A DNA stretch of 54,526 nt from Rhodopirellula europaea 6C (GTDB taxonomy: Bacteria; Planctomycetota; Planctomycetia; Pirellulales; Pirellulaceae), in assembly GCF_000338295.1 (NCBI RefSeq), contig NZ_ANMO01000147.1:1-54526 (forward strand). Direction: 5' to 3'. Made by a program: the position numbers and the translations under genes. The notes beneath the pieces were generated by a model. It was given only the letters and a program-made list of their open reading frames with translations. It did not search any database and was not told the DNA's origin. Positions 1 to 54,526 of this stretch are shown here, piece by piece (within the stretch, counting starts at the first letter, position 1; each line of letters starts with the position of its first letter).

Positions 1-1
1 G

Positions 2-901
2 AAGACCGTTGCGGATGCCTACGGAATCGAAAAGAACGCGATCTATAACTACGAGAATTTCGACAAGATCTTAGAAGACGACCGCATTGATGTCGTCTAC
101 ATCGTCTTGCCAAATTCAATGCACGCCGAGTTCACAGTCCGCGCGCTGCGGGCAGGGAAGCATGTGCTGTGCGAGAAGCCGATGGCGGTGTCCATCGAAG
201 AGTGTCAGCGAATGATTTCCGCGGCCGAGGAGGCAAAACGCAAGTTGATGATCGCCTACCGGCTGCACTACGAACCACTGAATCGCAAAGTCATGCAGAT
301 GTGCGATGAAAAACGGTTTGGTGAAATCAAGACGTTTGACGGTAGTTTCAGTATCAACGTCGAAGCCCCCAACATTCGATTGGCCGCGGAACTAGGTGGC
401 GGGCCGGTCGGCGATGTGGGCGTCTATCCGATCAACGCGGCTCGTTATGTCACCGGTGAAGAACCTGTCGAGGCGTTCGCTCAAGCACACCAGCCCGCCG
501 ACGATCCACGGTTTCGCGAAGTGCCCGAAAGCGTTTCGTGCGTGCTGCGGTTTCCCTCCGGCGTTCTGGCCAACATCAGTTGCGGATTCGGTACCCATCG
601 CAATGACTTCTACCGCGTCGCATGTACCGATGGTTTGATCGAGCTGACGCCGGCATTCAGCTACAACGGCCAGCGATTGATGACACATCAAAAGAGCAAT
701 GCGGATTCGCATTCTGTGGTGACCCATCATGAGATTGCCGAGGTCAATCATTTCGCGTCGGAGATGGATCATTTCTCACGTGACATTTTGGAGGATCGAA
801 AGCCGCGAACGCCGGGGGAAGAAGGTCTAGCCGACATGCGAGTGTTGGCGGCGATGGCCCAATCCATCCGCGACGGCCGAGCGGTTCAATTGAACGAGTA
901 G
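2..901 (+). CDS. Gfo/Idh/MocA family oxidoreductase, 5' end cut off by window edge
   Basis: The reading frame is open from base 2, so the first ATG at 107 is internal and the gene begins before the window. The visible 299 residues contain the end of the NAD(P)-binding Rossmann domain, with the family hallmark CEKPMA following a VLPNSMHAE stretch, and then the C-terminal alpha/beta dimerisation domain. Members of this family oxidise or reduce sugars and related polyols with NAD(P). The C-terminal part carries the usual GGGPVGDVGVYPINAAR segment, with the conserved aspartate-glycine turn and a tyrosine (YPINA) in place of the usual histidine. The closest functional type is glucose-fructose oxidoreductase-like, but the substrate cannot be read from the sequence. 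Family assignment is firm. Confidence 0.93.
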   Translation, partial: KTVADAYGIEKNAIYNYENFDKILEDDRIDVVYIVLPNSMHAEFTVRALRAGKHVLCEKPMAVSIEECQRMISAAEEAKRKLMIAYRLHYEPLNRKVMQMCDEKRFGEIKTFDGSFSINVEAPNIRLAAELGGGPVGDVGVYPINAARYVTGEEPVEAFAQAHQPADDPRFREVPESVSCVLRFPSGVLANISCGFGTHRNDFYRVACTDGLIELTPAFSYNGQRLMTHQKSNADSHSVVTHHEIAEVNHFASEMDHFSRDILEDRKPRTPGEEGLADMRVLAAMAQSIRDGRAVQLNE

Positions 902-1079
902 CGTGACTCATGCGGCGCAACGATCTGAGGTAGCGAAGTCGCCAACAGTCTCGGCTTCTACTGGCTAAGGAACGGTTCGAGAACGACGTTCCGAAGTTGG
1001 TCGAGCTGATTGATTGGACCATGTCGTTTCTCTTTCCTGTGAGTCTGTCACGGTTGGATACAACGAAGTCATTGAACAG

Positions 1080-1600
1080 AATATCGTGAATCTTTACGAG
1101 TCACTGAGTGAGAAAGACCGGCGTCGCTACGCTGCGATTGAAGCGGAGAAGCAGCCCCCATTGCGGCACCGAGTACATTGCAACACTGTTTGGCGGCGAT
1201 CCAAAACCATCCGCCGCGGAACGCGAGAAGTCGGCCAGCTCCCCGAAGATATGGCCGCCGATCGGATCTGGAAAATGTGGGCGGCCGGCGAATTGCTAGC
1301 TATCGCCAGCCGGAACCCACTCCGGCGCTCCGGTAAGAAATTGAAACGGAAACAGCGGGCTTGCTGGTGAACCCGGATCAGCTTTGGACCAACCGATCGC
1401 CCCGTGATCTTGCATCGGTTTTGAGCGAACAAGGTATCTCGGTCAGACCGAATGCGGTTCACCGTTTGCTTCGAGTTGAACTTGGTCTTGGCCGCCGGCA
1501 GGCGTCAAAGGATCGCCCGCTCGGAGACTGCCCGGATAGTGTCTCGCAGGTTAAGCGCATCGACGAACTTCGTCGGCACTTCACGTGTTGGGGTCACAGT
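1080..1600 (+). pseudogene. eroded transposase remnant, ISAzo13-like
   Basis: Pieces of one transposase N-terminus are recognisable in successive frames: LYESLSEKDRRRYAAIEAEK, then TEYIATLFGGDPK one frame away, then TIRRGTREVGQLPED, and finally LWTNRSPRDLASVLSEQG with a later LGLGRRQASKD. This order matches the helix-turn-helix start of ISAzo13-type transposases as I remember them. At least two frameshifts and a stop codon break the reading, and the DDE catalytic part is absent. No terminal inverted repeats were found. The remnant runs up against the 3' end of the minus-strand gene ending at 1594, so that gene's last few codons may derive from the insertion. Transposase origin is likely; the family name is by memory of the motif order. 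Confidence 0.6.
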
Positions 1601-3129
1601 GGATGATCGCCCAGACTGCGATGTGGCCCCACTTCAAACCAGACCCATTCTCGACTGCCCCGCTCGAGCTCGATTACAAGCTGCTGAACCACTGGACCGC
1701 CTGGCAATGGTATGGAGAGATTCGGATGACGGTCGGAAGTTTGAGCCGATACGTTTTCTGTGATCGAGCGTGGGAGTTTCATTCCGAAGGATGACGGCAG
1801 GCCGCGGTTGAGTTGCATTGACGCGTATTGCTGCTTGGTCCGCTGAACGATTTGCAACGGAAGCGTCTCGTTGGTTTGCCATCGGATTGCTATCTCGCTT
1901 TCGGTGCCATCGCTGATGTTCAGGGAAATCAGATTTTCGTTTGGCTCAACTGGTGCTTCTGACATCAGTTCGCCAAGCGTCACCGAGTGCTCGCCAATTT
2001 CGATTTCTCGCCACAAATGTTCCAAGCCGCCCAGGATGCGAAGCCGCCATCGGGTAATGCGATCGTTTGCTGGCGTATTGGCTAGTCGAAGCCCGACTTC
2101 GTCTGGGCGGCTTGCATCCCACTTCAATTCCACCACCGGCTGATACTCAGCTTTGGGACCTAAGGACGCATGCAAGAACGCGGTGAGGGTTTGTTTCGTC
2201 GATTCATTTTCCCAACGTTGTGTCGCCGAACCGCTGGCCGCGTCCCGAATCTGCCATGAGGCAAATGACTGCGTTCGATCGGAAAGAACCGATTTTTCGC
2301 CGTCGAAAAATTCCGCGACAATTCGCAACATTGGATCGTTGGTAGCCAGGCTTGGTCGCGTGAATGTCCAGTGATAGGGCGGGCGATTGGACATCGTGTA
2401 ACGCAGACCGTCGCGCAAGCCGATGCCTTGATGCAGTGGATCGAATGGCGGAACCATCAGGGGCGACGGTGGCTGGTAAGTCTGGTCGGCTGAATCGATC
2501 CACAGCCTGTATCCCAGCCGCGTCACGTAGTTGTCGCTGTTGCCGTTAAAGTAATTGCGTTTTCCAAAATCGGGCTTTGCACGGTAGCTCCGGGCGGCCA
2601 GTTGAAGTGGAGAAGAAGACGATGCTGACTGGCGTGGCCAACCCATGCCGTGGGACGACGACCATCCGCCAGGAATCCAGTCTTGTCCCATCTTTACTGA
2701 GATGACTTGCTCACCGTCGACATAGACGACGTATTGAAATTCTTCGTCAGGAGAGTCACCCGACTGGAGCGTCACCCGATGTTGCCCAGCGAGAATTCGC
2801 ACCTTGTCAACGATTGGCGGAACTCCTTGCTCAGAAATGTCTCCTGCCCCAAGTCGAAGTTCGTAATCGTCGTTTTCTGGAACATGCACTCGCCACGAGA
2901 GAAAGTCGTCGGCCACTCGGGGCATCGCTGCCAAAGTCAACTCGTCCTCGTTGTCAACGATCAAACGACTGGACAACGACAGCAGTTGCTCCCTTTGTTG
3001 GTGCAGCAAACGGTTCTTTCGGTGCACCATAACGACGGCGATGCCCACCGCGATCAGCGTCGTGAGGATGATTAAATGACGCAACGAGAACTTCAGCCGT
3101 GCCGATCGAGGCGAGTTGCCGCTATTCAT
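1594..3129 (-). CDS. membrane-anchored protein of unknown function
   Basis: I do not recognise a family. About 511 residues start with a basic stretch and one hydrophobic helix (SLRHLIILTTLIAVGIAVVM, residues ~16-36), followed by a short charged coiled region (RKNRLLHQQREQLLSL) and a large extracytoplasmic part without cysteine motifs. The ATG at 3129 is used here; a GTG one codon upstream (3132) is equally possible. The start overlaps the stop of the upstream gene by 8 bp, so the two are probably translated together. Both share the same plan of N-terminal helix, short coil and soluble domain, suggesting partners or distant paralogues. The C-terminus abuts a transposase remnant and may be altered. 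Confidence 0.7.
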   Translation of the reverse strand: MNSGNSPRSARLKFSLRHLIILTTLIAVGIAVVMVHRKNRLLHQQREQLLSLSSRLIVDNEDELTLAAMPRVADDFLSWRVHVPENDDYELRLGAGDISEQGVPPIVDKVRILAGQHRVTLQSGDSPDEEFQYVVYVDGEQVISVKMGQDWIPGGWSSSHGMGWPRQSASSSSPLQLAARSYRAKPDFGKRNYFNGNSDNYVTRLGYRLWIDSADQTYQPPSPLMVPPFDPLHQGIGLRDGLRYTMSNRPPYHWTFTRPSLATNDPMLRIVAEFFDGEKSVLSDRTQSFASWQIRDAASGSATQRWENESTKQTLTAFLHASLGPKAEYQPVVELKWDASRPDEVGLRLANTPANDRITRWRLRILGGLEHLWREIEIGEHSVTLGELMSEAPVEPNENLISLNISDGTESEIAIRWQTNETLPLQIVQRTKQQYASMQLNRGLPSSFGMKLPRSITENVSAQTSDRHPNLSIPLPGGPVVQQLVIELERGSREWVWFEVGPHRSLGDHPL

Positions 3130-3859
3130 CACTCACCTCTGACGCAACCCAACTGGGATCGAAATCGCTGGGCGTTTCGCCTTTGTGCAATTGGTTGAAT
3201 TCTGACGTCCGGGTTTTCGGAAACAACACAAACAGTCCACCGGCGTAGGTCGTGAACTTCTTACCGGCGACTTCCTTCTCCTCAGCGGTGCTCGGGTCAT
3301 AGATTTTCAGCAATGGCAGGATGGTGTCTTGGTCGAACGATCGCGGTCTTTGGTTGCTGGCTGCCAGCTTTTGCACCACCAGCGAATCGTCAAGTTGCTC
3401 TTGATTGAAACGATGCCACGAAGTCGTCCCTGCCGACCCGCCGAAGCAATCAAACAAGACCGAACGGTTATCCTTCTTTTGAAAGCTGATAGTCAGCAAC
3501 TCGTGAGTCGCTTCGGGATTTGGCGAACCGCTGCTCGAACCGGAGGAACCGCTATGATAGATCCCGTTTTCAGCGACCCGGCCACCGCCGCTCATTCGCA
3601 TAAAGTCGTAGCCGGGCGGGATGTAACATCGGAATTGCCAAACTCGATCAACGTGAGATGCGACTTCGGGTGGGACTTGTGGCGTCTCGATTTCCACGAG
3701 ATAAATCCGGTCCGCATCGTCGATCGACATCCGCCCCAGCTCGGCTTCTAGCTGCGCGATCTCTTCGCCTAACCGACCGTTCTCCCGTGTCAATCTGATC
3801 AAGACACTCCCCCCAAGAATCAGGGCGAGAATCAGCAACAGACGGAGCGCATGCTTCAT
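3122..3859 (-). CDS. membrane-anchored protein of unknown function
   Basis: No family is recognised. The 245-residue product starts with a clean hydrophobic helix (LRLLLILALILGGSVLI, residues ~5-21) followed by a short coiled coil (RENGRLGEEIAQLEAELGRM), which suggests a protein anchored by its N-terminus with its bulk outside the membrane. A flexible serine/glycine run (GSSGSSSGS) sits near residue 107. The stop overlaps the start of the downstream minus-strand gene by 8 bp, so they likely form a two-gene operon. No peptidase, hydrolase or binding motif is visible. Confidence 0.7.
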   Translation of the reverse strand: MKHALRLLLILALILGGSVLIRLTRENGRLGEEIAQLEAELGRMSIDDADRIYLVEIETPQVPPEVASHVDRVWQFRCYIPPGYDFMRMSGGGRVAENGIYHSGSSGSSSGSPNPEATHELLTISFQKKDNRSVLFDCFGGSAGTTSWHRFNQEQLDDSLVVQKLAASNQRPRSFDQDTILPLLKIYDPSTAEEKEVAGKKFTTYAGGLFVLFPKTRTSEFNQLHKGETPSDFDPSWVASEVSDE

Positions 3860-4784
3860 GATATGGCCTCACGCAGAGGTTGACGGCGTCGGTACCCGCT
3901 CTTTGTCGGTCTACGGCGTGGGGGATACCACCGAACCGCTGACGATCAGGCTGCGTTCGTGCTTGTCGTTAAAAACTGCGGTAGCCCACGACTGGCGGAC
4001 ACCTGAAGATCGTCCAAGCCGTTTTAAGGAGTCCCACTGTATTAAAGAAACCCACTCGCCGTTTGTTCAGCAAAGCGTTTTACCATCTTCTCGGAAATAC
4101 ATCCCACCTGTGGCGCCGGGAAGGTATCGAGCTTTGGGCGACCGGATCAAACGTGAACGTTGACGCATCTCGCACTGGAATATGTTAACGCGTGCTCACT
4201 GTTGATGACATTGTTGTCGAACAGATCAGTATCAACAAAAGCAACTTAGCACCGAAGAAGTGGGGTTAAGTTTGGAGTGCGTGCCTGCAGCTTGATGGTG
4301 TTCGCGAAAAGCGATGGGGCGAATGTACAGGGCTTAGACCGACGAGGGCTCTTCTTCCGCTTCCTTCGTGAGTGACTGGAAAAGCACTTCGAGCGATACC
4401 GAATGCATATGCGGTCTGATCCGAAACCGGTGAACTGAGCCAAGGTGAAGCATCAGTTTGATGTGCCGAAGCATTTTGCATTTCAAAGTCTTCACGATCA
4501 GTTGGAGGATTGATCGCTGTCAATCCGAGAAGTCAGCAGAGCATAGACGTCAAAAAATTCACGTCGGGAGTTCCGACGAGAAATCGACATCGTTGACTGC
4601 CTGATTCTGACTGAATCAGCCATCTGCAGACTCTGTGTTTGAAAGCTGAATCTGTGAACTGCCGCTCAGACGCGACCGCGAGCACGCTCAATTTACGCAG
4701 TCGAGAAGTTCGGTTGGAACAGCGATTGCTTTACAAGAAACCCAAGCCAAACAAGCAACGAATAGCAAGATCGAGGCCAGTTTT
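3860..4784. other. gene-free stretch between divergent genes
   Basis: This 925-bp spacer separates the minus-strand membrane-protein pair from the plus-strand kaiC-like gene and must hold both promoters. Short open frames exist on both strands (about 65-101 codons), but none has a recognisable motif, a good ribosome site or family resemblance. No convincing hairpin with a T-run and no transposase fragment was recognised. Confidence 0.5.
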
Positions 4785-4787
4785 TTG
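4773..4787 (+). promoter_or_regulatory. ribosome binding site for TTG start of the kaiC-like gene
   Basis: GAGG at 4773-4776 lies 8 nt before the TTG at 4785. The in-frame ATG at 4803 has no purine-rich site at a proper distance, so this site decides the start. Confidence 0.45.
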
Positions 4788-6320
4788 AATTCGCGACGAC
4801 CAATGGATGCAACGGAGCAGTTTCAAGACCAAATCGACAAGCAGAACGAGTCGCTCATCTCAACTGGGAACGATCACTTGGACTATATCCTTGGTGGTGG
4901 GCTCTCGGCCAATTGCTTTGTCCTGATTGAAGGAGACCCTGGCGTCGGAAAGACGACCATGGCAATGCAGTTTGCCTTGGAAGGAATCCGGCAGGGTGAG
5001 TCGGTTCTTTATCTGTCGCTTTCTGAGGGCGAGGAAGAACTGCGGAGCGTTGCTGCATCGCACGGGTTCGATTTGGAAGGGCTGACAATCGTCGATTTGT
5101 CGCCAGGCAGCGAAACTCTCGGTGCGGATGAAGCGACAATCTTCCACCCGTCCGAAGTCGAGTTAACAGAACTAACCCAGGCGATCACAAATTCTTTTGA
5201 AGAACATCAGCCCAATCGAGTCGTGATTGATACGCTTCGCGAACTGCGTCACCTCGCTCAAAGTGACCTTCGCTATCGTCGCCAGTTGATTGCGTTGAAA
5301 GCGTTCTTTCGGGCCAAAGACTGCACCGTACTGTTGATCGACGATCTGCTACCCGACGCGGACCTGCAACTGCAAGGCGTGGTTCGTGGCGCGATCGAAC
5401 TGCAGCGGCACACGCCCGACTATGGGCGGGTGCGACGTCGGCTTCAAGTCACCAAGATGCGTGGTCATGTCGTGCGAACTGGGTACCACGATTTTACCAT
5501 CGTTCGCGGCGGTCTCGCGATCTACCCGAGGTTGGTGGCGGCTGAGCACCATACGAAGTTCGATCACGGCGCGGTATCGGGGGGCGTACCTGAATTGGAT
5601 GAACTGCTCGGCGGTGGGTTGCAACGTGGAACCAGCACATTGATCATCGGCGCGGCGGGCACAGGTAAAAGTTCGTTGACTGCCAACTACGCTGTTGCGT
5701 CGGCCAATCAGCAAGGTAGATCAGCGATTTTCGTCTTCGACGAAACGGCGCAAAACTATTTGGAACGCTGCGAAGGGTTGAACATCCCACTTCGCAAATA
5801 TCGCGACGACGGTCGGATCACGCTTCGGCAAGTAGATTCGGCAGAATTATCGCCCTCCGAATTTGCGTGGCACATTCGCAGGATTGTTGAAGAAGACAAT
5901 GTGCGATTTATTGCCATCGACAGTTTGAATGGTTACATGCATTCGATGCCTGATGACGACTACTTGCGTGGTCAACTTCATGAGCTGCTTAGCTACCTCA
6001 ACGGTAAGGGTGTTACCACGTTGATCACGCTCAGCCAGCACGGCATGGTCGGCGACGTTGAGTCACCGGTGGAGACCAGCTACCTCGCCGATACGAACAT
6101 CCTGCTTCGATACTTTGAACATCAGGGAAAGGTCCGAAAGGCAATTAGCGTGATCAAGAAACGAACCGGCGGACATGAGAAAGCAATTCGCGAGCTCGCT
6201 TTTACCAGTGACGGTATTCGTATCGGCGGCCCGTTGACTGAGTTCCGAGGGGTTTTAACCGGAACGCCTGAATACTTCGGCGATGCGGATCCCTTATTGA
6301 CCGCGGAGGACGACCGGTAA
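4785..6320 (+). CDS. KaiC-like two-domain RecA-superfamily ATPase
   Basis: The 511-residue protein has two tandem KaiC/RecA ATPase domains (about 25-250 and 265-490). Each has a Walker A motif: GDPGVGKT at 50-57 and GAAGTGKS at 289-296. In cyanobacteria such double-domain proteins form the clock hexamer and autophosphorylate; in other bacteria the role is mostly unknown and is often tied to a histidine kinase. At the place where cyanobacterial KaiC has its phosphorylated Ser431-Thr432, this protein reads Ser432-Tyr433 by eye alignment. No kaiA or kaiB gene lies in the window. The TTG start is chosen because GAGG sits 8 nt before it; the alternative ATG at 4803 lacks such a site. A hybrid kinase gene follows after 10 bp. 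Confidence 0.92.
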   Translation: MNSRRPMDATEQFQDQIDKQNESLISTGNDHLDYILGGGLSANCFVLIEGDPGVGKTTMAMQFALEGIRQGESVLYLSLSEGEEELRSVAASHGFDLEGLTIVDLSPGSETLGADEATIFHPSEVELTELTQAITNSFEEHQPNRVVIDTLRELRHLAQSDLRYRRQLIALKAFFRAKDCTVLLIDDLLPDADLQLQGVVRGAIELQRHTPDYGRVRRRLQVTKMRGHVVRTGYHDFTIVRGGLAIYPRLVAAEHHTKFDHGAVSGGVPELDELLGGGLQRGTSTLIIGAAGTGKSSLTANYAVASANQQGRSAIFVFDETAQNYLERCEGLNIPLRKYRDDGRITLRQVDSAELSPSEFAWHIRRIVEEDNVRFIAIDSLNGYMHSMPDDDYLRGQLHELLSYLNGKGVTTLITLSQHGMVGDVESPVETSYLADTNILLRYFEHQGKVRKAISVIKKRTGGHEKAIRELAFTSDGIRIGGPLTEFRGVLTGTPEYFGDADPLLTAEDDR

Positions 6321-6330
6321 TTTTTTCGGT

Positions 6331-7953
6331 GTGAGCAGCACGCTATCGCTTGCTCAACAACAAGACCGAAATAGCGGAAACATATTCATGAGTCATCGTG
6401 ATCGAATCGAAAGACGACTACTGATGGTTGCCGCCTCGGTCCGCGATGAAACACACGCGCAACGCATGTTTCGTGAAGATGGAATCGAGGTCGACTTTTG
6501 TCGGTCCCTTTACGATGTGGCAGATTGCATTGAGGACGGTGCTGCTGTGGTGTTGCTCACCGACCAGATAGTTCGGCGGGATCCGCTCCAACCCCTGCTT
6601 GACGTGTTAAGGGCTCAGCCTGCGTGGTCAAACGTTCCGTTGATTCTGACTACCACCGACGAACGATTGAGTTGGTTCGCCCAGCAGCCTGGTATCAACG
6701 CGACCCTGCTGAGGCAGCCGATTCATGTCGAGACTTTGCTAAGCGTGGTTCGCTCAGCCATTGCGTCCCGGTTGAAACAGTACGAGGTCCGCGATCTGCT
6801 CGAACAGCAAGAGCGAACACAAGGAGAACTTCGCGATATCGATCGCCGCAAAGATGAATTTCTAGCGACACTCGCACACGAGCTACGCAATCCGATCTCG
6901 CCGATCAAGAACTCGTTGGATCTGCTGGACATGAGCCAAAGGTCATTGCAGGAAGAGATCGAACTACGCGGGATCATGCAAAGGCAAGTTCACCAGTTAA
7001 CGCGGTTGGTCGATGACTTGCTGGACGTCTCGAGAATCACTCGAGGGAAAATTCGGTTGGATCGAAAATGCTTCGATTTTCGCGAGGCAATCCAGGCGGG
7101 AATTGAGTCATCCCGACCGTTCATTGTGCAGTCTCATCAGGAACTTCACGTCGATCTCGGTGACAGCGAGATCCACGTTGACGGTGACCTGGCACGACTG
7201 GCTCAGTGTGTTGCAAACCTATTGAACAATGCCGCGAAGTATACACCGCCAAACGGAAAAATTTGGCTGGAATTGAGGCCATCAAGCAGCATGGTAGAGC
7301 TGCTTGTTCGCGACAACGGAATTGGAATCGCGACCGAGCAACTCGCTTCGGTGTTCGAATTGTTTCAACAACACGATGTCGATCAAGAACGTGGGCAGGC
7401 TGGTCTCGGCATTGGACTGACGTTGGTCCGAAGTCTGCTCGACCTCCATGCCGGAAGCATCGACGTTCAAAGTGACGGCGTGAACAAGGGCTCAACGTTC
7501 ACAATGCGACTTCCACGTGTGATAGCGGCAGCCAGCGAACCGGTAGCAAACCCATTTCCCGAAGACGCCTATTCCAAACGGTCTTTCGACGTGTTGGTAG
7601 TCGAAGACACTCGAGCGATTCGAATTGTGTTGCGTCAACTTTTCGAAGCAATGGGACACAACGTAGTGATGGCGGAAGACGGATGCGAGGGATTGAAATT
7701 AGCCAAAAAACTCAGGCCAGAGGTCATCTTCTCGGATATTTCAATGCCCAAGATGAACGGACTGGAAATGGCAAAGCAGCTTCGACGCGATCGGGAATTT
7801 GACCGGACGACGCTCATCGCGATGACCGGCTATGGTCGCAATGAAGATCGTGAGGAAGCGCTAGCGGCGGGCTTCAATCGTCACTTGACCAAGCCGGTGG
7901 ACGTGAACGAGTTGCGAGAAGTTTTCAGGGCAATCTGTTCGGCAACCGCATAG
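6331..7953 (+). CDS. hybrid histidine kinase with receiver domain, partner of KaiC-like ATPase
   Basis: Three parts are visible in 540 residues. Residues ~25-150 look like a degenerate receiver: the fold pattern is there, but the usual N-terminal acidic pair is missing (LLMVAASVRDE). A HisKA domain follows with phospho-accepting His183 in LAHELRNP, then an HATPase with DNGIG and GLGIGLTLV boxes. The C-terminal receiver has Asp469 in FSDISMPKMNG. No membrane helix is present, so the protein is probably cytoplasmic and its input may be the ATPase encoded 10 bp upstream. The output is not fused; no DNA-binding partner is adjacent. A GTG start gives the full length; the ATG at 6388 (residue 20) is an alternative and would not remove any domain. 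Confidence 0.93.
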   Translation: MSSTLSLAQQQDRNSGNIFMSHRDRIERRLLMVAASVRDETHAQRMFREDGIEVDFCRSLYDVADCIEDGAAVVLLTDQIVRRDPLQPLLDVLRAQPAWSNVPLILTTTDERLSWFAQQPGINATLLRQPIHVETLLSVVRSAIASRLKQYEVRDLLEQQERTQGELRDIDRRKDEFLATLAHELRNPISPIKNSLDLLDMSQRSLQEEIELRGIMQRQVHQLTRLVDDLLDVSRITRGKIRLDRKCFDFREAIQAGIESSRPFIVQSHQELHVDLGDSEIHVDGDLARLAQCVANLLNNAAKYTPPNGKIWLELRPSSSMVELLVRDNGIGIATEQLASVFELFQQHDVDQERGQAGLGIGLTLVRSLLDLHAGSIDVQSDGVNKGSTFTMRLPRVIAAASEPVANPFPEDAYSKRSFDVLVVEDTRAIRIVLRQLFEAMGHNVVMAEDGCEGLKLAKKLRPEVIFSDISMPKMNGLEMAKQLRRDREFDRTTLIAMTGYGRNEDREEALAAGFNRHLTKPVDVNELREVFRAICSATA

Positions 7954-8438
7954 CGCGTTGGCACTTAGGCAATTGCTACTCTGGCAGCGAACCACCACTT
8001 TCTTAAGGCGAGAGCAGATTAGCCGCAGGATGTACGGTGGAGCTAGCGTACACAACTGATGCTGCGTCCCGGACGCAAGCTTAGGCAGCCGATAGGGCGT
8101 CATTGAGGAAATCTAGTCGTGGTTCAGAGACTCGGGCCGAAGCGATTATTTCCCTTCTTTCCGTGATGAAGATGGTCCGTTTTGCCCGTGCTTCGAGCTC
8201 AGTAGAAGTGGCCCCAAACGCTAAGCATTTGTGCTCATTAGAGCGAAGTTGAAACTTGTGCTCGTTGGCAAGTCGACGAACCATCTCAATGAATCTTTGG
8301 TAGATCGCTTGTTGAAGTTGTACAGTCGATCGATTCGAGAATCAGCCAATCGAGTGGGGCAATTCGGCCACGGCCGTCGTTGGATTGCTTCTTTCAAGCT
8401 CGAGTTCCCACATCATGTTCGATACTTAGGATTTCACG
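7954..8438. other. gene-free stretch upstream of the fasciclin gene
   Basis: About 485 bp without a supported gene. Open frames of 60-96 codons on both strands have no recognisable motif. The end of this stretch should carry the promoter and leader of the fasciclin gene; no clear -35/-10 pair could be identified by eye. Confidence 0.45.
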
Positions 8439-8933
8439 ATGAAGAAGATTATTCTGGCTGCACTGGCTCTGTTCGTCTTGCCCGCAACAGTGCAAGCGGC
8501 CCATCACAACGAAGCCGCTAAGAAGAACATTGTTGAGACCGCGGTTTCGGCGAAGTTCAACACGCTGGTCGCCGCGGTGAAGGCAGGCGGTTTGGTGGAA
8601 ACACTGAGTGGCGAAGGCCCATTCACGGTGTTTGCCCCGACTGACGAAGCATTTGAAAAGCTGCCCGAAGGCACACTGCAAAGCCTACTGAAACCAGAAA
8701 ACAAAGATCAGTTGGTTGCGATCTTGAAGTACCACGTCGTATCGGGAAAGGTGCCCGCAAAGACCGTTGTGACTCTGGAATCAGCTGAAACCTTGGGCGG
8801 AGAAGTCAGCATCGAAGTCAAGGACGGAACCGTAATGCTGAACGACAAAACCAAGGTCGTGAAAACGGACGTGATGACCAGCAACGGCATCATCCACGTG
8901 ATTGACTCGGTCCTCTTGCCGCCTAGCAAATAA
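8439..8933 (+). CDS. secreted fasciclin (FAS1) domain protein
   Basis: The 164-residue product has a classical signal peptide ([20 protein letters not shown], cleavage after ~20) and then a single FAS1 domain covering nearly all the rest. Both family boxes are clear: [15 protein letters not shown] near residues 65-80 and [13 protein letters not shown] at the C-terminus, with a YHVVSG segment between them. FAS1 proteins act outside the cytoplasm in adhesion or surface interactions. The length is normal for a single-domain bacterial member. It has no evident operon partner and is followed by a likely terminator about 45 bp downstream. Family assignment is firm; the binding partner is unknown. 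Confidence 0.95.
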
Positions 8934-8976
8934 GCTGTCACAGGTGCATGCAGCGGCCACGAATTGAAACTCAAGT

Positions 8977-9008
8977 AGCTCGTCGAAAACGGCGGGCTAT
9001 TCTTGTTT
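8977..9008 (+). terminator. probable intrinsic terminator of the fasciclin gene
   Basis: A 9-bp stem with two G-U pairs (AGCTCGTCG against CGGCGGGCT) closes an AAAA loop at 8977-8998 and is followed by a T-rich run (ATTCTTGTTTG). It lies about 45 bp after the stop codon. Confidence 0.5.
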
Positions 9009-9411
9009 GTGCCACAAGTAAGCAGGTTGAACGCCAGGAGTAACCGACGCTACTTCACCAAAGGGTTCCGTCAGGCAGCATTTCATTTTTCACCTCTGCA
9101 ACAAAGTCCTCCGTCTGAGCCGCACATGATCACGGCTCTACGTCGACGAACACCGTGTGCAAACTGCTAGCGAAAGCGGACTACGAAAACGTGCCGGGGC
9201 CAAGAAAGGTGAAGCCTACGACATGCGGGCAACGCCATCAGAAAAATACCGCCTAGCTTAGATTCCCCGAATAGAAGACGCGAAAGTCACTGCGGAAAAC
9301 CGCAGGGCGATTGCGAGTTTTTTCGGCGAGCCTTATTGCGTCACGGAAGAACCGGGCTTTTCATTCGGACTGTTTCCAGCCTGCTAGACGCTTTTCCTCG
9401 CAATAAATGGT

Positions 9412-9507
9412 GACCCGGCGGGAGCTATTCCGGTTCCCGCCGGGTCTCGCTGGCGAGGGGCACTCAGCCAGCGGGGCACGCTAGTTTTAAGCTCGGTCCT
9501 AGGCTTA
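9412..9507. other. cluster of three consecutive hairpins
   Basis: Three inverted repeats follow one another within 96 bp. The first is a perfect 12-bp stem, GACCCGGCGGGA at 9412-9423 against TCCCGCCGGGTC at 9435-9446. The second is a perfect 7-bp stem, CGCTGGC at 9448-9454 against GCCAGCG at 9467-9473. The third is a 5-bp stem, TAAGC at 9488 against GCTTA at 9503. None is followed by a T-run, so a simple terminator is not a good explanation. A structured RNA, a leader of the small frame at 9520, or a mobile-element end are options. I do not match it to a known RNA family. Confidence 0.45.
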
Positions 9508-9519
9508 GGGAAATCCCCC

Positions 9520-9663
9520 ATGCAGTCAGACCGAAATCAAGTCGATAGCACCAACAGCGGCATCGCCGACTTGGTACTTGACTTGGGGCACAAACGGGCA
9601 GTTACTGAGTCGGCGTCGCCTTTTCAAGTGGAGCAGCAACACGATATTTGCATTGGCGACTGA
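9520..9663 (+). CDS. possible small protein of 47 residues
   Basis: An ATG with TAGGGAA about 7 nt upstream opens a 47-codon frame beginning MQSDRNQVDSTNSGIADLVL. It sits directly after three hairpins. The product is soluble-looking and acidic, without signal peptide, membrane helix or known motif. Chance occurrence is quite possible. Confidence 0.2.
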   Translation: MQSDRNQVDSTNSGIADLVLDLGHKRAVTESASPFQVEQQHDICIGD

Positions 9664-10661
9664 GTGGTCTGATGCCGCCTAGGTTGGAGTAGATAGCCTC
9701 ACAAACTATTTCGTCCTAGCCCTCCGCCGATATTAATCCTTGCGGTCAGATTCGACCGATCTTCACATCGCCAGCGAGTCGGCCGGACGCTCGAAACCGA
9801 CAATCGCATTCGCAAAGCAATCGTTGGATGTCGGGGAATCTTCCGCACTTCGGCATTGTGATCGGGCATTACCCGACAAAAACACGAACTGGAGCTGTGC
9901 TCAATTTACGCAATGATTTTTCGGTGCATGGGTGATTCTGTACCCCATGATATGAGTGGGGCAGATGCCAATCCGGTGTACTGGAAGGGGCAATCCAGGC
10001 ACCGGAAAGGCACCGCTCGTGAAAATGTGCGAACCTTGGCTTAATGAGAAGTCCTTGTGCGGGCAGACATCAAACCAATTGCCTTCTTGCTCGAGACACG
10101 ATAGCAACACGCACCCCTGCCAACCGCTCGACGACGTCTTCGAGACGCTGCGGCCACCTATGGTTCTAGGCATCAGACCACAATCCTGCGGTCTCTGTCC
10201 GCTGCATCCGCTCCGGTGACGTCGGCACGGCCGCCAAGTTCCAATTGTGATTGTCTTGACGCTCGCGTTGCATTTGCTCCCTGGTTCGGGTGCCGTTTGC
10301 TGAACGAAATTCCTACAGATATTCGGCTGATTTTAGATTGTTCGAAACGAGCGGGCTGACGATCCACGTCGCTCCTTCCATTCAGAATGGGCTCGTACGC
10401 TTGCCTTTGGCATCACGGGTATGATCGGAGCCAACATCTCGATAAGTACCTTCTCGGGTTGGTTCGCGACTGTCGATGACGCGAGACACATGCAAATGCT
10501 GTGCAGGGAAAGTCGGTACTTGCCTTCCTTCCCTTTGCGGAGAACACTTAGTCAGAACAAGGTTTTGCTGCGTTCCTGGTAGACAGGGCTAGCTGTTGGT
10601 CTGCGAATGATGACTTGGCGACGCCCGATCCCGAAAATACGTTCTCTTTAATTGTGGGGAA

Positions 10662-11276
10662 ATGGTGAGTGAGTCTGAACAGTCGCTTCGCTGCGGGGAG
10701 AGCCCCGGGCTGGTGGTCGCTATCGGATCATCGGCGGGTGGCCTAGTGGAAGTGATTCGCATCGCCGAATCGCTCGGTGAATGGTTTCGCGGAACAATCA
10801 TCTTTGCAAACCATCGGCCGCCCGAAAGCGGCAATCGTCTGCACAGCATATTGGCAGGTCGAGCTCGCATCGAAGTCGAAGAACCTGAGGACGAAGACTG
10901 CCTCGAAAAGAGCACGATCTACGTTGGACACGCCAGTGACACGGTGGAGGTCGACGGGGCGGAGTTTGATGTGGATGAAAACACCAGCATGAAATCTCGC
11001 CTTCGTCGCATCGATGATCTGTTTGCTTCCGTCGCTGAATCCTCGGGAGTCGATGCGGTCGGTGTCGTATTGTCAGGTGCGTTATCCGATGGTGCTTTGG
11101 GGTTGAAAGCAATTTATAACGCAGGTGGGTATTGCATGGTGCAGGATCCCGAGCACGCTGAGCATGACTCGATGCCGGCTTGTGCATTGTCGATGGTCCC
11201 AGATGCGTTTGTTGGGACAACCGACGACATCATCAGCAAGCTCATGGAGATCTCCATGCGGCGGAACCAAATTTGA
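10662..11276 (+). CDS. stand-alone CheB-type methylesterase domain protein
   Basis: The 204 residues consist of just the CheB catalytic domain; the receiver domain that normally precedes it in CheB is absent. The Ser-His-Asp triad is conserved: Ser24 in GSSAGG, His51 in FANHR, and Asp143 in SGALSDGA. The usual glutamine before the histidine is asparagine here. CheB enzymes remove methyl groups from, or deamidate, glutamates of chemoreceptors. Without a receiver the activity cannot be switched by phosphorylation in the usual way. The next plus-strand gene encodes a CheB-CheR fusion kinase, so this copy could be a partner or a competitor. No chemoreceptor is encoded nearby. The ATG is preceded by a GTGGGGA stretch. 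Confidence 0.88.
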   Translation: MVSESEQSLRCGESPGLVVAIGSSAGGLVEVIRIAESLGEWFRGTIIFANHRPPESGNRLHSILAGRARIEVEEPEDEDCLEKSTIYVGHASDTVEVDGAEFDVDENTSMKSRLRRIDDLFASVAESSGVDAVGVVLSGALSDGALGLKAIYNAGGYCMVQDPEHAEHDSMPACALSMVPDAFVGTTDDIISKLMEISMRRNQI

Positions 11277-11847
11277 TTCAATGAATGGCGGGAATGAATC
11301 AGATTTCAAAGCCGGGAAACGGGACGTATCGATGACGCTGTTTGCATGTTTCATCGCTTCCCTTCTTGGATTGCCACAATCGTCAGCTGTCGGACCAAGC
11401 TGATTGTGGTCGTATGTCATCGGGGCGAGATGGTCATGTGTCCTCGGGGGTCGCTTGTCCAAAACATAGGAAATCGAGCGATAGACCTTGGGTGATTCGA
11501 CCGTTGCGTTCCGAAGTGCATGCGTGTTCATTGGCTTGCGATGAGCCGTAGGGCGGCTTGAAAGTCATTGGGTGATGACTGCTCGGTTTGATGCTAAGTT
11601 TTAAGCACGTCAGCACTCAGTCATGGCAACATGCCAGTCAATTCGGATTGCACGCGTATTTCGAGGGCACTAAACTGACCCAGCTTGCTGCGAGATTGTT
11701 GACCATCCAGTGGGCGAACACACGCACCCATGGCGGCTGCGTTTTGCTCAGTTCAACGTAGCGTCCTGCTCCTTCGTGACTTTCATCCCGTTCGTCGATC
11801 GGGTGCGTCGGTATTGCACCGTCGGATAAATCGAACGCCGCCATCCT
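11277..11847. other. gene-free stretch between cheB-like gene and the CheB-CheR hybrid kinase
   Basis: This 571-bp stretch has only short frames on both strands without motifs. It is long for an operon spacer, so the large kinase gene downstream probably has its own promoter here. Confidence 0.45.
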
Positions 11848-14800
11848 ATGCAAGACGCACCTCGATTCGCCTCCACTCCGATTGTCGCCATCGGAGCCTC
11901 TGCCGGAGGTTTGACGGCACTCGAAATGCTTTTTGAGCAGTTACCCGCCAAAACTGGTGCTGCGTTCGTCGTCATTCAGCATTTGTCGCCGGACTACCAA
12001 AGTCACATGCCGGAATTGCTCGGCCGGCGGACAAAGATGCCAACCGTGCAAATGACCGATCCGGTCACTCCCGAGGCCAACCGAGTGTATTTGTTGCCTC
12101 CGGGAAAGCAGGCTGAACTGGTCGAAGGAACATTGCAGCTGTTTGATCGCGAAAGGGAACGCGAGAGCGACGGTGAGCTGAATTTGCCAATCGACCGATT
12201 CTTCTACTCACTTGCCGAACAGGCCATTGGTGAGACGTCCCGAAAGATTGCCGCAGTCGTTCTGTCGGGCACAGGCAGCGACGGCAGCAACGGAATCGTC
12301 GAAGTCAACATGTCCGGTGGCATTGTCATGTGTCAGGACGAAGACTCGGCTCAGTTCAACGGGATGCCGCTCAACGCGATCAAGACCGGCGTCGTCCACA
12401 TCGTCGGTCCGGTGCCGGAACTGGCAGAGTCTTTGTCGCTGTATCTCGGCGGTGATTCAATCGACGAAGTTGTCGCGCACACGTCACCAGCGATTGAGAG
12501 GAATGAACTGGATTTGGTCTACGAGCGTTTGGAAGGATCGTGCGGCGTCGACTTCGGACAATACAAGCACGGGACATTCAGCCGCCGATTATCTCGCCGC
12601 ATGATGATGTCCAAGATCGATCAATTGGACCAATACATTGACAAGTTAGATTCTGATCCGGCCGAGGTGTCACGATTGGCCGACGACTTGATGATCGGCG
12701 TGACTCGATTCTTTCGTGACCCAGACGGCTACACTCGATTGCGAAAACGGTGCATCTCCAAGATTGTCGAGAGTAAAGCGGCCGGCGATGAGCTGCGAGC
12801 ATGGGTCGCCGGATGTGCAACGGGTCCGGAAGCGTACAGCGTTGCGATGCTGATTCATGATGAGGTCAGAAAGAACGGCGTGGACATCACCGTCAAAATC
12901 TTTGCCACGGATGTTCATCCCGATGCGATCCGGTTTGCCCAGCGAGGTTTGTACCCGCCGGAATCGTTGATCGAGATTCCGAAAGATTTGCGTGAACGAT
13001 ATATCAACAGTCACGCCGACGGTTTTGAAATCAATCAGGACGTCCGCAACTCGATCGTGTTCGCTCGTCATGATGTATTGCGAGACGCACCGTTCACGAA
13101 TCTCGATCTGGTCACTTGCCGCAATCTTTTGATCTACTTGGTCGATGAGGCCCAGGCCCGAGTGCTCGGGGCGTTTGCTCACGCACTGCGGAGTCGTGGT
13201 GTGTTGTGGCTTGGGCCCAGTGAAACGCCGGGCGATTTGGCTGACGACTTCACGCCACTCGACAAGCATTGGCGGTTGTTTCAAAAAGAACGCGACAGCC
13301 ACATGCCATTGGACCTAAAGTTGCGAAAGCGACCGCCCACCAATGTCGGCATGTCGATACGACCACGTTCGACTCGGGCACCTTCGGCGGCGTTGGTCAA
13401 TAGCTACGACGTATTGCTCTCGCAATATGCACCCAATGGTGTATTGGTCGATGACTCTCTTCAGGCACTGCAGGTTTTCGGAGATATTTCGGACTACACC
13501 GTTGCAATGCGTGGTCGACTCAGCGGCACGATCGAAGACATGCTGGTTGAGAGCTTGGGCATGCCGCTGACGATTTTGATGCAGCGGATGAAACTGAATC
13601 AGCGCAGCGCCGAATCGGAACAAGCGATTGTTGAGGGCAGCTCTGTGGAAATCCGCGTTAAAGCGATTCCGCATCGAAACCTAAGCGAAACGCACTACTT
13701 TATCTCTTTTCACCGGGATGGCTCGGTGGGACAAAAAGTATTGGCCTCGCCCGTGCGAGAAACACGGGAGCCGGAGACCGTCGATCGGCACAGAGACACC
13801 GATACGGTGACTGCGTCACCGTCAGCAGCGAACGTTCCCATGTTGACCGAGCGAATCCGCATGCTCGAATTGGAGCTTGATTTTACTCGAGAGAACCTGC
13901 AAGCCACCATCGAGGAAGTCGAGACTACCAACGAGGAATTGCAGTCGAGCAACGAAGAGCTGACTAGTAGCAACGAAGAGCTACAAAGCACGAACGAGGA
14001 ACTGCACAGCGTCAACGAAGAACTGCACACAACCAACTCAGAGAGCAGTCGTCGTCTGAATGTTTTGACCGAATTGACAACCGATCTCGAAAACGTGATG
14101 CGAGAAAGTGATATCGGTATCGTGTTGGTCGACAACGAAAACAACATTCGCCGGATCACGCCCGCAGCAGCTGATATTTTGCGAATTCGTCGCCACGATG
14201 TCGACGGGCAACCACTAGCGACCTATACGCACGCTTTCGAGGATATTGAATTGATTGAGGTGGTCAAGCAGGCCAATCAAGAAGGTCGTTCGATCGAGAT
14301 GGAAACGATCGACGGACGTCGAGATCCCATTCTGCTGCGGGTAACTCCTTACCAGAATGGCAGCGGCACTTTGCTGACCATGACCAATCTCCGCAGCGTC
14401 AAGGAGACATCCGAACGTCTACGTAAATTGACATCAATCTTTGAGGACAGCACGGACGCAATCATCGGTGTTGAATTAAGTGGACGCATCAGCAGTTGGA
14501 ACAACGGGGCGACACGCCTGTTCGGAAACGACGTGGATGTGGATCGAAACGTTGAGCTGGGAGATGTGATTCCCGCCGTCGTCTGGGGGCATTGCGAAGA
14601 ACTGATCAAGGAACTCGCCAAGAAAGGCGAGGTTGCTGCCAAAGAAATTTACGTCAAGTTCAATGGGCGAAAAATAAATCTGCTCATACGCGTCACGCCA
14701 GTATTGGACGAATACGATCGCGTTTCTTCCGCGGCGATTACGTTCTACGACGTCACGGTGATGCGAGTCGCAGAAGAACAATTGAACCTGCGAACACGGG

Positions 14801-17067
14801 CAATCGATGCCGCAAGCAATGGATTTGTTATCGTCGATGCGCAAGCCAAAGACACGCCGATCGTGTATGCCAATCAAGGTTTCTTCAACCTGACCGGATT
14901 CGCTCCTGAAGAAATCGTCGGTCGCAACTGTCGCTTTCTTCAGGGGCCACAGACGGATCCTTCCAATGTCGACATGATTCGTGACGCCATCCAGAAGAAA
15001 CAAGAATGCCGTGTGACGCTGCTAAATTATCGCCGCGACGGATCCCAGTTTTATAACGATCTGATCATCACCCCAATTCAGGACAGCCAAGGGGTGGTGA
15101 CGCACTTTGTCGGCGTTCAGAACGACGCCACCGACATCGTTGAGGCTCGGAGAACGCTCGAGGCCAGCGAACTGGAATACCGCAGCACATTCGAGAATGC
15201 CGCCATTGGGATGGCTCATGTCGGGATGAACGGAGAGTGGTTGAGGGTCAACGAAAAGCTGTGTTCAATCGTTGGCTACCCCTCCGAAGAATTGAAAACA
15301 AAGACATTTCAAGACATCACGCATCCGGAGGACCTGGACAAGGATCTCGTTCAATTCGCACAAATGAAACGCGGCGAGACCACCGGCTACTCGATGGAGA
15401 AGCGGTATATCCATCGCGACGGCCATGTCATTTGGATCAATCTAACAGCGTCGCTGCGTTGCAACCGGGACGGCAGCCCTGAATGTTGTATCTCGTTGAT
15501 CGAAGACATTACCGCGCGGAAAGAGACGGAGCAAAAATTATCCGCCTCTCGAGCGATCATCACCGAGGTGATCCAGCAAAGCGATGATCCATTCGTCAGT
15601 TTTGATGAGACGGGGGAGATTCAGGTTGCCAATCGTTCCGCGGGACAACTCACGGCCCTAACCGGCGATCTCACCGGCCGTTCTTACGAAGAGTTGTTTG
15701 CCGGTGAATCCGAGGCACCATTGATCGCGGCGATCGATCGGGTTCGGAGATCTCAAAGGGGTGAACTGACTGAGTTTTTCTCCAGGTTTCTGAATCGTTG
15801 GTACGATGCTCGCGTCTTTCCGGTTGAAGGTGGAGCAGCGGTTTACATGACCGATGTGACGGGCCGAAAAGAAACCGAGGCTTATCTCGAACGGGCTCGC
15901 TTCGCCGCCGAGGAAGCCAACAAAGCGAAGAGCAAGTTCCTGACGAACATGAGCCACGAAATCCGCTCTCCGATGACAGCTATCCTGGGATTTTCCGACA
16001 TCGCACTGCGTGATGTTCGCGATGGCAAATCTGTTGACCCGGCCAACTTGGAAACAGTCATCCGCAACGGACGATTCTTGCTTCGCATCATCAACGACAT
16101 CTTGGACCTGTCCAAAGTCGAAGCCGGAAAATTAGAGGTTCGCAAGACTCGGTTTAAATTGTTGCCGATGTTGACCGACATCAAGGAACTGATGCGTCAC
16201 CGCAGCAAGTCCTCTGGTGTGCCGTTGTCATTTGAATTTGCATCGCCGGTGCCTGAGCGTTTGCACAGCGACCGTTCGCGTCTTGAACAGATTCTGGCGA
16301 ATTTGATTGGCAATGCGCTGAAGTTCTCGCCCAATGGTGACGTGAAGGTGCTCGTTGATGTGGATGAAGACACCGGCAGCGATCTTCGGTTCCGCGTCAT
16401 CGACACCGGCATCGGCATTTCAGAACAAAACCTGTCGCGGCTTTTTCAGACCTTTTCGCAGGTCCACGACAACAAGGCGGTTGGTGTGGAAGGGACCGGA
16501 TTAGGATTGGTCATAAGCAAACGGCTCGCCAAATTACTTGGTGGAGACATAACGGTGCAGAGCACCGAAGGTGTAGGGAGTTGCTTCACCTTGTTGCTGC
16601 CCTTCGACGAGTCGGCCAATCGAATTGAAGCGTCTGCAAGCGATCTTTCTGTCAAGCGAACCGTGCAGAAAGAGGTTCAGCAAATTTCAGCACGGGTCTT
16701 AATCGCCGACGACGCACGTGACGTCCGGTTGGTCACCAGTCGCTTTCTGTCTCGCGCGGGTGCCGATATTGTCGAAGTGGTCAATGGTGCGGAGGCGGTG
16801 CGAGCGGTGCATGACGCTGAATCAGAGAGACGCCCTTTCGACATCATTTTGATGGACATGCAAATGCCTGAGCTGGACGGTCGCGAAGCGACTCAGCGGA
16901 TTCGCGATGAAGGTTTCACAATGCCCGTCATCGCCTTGACCGCCGGTGCGACATCCGAAGAAGTCGACGAAGCTCTAGCGGCTGGTTGTACCCAGTTCAT
17001 TGCCAAGCCGGTCGACGCTCCGGACTTGATTAGCCGAGTCGCCAAGCTGCTAAAGGGTGAGCAGTAG
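11848..17067 (+). CDS. CheB-CheR-PAS/LOV hybrid histidine kinase with C-terminal receiver
   Basis: The 1739-residue protein has, in order, a CheB methylesterase domain (~10-190; triad Ser18, His45, Asp145), a CheR methyltransferase (~225-485), a PAS-like region (~515-625), and a heptad coiled coil rich in NEELQS repeats (~660-735). Three PAS-type domains follow; the last (~985-1105) is a LOV domain with GRNCRFLQG, Cys1028, and the conserved NYRRDG and FVGVQND boxes. Two more PAS domains (~1110-1340), HisKA (His1370 in NMSHEIRSP), HATPase and a receiver (Asp1670) complete it. The CheR SAM motif reads GCATGPEAYS, with proline where the family usually has glutamate. No membrane helix is visible. 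The LOV motif suggests blue-light input by flavin-cysteinyl adduct. A CheY-like gene follows. Confidence 0.95.
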   Translation: MQDAPRFASTPIVAIGASAGGLTALEMLFEQLPAKTGAAFVVIQHLSPDYQSHMPELLGRRTKMPTVQMTDPVTPEANRVYLLPPGKQAELVEGTLQLFDRERERESDGELNLPIDRFFYSLAEQAIGETSRKIAAVVLSGTGSDGSNGIVEVNMSGGIVMCQDEDSAQFNGMPLNAIKTGVVHIVGPVPELAESLSLYLGGDSIDEVVAHTSPAIERNELDLVYERLEGSCGVDFGQYKHGTFSRRLSRRMMMSKIDQLDQYIDKLDSDPAEVSRLADDLMIGVTRFFRDPDGYTRLRKRCISKIVESKAAGDELRAWVAGCATGPEAYSVAMLIHDEVRKNGVDITVKIFATDVHPDAIRFAQRGLYPPESLIEIPKDLRERYINSHADGFEINQDVRNSIVFARHDVLRDAPFTNLDLVTCRNLLIYLVDEAQARVLGAFAHALRSRGVLWLGPSETPGDLADDFTPLDKHWRLFQKERDSHMPLDLKLRKRPPTNVGMSIRPRSTRAPSAALVNSYDVLLSQYAPNGVLVDDSLQALQVFGDISDYTVAMRGRLSGTIEDMLVESLGMPLTILMQRMKLNQRSAESEQAIVEGSSVEIRVKAIPHRNLSETHYFISFHRDGSVGQKVLASPVRETREPETVDRHRDTDTVTASPSAANVPMLTERIRMLELELDFTRENLQATIEEVETTNEELQSSNEELTSSNEELQSTNEELHSVNEELHTTNSESSRRLNVLTELTTDLENVMRESDIGIVLVDNENNIRRITPAAADILRIRRHDVDGQPLATYTHAFEDIELIEVVKQANQEGRSIEMETIDGRRDPILLRVTPYQNGSGTLLTMTNLRSVKETSERLRKLTSIFEDSTDAIIGVELSGRISSWNNGATRLFGNDVDVDRNVELGDVIPAVVWGHCEELIKELAKKGEVAAKEIYVKFNGRKINLLIRVTPVLDEYDRVSSAAITFYDVTVMRVAEEQLNLRTRAIDAASNGFVIVDAQAKDTPIVYANQGFFNLTGFAPEEIVGRNCRFLQGPQTDPSNVDMIRDAIQKKQECRVTLLNYRRDGSQFYNDLIITPIQDSQGVVTHFVGVQNDATDIVEARRTLEASELEYRSTFENAAIGMAHVGMNGEWLRVNEKLCSIVGYPSEELKTKTFQDITHPEDLDKDLVQFAQMKRGETTGYSMEKRYIHRDGHVIWINLTASLRCNRDGSPECCISLIEDITARKETEQKLSASRAIITEVIQQSDDPFVSFDETGEIQVANRSAGQLTALTGDLTGRSYEELFAGESEAPLIAAIDRVRRSQRGELTEFFSRFLNRWYDARVFPVEGGAAVYMTDVTGRKETEAYLERARFAAEEANKAKSKFLTNMSHEIRSPMTAILGFSDIALRDVRDGKSVDPANLETVIRNGRFLLRIINDILDLSKVEAGKLEVRKTRFKLLPMLTDIKELMRHRSKSSGVPLSFEFASPVPERLHSDRSRLEQILANLIGNALKFSPNGDVKVLVDVDEDTGSDLRFRVIDTGIGISEQNLSRLFQTFSQVHDNKAVGVEGTGLGLVISKRLAKLLGGDITVQSTEGVGSCFTLLLPFDESANRIEASASDLSVKRTVQKEVQQISARVLIADDARDVRLVTSRFLSRAGADIVEVVNGAEAVRAVHDAESERRPFDIILMDMQMPELDGREATQRIRDEGFTMPVIALTAGATSEEVDEALAAGCTQFIAKPVDAPDLISRVAKLLKGEQ

Positions 17068-17174
17068 CGACGATGGGTGTGAAGCTTGAAGAAGCTCATG
17101 AGACTGCGTGTTTCCGCAGTGTGTTGCATTTTGGCATGTGGGTTGCTCGTCAACAGAGTCCGAAAGGCAACCCA

Positions 17175-17579
17175 ATGGAACTCATCAATTCACATACCGG
17201 ACAGCAGGCAACCGTGTTGGTCGTCGATGATTCGGCAATGGTTCGGTTTCTTATCCAGCGAACCCTTGTTTCGATTGGGATTGCAACTTTTTCAGCCCCG
17301 GACGGCATCGCTGCTGTCGAGCTGCTCATCGCTCGCCGCTTTGATGCTGTCGTGACGGATCTCGAGATGCCGCGTTTGCGAGGAGGGGATTTGATTGATC
17401 GCATCCGTCGCCACGACTGTGCTGAGATTCGTGATCTTCCCATCATTGTCGTCAGCTCTCTTGATGATCAAGTCACAAAGAATCGGCTGCGGTTTCTTGG
17501 TGCGAATGTGGTGCTGCACAAGCCACTTGATATCGAGAAGCTGATCGAGAACGCGCGAAATTACATTGTAGCTTGTTAG
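17175..17579 (+). CDS. CheY-like single-domain response regulator
   Basis: The 134-residue product is one receiver domain and nothing else. The acidic pair is Asp18-Asp19 (VVDDSAMVRF), the phosphorylation site Asp62 (VVTDLEMPR), and the conserved Ser and Lys are in VVSSLDD and LHKPLD. With no output domain it would act by protein contact or as a phosphate shuttle. It lies just downstream of the LOV/CheB-CheR kinase, its likely partner. The ATG at 17175 is chosen because AAAGG lies 7 nt before it; a longer frame from ATG 17073 adds 34 residues lacking domain resemblance and a ribosome site. Confidence 0.9.
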   Translation: MELINSHTGQQATVLVVDDSAMVRFLIQRTLVSIGIATFSAPDGIAAVELLIARRFDAVVTDLEMPRLRGGDLIDRIRRHDCAEIRDLPIIVVSSLDDQVTKNRLRFLGANVVLHKPLDIEKLIENARNYIVAC

Positions 17580-18535
17580 CGGCAAGACGCCTGGATTGGA
17601 TCGTGGTTCCAGTCATGGAAGACCAGACTTCGCGAGCCTACGCCAGCTGTAGTTTGTGGAATTGAAACAAGGAAACCATTCGGGCGTCGTGCCAACCAGA
17701 TCGAGTGAACATCTGGTTCTGCGAAGACTATTGATAGGTGTATCCACTCATCGTTTTCGGTGGGCGACTCGATGGTGTGCATGGTGGTGAGAAGTTGCTG
17801 TACCATTCGTCTTAGGCGGAGAATCCGAAATACTGAAGACGAAGGCTTGGGGTGTGTCCAGTTTTTCTGTCGCTGGTTTTCGATTTTGGTTGTCTCGATG
17901 AGGTGGTGACCGGGACTAACTGTGCCGAGAAAGAGTTAGCCAATCCGCGTTGTGACATGTGGCCTAGCCGCCGAGAGCTGAGGACTAAAACGAACCTCAC
18001 TCCGCCGGACCTCGAAGGACGACACGACGAGCGGCCTTCGTTTTTCTGGGCGCTGTGGTCGTTAACGGTCCACTGGCTCGTTGAGCTCACTTGTCAATTC
18101 GACTGCCCGCTTCAAGGTCAGAAGCAGCGCCTAGGAGACGCGGTAGACCAAATTCAACTGCGACGCCAAACGCGAGCTGGTTTTGGATGCGATCGCATGG
18201 ATCGGTCTGGCCTGAGGCTTCTCGAAATTTTTGATCGAAGAGGGAACTGTGGAGTCGCGGATCCAAAGCGAACGGGGATTTTGCCAGGCCCAAACAGACA
18301 CCGCACCGACTCCCTGAGAATACAGGCGTCTTCAGTGCTAATTGACATTGCTGATTGCCCGGCCTTTTAGGTGTTGCGCGGGCGTCTTCAACGGCGGTCC
18401 GACGAGCCGATTGTCGTATCGGCACCAAGGTGTTTATCGAATCACCAGCGAGCGAGTTCGCGTTCTCGGTTTCCCGTCATGTCTTGGCCGCGTTGATGCT
18501 CGACGGTTTGGAACGGTTAGAACTGGATATTCGCG
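17580..18535. other. gene-free stretch with unidentified open frames
   Basis: Nearly 1 kb lies between the CheY-like gene and the convergent DUF4198-like gene. Open frames of 172 codons (plus, 17852-18370) and 113 codons (minus, 18087-18428) overlap one another; neither has a signal, membrane helix or motif I can match, and their composition is arginine- and serine-rich as in chance frames. I see no supported gene here; decayed DNA is the likeliest content. Confidence 0.4.
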
Positions 18536-19267
18536 TCATGGACCGTCTGCAGCGGCACTCTTTGGTAGAACCAAGGTGATGTTGTGTCTGACCTTCTCGT
18601 AGTGTTCGCCTGCTTCTTTACCGGGCGTTGAGAACTCAACACTGCTTCGCAACGTCAGATCGCCATTTGGCGGTCGCTGCAATTGGATACGACCCGAAGC
18701 GTCGGTCTTCGTGTTCTTCCGGAATCCGTCTTCACCGCGGACGAAGACCATCCGGCCGGCGACAGGCTTGCCGAGCCAAAGCAGTGTGAATTCGAATTGA
18801 TCGCCCTCGTCATGCGGCAGCAGGTCCAGGTCCATTTGCTCGGCGCGACCGAGTTCGTGCATGGCGTCGTGTGAATCAACAGACAGTGTCCGCGCGTAAT
18901 AGTGCAAAAGCACCTTGGTTTGACCGTATGAGTAGACGCCGAACTTTCCATATGCGTCGACGCTGAACTCGTCTGCCGATGGCAAAGCGGTTCGCATCCA
19001 GCGTTTGTCTCTTTGCTTCATTTCAACTGCACGAATCGGAGTCGGATTGGGATGTTCGATGGTTCGGATCCAAACATCACTCTTTCCCAAAAAGTGGTTC
19101 AGGTAGGAGCCATCGCCGGGATGAGGTGCTTCCTCGAAGTAGATGTTGGTACCGACGTTTTTGGCCGGTTCTCGATCGACCGAGATCCAAAGGTAATGGG
19201 CGTTGGCTGGCGACGCGACGAAAAGCAAGGCAAACGCTGCCAAGCTACAAGTGCGAGTTCGGTTCAA
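18536..19267 (-). CDS. exported DUF4198-like protein
   Basis: The 243-residue product starts with a signal peptide ending in PANA, directly followed by HYLWI, so the mature N-terminus would be a histidine. This 'AH-x-hydrophobic' start and the later KPVAGRMVFVRGEDGF and TDASGRIQLQRP beta-strand segments fit the DUF4198 group, periplasmic proteins sometimes linked to metal uptake. The C-terminal part resembles a carboxypeptidase-regulatory-like beta sandwich. A mature N-terminal histidine could be a metal ligand, but that is inference. The start is TTG at 19267; no strong ribosome site is visible. It stands alone, convergent with the signalling block. Confidence 0.75.
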   Translation of the reverse strand: MNRTRTCSLAAFALLFVASPANAHYLWISVDREPAKNVGTNIYFEEAPHPGDGSYLNHFLGKSDVWIRTIEHPNPTPIRAVEMKQRDKRWMRTALPSADEFSVDAYGKFGVYSYGQTKVLLHYYARTLSVDSHDAMHELGRAEQMDLDLLPHDEGDQFEFTLLWLGKPVAGRMVFVRGEDGFRKNTKTDASGRIQLQRPPNGDLTLRSSVEFSTPGKEAGEHYEKVRHNITLVLPKSAAADGP

Positions 19268-19682
19268 GGGAATTTCCGCGGTGCAGATTCGAAGGTTGGG
19301 GTGAGCTAACTATCTCAACCATTCTACACGGCTTCCGCGGACGAATTGTGGCGACTCGCTTGAGACAAGCATGCGGTCTTTATCTACTCATTTGCTTCGG
19401 TTTCCCGACGGAGTTCGCGGGGCAAGCGACGCTAAAGCATCCGCAGTTGAGAGTCCGGCAACCGGCCAAGCCGAGTGCGGATGACGATCAATTTGGTTGA
19501 CGAACGTCCGATCGCGATTGATTTGATACCGAGTCGATTGCGAGGTGCATCCTCCGCCGCGTTCGTGGCATAGGGTTTGCTCGGGTGGAGGCAAATTAGC
19601 GGACGATCGGACTCGGTCCGCGATCTCGTTGGGTGACCGATGAGATTTAACTCGGCCGTCAACTTCAGTCTCGGAATATCCT
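19268..19682. other. spacer between divergent DUF4198-like and GH13 genes
   Basis: The 415-bp spacer must hold promoters for both divergent genes. Small frames on both strands carry no motif. No clear operator or -35/-10 pair could be picked out by eye. Confidence 0.4.
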
Positions 19683-21320
19683 TTGCTTCAGTATTGGTAC
19701 AAAAACGCGGTCCTCTACAACTTGGATGTTGAAACGTTCCAGGACAGCAACGATGACGGCATCGGCGACTTCGTCGGATTGACTCAGCGGTTGGACTACC
19801 TCGCTGGCCTTGGTGTTACCTGCCTTTGGTTGGCTCCTTTCTATCCGACGCCAAATCGCGACAACGGTTACGACGTGGAGGACTACTACGACGTCGATCC
19901 GCGGTTGGGTGACCTGGGTGACTTCGTCGATTTCATTCGGGCGGCGCAACAGCGTGGCATCCGAGTAATCATTGATTTGGTCGTCAATCACACGTCGATC
20001 AATCACCCCTGGTTTCAGTCATCCCGATCGAGTGAGGATTCACCGTATCGTGATTACTACATTTGGAAGAAAAGCAAGCCGGAGAACGCGGACGGCTTCC
20101 TGGTGTTTCCTGGGTATCAAGAGACGACCTGGACGTACGACCGCAAGCGAAAGGAATATTACTTCCACCGCTTTTACGAACACCAAGCTGAACTGAACAT
20201 CGGTAACCCGAAGGTTCGCGACGAGATTCGCAAGATCATGGCGTTCTGGCTGCAGCTTGGTGTGTCAGGGTTTCGCGTCGACGCGGTTCCGTTTCTCATC
20301 GAGCTGAAGCACATGGACAGTGCCAACGTGGATCAACCGTACGAGTACCTGCGTGAGTTCCGTGACTATCTCAGTTGGGTCAAGGGCGATGCGATTCTGC
20401 TGGCCGAAGCCAACGTCGGAATGGAGGAAGTGCCGAAGTACTACGGCAACGGCGACAAACTGCACATGATGTTTAATTTCATGTTGAACCAGCACTTGAT
20501 GTATTCGCTGATGTCGGGCAATGCGATGACGGTACGAGAAGGCATGTATCAACCGCCCCCGATTCCCGACAATTGTCAGTGGGCAAACTTCCTGCGAAAC
20601 CATGACGAATTCCCGGTGGGCCGCCTGAGTAAATCCCAGCAGGAAGAGATGTACGAAGCTTGGGCTCCGGACGAAAACATGCGAATATACGATCGCGGGA
20701 TTCGCCGACGACTTGCACCGATGCTTGAGGGCAACCTGCGACAGCTTAAGCTTTCACACAGCTTGCTGATGACGATGCCTGGCACTCCGGTGCTGCGTTA
20801 CGGCGAGGAAATTGGCATGGGCGAAGACTTGTCGCTGGACGAACGGAACACGACTCGCACACCAATGCAGTGGCAGAGCGACAAAGGTGGTGGATTCACC
20901 AAGGCTGACCGCAGCGACATGGTGCGTCCTATTATTCACCGCGGTGAATTTTCGTACAAAAAGGTAAACGTCACTGATCAACAGCGTGACTCTGAATCGT
21001 TGCTCAGTGTCACCGAGCACATGATCCGCGTTCGCAAAGAAAACCCGGCGTTTGGATACGGCAAGTGGTCGATCGTTGAAACGGGGAATACCGAGGTACT
21101 GGCGCATCGCTTGGATTGGCGGGACAAGACCGTCGTGGCCGTTCATAACTTTGGGCAATCATCGCTGAGCATCGAGCTGGATTTGCCAGTCCATCTGAAG
21201 AAGCAAATGTCCGAGATGTTGTCTGACGCCGCTTACGAAACAATCAACAACGCCGATGGCGAAATCGATATCGAGGGGTACGGCTACCGTTGGTTCCAAA
21301 TCGATGAAGGCTCATCATGA
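19683..21320 (+). CDS. GH13 trehalose synthase-type alpha-glucan enzyme
   Basis: The 545-residue enzyme is a GH13 (beta/alpha)8 barrel of the trehalose synthase type, which interconverts maltose and trehalose. It opens with the family's WYKNAVLYNLDVETF segment and DSNDDGIGDF. The catalytic residues are Asp200 (nucleophile, GFRVDAV), Glu242 (acid/base, LLAEAN) and Asp308 (RNHDEF). Histidine of strand 3 is in DLVVNH. There is no fused maltokinase domain, unlike many TreS proteins, and no treZ/treY signature. The TTG at 19683 is the only start compatible with the usual N-terminus. The stop overlaps the next gene's ATG by 4 bp (ATGA), so the pair is coupled. Alpha-glucosidase activity is the main alternative. 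Confidence 0.88.
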   Translation: MLQYWYKNAVLYNLDVETFQDSNDDGIGDFVGLTQRLDYLAGLGVTCLWLAPFYPTPNRDNGYDVEDYYDVDPRLGDLGDFVDFIRAAQQRGIRVIIDLVVNHTSINHPWFQSSRSSEDSPYRDYYIWKKSKPENADGFLVFPGYQETTWTYDRKRKEYYFHRFYEHQAELNIGNPKVRDEIRKIMAFWLQLGVSGFRVDAVPFLIELKHMDSANVDQPYEYLREFRDYLSWVKGDAILLAEANVGMEEVPKYYGNGDKLHMMFNFMLNQHLMYSLMSGNAMTVREGMYQPPPIPDNCQWANFLRNHDEFPVGRLSKSQQEEMYEAWAPDENMRIYDRGIRRRLAPMLEGNLRQLKLSHSLLMTMPGTPVLRYGEEIGMGEDLSLDERNTTRTPMQWQSDKGGGFTKADRSDMVRPIIHRGEFSYKKVNVTDQQRDSESLLSVTEHMIRVRKENPAFGYGKWSIVETGNTEVLAHRLDWRDKTVVAVHNFGQSSLSIELDLPVHLKKQMSEMLSDAAYETINNADGEIDIEGYGYRWFQIDEGSS

Positions 21321-23407
21321 ATCTCCCACTACGACATATCGACTTCTCTGAAGACTCGCTCCAGCGACAGCAGCAATTGGTATCTCGCGAATGGTTGTTA
21401 ACGGCCGGAAACGGAAGCTACGCGATGGGGAGTCTGGGGTTCGTGCCCACACGACGGCATCATGGTTTGCTGGTCGCCAACTTGCCCGCACCGCTCGGGC
21501 GAACGATGTCATTGATCCAATTACGAGAAGAGGTGGTTGGTGCCGACGGTGAAGTGGTCGGTCGCCTGTGGGGGAAGGAGTCCGTCGAGCACGGTCTTCA
21601 GATACACGGCGACTCGGCTTTGGAAAGCTTCCGGCTTGAGGGTGGTCTCCCGGTATGGCAATACCGCATCGGTTCGCTTGCCATTGAGAAAGCATTGGTG
21701 CTACCTCATGGGAGTTCAACCGCCTGTGTTCGCTATCGTCTTGACTTAGGCTCAGACCCCAGCGAAACGTTGACACTCCGCCTGAGGCCGATGGTTCAGT
21801 TTCGTGGGCACAACGATTCCGTCGACACGCCATGTGAAGCGGGCTGCCGTTCCGTCGAGCTTGATCGGTCGTACGAGGTATCCGCTGAACGATGTGCTAC
21901 TCCGTTGCGAATTCGTTTTAATGGTTGTGAACCATCCTACGTTTGCGATCCAGTGTCTGATCCTGGCTGCTTTTACCGTGTTGAACAATCACGTGGCTAT
22001 GACCACATGGGAACGTTGCACAGTGATGGCTTTTTCAATCTGGACGTTGCGAAAGCCACCGAAATCTTGGTGACCGCTTCGATGGATCCTTGGGACGATG
22101 TCGATCGCCTGCTGACGTCAGATGTGTTCGAAACAGAGCGTCACCGTCGTCTCAGCTTGCTCGAGCAAGCGACATCCTGCAAAATCGACAGCCAGACCTT
22201 CGACGACGTCACATCGGAATTGATATTGGCGGCGGATCAGTTCGTGATCGCTCCTGCCCCTCGCCAAGCCGACCGTCCCGATAGTGACCCGCGAATCGAG
22301 GAGCCAGTACGGCGAAGCATCATCGCAGGGTACCCTTGGTTCACCGATTGGGGCCGCGATACGATGATCAGTCTGCCAGGATTGACTTTGGCGACGGGGC
22401 GATTCGACGATGCCAAAAGCATTTTGTTGACGTTTGCCGATTACGTGCGTGATGGATTGATCCCGAACTTGTTCCCCGAGGGTGGCCAAGAAGGGATGTA
22501 CCACACCGCTGACGCCACGCTGTGGTTCTTCCAGGCAATCGCAGAATATCAACGAGCGACCGGTGACGATGAACTCGTCCAACAGCTGCTGCCAAAACTC
22601 TCGCAGATCGTCGACGCACATCGAACGGGCACGCGGTTTGGCATCCGAGTCGACCCAAGTGATGGCTTGCTCATCCAGGGCGAGGAAGGTGTCCAGCTGA
22701 CATGGATGGACGCCAAAGCCGGCGACTGGGTTGTGACACCTCGACGCGGCAAAGCGGTTGAGATCAATGCGCTTTGGTACAACGCAATCAAACTCCATTC
22801 AGAATGGCTTCGTCAATTCGGTTCATCAGATCAACTTGATTCGATTGGTGACCAAGTGGATCAGACCTACCGCTCGTTCAATGAACGATTTTGGTTCGCC
22901 GAGGGCAACCATTTATTTGACATTGTCGACGGCGATTGCGGCGATGACGCATCGCTGCGGCCGAATCAGTTGTTTGCACTTTCGTTGACTCATCCAGTAC
23001 TCGATCGAAAGCACTGGGATGACGTCATCGATTCTTGCGTCGAACACTTGTTGACGCCTTTGGGATTGAGATCGCTCGCGATGTCGTCACCGGATTATCG
23101 CGGCGTCTACCATGGTGACGTTGTCAAGCGGGACGCCGCCTACCACCAAGGCACGGTGTGGTCGTGGTTGATTGGGCCAATGGTCAGAGCATGGTGCCGA
23201 GCGAATCCTGATCGCGGCGATGTAGCTGCTGACTGGCTTGTCGGACTGGAAGAGCACTTGGGCGAAAGTTGCATCGGACAATTGAGCGAAATCTTCGAAG
23301 GCAATGCTCCGCACGCAGCAAAGGGGTGCAACGCCCAGGCTTGGTCGATCGGTGAGATGTTGATCGCCAAGCAGTTGGTTGGCAGACAGTCCGCCAACAA
23401 CGCTTGA
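21317..23407 (+). CDS. amylo-alpha-1,6-glucosidase, glycogen debranching enzyme family
   Basis: The 696-residue protein has the bacterial two-domain plan of archaeal/bacterial glycogen debranching enzymes. The N-terminal beta domain (~10-290) contains EWLLTAGNGSYAMGS and the RRHHGLLVA box. The C-terminal (alpha/alpha)6 barrel holds GYPWFTDWGRDTMISLPGL (~330-350), the TADATLWFF helix, LTWMDAK, EINALWYNA and the YHQGTVWSWLIGP box. It hydrolyses alpha-1,6 branches of glycogen-like glucans in the cytoplasm. It is translationally coupled to the GH13 enzyme upstream (4-bp ATGA overlap), which suggests joint turnover of storage glucan and trehalose. Length and motif order are normal. Confidence 0.93.
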   Translation: MNLPLRHIDFSEDSLQRQQQLVSREWLLTAGNGSYAMGSLGFVPTRRHHGLLVANLPAPLGRTMSLIQLREEVVGADGEVVGRLWGKESVEHGLQIHGDSALESFRLEGGLPVWQYRIGSLAIEKALVLPHGSSTACVRYRLDLGSDPSETLTLRLRPMVQFRGHNDSVDTPCEAGCRSVELDRSYEVSAERCATPLRIRFNGCEPSYVCDPVSDPGCFYRVEQSRGYDHMGTLHSDGFFNLDVAKATEILVTASMDPWDDVDRLLTSDVFETERHRRLSLLEQATSCKIDSQTFDDVTSELILAADQFVIAPAPRQADRPDSDPRIEEPVRRSIIAGYPWFTDWGRDTMISLPGLTLATGRFDDAKSILLTFADYVRDGLIPNLFPEGGQEGMYHTADATLWFFQAIAEYQRATGDDELVQQLLPKLSQIVDAHRTGTRFGIRVDPSDGLLIQGEEGVQLTWMDAKAGDWVVTPRRGKAVEINALWYNAIKLHSEWLRQFGSSDQLDSIGDQVDQTYRSFNERFWFAEGNHLFDIVDGDCGDDASLRPNQLFALSLTHPVLDRKHWDDVIDSCVEHLLTPLGLRSLAMSSPDYRGVYHGDVVKRDAAYHQGTVWSWLIGPMVRAWCRANPDRGDVAADWLVGLEEHLGESCIGQLSEIFEGNAPHAAKGCNAQAWSIGEMLIAKQLVGRQSANNA

Positions 23408-23709
23408 CGTGAGACATTGATCGAGCCAAGCATCACATAATAAAAAGGTGGTGGTGGTCGTTGCTTAGGCATGCTTGACTTCAGCTCACTTTTGCGACAT
23501 CAGCAAGGCAGCACTGCTGTGAATCATGATGGGAAGCGTGATCGCGTTGAGCAAAATTCCAGCTGGTCGTTTCGAAATGGGATCCTTCTGTCCATGACTG
23601 CTCAAGCAGCTTTGGTGGTGTACCGATCCAATTTCGCGACGGCCTTTCATTCTCGGTGCGAGTGGCGCACCGGTTGGTTGGAATAACTCGATGCTCAGAT
23701 TCGTCGGGT
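23408..23709. other. short spacer between convergent genes
   Basis: These 302 bp separate the debranching enzyme stop from the arylsulfatase stop. A TAATAAAAAGG stretch near 23440 is A-rich, but no convincing terminator hairpin was found. Confidence 0.4.
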
Positions 23710-26079
23710 CTATTCCAGTTCGATCACCACTGTTTCGATCTGAGCAGAAAACTTGAACGGTGCTTGATAGGCGTCCGTCACAGGCTGGCCACTGTCTTCG
23801 CCGATGCCAAAGGTATCGATCCCGAAGCGAGCAGCTACGGTCGCCTCCATTTTGCCCATGGCAACCGTTTCGCCGTTGACCTTCAGAGCGATCTTGGCGC
23901 CTTTGCCCACCTCTCCTTCGGCTCCCTGATAGTCGAAGTCCACTTCGATCGTTGCGTCACCAACTGGAACTGGCGATTGTCCTTTCAACACCGTGTGCTC
24001 TTCAAAGAAGTTGTAGTCGAATACCGGTACGCCCTTCTCGAGGTAAAGCGTTATCCCCGCCGCGACTCCGCCGAAACCCATGATCACGCCTTCGGTACTT
24101 TCTTCCTTCGTCTTGATGTTCGCAGTAAGCGTCCAGCTTCTGTTCTTCATCGGAGGCGCTGCAGGTTCGGCAATTCGCGTTGCGCCGGGATAGTATGTAT
24201 AAGTCGACGAATCTTCGTCGGCACCAGGTACCGGCGGTTTGGGCGTAGCAAGTCTCGCTGCACCGCGATCGTCCAACGGGTAGACATCGTGTTTCTCCGC
24301 TGCCGCGTCGAACTTGCGCTTCATCTCCGCCAGCTTCTCGGGCATTTTGCTCGCGAGGTCGTTCGCCTCGGAGAAATCCTTTTCCAGATTGTAAAGTTCC
24401 CATTGGTCTTTGTCCCAGTTCCCTGGGGCGAGGTCTTGTCGCCAAGGACGGGTGTGCTGCGCGTTCGCCTTCCAACCTTCTTCGTAGATCGATCGGTTGC
24501 TGAGCACTTCGAAGTACTGTTCCCTACGCCCTTCAAAACCAGGGTTGTTGAAGCTGTCGAGGAACGATTTTCCGGCCAACGGCTTTTGGTCAACACCGTT
24601 GACCGATTCCGGCATCGGAACTCCAGCAGCGTCAAGGATCGTTGGTACCACGTCGACCAAGTGCAAGAACGCATCACGCGGTTTGGAATCGTGCTCGATC
24701 TTCGCCGGCCATGAAACAACCATCGGGTTGCGAGTTCCACCGAGGTGCGAGGCGACTTGCTTCACCCATTGGAATGGTGTGTTACCGGCCCACGCCCAGC
24801 CAACTGGATAATGCGGTTCCGATTCCGGACCTCCCAGTTTGTCGAGGTTCTTCAAGACGTCATCTAGCTCAGTCGGCAAGCCGTTCAAATTTTTGATCTC
24901 GTTGAGTGTCCCATCGGGGCCTCCCTCCGATGACGCGCCGTTGTCACCGACGATGTACATCACAAGCGTGTTCTTGGCATCGGGTAATTCCTTCACTGCA
25001 TCTAGAAGCCGTCCGACTTCATGGTCCGTGAAGGCAAAGTACCCAGCGAAGTTTTCGAACAGAGCAGCGTAGACCTTTTTCTGTTCATCATTGAGGCTAT
25101 CCCAAGCGGGGACCCAATCCGGCCGTGGCGTCAGTTCGGTGCCGTCGGGAATGATGCCCATCTCGAGCTGATTCTGGTAGACCAGTTCACGGTACTTCTC
25201 CCATCCCATGTCGAACTTGCCCTTGAACGGTTCACGCCACTCGGCCGTCACATGGTGCGGGGCGTGCATGGCACCGGGGGCGAAGTACATGAAGAAAGGC
25301 TTCTCAGGCGCGACCGACTTAGAGAACTTCATTCTGGCGATCGCCTTGTCCGTCATGTCGGACATGAAGTGGTAGCCTTCTTCCGGAGTTTTGTCAGGCT
25401 CCACGGGCGTGGTGTTTTCAAAGATGACGGGGTAGTACTGGTGCGTTTCGCCAGCGTTGAACCCGTAGAAGTATTCAAAACCCATTCCCGTCGGCCAGCG
25501 ATCAAACGGACCGGCTACCGTGGTTTCCCAGTCCGGGGTGTTGTGATTCTTCCCGTACCACCACGTGTTGTAGCCGTTGCCTTTCAGAACTTCGCCAATG
25601 GTGGCCGTTGTCTTGGGAAGCATCGTGGAATAGTTGGGGTATCCAGTCGCCCATTCCATCAAAAAACCGTTGCCGCACTCATGGTGGTTTCGTCCGGTCA
25701 GCAAGGCAGCACGCGACGGTCCGCAGATTGCCGTCGTGTGGAATCTGTTGAACTTCAGACCTTCCGAAGCCAGCTTGTCGAGATTGGGAGTTGGAATCAG
25801 ACCGCCGAATGTTGAGGTCTGACCGAAACCAACGTCATCCAGGAGAATGACAATGACATTTGGCGCATCCTCCGGAGCTTTGAGAGGTTGCGGCCAATCT
25901 GGCTGGCTTTGTTTGTATGTATTCCCGAGCTCGCCCTCGAACGGCGACAACTCGATGGGCAGCCGACTCCGATCCGGCCAATTGTCATTTTGTGCTTGCA
26001 GCTCATTTGGTGCGAAGGCGAGAAGTACTAAAGCGAGCAAATGAAGTAAGAAGCCAGACTGCTTCGAAGATGAAATCAT
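23710..26079 (-). CDS. exported type I arylsulfatase
   Basis: The 789-residue enzyme hydrolyses sulfate esters. The formylglycine motif is Cys119-Gly-Pro-Ser-Arg ([14 protein letters not shown]), and the calcium-binding aspartates are in ILLDDVGFG (81-82). Other boxes of the arylsulfatase family are [11 protein letters not shown] and [15 protein letters not shown]-terminal beta-rich region of ~130 residues follows the catalytic part. The open frame extends 123 codons further upstream, but the ATG at 26079 is chosen because a typical signal peptide starts there ([20 protein letters not shown], cut ~28-30); the extension is basic and motif-free. Likely periplasmic. An anaerobic or Cys-type formylglycine-generating enzyme would be needed from elsewhere. 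Not adjacent to the other sulfatase. Confidence 0.93.
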
Positions 26080-26841
26080 GTTTTTCTCACTAAGGGAATT
26101 ACAAGACACAGGTGCGTCATCCTGTATGCGGAGCATGACGCGGGGAAACAGATGTGTGAACTGAACTCGGTCGTTATAGACTGCGGCGACCACTGACCTC
26201 GGACTTCTTTGGGAAGGTTTAGCTTTGACCCCGACGACCTGCGCTGAGACTTCCCGGATAGATTCGAATGCGTTGCGAAGAGCACCGACGGTGCTTCCAA
26301 CGGCATTGGAATGACGAACGCATTGTTTGAGAAGCTGAACCAGACGCTGGCGACAGCTTCCGGATCTGATTGTACCGAATGATGCCAAACGCCCTCGGAA
26401 AAAAGAGCACCCTAACGTAGAGAAGGATTTCGACGAAGTCTTCATGGATGTCGGCGTTTAAGTCGGGACTGGCGTTACCGAGGGCGCGTAGGCAATATCC
26501 AGAGATGGCTCTCTCTGACCTCGCGTCCGAGCTTCGTCCATACCTAACCTCATCTGCAGAGTCGCCGCGAGTTATGGCAGATGGGAACGTCGGGCTCGCG
26601 AGTGTTTAAAGCAGATCGTTCGCAGAGAACGTTTCGCCAGAGAACATCGAGGCCGGCGATTGCTTCAGGTGGTATCTTGCTTACCTCATTCTGGCGGGTG
26701 CGACATGAGCGTCTTGCTAGGTGCTGCAGCGGGTTCCAGAAACTGTGTATTGTCTTCACTATATCGACTGTCGTCTCATTGACTCTGGTCTCGTTCGCTC
26801 GCGTGGAAGCGATCGATTTCACCTTGAACTTCCTGAGAGCC
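26080..26841. other. spacer between divergent arylsulfatase and diguanylate cyclase genes
   Basis: About 760 bp. Both flanking open frames can be extended into it in their own frame, but neither extension resembles the family concerned. Promoters for both genes are expected here. A hydrophobic stretch (KLCIVFTISTVVSLTLV) encoded near 26740-26800 would give the cyclase a membrane helix if the upstream start were used. Confidence 0.4.
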
Positions 26842-27849
26842 ATGTCCGCTGCCGATCCATTCGCGATTGCAAAGGCTGCACTTCAACGAGTGGGCCAGTT
26901 TAACACCCCACCGACTCCCGAAGTCTTTGAGGTGTGGTACCGATACATCGAAGGACTTAACGAAAATTTAACTGAACGTCTCGACTACGTTGTCAATGAA
27001 ACGCAGTCTGTTGATACGGACATGTTGCTGACCATCCACAAACAGCACTGCCTGGAGCAGGAAACAATTGCTTCTAAGGTCAGTAGGTCACTCGTCGAGG
27101 AACTCCGTAATGCCAAGGACCTTCTCAATGAGCAGCAGACCGTAGGGTCGCAGTTCGGGAACTCCGTTGGGATGGCGGGCAAGATCTTGTCAAGCGAATC
27201 GATTGGCCAAGATCAGATTGTTCGCTGCGTGAAGTCACTCGCTCGAGAGACGGCCGAGATTCATTCGAAATTTGAGGAAATGTCGCAGAAGCTTGCCGAA
27301 TCGCAGTCCCAAGTCAACGCACTTGAGAATGATTTGAGTGAGATGAATAAAGCTCTCTTGGTCGATCATTTGACGGGAATCGGAAACCGCCGCTGCTTCG
27401 ATTCATTGATTGACAAGTCTTTGCGAATGGCCCCCGCTGAAGATTGCAATGTTTACCTCGCTATCATGGATTTGGACGAATTCAAAGCCATCAACGACAC
27501 CTTTGGACAAGACACCGGGGATGATGTCATCCAGTTTGTCGCGAAGTCGCTCGCAGATTTGAGACCGGAGATCCCGGTGGCACGGCTTGGCGGTGATGAG
27601 TTTGCTGTGGTATTGGCCAACATGGCCAAGAGTGCCGTGGAAGAATTCGAAGAGGATCTACGGGCCTTCTTTTCGAAAAAACGGCTTGTTAGCCAGAGTA
27701 CCGGAGAGACGATTGGGTTTTTGAGGCTCTCGATTGGCATTGCGAAACGTCGGCCGGACGACGATGCAAAGAGCTGGATGTCTCGGGCGGACCAATTGCT
27801 TTATGAAGCCAAAAAACTCGGCCGCAATCGGTCGAGAATCGATCTGTGA
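26842..27849 (+). CDS. diguanylate cyclase (GGDEF domain)
   Basis: From the ATG at 26842 the product has 335 residues. The N-terminal ~120 residues resemble the domain often seen before soluble GGDEF domains (TPPTPEVFEVWYRYIEG). A coiled coil (SKFEEMSQKLAESQSQVNAL) leads into the GGDEF domain, with DHLTGIGNRR at its start and the intact active-site motif in RLGGDEFAV. Such enzymes make c-di-GMP from GTP. The product-inhibition site, RxxD five residues before GGDEF, reads RPEI here, so feedback inhibition may be lost. A longer frame starts at 26581 and would add a possible membrane helix; the shorter start fits the family N-terminus better. It faces the beta-helix gene convergently. Confidence 0.9.
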   Translation: MSAADPFAIAKAALQRVGQFNTPPTPEVFEVWYRYIEGLNENLTERLDYVVNETQSVDTDMLLTIHKQHCLEQETIASKVSRSLVEELRNAKDLLNEQQTVGSQFGNSVGMAGKILSSESIGQDQIVRCVKSLARETAEIHSKFEEMSQKLAESQSQVNALENDLSEMNKALLVDHLTGIGNRRCFDSLIDKSLRMAPAEDCNVYLAIMDLDEFKAINDTFGQDTGDDVIQFVAKSLADLRPEIPVARLGGDEFAVVLANMAKSAVEEFEEDLRAFFSKKRLVSQSTGETIGFLRLSIGIAKRRPDDDAKSWMSRADQLLYEAKKLGRNRSRIDL

Positions 27850-27892
27850 CCACCGAAGGTTGGCACCACATCAAGAATTGAACTGAACAGCA

Positions 27893-29293
27893 TCACTGGA
27901 TCGACGGAGTCCTAGAAGTTGACCAACCGTTCACTGTCAATTCTCCGTGGACGCCAACCTCGAACTTCAGCGGTTGTTCCAGACCCACATTGCGATCGGT
28001 TGTGGCGTTCTGGAATTGATCTGAGACCGAAACGTTGATGAGCAGGTTGTTCTCGATGGTCATGTCATCGCTCTCGTCTCTTCGCAGCAGCGAACGTGTT
28101 TGACCGATGCATTCGATCCGATTGTTGCGAATCTCGATCGTTTTGAAATCGCAGTCCGAATGGAAACCAAACAAGCCCTCGGTGCGCGGGGTCGCTGTGG
28201 TGCGTGTGATCACGTGATTGTTGCGGATGACGAGATTGCTGTACGGCTCGTTGATCCAGATGACACCACGCCCCGGATTGTTGACCAGATTGTTGTGAAA
28301 AATGGCGGGGCCTGGTGCGGCGGCTTTACCGAATCCGGATATCAGATTGCCATGGTCTTTGGTTAGGTCGAAGTCGAATAAGTTGTGGTCAATATCGACT
28401 CCGTTGCGAACGAATTCGATTGAGTAACTGTTTCGGAAATAGTTGTGGTGGATATGAAACGTGCTGCCGCTTTCTGGCACCGGCCCACCTGCGTGTTTTG
28501 GGATGGAGACCGTCCCATGGCAAAGGTTGTGATCAATCTCCACGTCCTCGTCGTTCTCGAACGGGAACTCCATCGAGAAGTTGACTTCGATCGTATTGTG
28601 GTGAATTCGACATCGCTTTGCTTGGCGGCATTTGATCCCGTAGAACTCATCCTGTTTGGTGGTTTGAGTGCGGAGGAAACGGTTGTGTGAAATCTCGCTG
28701 TCCTTCATCCAGATGGCAAAGATCGCTCCGCCAGTGATGCCGCCCTTGACGCCCGGTTGGCCGCGTCTCCAACGGCCGCCCGCGTCGATGAACTCGCAGT
28801 CGTGGATCTTCGCTCGTTGCATCGAGAAAGTTCGGATGCCCGACCACAAGGTGTCTTCGATACGCAAATGGTGGAGATGCAAATCGCGGTTTCCCCGACC
28901 GAAAATTGCACCGTGCATCCCCGGTCCGCGGAGCGTCAGCCCTTCGATGGTGATTCCCGCAGCGTCATTTTGAAGTCGCATCAGGTAGGCCCGAGTGTCC
29001 ATGCCTTCGGTTTTCATTTCCGGATCTGGCAATGTATTCGTCGGCGGTTTCCAAGTCGGGACATGGGTGATGATGGTCTTGTCCATCCCCGCACCACGAA
29101 TGGTCATCCCGGGTTTGGGTTCCAATGGCTCAGATAGTTCGTAAGTGCCCTCCGCGATTTCAATGGTCTGGCCTTCTTCGCCATCTCGCACCGCCGCAAC
29201 GAGTGCTTCCGTGTTGTCAATTGATTCGGCAAATGCCTCGCACGTCCAAAGGCATGTGGCTGCGAACAGGAATACGCGAAAAACTACCGACAT
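27893..29293 (-). CDS. secreted right-handed beta-helix protein
   Basis: The 466-residue product starts with a signal peptide (MSVVFRVFLFAATCLWTCEAFA) and continues with a chlorosome-/pectate-lyase-like parallel beta-helix: TIEIAEGTYELSEPL, then many turns of the IRNNHV, IHHNTIEV, IDHNLCHG type. Such helices bind or cleave acidic polysaccharides outside the cell; known examples include pectate lyases and polysaccharide epimerases, but no catalytic set can be assigned here. The open frame reaches 29500; the ATG at 29293 is preferred because the signal peptide begins there. It is the last gene of the minus-strand polysaccharide block, 136 bp after the Gfo/Idh/MocA gene. Confidence 0.85.
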   Translation of the reverse strand: MSVVFRVFLFAATCLWTCEAFAESIDNTEALVAAVRDGEEGQTIEIAEGTYELSEPLEPKPGMTIRGAGMDKTIITHVPTWKPPTNTLPDPEMKTEGMDTRAYLMRLQNDAAGITIEGLTLRGPGMHGAIFGRGNRDLHLHHLRIEDTLWSGIRTFSMQRAKIHDCEFIDAGGRWRRGQPGVKGGITGGAIFAIWMKDSEISHNRFLRTQTTKQDEFYGIKCRQAKRCRIHHNTIEVNFSMEFPFENDEDVEIDHNLCHGTVSIPKHAGGPVPESGSTFHIHHNYFRNSYSIEFVRNGVDIDHNLFDFDLTKDHGNLISGFGKAAAPGPAIFHNNLVNNPGRGVIWINEPYSNLVIRNNHVITRTTATPRTEGLFGFHSDCDFKTIEIRNNRIECIGQTRSLLRRDESDDMTIENNLLINVSVSDQFQNATTDRNVGLEQPLKFEVGVHGELTVNGWSTSRTPSIQ

Positions 29294-29429
29294 ACGTTGT
29301 GGCCTCGTTGAGAATTTGGCAGGAACGATCCGTGTCGGTTCGCGAGCAAAACCGGCCATTGAATTGGGGGTGAAAACCGGCAACCGCAAATCAGGAGCGA
29401 GTCCGAAGAAATCTCCTGGATACAGGGGA

Positions 29430-30851
29430 TCATGTCGGTAGCTCGAATGTTTTGCGGCGTGGCCGATCCAGAGAAGCGTTGGCTTCGTTATCGTTTTCAA
29501 ATCTTTCCTTGGCAGGATTCCAGCTCAGCGGTCGGTTTAGTTCGCGGGCGAGGTTCGCCAGATGACACACAGTGACGCTGCGTTGACCAATTTCGATGGA
29601 TGCGTTGGGTGTCTCTCGAGATCGGATGCAGTCCAGCCAGTTCTGCAAGTGTGGACGCGCCACGTGACCGACTCCGTCCCATCTTGCGGCATCTGAAATG
29701 CTCGAAGCATCTTTCACCAAATCAATTGGTTCGGTGACGAATTTGTTACGACTAATCGCCATGGTGCCTCGCTCACCGTAGAACCTTGCGGTGCCAATGC
29801 CCGGCAGGAAGTTCAACACCGTGCCATTGGCGTATTCCATTGTGATGGGACGAAAGCGAATCGCATCAGAAAACGACTCGTTCGGGCGGGGCGTTTTTCG
29901 ACGCCACTTCTCTTTCCAGTCTTGTTCGAGTGCGGATTCGGTGATGTCAAGCTTTCGGTTTCGGGCAGTGTTCTCATCGAGCGGCATGACTTTCACTGGA
30001 CCCGATTTGTCCATGCCCAGGGCGTACTGAACCATGTCGATGTTGTGTGCTCCCCAGTTGGTCATGAGGTGGCCGGAGTAGTCACGGAACAGGTCCCAAC
30101 CTCTCCAAAGTAGTTCATTGACTTCGAATTCGTCTTTGACCCATAGCTTTCGATTGTGAGGACGCATGGGCGTTGGGCCGACGAACAGGTCCCAATTGAG
30201 ACCGCCAGGAATTGCTTCGGCGGGATAGTCAGAACGTGAGATCGGACCGGGATAGTTGGGGCAGTCGACACGTGTGACCTTGCCGAGTCCACCGTCTCGG
30301 ATGAACTCACAGGCAAAGCGATTGACTTCCATCGTCCGTTGCTGGCTGCCGACTTGCAGAACTCGGCCGGTCGCCTTGACCATTTCCGCAAGCAATCGAC
30401 CCTCGCGAATCGTTACCGAGATTGGTTTTTCAAGATAAACATCCAGTCCAGCTTGCAGCGCCAGCATCGCGGCCTGGACGTGATGGTGATCGGGCGTGGC
30501 GATGATGACCGCGTCGAGCTTTTCTGTGTCCAACAACCGCCGGTAGTCTTGGTAGGTGTTGCAACGCGGCGCCTGGCGGTCACGAAAGTCGGCCAACACT
30601 TCAGCAAACTCTTTGTTTGGATCGAGCGTTTTAGCCATGCGTGAAGTCGCACAGTCACAGATTGCGGTGACTTGTGCGGACGCGGGTAGATTGCCGATCA
30701 AATACTTGCCGCGAACCCCCGTCCCTATCACGCCGACGCGGATGCGATTCGAGGGACTCTCACCGCGTAACAATGACGTCCGGTCTCTCGCAGTCAAACC
30801 GGCACCGACAGCGACTCCACCCGCGATCATCTTTCGTCTTGAGAATCTCAT
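29430..30851 (-). CDS. Gfo/Idh/MocA family oxidoreductase with Tat-like signal
   Basis: The 473-residue protein begins RFSRRKMIAGGVAVGAGLTA, a twin-arginine-type leader, so it is likely exported folded with its cofactor. The Rossmann domain follows (VGVIGTGVRGKYL near residue 40), then DAVIIATPDHHH and the hallmark LEKPIS. The C-terminal domain contains YSGHLMTNWGAHNIDMVQ, with the His of the family's catalytic region. Substrate is probably a sugar or sugar acid. Its ATG overlaps the stop of the upstream isomerase-like gene by 4 bp, so the two are coupled. It is one of the exported oxidoreductases that are very common in planctomycetes. Confidence 0.93.
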   Translation of the reverse strand: MRFSRRKMIAGGVAVGAGLTARDRTSLLRGESPSNRIRVGVIGTGVRGKYLIGNLPASAQVTAICDCATSRMAKTLDPNKEFAEVLADFRDRQAPRCNTYQDYRRLLDTEKLDAVIIATPDHHHVQAAMLALQAGLDVYLEKPISVTIREGRLLAEMVKATGRVLQVGSQQRTMEVNRFACEFIRDGGLGKVTRVDCPNYPGPISRSDYPAEAIPGGLNWDLFVGPTPMRPHNRKLWVKDEFEVNELLWRGWDLFRDYSGHLMTNWGAHNIDMVQYALGMDKSGPVKVMPLDENTARNRKLDITESALEQDWKEKWRRKTPRPNESFSDAIRFRPITMEYANGTVLNFLPGIGTARFYGERGTMAISRNKFVTEPIDLVKDASSISDAARWDGVGHVARPHLQNWLDCIRSRETPNASIEIGQRSVTVCHLANLARELNRPLSWNPAKERFENDNEANASLDRPRRKTFELPT

Positions 30852-31930
30852 AGACCAAGCTCTCGCTGAGCGTAGTTCAGACTCGATGCGATGTTGATGT
30901 CTTCGAGCTTGACCTGGTCAATGAGCGGTAGCGACGTCACGGAGATCGCTTTGGCAGAGTTTCGCCGAACGAACTGCAGCGTCCTGGCAAGATCACCTCC
31001 TGTCGGTTCGGTAACGCTTCGCCAGTATTCCTCAGTCAAACACGGCACCTTCAACGCATCGCGAGTGATCACCTCGAGACTAAATTGCAAATTTGGCTTG
31101 GCCGTTCGGATGATTTCGACGATGCGTTTCAGATCAAAGCTGCCTTGCCCCAGCGGGATGTCGCCGAGCAGGAAGCCGTCGTCATACTCGCTGAGTGATT
31201 GGTCTTTGAAATGGACCGAACATGCAAACGGAGCCAATGCCTCGATGGAGCCATAGACATCGTCTAGCAGCGAAAAACTATTCCCCGTATCAACGCATGC
31301 CCCGACCATCGGGCTATTGATTCGCTCGAGCAATGCAACACGATCGTCGATTCTTTCATCCTTGTGATTCTCAATCGCCAAGGGCACTTCGTACTTCTCG
31401 ACGATGGGCAAAGCACGCTCAACCATAGCGTGTCCCAACTTGGCGGCCGCCTTGAAATCAGCGTAGGAGTTGAAGTACTCGTAGCGTCGACCAGGGATGA
31501 TGACCGTGCGAGCCGCTTTCGCCCCTGCGTTACGCGCTGCCTTCATCTCAGCATCAAAACGAGACAAGTCGTCACGATCTCTCGGCGGCTTAACGATGGT
31601 CTCGATGTACAGGTCGTGTTCGTCGGCGAATTGGCGGAGGTTGTCGCAGTCGCGTCGAGACAGCGAACCGAGTGCCACTTGCGCACCTCCCGCGCCAAGT
31701 GAGCGGCAGTGCTGAACAAAAGTCAGGGGATCAAACAAGTTGACCGATGGATCTTGTTTCTTCATCCACTTGCGACGCAAGTTGCAGTCGTACATCACGA
31801 TCCCCAAACCAGAACGCTTGACCGGTTCGTCCGCAAATCCTGGTTGCACTGTTGCGGAAGCGACAAACGCAGTGATCGCACTCATCTGGCGTATTGCAGC
31901 ACGGCGATCGATAGAAGAAGGCTTGTTCAT
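30848..31930 (-). CDS. sugar phosphate isomerase/epimerase-like TIM-barrel protein, probably exported
   Basis: The 360-residue protein has a leader with RRAAIRQMSAITAFVASATV, suggesting export, followed by a xylose-isomerase-like TIM barrel. Family signatures are PLAIENHKDER, ACVDTGNSFS, SVHFKDQ and FSLEVIT, which supply the metal-binding Glu, Asp, His and Glu of this superfamily. Members isomerise or epimerise sugars and inositol-type compounds. GGAG lies 7 nt before the ATG. It sits between an SDR (54-bp gap) and a Gfo/Idh/MocA oxidoreductase (4-bp overlap), an arrangement typical of sugar catabolism. AP endonuclease activity is unlikely given the leader and context. Confidence 0.88.
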   Translation of the reverse strand: MNKPSSIDRRAAIRQMSAITAFVASATVQPGFADEPVKRSGLGIVMYDCNLRRKWMKKQDPSVNLFDPLTFVQHCRSLGAGGAQVALGSLSRRDCDNLRQFADEHDLYIETIVKPPRDRDDLSRFDAEMKAARNAGAKAARTVIIPGRRYEYFNSYADFKAAAKLGHAMVERALPIVEKYEVPLAIENHKDERIDDRVALLERINSPMVGACVDTGNSFSLLDDVYGSIEALAPFACSVHFKDQSLSEYDDGFLLGDIPLGQGSFDLKRIVEIIRTAKPNLQFSLEVITRDALKVPCLTEEYWRSVTEPTGGDLARTLQFVRRNSAKAISVTSLPLIDQVKLEDINIASSLNYAQRELGL

Positions 31931-31984
31931 GTTCCGTCTCCAAAGTTGTTGCCCATGGCTACCGACGCTGGCTCATGTTCCTGT

Positions 31985-32767
31985 TCATCGTGCCGTCCAT
32001 CCGCCGTCGACGGTCAGCATGCTACCGGTCATGTAACTTGATGCGGGACTGGCGAGAAAGATCGCAGCTCCCTGGATCTCCTTCAGGTCACCCCAGCGTT
32101 CCAACGCCGTCGCTCCGACGATGAATTTCTTGGCCTCTTCCGTTTCCGCGATTGGCACATTCATCGGCGTCAGGAATGGTCCGGGGCAGATCGCGTTGAC
32201 AGTGATTTTGTCCAGAGCGAGTTCCAGCCCAAGGGCTCGCGTTAGATTCACGACGGCACCCTTGCTGGTTGCATACGGTGTTCGGTTCGCAAGCCCAACC
32301 AGTCCCAGTGTGCTGGCCATGTTGATGATCCGACCGTAGTTTCGCTGCTTCATTGCGGGGATAACATGTTTTGCACACAACCACATCGCATCAACATTTA
32401 CCTGTTGCACTTGTCGAAATTCTTCCAGCGACAAATCTTCAATTGCTCCACGGATGTTGATGCCCGCACTATTGATCAGAGTATCGATGCGACCGAATTC
32501 GGACTGAGCACGGTCGACCATTTGTTTGACTTCGTCTTCCGACGTCACATCCGCCGCGATGCCAATCGCCTTGATGGGATACTCTTCGGCAATCTTGCTT
32601 GCTGCTGATTGAGCCTCGGCTTCGTTGCGGCTGACCAGCAAGATGTGCGACCCGGCTGAAGCCAAGCCAGCAGCCATCGCCTCGCCGAGCCCCTTTGATC
32701 CGCCGGTGACGATCGATACGTTGTCAGTCAAATCAAATTGTGACAGTCCAGGCCATCGCGTCATCAT
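31985..32767 (-). CDS. SDR family oxidoreductase, gluconate 5-dehydrogenase-like
   Basis: The 260-residue classical short-chain dehydrogenase has the cofactor motif TGGSKGLG at 21-28, the catalytic tetrad Asn124, Ser152, Tyr165, Lys169, and the PG motif in NAICPGPFLTPM. The C-terminal AIFLASPASSYMTGSMLTVDGGW is typical of the 3-oxoacyl-ACP reductase/gluconate dehydrogenase subgroup. In this setting a sugar-acid or 2-keto-3-deoxy-sugar dehydrogenase role is likely, though fatty-acid reductase cannot be ruled out by sequence alone. Its ATG overlaps the DUF1552 stop by 4 bp, so it is part of the same transcript. A second in-frame ATG follows directly and would also serve. Confidence 0.92.
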   Translation of the reverse strand: MMTRWPGLSQFDLTDNVSIVTGGSKGLGEAMAAGLASAGSHILLVSRNEAEAQSAASKIAEEYPIKAIGIAADVTSEDEVKQMVDRAQSEFGRIDTLINSAGINIRGAIEDLSLEEFRQVQQVNVDAMWLCAKHVIPAMKQRNYGRIINMASTLGLVGLANRTPYATSKGAVVNLTRALGLELALDKITVNAICPGPFLTPMNVPIAETEEAKKFIVGATALERWGDLKEIQGAAIFLASPASSYMTGSMLTVDGGWTAR

Positions 32768-34056
32768 GTTTCCAGCCCTCTCATAGTCCCTGCACTGCTG
32801 GAAAACGATTCATCTTCGATCCCCATGTTCTGCAGCATGCTGACGAAAACGTTCGCCAGCGGCTCGTTGTTCTTTTTGTCAAAGCTCAGGTGCGATCCGT
32901 GTTTGAATCCGCCGCCTGCGAGCAATACCGGCAAATTCAGGCCATCATGCCGGGCCGCATTGCCAATGTTGCTTCCCTGTAAAACCATCGTCTGATCCAA
33001 TAGTGAGACTCCGTTTTCCTTGACGTCCCGAAGCTCTCGCAATAACTTTGCGAGGCAATTCATCTGAGCCGTTTCAATCCGTGCCAATTCGTCCGCGGAT
33101 TCCTGCTGCGAGGATTGGTGCGTCAATGCGTGGTGCGGTGCGTTCACACCAGGCAGATCGACCGTGGGATTGAAGTCCTCATTGATCAGCACGGTGATCG
33201 CACGCGTCGAGTCGGTTTCCAAAGCGAGCCGAGCCATATCGAACAGCATTTGAGTCTTTGGAATCAGACCGCCCGGCGACGTGTTGTCTTGAGGCATCGG
33301 CGCGTCCACTTTTGGCTTCGATCGCTGTGACCACGCCTCCTGGATCTCGAGTCGCTTTTCGAGTTCACGAAGCGAGTCGAAGTATTGTTGCAATCGTTGG
33401 CTGTCCGCGTTGCCAACCCTGCTCTGAAGCGACTGAATCTCGTCACCGAACTGATCCATCAAACTGCGACCGTCTCGCAACCGCTGCATCTGGTTCTGAA
33501 CTTGCTCCGCCGAACCATTCATGAACAGTAGCCGGTACACGTCGCTCGGCCGTTCGATCGCCGGCAGCGGAACGCCATCGGCTGTGAACGACAATGATTT
33601 GGAACCGGGGCCGACTCGCAAGGAAAGTGACGGAAATCGAGTGAGGTGCCCAACTTCCTGAGCGATCCGTTGATCGAGTGAGAGCGTGTTTTTAAAACCG
33701 GGACGTGTTGGATGTGTTGCTCCTGTCAGAAAGCAAACATCCGCCGCGTGCAGTCCGCCCGTACCGGGATGGTGCAGCCCCGAAAAGACGGTGAAGTCAT
33801 CTCGCAAATCGCTGAGGGGTTGCAGGTAGGGCGACAATTCGTAGTCGCGACCTGACTGCTTCGGGAAAAAACGCTCAGGCATGAACCCGAGATCAACATT
33901 GATTCCCACCATCCGCTTCGGCTGCGGAGCTTCTGATTCCGCCGAGAATGCGGGACGCATGGCATCGAGGTAGGGCAACGCCAGACTTGCGCCTGCGGTC
34001 CTCAGGAACGTGCGGCGGCTGAGCGACTTGCGTCTGGGAAAATAGATGTTCTTCAT
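32764..34056 (-). CDS. DUF1552 protein with Tat signal
   Basis: The 430-residue product has a twin-arginine leader (SRRTFLRTAGASLALPYLDAM), so it should be exported. The rest is the DUF1552 domain common in planctomycetes and related bacteria, with VDLGFMPERFFP, a HPGTGGLHAADVCFLTG segment, LSLDQRIAQEVGH and the terminal AGTMRGLE. Its biochemical function is unknown; DUF1552 genes almost always stand next to DUF1592/PSD1 cytochrome genes, as here, where the PSD1 gene ends 22 bp upstream. The downstream SDR gene overlaps by 4 bp. A second, diverged copy of the same pair lies 7 kb away at 39617-43508. Confidence 0.93.
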   Translation of the reverse strand: MKNIYFPRRKSLSRRTFLRTAGASLALPYLDAMRPAFSAESEAPQPKRMVGINVDLGFMPERFFPKQSGRDYELSPYLQPLSDLRDDFTVFSGLHHPGTGGLHAADVCFLTGATHPTRPGFKNTLSLDQRIAQEVGHLTRFPSLSLRVGPGSKSLSFTADGVPLPAIERPSDVYRLLFMNGSAEQVQNQMQRLRDGRSLMDQFGDEIQSLQSRVGNADSQRLQQYFDSLRELEKRLEIQEAWSQRSKPKVDAPMPQDNTSPGGLIPKTQMLFDMARLALETDSTRAITVLINEDFNPTVDLPGVNAPHHALTHQSSQQESADELARIETAQMNCLAKLLRELRDVKENGVSLLDQTMVLQGSNIGNAARHDGLNLPVLLAGGGFKHGSHLSFDKKNNEPLANVFVSMLQNMGIEDESFSSSAGTMRGLET

Positions 34057-34078
34057 TGGTACCAGCTTGGTTGAATTT

Positions 34079-36628
34079 CTATTTGTTCCGAAACATCGGA
34101 CTTTGGACGAGACCGTGGATCATCGACCGAAGTCCGTAGCCGCTTTCGGCCGTTGCATCCAAAATGGCTTCGACGTGCTGTTGGTCACTGATGCCGACCG
34201 GATGTCCGGTTGAATAGATGACCAACCTCTCTAGCAGGTTTCGAGCGATGGCTCGTTCGTCTTGCAAGATGTACTGTCGAAACTGCTCGATGCCGGCAAA
34301 CGGACGTCCGTCTTCCATTTCGCCGGAGGGATCCACCGGCAACGACAATTTGTATTTGATGGGCTTTGCACGACGATTGAGACCCACAACCGATTCGCCC
34401 TTTTTCAACGAATGGTATCGCTCGCGAAAACGCCCCATCACATCGAACGATTCCAACGCAAATCCTGGAGGGTCTATCTTTCGGTGACAAGAAGCACATG
34501 CGGGATCGGCTCGGTGACGGGCCAATTGCTCGCGAATTGTGGTCACGCCGCCGATGTCGGGTTCGACCGCCGCGACGGCTTCGGGTGGCGGTGGAGGTGG
34601 ATCACCAAGCAGACGATCCATCACATAGACGCCGCGAACCACCGGTGAAGTGGTCGTCCCGTTGGCGCTCACCTTCAGCACACTGGCCTGAGTCAGTAAT
34701 CCGCCTCGGATTGAATCATCTTCAAGGTTCACCCGCTCCACGTTCGCACCGACTGGACCTTCAATGCCGTAGAGTTCTGCCAACTCGCCGTTGGCCATCA
34801 AAAAGTCAGAATCGACAACGTTCCGAATGGGTAGGTCTTTACGGAGCAGTTCATGAAAGAACGAACGAGTCTCCATCAACATGGAATCCAGTGTCCATGT
34901 CGAGTATCCGCTATACAGATTTTCGTCCGGCTCGGTGACTCCGATTTCGCGTAAGTTCAGCCATTGGTCTAGGAAGTGCTCGATGAACCGATCGGTGCGA
35001 GGATCGCCGAGCATTTTGTCGATGAGTTTGGAATAGGAGCTCCGGTCGCTGGCAACGCTGACTGTCAACGAATCACGCAGTGGCTTGTCCGCGGGTGCGT
35101 TCCAAAGAAAGAGCGACAAGCGATTGGCCAATTCGTTCGGCGGCAACTCACCGGTTTGCAGTTCAACGAGAATAAAGCTTGGAGAACACAAGACGGAACT
35201 GTACGCCGAAATCATCGCGTCCTGAAACGACGCCCCGGCTAGCAGCCGACGCTCGAACATTGCCATCGGAATCAAGAAATCACGTTGTGAAACTTCTCGG
35301 CGATAAGCTTCGTTCATGAATGACGAGAGGAGTCGTTGGGCATCACGAGTTGGATCTTCCGCGTCAACCTGATAGCCGACGGAGGTCGTGTCGTCTGGCT
35401 TCAACGGCAGATTCCCAAACAATCGCCGATGGCTCTCTGGCGGCCAGTCATCAATGAAGGGGCCTTCGACCTCGAATCCTTTGATTGCAACCGCTGGCAC
35501 ATTGACCGAAAGGTATCGGGCCGTCTTGTCGCCAATCTCGATACGCCACAATGGCAACGTTGCCATCGCGACACTGATTTCTTCATCGGCCTTCAATTCG
35601 ACATCGACTTCTTGCAGTCCAGCATTGGCCGTCACATCGAACGTGCCCAACAGTTCAGATTCACCGTAGACAGCGATCACTTCCGTGCGATCGGTGGTCT
35701 CGACCGATCCATGGTCGGCCTGAAACGCAAACGCATCAATCCGAATCGTGTATCGACCCGCTGCGGAAGCTCGACCGATCTTCATCGGTGCATTGGACAC
35801 AATACCAATCGCATCAATGTACGGCTTTTCGTCCAATACGAAGCCGTGTTTCTTGGTCGAAAAATTTCCGGGATGGCTCTCAAACGTGCTGTCTCGTTCG
35901 TTCCCGATCAGGGGAATTCCGCTGCCGTGCTTGAATTCGAGATACAGCGGCCTGGCTTCGCGGATCAGCCGCAGCGTTTCCTGTTCCCTTGGCTTGCCTT
36001 TGTCCAGGACGATCGTTTGCCCGCGAATGTCCTTCAGCCAGACGCTGGTCTTTTTTGCTTGCGGTTTTTCAAACTGCGGTGCCATTGCCGCTCGCAGTGC
36101 ATCATCAGCGACCTCCAGATAGCGATCGACTTGCACATGCGAGAATGGCAAAGTCGACGATGACTTGCCGAATCCGTCGGACAACGAATCAGGCGGCAGC
36201 TTGTCCCCCGCTTCCAGCAGCGGCATCCTAAGCAAATCACGTAGAGCGTTGATATGCTCGGCGCGGCTAAGACGACGTATCGTTGAGCGTCCTTCGTTTG
36301 CAATTCGATCTGTCTCTGCCGAAATTAGGCGGGGGCGAAGTGCTTTCTCGAAGGCATCGACTTCTGACTGCTCAACCGTGCCATAATCCGGTGGAGGCAT
36401 TTCACCATTTTGTACGCGATCCAAGGCACGCACCCACTTGTCATGGGCGGACGTGTCGGCGAGATCAAACGAAAGCCCGTCTAGGTCGAAGCCCCGCTCC
36501 GAATCGTCGCCCGAGTGACAATCCAAGCAATTGTTCTCGACAAATTTCGCGATCTGTTCGGGAACGTCGGCGCGAGCTGGTGCGGTGAGGAGAACGCATG
36601 CGAGCGTAAACGCTAGTTGTAAACGCAA
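34079..36628 (-). CDS. DUF1592/PSD1-type cytochrome protein
   Basis: The 849-residue protein carries a cytochrome c-type heme motif near the N-terminus (CLDCH, PSD1-like) and a second one near the C-terminus (CASCHRKIDPPGF). Between them lie the DUF1587, DUF1595, DUF1592 and DUF1588 regions, with AYRREVSQRDF, LSLFLWNAPADKPL, FLDQWLNLREIG and TSPVVRGVYVMDRLLGDPP; DUF1585 closes it. It is presumed to be an exported redox protein; the reaction is unknown. The open frame begins at 36706, but the TTG at 36628 is chosen: AGGAG lies 8 nt before it and it opens a clean signal peptide (RLQLAFTLACVLLTAPARA). A DUF1552 gene follows after 22 bp. Confidence 0.92.
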   Translation of the reverse strand: MRLQLAFTLACVLLTAPARADVPEQIAKFVENNCLDCHSGDDSERGFDLDGLSFDLADTSAHDKWVRALDRVQNGEMPPPDYGTVEQSEVDAFEKALRPRLISAETDRIANEGRSTIRRLSRAEHINALRDLLRMPLLEAGDKLPPDSLSDGFGKSSSTLPFSHVQVDRYLEVADDALRAAMAPQFEKPQAKKTSVWLKDIRGQTIVLDKGKPREQETLRLIREARPLYLEFKHGSGIPLIGNERDSTFESHPGNFSTKKHGFVLDEKPYIDAIGIVSNAPMKIGRASAAGRYTIRIDAFAFQADHGSVETTDRTEVIAVYGESELLGTFDVTANAGLQEVDVELKADEEISVAMATLPLWRIEIGDKTARYLSVNVPAVAIKGFEVEGPFIDDWPPESHRRLFGNLPLKPDDTTSVGYQVDAEDPTRDAQRLLSSFMNEAYRREVSQRDFLIPMAMFERRLLAGASFQDAMISAYSSVLCSPSFILVELQTGELPPNELANRLSLFLWNAPADKPLRDSLTVSVASDRSSYSKLIDKMLGDPRTDRFIEHFLDQWLNLREIGVTEPDENLYSGYSTWTLDSMLMETRSFFHELLRKDLPIRNVVDSDFLMANGELAELYGIEGPVGANVERVNLEDDSIRGGLLTQASVLKVSANGTTTSPVVRGVYVMDRLLGDPPPPPPEAVAAVEPDIGGVTTIREQLARHRADPACASCHRKIDPPGFALESFDVMGRFRERYHSLKKGESVVGLNRRAKPIKYKLSLPVDPSGEMEDGRPFAGIEQFRQYILQDERAIARNLLERLVIYSTGHPVGISDQQHVEAILDATAESGYGLRSMIHGLVQSPMFRNK

Positions 36629-36641
36629 GTCCGGATCTCCT
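36626..36641 (-). promoter_or_regulatory. ribosome binding site favouring a TTG start
   Basis: On the minus strand AGGAG is followed by eight bases and the TTG at 36628. The upstream ATG candidates have the purine run either abutting the ATG or too far away, and they would place 26 extra residues before the signal peptide. Confidence 0.45.
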
Positions 36642-36706
36642 GTGTTGTGCATTCCTGAGCCCATAGCATCTTGTTTTGTTGCTTCTCCGTCACATAGCAG
36701 TTGCAA

Positions 36707-36941
36707 CGGAATGGTTACCCAATCGCTCTGATTTAATCAGGGTTGCCGCAGCTCGGTTTTGGCTCGTCCGCGGCGACCGCTTGAGATTCGCCTTCCATAC
36801 TTGATGTGATGCTGTCTGTCACGGCATCCGCTTGGACTCCTGAGCCAACGGTCTTCCGTATCACGCGGCATCAACCGGCAACACGTCAGCAACGTCAGCC
36901 CGCACATTCCTGCAAACGTTTGTGAATCAGGTGTTGTTTGG
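36707..36941. other. spacer inside the minus-strand block
   Basis: The 235-bp gap between the sulfatase stop and the second DUF1592 gene is the longest break in the block. It may contain a second promoter, which would split the block into two transcripts. No terminator hairpin is evident. Confidence 0.35.
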
Positions 36942-39617
36942 TCATTGTTTCGTGTCTGTATGAGCGGCTGCATTGATAAGCGTTCGCCAAGTCGGGAAAC
37001 GCTTCGCGTCATCCTGCGTCAAATGTCGAACGACGTGCAATAGGTTGGGATCAAAGTAACTGCCGTACTCCATCACTCCCAGCGCATCTTCGGGATCGAA
37101 TAATCGGCCGGCGCGATACTTTTCAATTCCGGCAGCGGCACGGCGGCGATCGAGATCGACCTTTGTCTTGACCCATTCCGCGTGAGTCTTTTCGCCCATT
37201 GCATACGGCACCAAGAATTTCACCGACTTTTTGAGCGATCCACCTTTTTGCGAACTCCACGAGTACAACGCCAAACCGTCTTCCCCAGCGAGCATTGCCA
37301 ATTCCATCGGCGGCTTCAGTGAGCTTCCGTGATAGGTCAAACTGTCTCGATGTTTCAGGTCGCGACTGCTCCCGTCGGGGTAAAGACTTTTGCGGACAAA
37401 TCGCTTGACGCCTTCATTGGCCGCTTTCGCCCAGTCGTCTCTTTGAAGAATCAATCCCGCCATCGCCAGCAGCCGGACACTCTTGGAATACCGATTCGTC
37501 ACATGTTCGGAGTTCGCGACGACCGGTTCGTGTAGTTCGCCGATCTGTTGAACCCAAGCGTCAATGTGACGTCGCTGGTCGTCATCGAAAGAATCTCGCA
37601 GTGCCAAGTACGCTACCAGCAGCGGATGAAATTTGTTTTCGTTGACATCGTTGCCAGTGGGCTTGTAGGTGGAGGCCCAACCAAAGATCAAATTCCGCAG
37701 TGTCTCCGCTGTATCGCGGTCGCCGGTGGCCTGCCAATGTCGCATTAACACTGCGATCTCGGTCATCTGATTCAAGTGCTCGACTGTCTTGATCCGATTC
37801 GGATCGGTGTTGACCAGCCCCTCGTACTGAATCACCGCGATCGGTCGCGGCGTGACTCCAATCAAGGCAGCGGCGTCCTTTTGAATCGATTCCGCCAATG
37901 CGGCAGCTTCGGCGTCTGTCTTCACAAGCTTCCGCAATTTGGCGAGTTGCATGCTGTTTAGCGGACTCACATCTGGGATCGAGAACTCACCGACTTCCGT
38001 TTTGTGATTGTCAGCCGGGGCTTCGCGTTTCGGAGGCTTGCGAGCAGAGATCACCCGCGATCGAAGTTGAGTTGCGAGTTTCGACAGCAATGGATTGTCA
38101 TCCGCGAGCGATGTGGTTTCGCCGGGATCAGCAGATAGATCAGTCGCGACCAACGCAACGACCGACTTCGCGTCGTTCTTCTCCCACCACTGCGTGTACC
38201 GATGGGTCTTTGTGCGGATCGAGTGACCAATCGTGTTGGCCTCGCCAACGCGGGCTGGATAAGACGAATAGGCACTGTCACGAATTTTGGCCGATGGATT
38301 GCGAAGTATCGGCAGGATTGATCGTCCTTGGAGATGCGAAGGAGGAGGGACATTTGCGACGTCGCAAAGAGTGGGATAAAGATCAATCAGTTCAACCAGT
38401 GAGGACGTTCTCGTTCCTCCGTCCCGTTTCATTCCGGGGTGACGAATGATTAGTGGCACACGCGTGTCGACTTCAAAATTGGTGTGCTTGCACCACGACG
38501 AATGATCACCGAGCTTCCAGCCGTGGTCGCCCCAAAGGATGACAACCGTGTTCTCCGCAAGACCGTTCTCGTCCAACGCATCCAAAAGGCGGCCAATGTG
38601 CGAGTCGGTGTAGGAAACACAGGCGTGATAGCCGTGTAGCAGTCGCTGATTCAGTTCACTGTTCCATTGAGTTGGGGCCTCGTCCGTTGGGATGTCGCCA
38701 TAGGCTTTGATTTCGCCTGGATCCAGTTTGGCGGCCCCAACCGGGTATCCGGTGGGAATTCCCGCATTGGGCGGCATGGAAAAGCTCTCTCGCTGATACA
38801 GATCCCAGTATTTCTTCGGAGCGTTGAACGGAAGGTGCGGCTTGGTAAAGCCAACTGCCAAAAAGAAAGGCTTGTTCTCAGCCAGCATTTTCGGATCGAT
38901 CGATGCGCTCGTGGTGGATGAAGCTGCGGATTCCCTTTTGCTGGGATTCGTTGCTTCGTCCGCTGCCTCGCTTATCGAACGACCGCCGAGTTGGTTTATC
39001 AATTCAGCTGCGAGGTCCGCACGCTGTCCGTCGATATACGCATTGTCCGCGACGTCGACCGACTCGGTCACCGGGCCTCGCTTGGGGCCCTTTCCTGTTT
39101 TCCGGTGCTCTTTGTCATTGCGATAGTGCGTTCGGATGTTGTCTGACGCGACCCAATGAGTCTCGTGGGCGAGATCAAACCATCGGTCCCAGTTGTCGCC
39201 ATCAACGGCGGCGTGTCCGACTCGTTCGTGATAGACCTTTCCAAGTCCGATCGTCAGGTAGCCGTGGCGTCTGAGATGTTGGTTCAGCGTCGTCACACCG
39301 GACAGCTTTTTACGCCAGTCTTTGACGTGATAGCTCCGCAAGCCTGTGGCTTCGGGATACAAACCCGTCATCAGAGAGATACGCGATGCACCACAAACTG
39401 CTTGGTTGCAGTAGGCGCGATCAAACCGCATCCCGTCGGCAGCCAGGCGATCGATGTTCGGCGTGATCGCCTTGTTCCCGTAGCAGCCAAGTTCTGGGCG
39501 CAGGTCGTCCACGGCGATAAACAGAATGTTGGGCCGATCCTCAGCGAGAGTCGAAGTCGAGCAGGCTAGAACAAGAAGCCCGAAGTTCACTAAACGGAAA
39601 AGGTGTGCGTAGCTCAT
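36942..39617 (-). CDS. sulfatase fused to an alginate-lyase-like domain
   Basis: The 891-residue protein has a signal peptide (~1-25, ending STLA) and then a type I sulfatase of the iduronate-2-sulfatase-like kind: formylglycine motif Cys75-Gly-Ala-Ser-Arg, metal-site VDDLRPELGCYG, and WGDHGWKLGDHS. The sulfatase ends near residue 510. After a linker, residues ~560-880 resemble the alginate lyase (PF05426) alpha-barrel, with SLYPDGSSRDLKHRDS, YHGSSLKPPMELAMLA and LKKSVKFLVPYA. One exported chain could thus remove sulfate and cleave a uronic-acid backbone. The lyase part is by recalled pattern, and some catalytic residues are unproven. The ATG overlaps the DUF1552 stop by 1 bp (TGATG). Confidence 0.88.
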   Translation of the reverse strand: MSYAHLFRLVNFGLLVLACSTSTLAEDRPNILFIAVDDLRPELGCYGNKAITPNIDRLAADGMRFDRAYCNQAVCGASRISLMTGLYPEATGLRSYHVKDWRKKLSGVTTLNQHLRRHGYLTIGLGKVYHERVGHAAVDGDNWDRWFDLAHETHWVASDNIRTHYRNDKEHRKTGKGPKRGPVTESVDVADNAYIDGQRADLAAELINQLGGRSISEAADEATNPSKRESAASSTTSASIDPKMLAENKPFFLAVGFTKPHLPFNAPKKYWDLYQRESFSMPPNAGIPTGYPVGAAKLDPGEIKAYGDIPTDEAPTQWNSELNQRLLHGYHACVSYTDSHIGRLLDALDENGLAENTVVILWGDHGWKLGDHSSWCKHTNFEVDTRVPLIIRHPGMKRDGGTRTSSLVELIDLYPTLCDVANVPPPSHLQGRSILPILRNPSAKIRDSAYSSYPARVGEANTIGHSIRTKTHRYTQWWEKNDAKSVVALVATDLSADPGETTSLADDNPLLSKLATQLRSRVISARKPPKREAPADNHKTEVGEFSIPDVSPLNSMQLAKLRKLVKTDAEAAALAESIQKDAAALIGVTPRPIAVIQYEGLVNTDPNRIKTVEHLNQMTEIAVLMRHWQATGDRDTAETLRNLIFGWASTYKPTGNDVNENKFHPLLVAYLALRDSFDDDQRRHIDAWVQQIGELHEPVVANSEHVTNRYSKSVRLLAMAGLILQRDDWAKAANEGVKRFVRKSLYPDGSSRDLKHRDSLTYHGSSLKPPMELAMLAGEDGLALYSWSSQKGGSLKKSVKFLVPYAMGEKTHAEWVKTKVDLDRRRAAAGIEKYRAGRLFDPEDALGVMEYGSYFDPNLLHVVRHLTQDDAKRFPTWRTLINAAAHTDTKQ

Positions 39618-40897
39618 CAGATGAATTCCAAACCTCGCATCGTGCCTGTGCTCGTTGCGAACTTGTCGGCCTCTAGTCCGAGACGCTGTAGGACGCTGAC
39701 GAATAAGTTGGGTAGTGGGTAATCGCCGTTGCCTCCCAGCGAAAGATGTTGAGCGTGTCGAAAGCCTCCTCCAGCGATCAAGACGGGCAAGTTGTTGTTC
39801 GCGTGGGAGTTGCCGTTGCCCAAAGCGGTTCCGTAGATGACCGAGGTCGTGTCGAGCAATGACCCGCCGCTGACGGAACGCTCGTCCAAGCTGCTTAGTA
39901 GTGATGAGAGTTCCCTGAACTGAGCCTCTTCGATACGTCGAAGTTGCTCAAGCTTCTCAGGCTGATTGCCGTGGTGAGTCAGTGGATGTGTACCGGTGTC
40001 GACGCCAGGGATATTTGGTTTGGCATCGTTTTGGTAAACGAATATCGAAATCAGACGCGTTGAATCGGTCTCCATCGCGATACGAGCAAGGTCGTACATC
40101 ACGCGAGTCCTCTCGATCAATGCGCCGGGATCGTCGAAGTCTCGCGGCGGGGCCATCTCGACTTTTGTTTTGGGTTGTTGCTCCCATTGCTCGCTCTTGT
40201 GCAATCGTTTTTCGAGATCGCGAACGCCCGTGTAAAACTGGTCGAGTTTCGCTCGATCGGATCCACCTACTCGACTTCCCAGTTGGCGTGCTCGTTCACC
40301 AACTGAATCAAGAATGCTGCGTCCGTGACGAAGCTTGGCAACCTGTGCTTCGACTTCCTGCTTCGATCCTTGCACGAACAATTTGCGGAACAATCGCGAG
40401 GGTGAATTTTCGCCGGGAATCTGAACTCCGGACTGGGTGTACGAGAGGCTTCGCTTCGTGCCAACCGAAAGCGCGAGCGACGGGAACCTCGTCAGGTGTC
40501 CAATTCGCTCAGCAGCGAATTGGTCTACCGAGATCGAATTGCGAAACCCACCCATGCCCGGATGAGGTGCTGCAGTTAAGAAACACTGCTCGGCTTCATG
40601 GCCACCGTCAACTTCGGGGTGGGATACGCCGGAGAAGACAGTCATTCGCTCCCGAAAGTTGTCGAGCACCTGCAGGTACGGCGAAGCTTTGTAGTCGTGC
40701 CCTTCGCCCTCAGGGAAGAAGTACTTGGGAAGAATACCCTGGTTGGTTTGGATCGCGATGAGTCGCTGTGGTTGGGTGGATGCTTCCGCAGCCGCAACAG
40801 CCGGAGTCATTGCATCGAGCATCGGCAAGGCCAGCCCAACGCCGAGGCCACGCAGCATGGTGCGGCGACTGATGGTGGATTGAGAGCTCTTGGTCAT
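39617..40897 (-). CDS. DUF1552 protein with Tat signal, first copy in transcript order
   Basis: From the ATG at 40897 the product has 426 residues and opens with a twin-arginine leader (SRRTMLRGLGVGLALPMLDAM). The DUF1552 body follows, with NQGILPKYFFPEGEGHDY, HPEVDGGHEAEQCFLTAAPHPG and the same AGTMRGLE-like end (TGTMRGLEF). The open frame runs 46 codons further upstream, but those residues lack a leader, and AGGGA lies ~8 nt before the chosen ATG. It starts 10 bp after the PSD1 gene stop, and its own stop overlaps the sulfatase ATG by one base. It is clearly related to the copy at 32764-34056. Confidence 0.93.
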   Translation of the reverse strand: MTKSSQSTISRRTMLRGLGVGLALPMLDAMTPAVAAAEASTQPQRLIAIQTNQGILPKYFFPEGEGHDYKASPYLQVLDNFRERMTVFSGVSHPEVDGGHEAEQCFLTAAPHPGMGGFRNSISVDQFAAERIGHLTRFPSLALSVGTKRSLSYTQSGVQIPGENSPSRLFRKLFVQGSKQEVEAQVAKLRHGRSILDSVGERARQLGSRVGGSDRAKLDQFYTGVRDLEKRLHKSEQWEQQPKTKVEMAPPRDFDDPGALIERTRVMYDLARIAMETDSTRLISIFVYQNDAKPNIPGVDTGTHPLTHHGNQPEKLEQLRRIEEAQFRELSSLLSSLDERSVSGGSLLDTTSVIYGTALGNGNSHANNNLPVLIAGGGFRHAQHLSLGGNGDYPLPNLFVSVLQRLGLEADKFATSTGTMRGLEFI

Positions 40898-40907
40898 GGC
40901 GGGTTCC

Positions 40908-43508
40908 CTATTTCGATCGAAATGTTTTGCTGAGGATGACTCGTTGGAGCAGAGTGCGAATCGGGTATCGATCTCGCGAGGTTTCTTCAAGGATCGATTC
41001 CACCACATCGCGATCCGCGAACGAAACGCTCGCACCGGTCGCGAACGTTAGAAACCGCTCGGTCAAATTGCGTGCAAGTTGTTCGTCCTGAGCGACAAGG
41101 ATCTTTCGGAATTCGTGGATGTCGTCAAACTCGTGACCGTCTTCCGTGATGCCCGATGAATCAACCGGCAAGCCTTGTCGGTATTTGACATTGCGAAGCG
41201 CGACGACCAGATCAAGCTTTTTGCCTTTACCCAAGCTGCGATAGTGATCTCGCCACTTGCCCATCACGTCGAAGCTCTCGAGTGCGAATCCAGGCGGGTC
41301 GATCGACTTGTGGCAAGTCGCACAAGTTTCCGATTGGCTATGCATGGCCAACAACTCTCGCACCGTGGTTGCTCCGCGAGTGTCTGGCTCAATGGAGCCG
41401 GCGCCAGGCGGTGGCGGCGAAGGCGGCGTACCCAGGATTCGGTCCATCACCCACACGCCTCGCAGCACCGGTGAAGTCGTCAAGCCATTCGCAGTGACCT
41501 TCATCACACTGCATTGAGTCAGCAGTCCGCCGTAAGGCGAGTTTGCTGGCAACTTCACACGACGAATGGCGTTTCCTTTCAGCCCATCGATGCCGTAGAG
41601 CTCGGCAAGCCGTTCGTTGATCATGACGAAGTCCGCATCAACAATCGTTTTTGCGGGCAGGTTCTCGTCGAGCATTGTGGCAAAGGTTGCTTCGGTTTCT
41701 GCGACCGCCGAATCGACAACAAGATTGTCCGAAAAGTACTCTGGGAACAGATAGCGATCCGGAGAAGTGTCGTGGACTTTGCGAAGATCGAGCCACTGGC
41801 CTGTGAAGTCGCTGATGAACCGCTTGGACTTGGGATCGGCGAGCATCCGATCGAACTGCTTCTGCAGTCCAGCGTCGGTCAACAATTCACCGGAATCCGC
41901 CGAACTGATCAACTTGCTGTCTGGCTTACTGCGCCACAACATGTGAGACAAACGAGATGCGAGAGCATGGCCCTCCAGTTTGCCAGGCTGCTCCTGTAGA
42001 TAAAGAAAGTCAGGCGAACAAAGCACTGCCTTGTAAGCCAATCGCATCGCATCCTGAAAGCAGGCTTTGTCGTCGATTGCTTCAACGGCGAAAGCGAGAC
42101 AACGTTGAACTTCAGATTCCTCGGGAACGCGGCGATAGGCTCGCTTCATAAAACTCCGCAGCAATCTTTCGGCATCTTCCTTTGGCTGTTCAGAGACCAC
42201 CATCATCATGTCCGGTGGCAACTGGAACGTTTCACGCAGCCCGCGTTTGTTGGCTGTCAGATCCGGTAGGTTCAATGGCTGAGGTGGATGGAAACCGGTC
42301 GCCTCGGTCCACGGACGCATCGGCAGATCGCCAAATAGCTGACGATAGCTTTCCGATGGCCACGGCTGGTTGGCAGGCTTGCCGCTGCATGATTCATCCG
42401 CGAAGGGTCCTTCGATCTCAAACCAATCCACTGCGATCCCGTGACCGCGATACGTCTTCATGAAGTCTTCGTGAGCTTTCCTGGCCACCTCGGGATCTTT
42501 TTTGTTCTTCGTCCTGTGTGACACCATGCGGTCATCTGCGGTGGCATAGTGGAACTCCAACAAGTCGCCCTCACGTTGCCAAGCAGTGAATTCAACGATG
42601 CCGCCGTCTTCATCTTCCGGCACATCGAATTTCGCGAGAATGCGGTTGGCAGCCGTGTTGACCCAGGCAACCTGCCCTTTCTCGGGTGGCAGTAAGTTTC
42701 CGTGGTCCCACAACGTCGCCCGGCATCGGATGCGGAATCGATACCAACCGGGGACACGCTGGGAGGAATTGCGAATGCGGCGTGGTGACTGAGCGTTATT
42801 GGGTTGTTGCCAGAACCAATTCCATTCCGGGCGATTGTCGACATTCCCGTAGCGGTCCTTCCAGTCTTTGCCGAGATACCGACCTTCTTCACTAAACCAA
42901 GTACGCACCTTCGTTGGCTTCGGAGTTGGGCGCAAACGCATCGCACCGTCGATCGCAACCTCGGCAGCCTCGAGATATCGAGCCAACTGCACATAAGAGA
43001 TCTCCTGAGCCGCAGCGATGTTGTCAAATCCGTGCGACTCGGGATCGGGTGGTAGCATTTCTTTCAATTCCAACCACGGGGCCGCCAACAGATCTCTCAT
43101 CGTGTTTTCATACTCGACTGGATTCAATCGTCGGCCGCCGACACGGCCGTGCTTCGCGTACCGATCTTTCCAAGCGGTGAGCAAAGCATCGCTGGTGATT
43201 CGAGTGAATTCCGCAACCGCTTCCGTTTCAGGCCGTGCTTCATCCTCCGGAGGCATTTCACCGGCAGCAATTCGATCGAAAACCTTCGCCCACCTCGCGA
43301 GGTTCACGGTATCGCTCGGCTCCAAAGTCAACGCCTCAAGATTCAAGCCGCCTTCCGGATTCCCGCCGTCATGACAGTGGATGCAGTGTTCCTGCAGAAA
43401 GGTGTGTCCTACCGGTGATTCTGCCGCCATGGAGGCGATTGTCATCGCCCAAGGAAGGAACAATCCGAACGATAGGGGTAGAACGGCTCGCACTGATAAA
43501 CGCTTCAT
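40908..43508 (-). CDS. DUF1592/PSD1-type cytochrome protein, first copy in transcript order
   Basis: The 866-residue product has a signal peptide (ending near MAAES) and two heme-type motifs, CIHCHDGG close to the N-terminus and CATCHKSIDPPGF near the C-terminus. DUF1587, DUF1595, DUF1592, DUF1588 and DUF1585 regions follow the usual order: AYRRVPEESEVQRC, LASRLSHMLWRSKPD, FTGQWLDLRKVH and TSPVLRGVWVMDRILGTPP. An inserted region of ~130 residues (~215-345) is probably a carbohydrate-binding-like sandwich. Function is unknown, but an exported redox role in sugar or polysaccharide turnover fits the neighbours. Its ATG overlaps the FecR gene stop by 4 bp. The pair with DUF1552 mirrors the second pair downstream. 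Confidence 0.92.
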   Translation of the reverse strand: MKRLSVRAVLPLSFGLFLPWAMTIASMAAESPVGHTFLQEHCIHCHDGGNPEGGLNLEALTLEPSDTVNLARWAKVFDRIAAGEMPPEDEARPETEAVAEFTRITSDALLTAWKDRYAKHGRVGGRRLNPVEYENTMRDLLAAPWLELKEMLPPDPESHGFDNIAAAQEISYVQLARYLEAAEVAIDGAMRLRPTPKPTKVRTWFSEEGRYLGKDWKDRYGNVDNRPEWNWFWQQPNNAQSPRRIRNSSQRVPGWYRFRIRCRATLWDHGNLLPPEKGQVAWVNTAANRILAKFDVPEDEDGGIVEFTAWQREGDLLEFHYATADDRMVSHRTKNKKDPEVARKAHEDFMKTYRGHGIAVDWFEIEGPFADESCSGKPANQPWPSESYRQLFGDLPMRPWTEATGFHPPQPLNLPDLTANKRGLRETFQLPPDMMMVVSEQPKEDAERLLRSFMKRAYRRVPEESEVQRCLAFAVEAIDDKACFQDAMRLAYKAVLCSPDFLYLQEQPGKLEGHALASRLSHMLWRSKPDSKLISSADSGELLTDAGLQKQFDRMLADPKSKRFISDFTGQWLDLRKVHDTSPDRYLFPEYFSDNLVVDSAVAETEATFATMLDENLPAKTIVDADFVMINERLAELYGIDGLKGNAIRRVKLPANSPYGGLLTQCSVMKVTANGLTTSPVLRGVWVMDRILGTPPSPPPPGAGSIEPDTRGATTVRELLAMHSQSETCATCHKSIDPPGFALESFDVMGKWRDHYRSLGKGKKLDLVVALRNVKYRQGLPVDSSGITEDGHEFDDIHEFRKILVAQDEQLARNLTERFLTFATGASVSFADRDVVESILEETSRDRYPIRTLLQRVILSKTFRSK

Positions 43509-45250
43509 TGCTGTTTCTCAAGAATTGGGGCAACGCTTCGCCATGTCGGGCCGATCCGCAATTCATCGACAATGCGATCTGTCGTTCCCTCGCTGCTGAG
43601 CAAGACGAGGTCCAAGTAAGCTTTCAAGTCCACCTCCCGCGTCACAACGTGCCAAGTTGATGGCTCGGCATACTCCAAAACATCTTCCTCGCCGTAGACT
43701 CGGAAATAGACTTCATCGTCGCCTTCTTTGTGCGAGACAATCTTTCCGATCCACAGTGTTGTTTGCTCAGCTGGCAGCGTCTGTGGACTTGATTGCCACA
43801 CGCCAGCACCCGTTTGAACCGTGGGACGGTACCTTGGTCCATGTCCAAAACTGATGACTTCGCCGTAGTAGTCGTCTGAACTGCGCAAGGTCAGACGCAA
43901 TCGCTCTTTGTGTTCGCGCTGATTCGATGGTCGCTTTGTCTCACGCAGCATCAAACTCAAGAACGTCACACCCTCGCGATCAAGCTCAATTGCCTTCTTC
44001 AGAGGACGCACGTAGTAAACGCCGCCGCCAGACAACTTCAATGCACCGAGCCGACCGCCGGGCACGGGCCAAGAGACATTCATTTGGCCGTGGACAATTT
44101 CAAAGTGATCCGGCGAACTGTCTGTGTCCGGTTGAATCCGCTCCGAAGGCATTCGCTTGCGCCAGGGACCTTTCCAGCCGATCCCTACCGTGCTTTGCTC
44201 CAACGGCAAAATGCCAGGCGAATAATTGAATCCTTCGTAAGCAGTTAGCAAATCGGATCGCGACCGAGGATTCACACGACGGATAAACTCTTGGAACCTA
44301 GGTGAGTCCATAGGAACCGCACGTGGGAGACCGGATCGGTCGATGGCGATACCTTCGCCGGCCTGCAGTATCTTGGCCAATTCGTTTGCAGCATCAATGG
44401 GCCGATAGCTGACTTCGCCATCAAGTACGTGCACTTCCGTGTCGCCAACGCGATTTACTTTGACCGCGAACTCTGTTCCAAGATCGATCACTTCGCTCGT
44501 TGGAGTTGTAAGCACAAACCCTTCCGCACCCTGTTCCGCTCTGACCACGACATCGCCAAGCAACAATTCGGCACTGCCGGCCGAACGCAACCGCAGCGAC
44601 GCTTCACCGCTCATGACCAGTTCTGCGCCCCCGTCAAACCGAATGACAGCTAGGCCCGATTTCAAATCGAGCGTTCGCGAAGAAAGACGTTGGCCCTCGG
44701 CAGGAGAGTTGCTTGAGCCCCAGTTGCAATTGTCCTCAAGTAGTACAGTCGCGATGTATCGCACCGGCACGGGAACGCCATTGATTGACTCTGCGATGGA
44801 GCCGCGACCGCCTGGCTCGTTGGCACGATCGGCAAGAAACCAAGCCAGCGCACCAAACAGAATGGACGCCGCTACGGCGACTGCAAGAAAAGACTGCTGC
44901 CAATTTCGTTTTTGAAATGGGCGGACAGCGTTGGCCGCGGGGTCGCTTTGCGTTGCCTTGCTCTCGGCACCTCTGGCGAACGCCTTTGGCTCACGTGACA
45001 GTTCCGAAATAACGTTCCCGATGAATTGCTGTCCGTCATTCTCAACGATCGAAACCGCGTCTTGGACGAACTGCTCATCGTCAAATGGTTGCAGGGCGAA
45101 ACCAAGCAACCGGTGTTCTTCGTACAAGTCGCCGGCACGCACAAGAAGGTCTGAATCAGATGCCAAAAAATTTTGCAAAGCGGCAAAGCCAGCCTCGTCC
45201 AATTCGCCTTCGAGGTATCGCGTCCACAATTCTTCAAAATCATGAGACAT
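43505..45250 (-). CDS. FecR-domain regulator with large C-terminal extracytoplasmic part
   Basis: The 581-residue protein has a short cytoplasmic N-terminus (MSHDFEELWTRYLEGELDE, anti-sigma-like), a single membrane helix (~118-139, FLAVAVAASILFGALAWFL), and a periplasmic FecR domain (~170-300, LRSAGSAELLLGDVVVRAEQG and TPTSEVIDLGTEFAVKV). A further beta-rich region of ~250 residues (LTAYEGFNYSPG onward) may sense a glycan. FecR proteins hold or help their ECF sigma factor. The ATG overlaps the stop of the sigma factor gene by 1 bp (TAATG), and the stop overlaps the PSD1 gene start by 4 bp. It is thus placed to regulate its own operon. Confidence 0.92.
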   Translation of the reverse strand: MSHDFEELWTRYLEGELDEAGFAALQNFLASDSDLLVRAGDLYEEHRLLGFALQPFDDEQFVQDAVSIVENDGQQFIGNVISELSREPKAFARGAESKATQSDPAANAVRPFQKRNWQQSFLAVAVAASILFGALAWFLADRANEPGGRGSIAESINGVPVPVRYIATVLLEDNCNWGSSNSPAEGQRLSSRTLDLKSGLAVIRFDGGAELVMSGEASLRLRSAGSAELLLGDVVVRAEQGAEGFVLTTPTSEVIDLGTEFAVKVNRVGDTEVHVLDGEVSYRPIDAANELAKILQAGEGIAIDRSGLPRAVPMDSPRFQEFIRRVNPRSRSDLLTAYEGFNYSPGILPLEQSTVGIGWKGPWRKRMPSERIQPDTDSSPDHFEIVHGQMNVSWPVPGGRLGALKLSGGGVYYVRPLKKAIELDREGVTFLSLMLRETKRPSNQREHKERLRLTLRSSDDYYGEVISFGHGPRYRPTVQTGAGVWQSSPQTLPAEQTTLWIGKIVSHKEGDDEVYFRVYGEEDVLEYAEPSTWHVVTREVDLKAYLDLVLLSSEGTTDRIVDELRIGPTWRSVAPILEKQQ

Positions 45251-45819
45251 TAGGCAGTCTCCTCGGTGAGCTTCTTTTCAATGCAGTCGTGCAGTTTTTG
45301 CCGGAGAACGAACAAGTGCTTCTTGATTGCCCCGACACTCCGACTGGACCGCTCGGCAATCTCGGCCAGAGGCAGTTCCTTGGCGTAACGCCAATCGAGA
45401 ACGTCTCGTGCATTGCCTTCGAGCTGTTTCAAGCATTCACGCAGGTGAGCCAGCCGTGTCGGCTCTTCAGCAACGCCCAACGTTCGCCGTTCCAGTTCCT
45501 GACTCAGTGCATGCGGTACATACCGGCTGTGGTAATCAGCCGACCGCTTAAGCCGAGTGCATTCAGCCATCAACTGATAGCGAGCAATCGTGAACAGCCA
45601 CGCCCGGAAATCGGTGCCGACCTCGTACTCGTCAATCCGCTTGAAAGCCGCCACGAAGGTCTGCTGCGCAACATCATCTGCATCACCACCGGGCGGACAT
45701 CGCGAAACAATCCAAGCACGAACCGGCCGCTGGCAAGCACGGATTATTTCCGTGAAACCATCAAGGTCACCAGCAATGACACGTTGGATTATCTCGTCCA
45801 AGCTCGGGGACGTTGCCAT
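45250..45819 (-). CDS. ECF-type RNA polymerase sigma factor, planctomycete/Verrucomicrobium family
   Basis: From the ATG at 45819 the product has 189 residues: region 2 (~10-85; DADDVAQQTFVAAFKRID and FRAWLFTIARYQ) and region 4 (~125-180; LPLAEIAERSSRSVGAIKKH, a helix-turn-helix). The pattern fits the 'Rhodopirellula/Verrucomicrobium' sigma-70 family. AGAGG lies 5 nt before the chosen ATG; the longer GTG/upstream start adds 11 residues. It is the first gene of the minus-strand block, and the FecR-like regulator follows with a one-base overlap. It probably directs transcription of the block upon a signal sensed by the FecR protein. Confidence 0.94.
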   Translation of the reverse strand: MATSPSLDEIIQRVIAGDLDGFTEIIRACQRPVRAWIVSRCPPGGDADDVAQQTFVAAFKRIDEYEVGTDFRAWLFTIARYQLMAECTRLKRSADYHSRYVPHALSQELERRTLGVAEEPTRLAHLRECLKQLEGNARDVLDWRYAKELPLAEIAERSSRSVGAIKKHLFVLRQKLHDCIEKKLTEETA

Positions 45820-46312
45820 CTGCACCTCTAAAAAGCAGCCAAAACTCGACAAAAGCGTGGGTGTGTCTCAGAGATAGCAGTTCCTGAACAATGGTTACCC
45901 CAAAACTGCAACGGCTGATCAGACGATGACAGGCAATTCCTACACGGCTGCACCTTTTAGCAGAGTCTCGCTGCCATCTTACTCGTGGCATCGCGGCAAC
46001 GTGTCATCTGGTTTGGCATCGTGTTTCAACCGAATGGAAACCAAATGGCAGTAGAGATGTTCAGGGGCGGACACGCTCAGCCATTTGATGTCTTCAATCT
46101 GGAGGATTTGAACGAGGAGGTGATCCGTTCACTGATCACGCGACTCTTGGTCGAAGCTTCTTCATGACAGTCGCCGCGTTCATCCCGCAAACGATTTAGG
46201 GAAAGCTTTCTGATAGCACCGAATGACCAAAAGTGCGCTGCACGTAGCAAGACGTGGGCTCTTGAGAGGAAGCTTCCGATTCCCAACGTTTTGATACTCC
46301 ACCGGTTCGATC
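45820..46312. other. regulatory spacer upstream of the ECF sigma gene
   Basis: This ~490-bp spacer separates the minus-strand polysaccharide block from the plus-strand HEAT gene and should hold the promoters of both. It contains a small open frame (45985-46167) listed separately. An ECF-type promoter could not be fixed by eye because the sigma factor's motif is unknown. Confidence 0.4.
45985..46167 (+). CDS. possible small protein of 60 residues
   Basis: The frame ends with a plausible helical stretch (FNLEDLNEEVIRSLITRLL) that looks more protein-like than chance. No motif, signal or membrane helix is visible. A start at the internal ATG 46045 would give 40 residues. It lies 145 bp before the broken HEAT gene. 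Low confidence. Confidence 0.22.
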   Translation: MASRQRVIWFGIVFQPNGNQMAVEMFRGGHAQPFDVFNLEDLNEEVIRSLITRLLVEASS

Positions 46313-46555
46313 ATGAGAAAGCCTATTCTTGTCGCTTCTGCCTTCGCGGTTCTGGTGGGTGGCTATGTCGTCTCCCAGCACTTTCGCAGAACCTCGGCAA
46401 TGGAGCAGGCGCATGACGACGCAGTGGTTGCTTAAGAAGTATCGAGTGAGTTTCGGCGGCAGCTTGCGGAGCTTGCCCCCGAACATCCAATTCGACAACG
46501 ATTCGGGAAGTTTGTAGAGCTTCGGGACGCAGGACATCTTCGCCATCAAGGCTTT
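46313..46555 (+). pseudogene. 5' part of the HEAT-repeat gene, cut off by an in-frame TAA
   Basis: An ATG at 46313 opens a membrane-anchor-like start (KPILVASAFAVLVGGYVVSQ) of 40 codons and then meets TAA at 46433-46435. The same frame continues without another stop for 2.2 kb into the HEAT gene, and the stretch just after the stop still reads like protein (RRQLAELAPEHPIRQRFGKF). So one gene appears to be interrupted by a single nonsense codon or a sequencing error. Residues ahead of the stop look like a signal anchor, so the intact protein was probably exported or membrane-bound. Confidence 0.6.
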
Positions 46556-48637
46556 GTGATGGGGCCACACCTGACGCTATCTGGGACAGCTGTTTTTGAA
46601 AAAGCGAATGTTCCCTGTTCCGGAGTCGTCAACGTCCATGGGCCGCTTTCAGTCACGATTCGAATGACACCTTCGAAGGAATGGATGGATAAAAACCCCA
46701 CCGCGTCTTTGCGAAAGAGTGGTGATGTTTTTGTGGTGAGCAAGCCAGGCATGACCAGCGCAACGTCATTGGAGTACGGTGCGGCCCATCCCAATTTCTT
46801 TCACGACCGCTCAGAAAAACGCCATAGCAAAAAGGTAGGACGTTCAGTCAATCAGGCAATCGCGATGCTTGGGAATGAAGTCGCTTCCGCTGAATCAAGC
46901 GATGTTCCCGAGACACGTCAGTGGTATCAATCTCAGCGACGTGCGGAAGCAATCGATCGGTTTCTCATCAAAGCATTTCAAAACTCGAGTCTTAATGTCC
47001 GTCTCGAGGCGGCAAAGTTACTTGCCCTGCCAAGTCCCGGCTACGGAAAGGTCTCTCATGCCGACTCGACGATTGAGCTGCTTTTGGACGAGGTTGACGA
47101 TCAACAGCAAAACCCGTCTGTCCGGGCGGCCATCGTTTCGGCGTTGCTTCTGAACTACGAGGACAAACGAAAGGGGCTCTACGAAAGGCTTCACCAGATG
47201 GGACCTGACGCACACGTCTATGTGCCGGTAATTGCTTCGTTCCTGGGAGACAGTTCAGCACGCCATCGATCGGATGCAGGGGCGTTCGACGCGCCGGTCG
47301 GTGCCGTCAAGCTATTAGGTGACTGGGGACCGGCGTCAGCCGATGCGGTGCCAGCTTTGATGGATGCGTTGAAGAACCATCCCAATCAATGGACGTTCGC
47401 AGCGGCTGTCGCAGAGGCCTTGGGTGAAATTGGGTCCGACGCAAAGGACGCCATCCCAGAACTGATTCTCGCTTCAAGCTCCTCACACAACAATTTGCGT
47501 GCAGCAGCTACGGATGCGATTGGCAAACTGCATACCGGTGGCAAGCTGCCGATGAACTACGACGTGACCAATGAGACCGACATCGAACATCTCGGAGCGA
47601 AGTTCATGCAGGGCCACTCGTATCGCTGGGCAATCGATCCAGATGGAAAACGTATTTGGTCGATTGTCAACAAAGATGGTCTATCGGGACTTTACGAAAT
47701 CGGCATGGAAGATCTCGTCTACAAGCGAGTGGCGAGCATTTCAACTGACGGGTTGGCGGGGATTCACGTGACGTCAGAGTGCGTGGTCATTCTTAGGATC
47801 AATCGCGAGGACGATGCACCGAGTGTCGTCGTCGATCGCTGGTCAAAGGAGCTTGGGAAAAAACTCGATCGTGTCGTCCTGTTTCGTATCGCTGCCATAC
47901 CTGAAAAATCCCGGGTTTCCCTGCGGAATGTGGTGTGGACTCAAGACGGCCACAAAGTCGCGTTCGTGCAATGTGAATCGGAACCGGTTGCCGGAAGGCC
48001 ACGAATGAGCCGGCAATCCAATCGATTGAAAGCGTTCAACACCCAAACGGGACAGTCGCTCGTGGTAGGGAAGGTGTCCGAGTATCAAATGAAGCCAATC
48101 GCGTTCGCTGCTCACCAGGAGTCGATCTACTTTTACGGTCATTGCTTCGAGACGGGCAATCGCTGTCTTGCCGAATTCGATCTGTCCACAAAGCTGTTTC
48201 GTCCCATCGATAACACAGCACTCTCCGGCTACGTGGCCATCCGCGTCCACAACAATCTGGTCGTCTATCAAGGAACTGGAAGCAAGCCAGCACCAATCAA
48301 GCTTTTGAATCTTCAGTCCGGCTTGATCACTGATCTTGTGTTCGACGCTGATGCGCCACGTTTGTATGACCCATTTCACTACTTGTTGTCGTTCATCGAT
48401 GATGAAACCGTCAGTGTCGTCATGGAAACAACAATCGATATTTTTGATGCGATGGATGGCAAGCGTCTGCATCAGATCCCAATCTTCCAACCGAAAGGGC
48501 GAAGGACCATCCGGCCGGTCTTGTACGCAAGCACCAGGGATCAAGTTGTTCTGTTGGCATCAAACGGGTTTGGATCGTCAAACAGTCTCGAAGGATTGTG
48601 GGTACGTCAGATTGATCATGCAGCTTTGGATCGTTGA
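46556..48637 (+). CDS. HEAT-repeat protein with C-terminal beta-propeller-like region, probably 5'-truncated
   Basis: The 693-residue frame holds HEAT-type repeats at ~115-325 (DAVPALMDALKNHP, AVAEALGEIGSDAKDAIPEL, NNLRAAATDAIGKL) and then ~350 residues of short beta strands resembling WD40-like/TolB propeller blades (VWTQDGHKVAFVQC). Such proteins usually act as scaffolds; partner and role are unknown. The start at 46556 (GTG, then ATG) follows AAGG at a short distance, but the frame extends upstream in register to an ATG at 46313 with a signal anchor, separated by TAA at 46433. The protein made from this start would lack its leader and remain in the cytoplasm. Confidence 0.75.
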   Translation: MMGPHLTLSGTAVFEKANVPCSGVVNVHGPLSVTIRMTPSKEWMDKNPTASLRKSGDVFVVSKPGMTSATSLEYGAAHPNFFHDRSEKRHSKKVGRSVNQAIAMLGNEVASAESSDVPETRQWYQSQRRAEAIDRFLIKAFQNSSLNVRLEAAKLLALPSPGYGKVSHADSTIELLLDEVDDQQQNPSVRAAIVSALLLNYEDKRKGLYERLHQMGPDAHVYVPVIASFLGDSSARHRSDAGAFDAPVGAVKLLGDWGPASADAVPALMDALKNHPNQWTFAAAVAEALGEIGSDAKDAIPELILASSSSHNNLRAAATDAIGKLHTGGKLPMNYDVTNETDIEHLGAKFMQGHSYRWAIDPDGKRIWSIVNKDGLSGLYEIGMEDLVYKRVASISTDGLAGIHVTSECVVILRINREDDAPSVVVDRWSKELGKKLDRVVLFRIAAIPEKSRVSLRNVVWTQDGHKVAFVQCESEPVAGRPRMSRQSNRLKAFNTQTGQSLVVGKVSEYQMKPIAFAAHQESIYFYGHCFETGNRCLAEFDLSTKLFRPIDNTALSGYVAIRVHNNLVVYQGTGSKPAPIKLLNLQSGLITDLVFDADAPRLYDPFHYLLSFIDDETVSVVMETTIDIFDAMDGKRLHQIPIFQPKGRRTIRPVLYASTRDQVVLLASNGFGSSNSLEGLWVRQIDHAALDR

Positions 48638-48988
48638 ACGTCGCGGATTGCTCCCCGTGAGGACAATCTGCTGTTGCTGTTCGCGAAAAACGGTCGTCGT
48701 GTTGGGCAGCGCTTCTGAATCAGTGGTGGCGAATGGTGCCAGCCGTACGCTGATGAGGGCGGCTGAAATCGACAGGCACTCCTCACGCAGCGGAATGTGA
48801 CTGTTGATCGATCCTTCAATTTTGCTCCGCCGGGAGGCGTTTGTAGGAAGCAGGCGAAGGCAGCGTCGGAGGTCCAATCGGAGCCCAGTGAGATTGGTGC
48901 TGATCTGGCTGCTCGGACGCCGGTCAGGCGCGGATCGTTTGCGGTACGACTACCGTTTAACGGTAAAATACCCTGAATAGTACCGCAA
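48638..48988. other. gene-free stretch with inverted repeats at its right end
   Basis: No supported gene. At 48940-48987 TGCGGTAC and GTACCGCA form a perfect 8-bp inverted repeat that encloses a 15-bp near-palindrome (TACCGTT, T, AACGGTA at 48951-48965). These border the integrase-tail remnant that follows. Confidence 0.4.
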
Positions 48989-49005
48989 TCAACGCCGTTG
49001 ATTGC
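48985..49005. repeat. perfect 9-bp hairpin
   Basis: GCAATCAAC (48985-48993) and GTTGATTGC (48997-49005) form a perfect stem with a GCC loop, followed on the plus strand by AATTTGCTTTG. It could be a terminator for the HEAT gene, though it lies ~350 bp from its stop, or an arm-type site of the lost element. Confidence 0.5.
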
Positions 49006-49250
49006 AATTTGCTTTGCACCTGATATGATCAAAAATGTCCCGAAAGTGAGTGTTTTCTCGCGTGAACGGTGATTTAGCTAAGGGCGTCGAATTTTTTTCA
49101 CACGGCAGAGGCCACAGATTCGAATTCTGTATCGCCCATTTCGGCAGCTCGCCGAATACCTCGTCAATTACCGGTCGAAACGCCTCTTGCGTGTTACCGC
49201 GTCGGCGTCCTGTAGGGCTGGAACGTGAATTGGAGGAAGTTGGCGAGCGT
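48989..49250 (-). pseudogene. tail of a lost site-specific integrase read through a tRNA-like att sequence
   Basis: On the minus strand a frame reads EAFRPVIDEVFGELPKW, then AIQNSNLWPLPCE, and ends at 48989. The WAIQ-NSNLWPLP string is the known readout of the reversed 3' end of a tRNA gene, and it appears at the C-terminus of many tyrosine recombinases whose element inserts in a tRNA. The catalytic part of the enzyme is absent: upstream lies the intact MscS gene in another frame. So only the last ~60-80 codons of such an integrase seem to remain. The match is by memory of this string. Confidence 0.55.
49104..49138 (+). other. tRNA 3'-end-like sequence, probable attachment-site scar
   Basis: The sequence contains a T-arm (ACAGA, loop TTCGAAT, TCTGT) followed by ATCGCCCA, which would be the 3' strand of an acceptor stem starting GGGCGAT. 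The D arm and a proper anticodon arm are not found upstream, so it is no functional tRNA. The closing T-stem pair is A-T instead of the near-universal G-C, which also points to decay. Position within an integrase-tail frame suggests attL/attR residue. Confidence 0.55.
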
Positions 49251-49262
49251 TGAACGCACATC

Positions 49263-51077
49263 TCATGTTGCTGATTCGGTCTGCCGACTTTCGATTGCCA
49301 GTTCGCGGTCCGGATCGCTGGCCAGGTAGATGGACTGGGTCGGGAACGCGAAGTCGATATCAGCTTCGTTGAAACGTTGGAGCAGTTTTCGATTGACCAG
49401 CGTCGCGTGATCGAGGTAACTGAAGTATCCCCGTTCGCTATCACGTTGGATGCGATTTTCATCGCCATCCATCATGTACCAATAGTCGGCCCGCAAGTTC
49501 AGGTAATGCGAACCGAATTTGTCAAACCAAACTTTCGGCGGATGCATGTCCAAGTTCGATTTCCCGTCGCCAACGACGTCGTCACTGGTCAAAATCTGCT
49601 GAAGTATTTCGATCGCCTCGTCGACTTTTGCAGGTGGCGTGTCGTAGGTGATCTGCACGTCCATGACGCGCCGCAGATACTTCCGCATGGACAAGTTTTC
49701 AACGGTGTTGTCGATGAACTTCATGTTGGGAACGGACAGCACTTCGCCGCTGAGCAAACGAATTCGCGTGACCTGCAAACTGACATCCTCGACGGTTCCG
49801 ATCTCGCCCTCAAAGCGAACCCAATCACCATCAATGAACGGGCGATTCGCGAAGATGGTAAGTCCACCGAACAGATTTTTGACTGCGTCTTGCGCAGCTA
49901 GCGACAGTGCAAGTGCGAAGATGCCAAATCCTCCAATCAACGCCATCACATTCCATTTGAACACGTTCTGGAACACGAACAACAACAGCACGATGGTCGC
50001 AACGACCCGAAGACCGCGTCTGACCACCAACGACATCATGCGGGCGTAGGGATCTTCGTCGCCATAGAATGTGCGTCTTGCCCCTAAGCAGGCGAGTTCG
50101 ATCAGAGACACGATTAGATAGACGCCGGCCAAAACCAGAGCGGCTTCAATCATGTTCCATCGAAACGTCGAGAGAGCCGGGTGCATGTAGATTTTTGCTG
50201 ACCCAATCGCCGCGCCGAGCACGCCGACAAAGATCACGGCCGGAATCATGATGCTGGTCAAAATGGTCGTCATGATATCGTCGCCACGACTCTCACGTTT
50301 GGCAATGATCCGCTGAACGCCTTTGTAAATGAACCATGCGACCATGATGCCGCCCATCGTGAAAATCGCCGCGAGCGCCCAGTCGATGGCGGCCGTCTTC
50401 CGTACCGTCGGCTCAACAACGCTCAGAAACAACTGACCTTTGCGTTCCACGCGGGCACGCGGCGGAATCGCCTTTATGCTGTCCAACAGATCGCTGGCTC
50501 CGAGTGCGGTTTGGTCGCTGAATCGCCACTTGTCACCGTCTCGCACCAAGACAATGTGGCCATTGGGAGCTTCATCGATTGCTTTGTACGCCCAAGCACA
50601 GTCGATGCCACGCGGGAACAACTCGAAGCGAGCGATGTCTTGTTCGGCAACCGTCTTCTCCCCAGGCATCGTACCGGGACTGATTTCGGGAAGACGATCA
50701 AACACGTGCAACAGATCCATCGCGACTTTCTCTGCGTCAGGGATGTCTGCGGGCAAGGTGTTCAGTGCGCGTTCAAGCGGTTCCCGGCGACCCTGCGCGA
50801 CATGATTCATCGCTTCGACAAAGGTCATCACCGTATCGCGTGGGCTTTTTTGCGAATTGTATTCAGGGGATTGGGCAGAGTGCCGGTGCCCGTTTGGCTT
50901 GAAGAGATCCAGCAATGCATCGCCGCTGGATTCCAACAATTCAAAGAAGCCGACCTGTGTCGAACGCGGACGGTTTCCATCGGCACTTGATTGTTTGGTC
51001 GAGAGAGGCGATTGAGCCAACACAACTGATTGGAAAGCACCGAGCATCAAGGCGATCAGCGAAAGTCGCAGTAGCAT
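49263..51077 (-). CDS. MscS family mechanosensitive ion channel
   Basis: The 604-residue protein has a signal peptide (ALMLGAFQSVVLA), a soluble periplasmic part to ~210, and about five membrane helices between ~225 and 420. The MscS core is clear: the pore helix region FGIFALALSLAAQDAVKNLFGG, then NRPFIDGDWVRFEGEIGTVEDV and the beta domain (VPNMKFIDNTVENLS), with the C-terminal alpha/beta cage. It would open on membrane stretch to release solutes. The N-terminal extension makes it larger than E. coli MscS (286 residues). No strong ribosome site precedes the ATG. It stands alone, with a minus-strand terminator just upstream separating it from a decayed gene. Confidence 0.93.
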   Translation of the reverse strand: MLLRLSLIALMLGAFQSVVLAQSPLSTKQSSADGNRPRSTQVGFFELLESSGDALLDLFKPNGHRHSAQSPEYNSQKSPRDTVMTFVEAMNHVAQGRREPLERALNTLPADIPDAEKVAMDLLHVFDRLPEISPGTMPGEKTVAEQDIARFELFPRGIDCAWAYKAIDEAPNGHIVLVRDGDKWRFSDQTALGASDLLDSIKAIPPRARVERKGQLFLSVVEPTVRKTAAIDWALAAIFTMGGIMVAWFIYKGVQRIIAKRESRGDDIMTTILTSIMIPAVIFVGVLGAAIGSAKIYMHPALSTFRWNMIEAALVLAGVYLIVSLIELACLGARRTFYGDEDPYARMMSLVVRRGLRVVATIVLLLFVFQNVFKWNVMALIGGFGIFALALSLAAQDAVKNLFGGLTIFANRPFIDGDWVRFEGEIGTVEDVSLQVTRIRLLSGEVLSVPNMKFIDNTVENLSMRKYLRRVMDVQITYDTPPAKVDEAIEILQQILTSDDVVGDGKSNLDMHPPKVWFDKFGSHYLNLRADYWYMMDGDENRIQRDSERGYFSYLDHATLVNRKLLQRFNEADIDFAFPTQSIYLASDPDRELAIESRQTESAT

Positions 51078-51102
51078 GGAAAGTCTGTTTCATTAGGGTT
51101 GC

Positions 51103-51132
51103 AAAAAACCTCGCCGGTCAGCCGGCGAGGTT
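51103..51132 (-). terminator. strong intrinsic terminator
   Basis: Read on the minus strand, an 11-bp perfect stem (AACCTCGCCGG with CCGGCGAGGTT, loop CTGA) is followed by TTTTTT. It lies 36 bp after the stop of the DUF11 remnant at 51168, so it probably ended that gene's transcript before the MscS gene. Confidence 0.85.
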
Positions 51133-51167
51133 CGTTCGTGAATGAGTCAATGTTTGTCAGTCGCGAA

Positions 51168-51530
51168 TCAGTTGTTCGACGTCTCGGACAAACGCGTAGG
51201 CTCCTCGCCAATCACTTCGCGTTCCAGCACTTTGCTGGTCAATGCAGACTCGCAGCAGACGCTGCCGTTGTCGGTCGGTTTGCATGTGACTGTGTACTCT
51301 TCGCGATCGCCGGCCGGCATTGTCTCGATCGGATCGAACGTGACCTTGCCGTCTCCGCTCGTCACTGCTCTGGGATCGTTTGCCGATTCAAAATCCAAAC
51401 AGTTTGGCAATGTTGCCACGATTTGGACGTCCTGGTGATCGGCAGTTCCTTCATTCCAAACGGGATCGAGTGCTTGATGTTCGATGTGATCTTGGAGGGA
51501 CCTACCCCGGCGAACGCAAACGATGCGCCA
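51168..51530 (-). pseudogene. 3' remnant of a DUF11-domain surface protein
   Basis: The last ~110 codons before the stop at 51168 resemble the final DUF11 repeat of planctomycete surface proteins: NEGTADHQDVQIVATLPNCL, DFESANDPRAV, GKVTFDPIETMPAGDREEY, and a final VLEREVIGEEPTRL. The frame stays open to 52007 but the upstream part has no domain resemblance, and similar words appear in another frame near 51500 (RLSWWLVEPVGASFAFAG), as expected after a frameshift. A well-formed terminator follows, indicating a once-functional gene. An intact protein of this kind would have several repeats and a signal peptide; none are found. Confidence 0.5.
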
Positions 51531-52078
51531 ACCGGTTCGACAAGCCACCACGACAATCGGCTTGATGCCTTTCGGTCGTACGCAGTCTCGTCCCGTGTGT
51601 CGAGATTCATCCCAAACGCAATCCCCGGTCGGAACGTAGCGTTGAAGGCTGCAGGAATTACATGTTGAACAGCCAGGAACGACTGCGGCTGAAAGGATGT
51701 CTACCAGTTGCCGGAGGGTGCCTCTGAAGGTCTGTACAGGCCGCTTGTTGTGACCCTTCTCGTTTTCAGCGGAACCTAACCATCCCCGGCTTGGGATTGC
51801 GGCCGGCGAGATAGTCAGCCAGCTATGTGCCAAATCGTTCGGGCAAATCACGCTGATCCACTCCGGCACGCAGCCTCTCGAAACAGTCATTGACGAGAAC
51901 ACGGCGGTCCGCCGGAGGACGTCTGACCGGCTACAGCACCAATACGAGCGATTTCGGCCGTCGATTCCCGCACAAAACTGGCTTCGAAACCCAACATTGG
52001 TTGACACGCGATAGCCTGCTAAACTGCGATCTCCAAATCCTTCTGTTGATTGAAGTGACTAGCTAACTCGAGCTACCG
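51531..52078. other. decayed stretch upstream of the PAS-GAF kinase gene
   Basis: The sequence keeps a long minus-strand open frame, but I see no domain in it; it may be the frameshifted remainder of the DUF11 gene. The promoter of the plus-strand kinase must lie near its right end; no clear boxes were identified. Confidence 0.35.
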
Positions 52079-54235
52079 ATGAGCGAACAAAATTCTCCGC
52101 AGGTAGAACGGCACCAGATCGAGTTGTTGGAGGCGACGCTGGCTAGTCTTGATGATGCCGTCGTTTCAACGGACTCGTCGGGCCGAATTTCATATTTGAA
52201 CGCCGCCGCGGAAAAGCTGACGGGATGTTCGAGTGAGGATGCCATTGGCAAACCACTTGAATCGGTTTGTCGCTCGATCAGCGCGAAAACGGGCGAGCCG
52301 GTCTATGAACTTTCGAAGAAGGTTTTGCGAGATGAAGAGTTAGTTGGATCTGACGACGAGAGTTTGTTCATTGCCGCTGATGGAAGCTCCCTGCCCGTTG
52401 AGGCTCGTGCCTCCTCAATGCGATCGCCTGACGGAAGGATCGTCGGACACGTCTTTGTGTTGCGGGATCTGACCGAACGTTGGCGTGAAGCTTCGCTGAT
52501 ATCAGAACAGAATCGGTTGCTTGAGCGAGTTGTTCGTGGCGGCTCGGCCTCTGAAATATTGGATGCGATTTGTCTGGCAGTCGAGCAACACATTGCAGCA
52601 GACACGATCGCAACCGTTTTGTTGGTTGACGAAACTGGCACGCATCTGCGGCCGGCTGCGGGGCCACGTTGCCCGGCCGAGTACGCCGCCGCCGTCGACC
52701 CTGTCTCGATCGGAGCCGATTGCGGGTCGTGCGGGACGGCGGCATACAGTCGACAATTGGTCATCGTCTCTGATATTGCAACCGATCCACTCTGGAAAGA
52801 TTTTCGGCAGGCTGCTTTGCCCCACGGCTTAAGATCGTGCTGGTCTGTTCCCATCATCAGTTCAGACGACTCCGTGTTGGGAACCTTCGCCGTGTACTCA
52901 CGGCAGTCGCGAAGTCCCCGGGATCAGGATCTTCACGTGATGGAGTTTCTGAGTCGGACTGCTGGCATCACAATCGAACGCCAACGGAGTGAGGAGGCGT
53001 TGCGAAATAGCGAGAGACGCGCCTTGCAAGCCAACGAGGCCAAGAGCGAATTCCTGGCAAACATGAGTCACGAAATCCGGACGCCAATGGCAGCGATCTT
53101 GGGGCACGCCGATCTCTTGCTGTCTCATTTGAAAGATCCTGACAACGTTTCATGCGTGAGTACGATTCGACGCAACGGAAATCATCTGCTTGAGATCATC
53201 AATGACATTCTGGACATCTCTAGGATCGAGGCCGGCAAATTGGATGTGACGTTCTCGTCATGTTCTCTGGTAGAGTTGCTATCGGACCTTTGGTCGATGA
53301 TGCATGTCCGAGTGGAGGGAAAGCCGGTTGATCTCTGTTTTGATGCGGTTGGAGAGTTGCCTGAAACGATCCAAACCGACCCGCAACGGCTCAAGCAGGT
53401 TTTCATCAACCTACTCGGCAACGCAATCAAGTTCACCGAGTCAGGGCACGTCAAGTTGCGTGTCCAGATGCTCGATCACGATGCCGATCCACGGCTCCAG
53501 TTTGACGTGGAAGATACCGGGATCGGTATCCCGGAAGAGAACCTGAAGTGTCTGTTCGAAGCCTTTTCGCAGGGCGACGCTTCGGTCACGCGTAAATTCG
53601 GCGGTAGCGGCTTGGGGCTCGCAATTAGCAAACGGCTGACCGAGAAGTTGGGAGGTGAACTGACCGTTGAAAGCACTGAGGGCGTTGGCTCGACGTTCAG
53701 CGTCCTGCTGCCTGTCGGTTCGCTCGATAGCGTCAACTTCCGCAACATCGACTGCGATCGACTCTCGCCTGATTTGGAGCCATCCAGATTTGAAATCGGA
53801 CTGTCATGCCGAGTTCTGCTGGTGGACGATCGACGTGACATCCGTTTTCTGGCTCAACATTCGTTGGAGAAAGCGGGAGCGTCCGTGGTAACCGCTGAAG
53901 ATGGTTTGGACGCGATCGGTTCAGTAGCACGAGCAACAGAATCGGGTGAGAAGTTTGACATCATCATCATGGACATGCAGATGCCGGAGATGGACGGCTA
54001 TACCGCAACAGCCAAACTGCGATCGGCTGGATGCGAGTTGCCGATCATTGCGCTAACGGCGAACGCGATGAGCGGTGATCGAGAACAATGCATCGCTGCC
54101 GGCTGCGACGATTACCTTTCCAAGCCCATCGATACATCGATGTTGCTCGAGAAGGTTCGATGCTTGACGCAGGGAAATTTGGTCGACGATTTGAAGGCCC
54201 ACGGGAATCGTTCCGTTTCAGGTGAAGGCTCCTAG
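52079..54235 (+). CDS. PAS-GAF hybrid histidine kinase with receiver domain
   Basis: The 718-residue cytoplasmic kinase has a PAS domain (~20-135), a GAF domain (~155-300, with GADCGSCGTAAYSRQLVIVSD and LGTFAVYSR), HisKA (His331 in NMSHEIRTP), HATPase (NLLGNAIKF, DTGIGIPEENL, GGSGLGLAISKRL) and a C-terminal receiver (Asp632 in IIMDMQMPEMDGY). The receiver implies onward transfer to an HPt protein encoded elsewhere. The cysteine pair in the GAF segment (CGSC) could be redox-sensitive but is also common in GAF sensors. No adjacent output gene is visible. The ATG begins the PAS linker naturally; no strong ribosome site was noted. Confidence 0.95.
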   Translation: MSEQNSPQVERHQIELLEATLASLDDAVVSTDSSGRISYLNAAAEKLTGCSSEDAIGKPLESVCRSISAKTGEPVYELSKKVLRDEELVGSDDESLFIAADGSSLPVEARASSMRSPDGRIVGHVFVLRDLTERWREASLISEQNRLLERVVRGGSASEILDAICLAVEQHIAADTIATVLLVDETGTHLRPAAGPRCPAEYAAAVDPVSIGADCGSCGTAAYSRQLVIVSDIATDPLWKDFRQAALPHGLRSCWSVPIISSDDSVLGTFAVYSRQSRSPRDQDLHVMEFLSRTAGITIERQRSEEALRNSERRALQANEAKSEFLANMSHEIRTPMAAILGHADLLLSHLKDPDNVSCVSTIRRNGNHLLEIINDILDISRIEAGKLDVTFSSCSLVELLSDLWSMMHVRVEGKPVDLCFDAVGELPETIQTDPQRLKQVFINLLGNAIKFTESGHVKLRVQMLDHDADPRLQFDVEDTGIGIPEENLKCLFEAFSQGDASVTRKFGGSGLGLAISKRLTEKLGGELTVESTEGVGSTFSVLLPVGSLDSVNFRNIDCDRLSPDLEPSRFEIGLSCRVLLVDDRRDIRFLAQHSLEKAGASVVTAEDGLDAIGSVARATESGEKFDIIIMDMQMPEMDGYTATAKLRSAGCELPIIALTANAMSGDREQCIAAGCDDYLSKPIDTSMLLEKVRCLTQGNLVDDLKAHGNRSVSGEGS

Positions 54236-54236
54236 C

Positions 54237-54443
54237 GGGCTGTTGATTCAATGAGCCGTGCCGCGTTAGCTGCGGTTGGTCAAACGCCTACCGGGGCGAA
54301 CACCCATCGGCCAGTTGTTGTCATTCGGTACACGACTAACGGGCTGTTGATTTAATGAGCCGCACCGCGTTAGCGGCGGTTAGTCAGACGCCAACCGGGG
54401 CTAACGCCCATCGGCTAATTGTTGTCATTCGGTACACGACTAA
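54237..54443. repeat. two tandem copies of a 103-bp repeat
   Basis: Copy 1 (54237-54339) and copy 2 (54341-54443) are offset by 104 bp and differ at roughly a dozen positions. Both begin GGGCTGTTGATT and end CATTCGGTACACGACTAA. Inside lie small inverted repeats (ACCGC/GCGGT around GTTAGCG in copy 2) and a GGGGCTAACGCCCAT-type segment. Such GTTAGC-rich units are seen between genes in Rhodopirellula-type genomes, by memory. The unit is noncoding, directly after the kinase stop. Confidence 0.75.
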
Positions 54444-54526
54444 ACCAACCGGCTGCTAGCTGACTAGTTCACCTGAAACCTCGCAGTCTCCTCTTGCGTT
54501 CCCGATGCGTAGGTTTGCAAGCGTTC

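Follow-up and report, generated by a model that had tools for sequence, protein, structure and literature searches.

A complete LOV domain within a CheB-CheR hybrid histidine kinase of Rhodopirellula europaea 6C points to a probable blue-light input into kinase signaling

Can a bacterial hybrid kinase that also carries chemotaxis-type methylation domains sense blue light, and, if so, through which of its outputs would the signal act? This question is raised by a single open reading frame of 1739 codons at positions 11848-17067 (+) of the window, i.e., the whole 54,526-nucleotide stretch of DNA analyzed here, which corresponds to contig C147 in an assembly of 7.19 Mb. According to the open reading frame list and the translation, this one frame holds the entire fusion, and Pfam matches together with domain slices give the order CheB-CheR-coil-PAS-PAS-LOV-PAS-PAS-HisKA-HATPase-REC. 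The protein begins with a CheB methylesterase domain (residues 13-196; 11884-12435; Pfam E of 3e-46), followed by CheR_N and CheR (residues 220-271 and 285-472 in Pfam; 12505-13263). A NEEL-rich coil (approximately residues 665-740), identified from sequence, a domain slice, and conservation, and a Pfam PAS_10 domain (747-840) occupy 13840-14367. The next PAS domain (residues 861-975; 14428-14772) was delimited by a domain slice in a region with several Pfam PAS stretches, for which only the best match per family is given; the best PAS_9 match of the protein, among these stretches, lies at 991-1096. The LOV domain (residues 983-1110; 14794-15177) is followed by the Pfam domains PAS_3 (1133-1216; 15244-15495) and PAS_4 (1244-1341; 15577-15870), by the kinase (residues 1360-1587; 15925-16608; HisKA 1360-1427 and HATPase_c 1475-1587), and by a receiver domain (residues 1617-1731; 16696-17040), all encoded on the same (+) strand. 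Alignment finds the residues of a hybrid histidine kinase in place, namely the phospho-accepting His1370, the ATP-site residues Asn1489 and Asp1519, and the receiver Asp1670. A sequence-only reading of this DNA had placed the LOV domain between CheB/CheR and the kinase. The order is correct; however, the domains are not adjacent, as the coil, PAS_10, and a PAS domain precede the LOV domain and two further PAS domains follow it before HisKA.

Judged by its sequence, the region of residues ~985-1105 is a complete LOV domain. The boxes GRNCRFLQG, NYRRDG, FYNDL, and FVGVQND are all present as that reading had described them, and the codon of Cys1028, the flavin-adduct cysteine predicted from a domain slice and alignment, lies at 14929-14931, inside its interval of 14800-15160. 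Residues 983-1110 match the NCBIfam profile YtvA_fam with an E value of 1.8e-45 and 155 bits, the family cut-off of 250, which applies to full-length proteins, not being reached. When residues 960-1120, the slice proposed for a profile check, were compared as a 161-residue query with PDB sequences, 150 distinct matches with E up to 1e-5 were obtained, solved LOV domains among them. Among the best 60 of these 150, a histidine-kinase chain (9vf7; 5.7e-40) ranks first and a phototropin chain (8qi9, which we take to be Chlamydomonas LOV1; 2.6e-36) follows, with aureochrome-type LOV chains slightly below. The alignment to solved LOV domains shows the signature positions filled by Asn1027, Cys1028, Arg1029, Gln1032, Asn1060, Asn1070, and Gln1091; presumably, the flavin is contacted by Asn1060, Asn1070, Gln1032, Gln1091, and the neighboring Arg1029. 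The flavin-contacting Asn and Gln residues, whose loss had been named as grounds for abandoning the LOV assignment, are thus all kept. As a prediction from these residues, blue-light sensing by the domain is well supported.

Given the presence of four more PAS-type modules in the protein, one could conceive of a single PAS domain drifting towards LOV by chance, or of a decayed relic. We assign this a very small probability, since the E values against solved LOV domains reach 5.7e-40, seven signature positions are unchanged in all 29 aligned relatives (below), and a loosened LOV cysteine motif has one match in the six frames of the 54.5-kb window, namely in the LOV domain of the 1739-residue frame. 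Elsewhere in the host genome, the YtvA profile has matches at eight places, two of which are the window protein and a paralogue on contig C246. Two others, C119:19224 and C211, were rejected as further LOV domains because an intact signature is absent on alignment (at C119:19224 a Cys is nearby, but an extra residue is inserted and the adjacent Asn is missing), and the four remaining places were rejected at scores of 35.4 bits or less. No LOV cysteine motif was found in the open reading frames of loci L013, L014, and L015 that match any domain slice.

We found that the fusion recurs among relatives. After duplicate removal, 37 distinct CheB-CheR-LOV-kinase proteins were collected, all from Planctomycetota and all with the LOV cysteine. 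A CheB-CheR-LOV-kinase-receiver protein is encoded at least once in every one of the 13 same-genus genomes, that of the window included. At E 1e-12, LOV matches occur in 20 of 40 genomes (the host's among the 40, all 13 of the genus among the 20; twenty places examined). The host itself has two fusions with LOV, the window protein, which represents the subtype called type A below, and one of type B (C246, L023). Neorhodopirellula pilleata (L037) is the nearest named relative by LOV, with 82% identity, which puts the host within the Rhodopirellula group of Pirellulaceae. In a scan of named genomes, the best 80 of 335 relative-encoding stretches contained 16 in which a single frame encodes CheB, CheR, LOV, kinase, and receiver, all 16 assigned to Planctomycetes by title or taxonomy line; in the other 64, the frame with LOV lacks CheB-CheR, and at least one of these (L048) is cut by a contig end upstream of LOV. 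The family sample of 119 Pirellulaceae genomes has LOV at E 1e-25 in 25 and the fusion in 16, and 11 of the 12 newly examined places, with frames under 1100 residues left out, proved to be fusions. Across the phylum, LOV at E 1e-25 is present in at least 18 of 392 genomes, and two fusions were found among the 13 places examined out of 19 outside our own set, the other six having frames under 900 residues; locus L130 is again cut by a contig end upstream of LOV, and in both L048 and L130 CheB-CheR could lie beyond the end.

Outside this phylum, the fusion was not found among the LOV places checked in two samples. The sample anchored on a Halomonas MAG has LOV at E 1e-20 in at least 78 of 398 genomes, with CheB or CheR in none of 19 LOV open reading frames (all listed LOV frames of 1000 residues or more). 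The sample anchored on an Obscuribacterales MAG, which we take to belong to Cyanobacteriota, has LOV in 75 of 292 genomes among the matches listed; no LOV and CheR shared one frame in the 45 of these 75 genomes whose listed LOV frames include one of 1150 residues or more, compared by eye with the CheR places present in 39 of the 45. For the phylum, Halomonas-anchored, and Obscuribacterales-anchored samples alike, the first pass scored, in many genomes, only some of the candidates, and the restriction of the fusion to Planctomycetota is accordingly provisional. Neighboring genes in the latter two samples are of separate interest. Three of the 19 Halomonas-sample places adjoin CheB or CheB-CheR genes: in L141 (1408-6127) and L142 (1377-6096), from two genomes, a REC-CheB gene and the start of a ~1200-residue REC-containing LOV protein overlap, a pairing that is possibly another link of LOV to chemotaxis-type signaling, and in L143 (2978-8503) the gene of a 1325-residue LOV protein is divergent to a CheB-CheR gene continuing beyond the examined stretch. 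In the Obscuribacterales-anchored sample, a LOV frame and a CheR frame are neighbors within ~3 kb at G1028:C32:142014-145563. In a LOV tree (71 rows, 120 columns, non-fusion LOVs subsampled), the fusions fall in four places, a pattern compatible with a single entry of LOV into the fusion as well as with several. The CheB-CheR tree (40 rows) includes three rows without LOV, all long-branched; three duplicates were left out, as were the non-LOV host loci L158 and L160, in which the trimming motif was unmatched.

To compare the fusions residue by residue, 29 were aligned (12 of type A, 8 of type B, and 9 of type C). The type A proteins have the form seen in the window, in type B LOV and kinase are separated by a gap the size of one PAS domain, and in most type C proteins the LOV adjoins the kinase. 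Asn1027, Cys1028, Gln1032, Asn1060, Asn1070, Leu1072, and Gln1091 are identical in 29/29, the invariance of Cys being partly by construction, as rows were pulled by a Cys-containing pattern; yet all fusions from the 40-genome, named-genome, and phylum samples passed that pattern. Arg1029 is replaced by Lys in two proteins, three proteins have Tyr and one has Leu in place of Phe1087, and Arg1045, presumably the position contacting the FMN phosphate, is variable in types B and C. Eight later fusions outside the alignment also keep the LOV cysteine (in L177, the motif reads GRNCRLMQ). All fusions were found via LOV similarity, so strongly decayed LOV copies could be missed. On the kinase side, His1370, Asn1489, Asp1519, Asp1670, Lys1720, and Thr1698 are unchanged in 29/29. 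Within the 12 type A proteins, mean pairwise identity is 0.71 for LOV versus 0.60-0.66 for the other four PAS-type modules, and LOV is not higher than CheB (0.75) or CheR (0.73). A second C-terminal receiver domain is present in the fusions L123 (3640-9075) and L049 (5088-10391).

The spacing between domains bears on where a light signal would go. The distance between the LOV Gln and the kinase His is 279 residues in 11 of the 12 type A proteins (281 in L046), 168 in 8/8 of type B, and 36 in eight of the nine of type C (175 in L049). For seven of the eight later fusions (without L166), this distance is 36 or 168 in five, 160 in L169, and 169 in L177. The distance from coil to Cys is likewise 319 in 10 of the 12 type A proteins. 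The stretch from CheR to coil, in contrast, drifts over 275-294 across the 12 type A proteins (265-294 over all aligned fusions). Yet this stretch is 279-280 in six of the eight type B proteins, and the CheB-to-CheR spacing is 281 in all 12 of type A; part of the constancy is therefore relatedness, and it is mainly type A that carries the contrast. Altogether, these distances suggest that coil, PAS, LOV, and kinase may form a single signaling stack whose register is fixed, and that in type A CheB-CheR is tethered more loosely; by the same reckoning, most proteins of type C amount to a simple junction of LOV and kinase. From this pattern we infer an action of light on the kinase, similar to that in the LOV histidine kinases already known.

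The reading that we favor, and consider quite probable from the sequence comparisons, is that the protein is a hybrid histidine kinase with multiple sensors, one of its PAS-type modules being a photoactive LOV domain that gates autophosphorylation. The LOV domain would bind FMN, and blue light would drive formation of an adduct between Cys1028 and the flavin; the resulting change would reach HisKA by way of the PAS stack and the linkers, so that autophosphorylation of His1370 and transfer to Asp1670 would be altered. From there, the phosphoryl group would perhaps move to a separate receiver. CheB and CheR would constitute a loosely attached front module, and any tuning of them by phosphorylation state or light is speculative. 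The four other PAS-type modules could carry the dominant signal. In addition, LOV domains are able to sense redox state and the integration of metabolic cues is common in PAS-rich hybrid kinases, which would fit a LOV domain that acts in vivo as a sensor of redox or flavin level instead of light. We consider this improbable, as the adduct cysteine is kept in 37/37 proteins and is not obviously needed for a pure redox role, with the proviso that sampling by LOV similarity could miss decayed copies.

A different output is conceivable, in which the state of the LOV domain or of phosphorylation switches the fused CheB and CheR and light thereby directly controls chemoreceptor-type methylation, setting the methylation of MCPs or other proteins. 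Several observations speak for it. CheB Ser18/His45/Asp145, which we take to be the catalytic triad, and CheR Arg290/Glu328/Asp355/Asn426, presumably cofactor-site residues, are present in the window protein and unchanged in 29/29 fusions; MCP domains occur at three places in the host genome; and 16 of the 119 Pirellulaceae genomes sampled retain the fusion. On the other hand, besides the drifting CheR-to-coil length of type A, the CheR GEE motif at 12826-12831 reads GPE in the window protein, its first Glu being replaced by Pro. Directly before Glu328, the 12 type A proteins have Gln (9), Pro (2), or Lys (1), against Glu in 17/17 of types B and C. Glu328 aligns with the second Glu of GEEPYS in solved CheR, presumably the cofactor-binding one, and loss of the first Glu may mean altered methyltransferase activity in type A. 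The host also has a che cluster (L136) with a stand-alone CheR (279 residues), a REC-CheB (378 residues), a 122-residue receiver, and a 919-residue PAS protein at an MCP position. Its CheB matches lie at ten places, including seven CheB-CheR fusions, two of these with LOV; the other five share the coil/PAS_10 region, with LOV assigned in none of them. Two host CheB-CheR fusions without LOV stand head to tail in L157 (2265-8070). CheW domains occur at four places. Since dedicated CheR and CheB are present and the fusions outnumber the three MCP places, MCPs are not obviously the targets of the fused domains. We therefore regard direct control of methylation as unlikely. The sequence-only reading had proposed light-controlled methylation or signaling: its signaling half, taken as kinase signaling, is indirectly favored by the near-fixed LOV-to-kinase spacing, and its methylation half, for all the intact residues, finds no known substrate and other CheB/CheR genes in the same genome.

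The genes on either side offer further candidates. A stand-alone receiver gene lies directly downstream (17073-17579, +; Pfam) and is a possible phosphotransfer partner of the kinase. It has a homologue directly downstream of the fusion in L018 (46% identity) and a weaker one (29%) in L042; none was seen beside the other nine of the eleven type A loci compared. Just upstream lies a gene for a stand-alone CheB domain of 204 residues without a receiver (10662-11276, +; Pfam), whose membership in the system is uncertain: it has no stand-alone counterpart in 17 loci compared, and a 200-residue stand-alone CheB adjoins the type B fusion in L172 (183-785). In L042-L045, a divergent PAS-kinase-receiver gene is found upstream of the type A fusion.

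Both parents of this architecture are familiar, as LOV kinases and CheB-CheR fusion kinases are each already known. Brucella LOV-HK has the order LOV-PAS-kinase, and we know of no bacterial LOV histidine kinase with CheB or CheR. Such kinases, e.g., Brucella LOV-HK (available part of PMC6171537) and the 'multi-sensor hybrid histidine kinase' of 6rhg, likewise place LOV in a histidine kinase; the window protein differs in carrying, in addition, CheB-CheR, another four PAS-type modules, and a receiver at its C terminus. With YtvA and phototropin LOV, the protein shares the LOV domain, including the signature residues, and the output domains of those photoreceptors are entirely unlike those of a CheB-CheR-LOV kinase. 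CheB-CheR fusion kinases, which we take to be KEGG K13924, have the same front end and kinase, and the window protein differs from them by the LOV domain in its PAS stack. For Azospirillum sp. B510, histidine kinases with CheB methylesterase and methyltransferase among their domains are described in the accessible portion of PMC4618731. Among the matches listed, titles and the starts of abstracts contained no description of a CheB-CheR-LOV protein, nor did the accessible portions of PMC5812497, PMC4844311, PMC8846402, PMC8508746, PMC4618731, and PMC6461901; the 2016 PNAS LOV census, outside this scope, may hold one. In the 2014 LOV/BLUF census (PMC4844311), as far as its text is available, the legend to a figure of protein counts per phylum names Planctomycetes, and CheB/CheR are absent from the main text.

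Regarding the biology of these bacteria, planctomycetes with a CheB-CheR-LOV kinase probably sense blue light, as judged from the conserved LOV residues. To our knowledge, little is known of planctomycete photobiology beyond rhodopsins. That the domain occurs in an organism not known for phototrophy, which the earlier reading had stressed, adds little surprise, since many LOV carriers are non-phototrophs. The available text of PMC4844311 refers in its abstract to bacterial species in a number described as unexpectedly large, and that of PMC6461901 describes rhodopsins in freshwater Planctomycetes. The compact subtype, in which 36 residues separate LOV from the kinase His and to which L075 of Rhodopirellula solitaria belongs, is a handy form for assays. 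A doubtful extension of the methylation idea would make these proteins a photoreceptor family, so far of Planctomycetota only, in which blue light sets methylation (CheB/CheR) and phosphorylation (kinase) from one polypeptide, i.e., a light-set adaptation level instead of a simple on/off; if it is true that light reaches the methylation domains, this would be, as far as we know, a new output for LOV. For the blue-light signal downstream of LOV, the kinase is, by our inference, the most likely route. With this protein, blue-light sensing in Planctomycetes gains a concrete candidate, and LOV and CheB-CheR are seen joined in nature.
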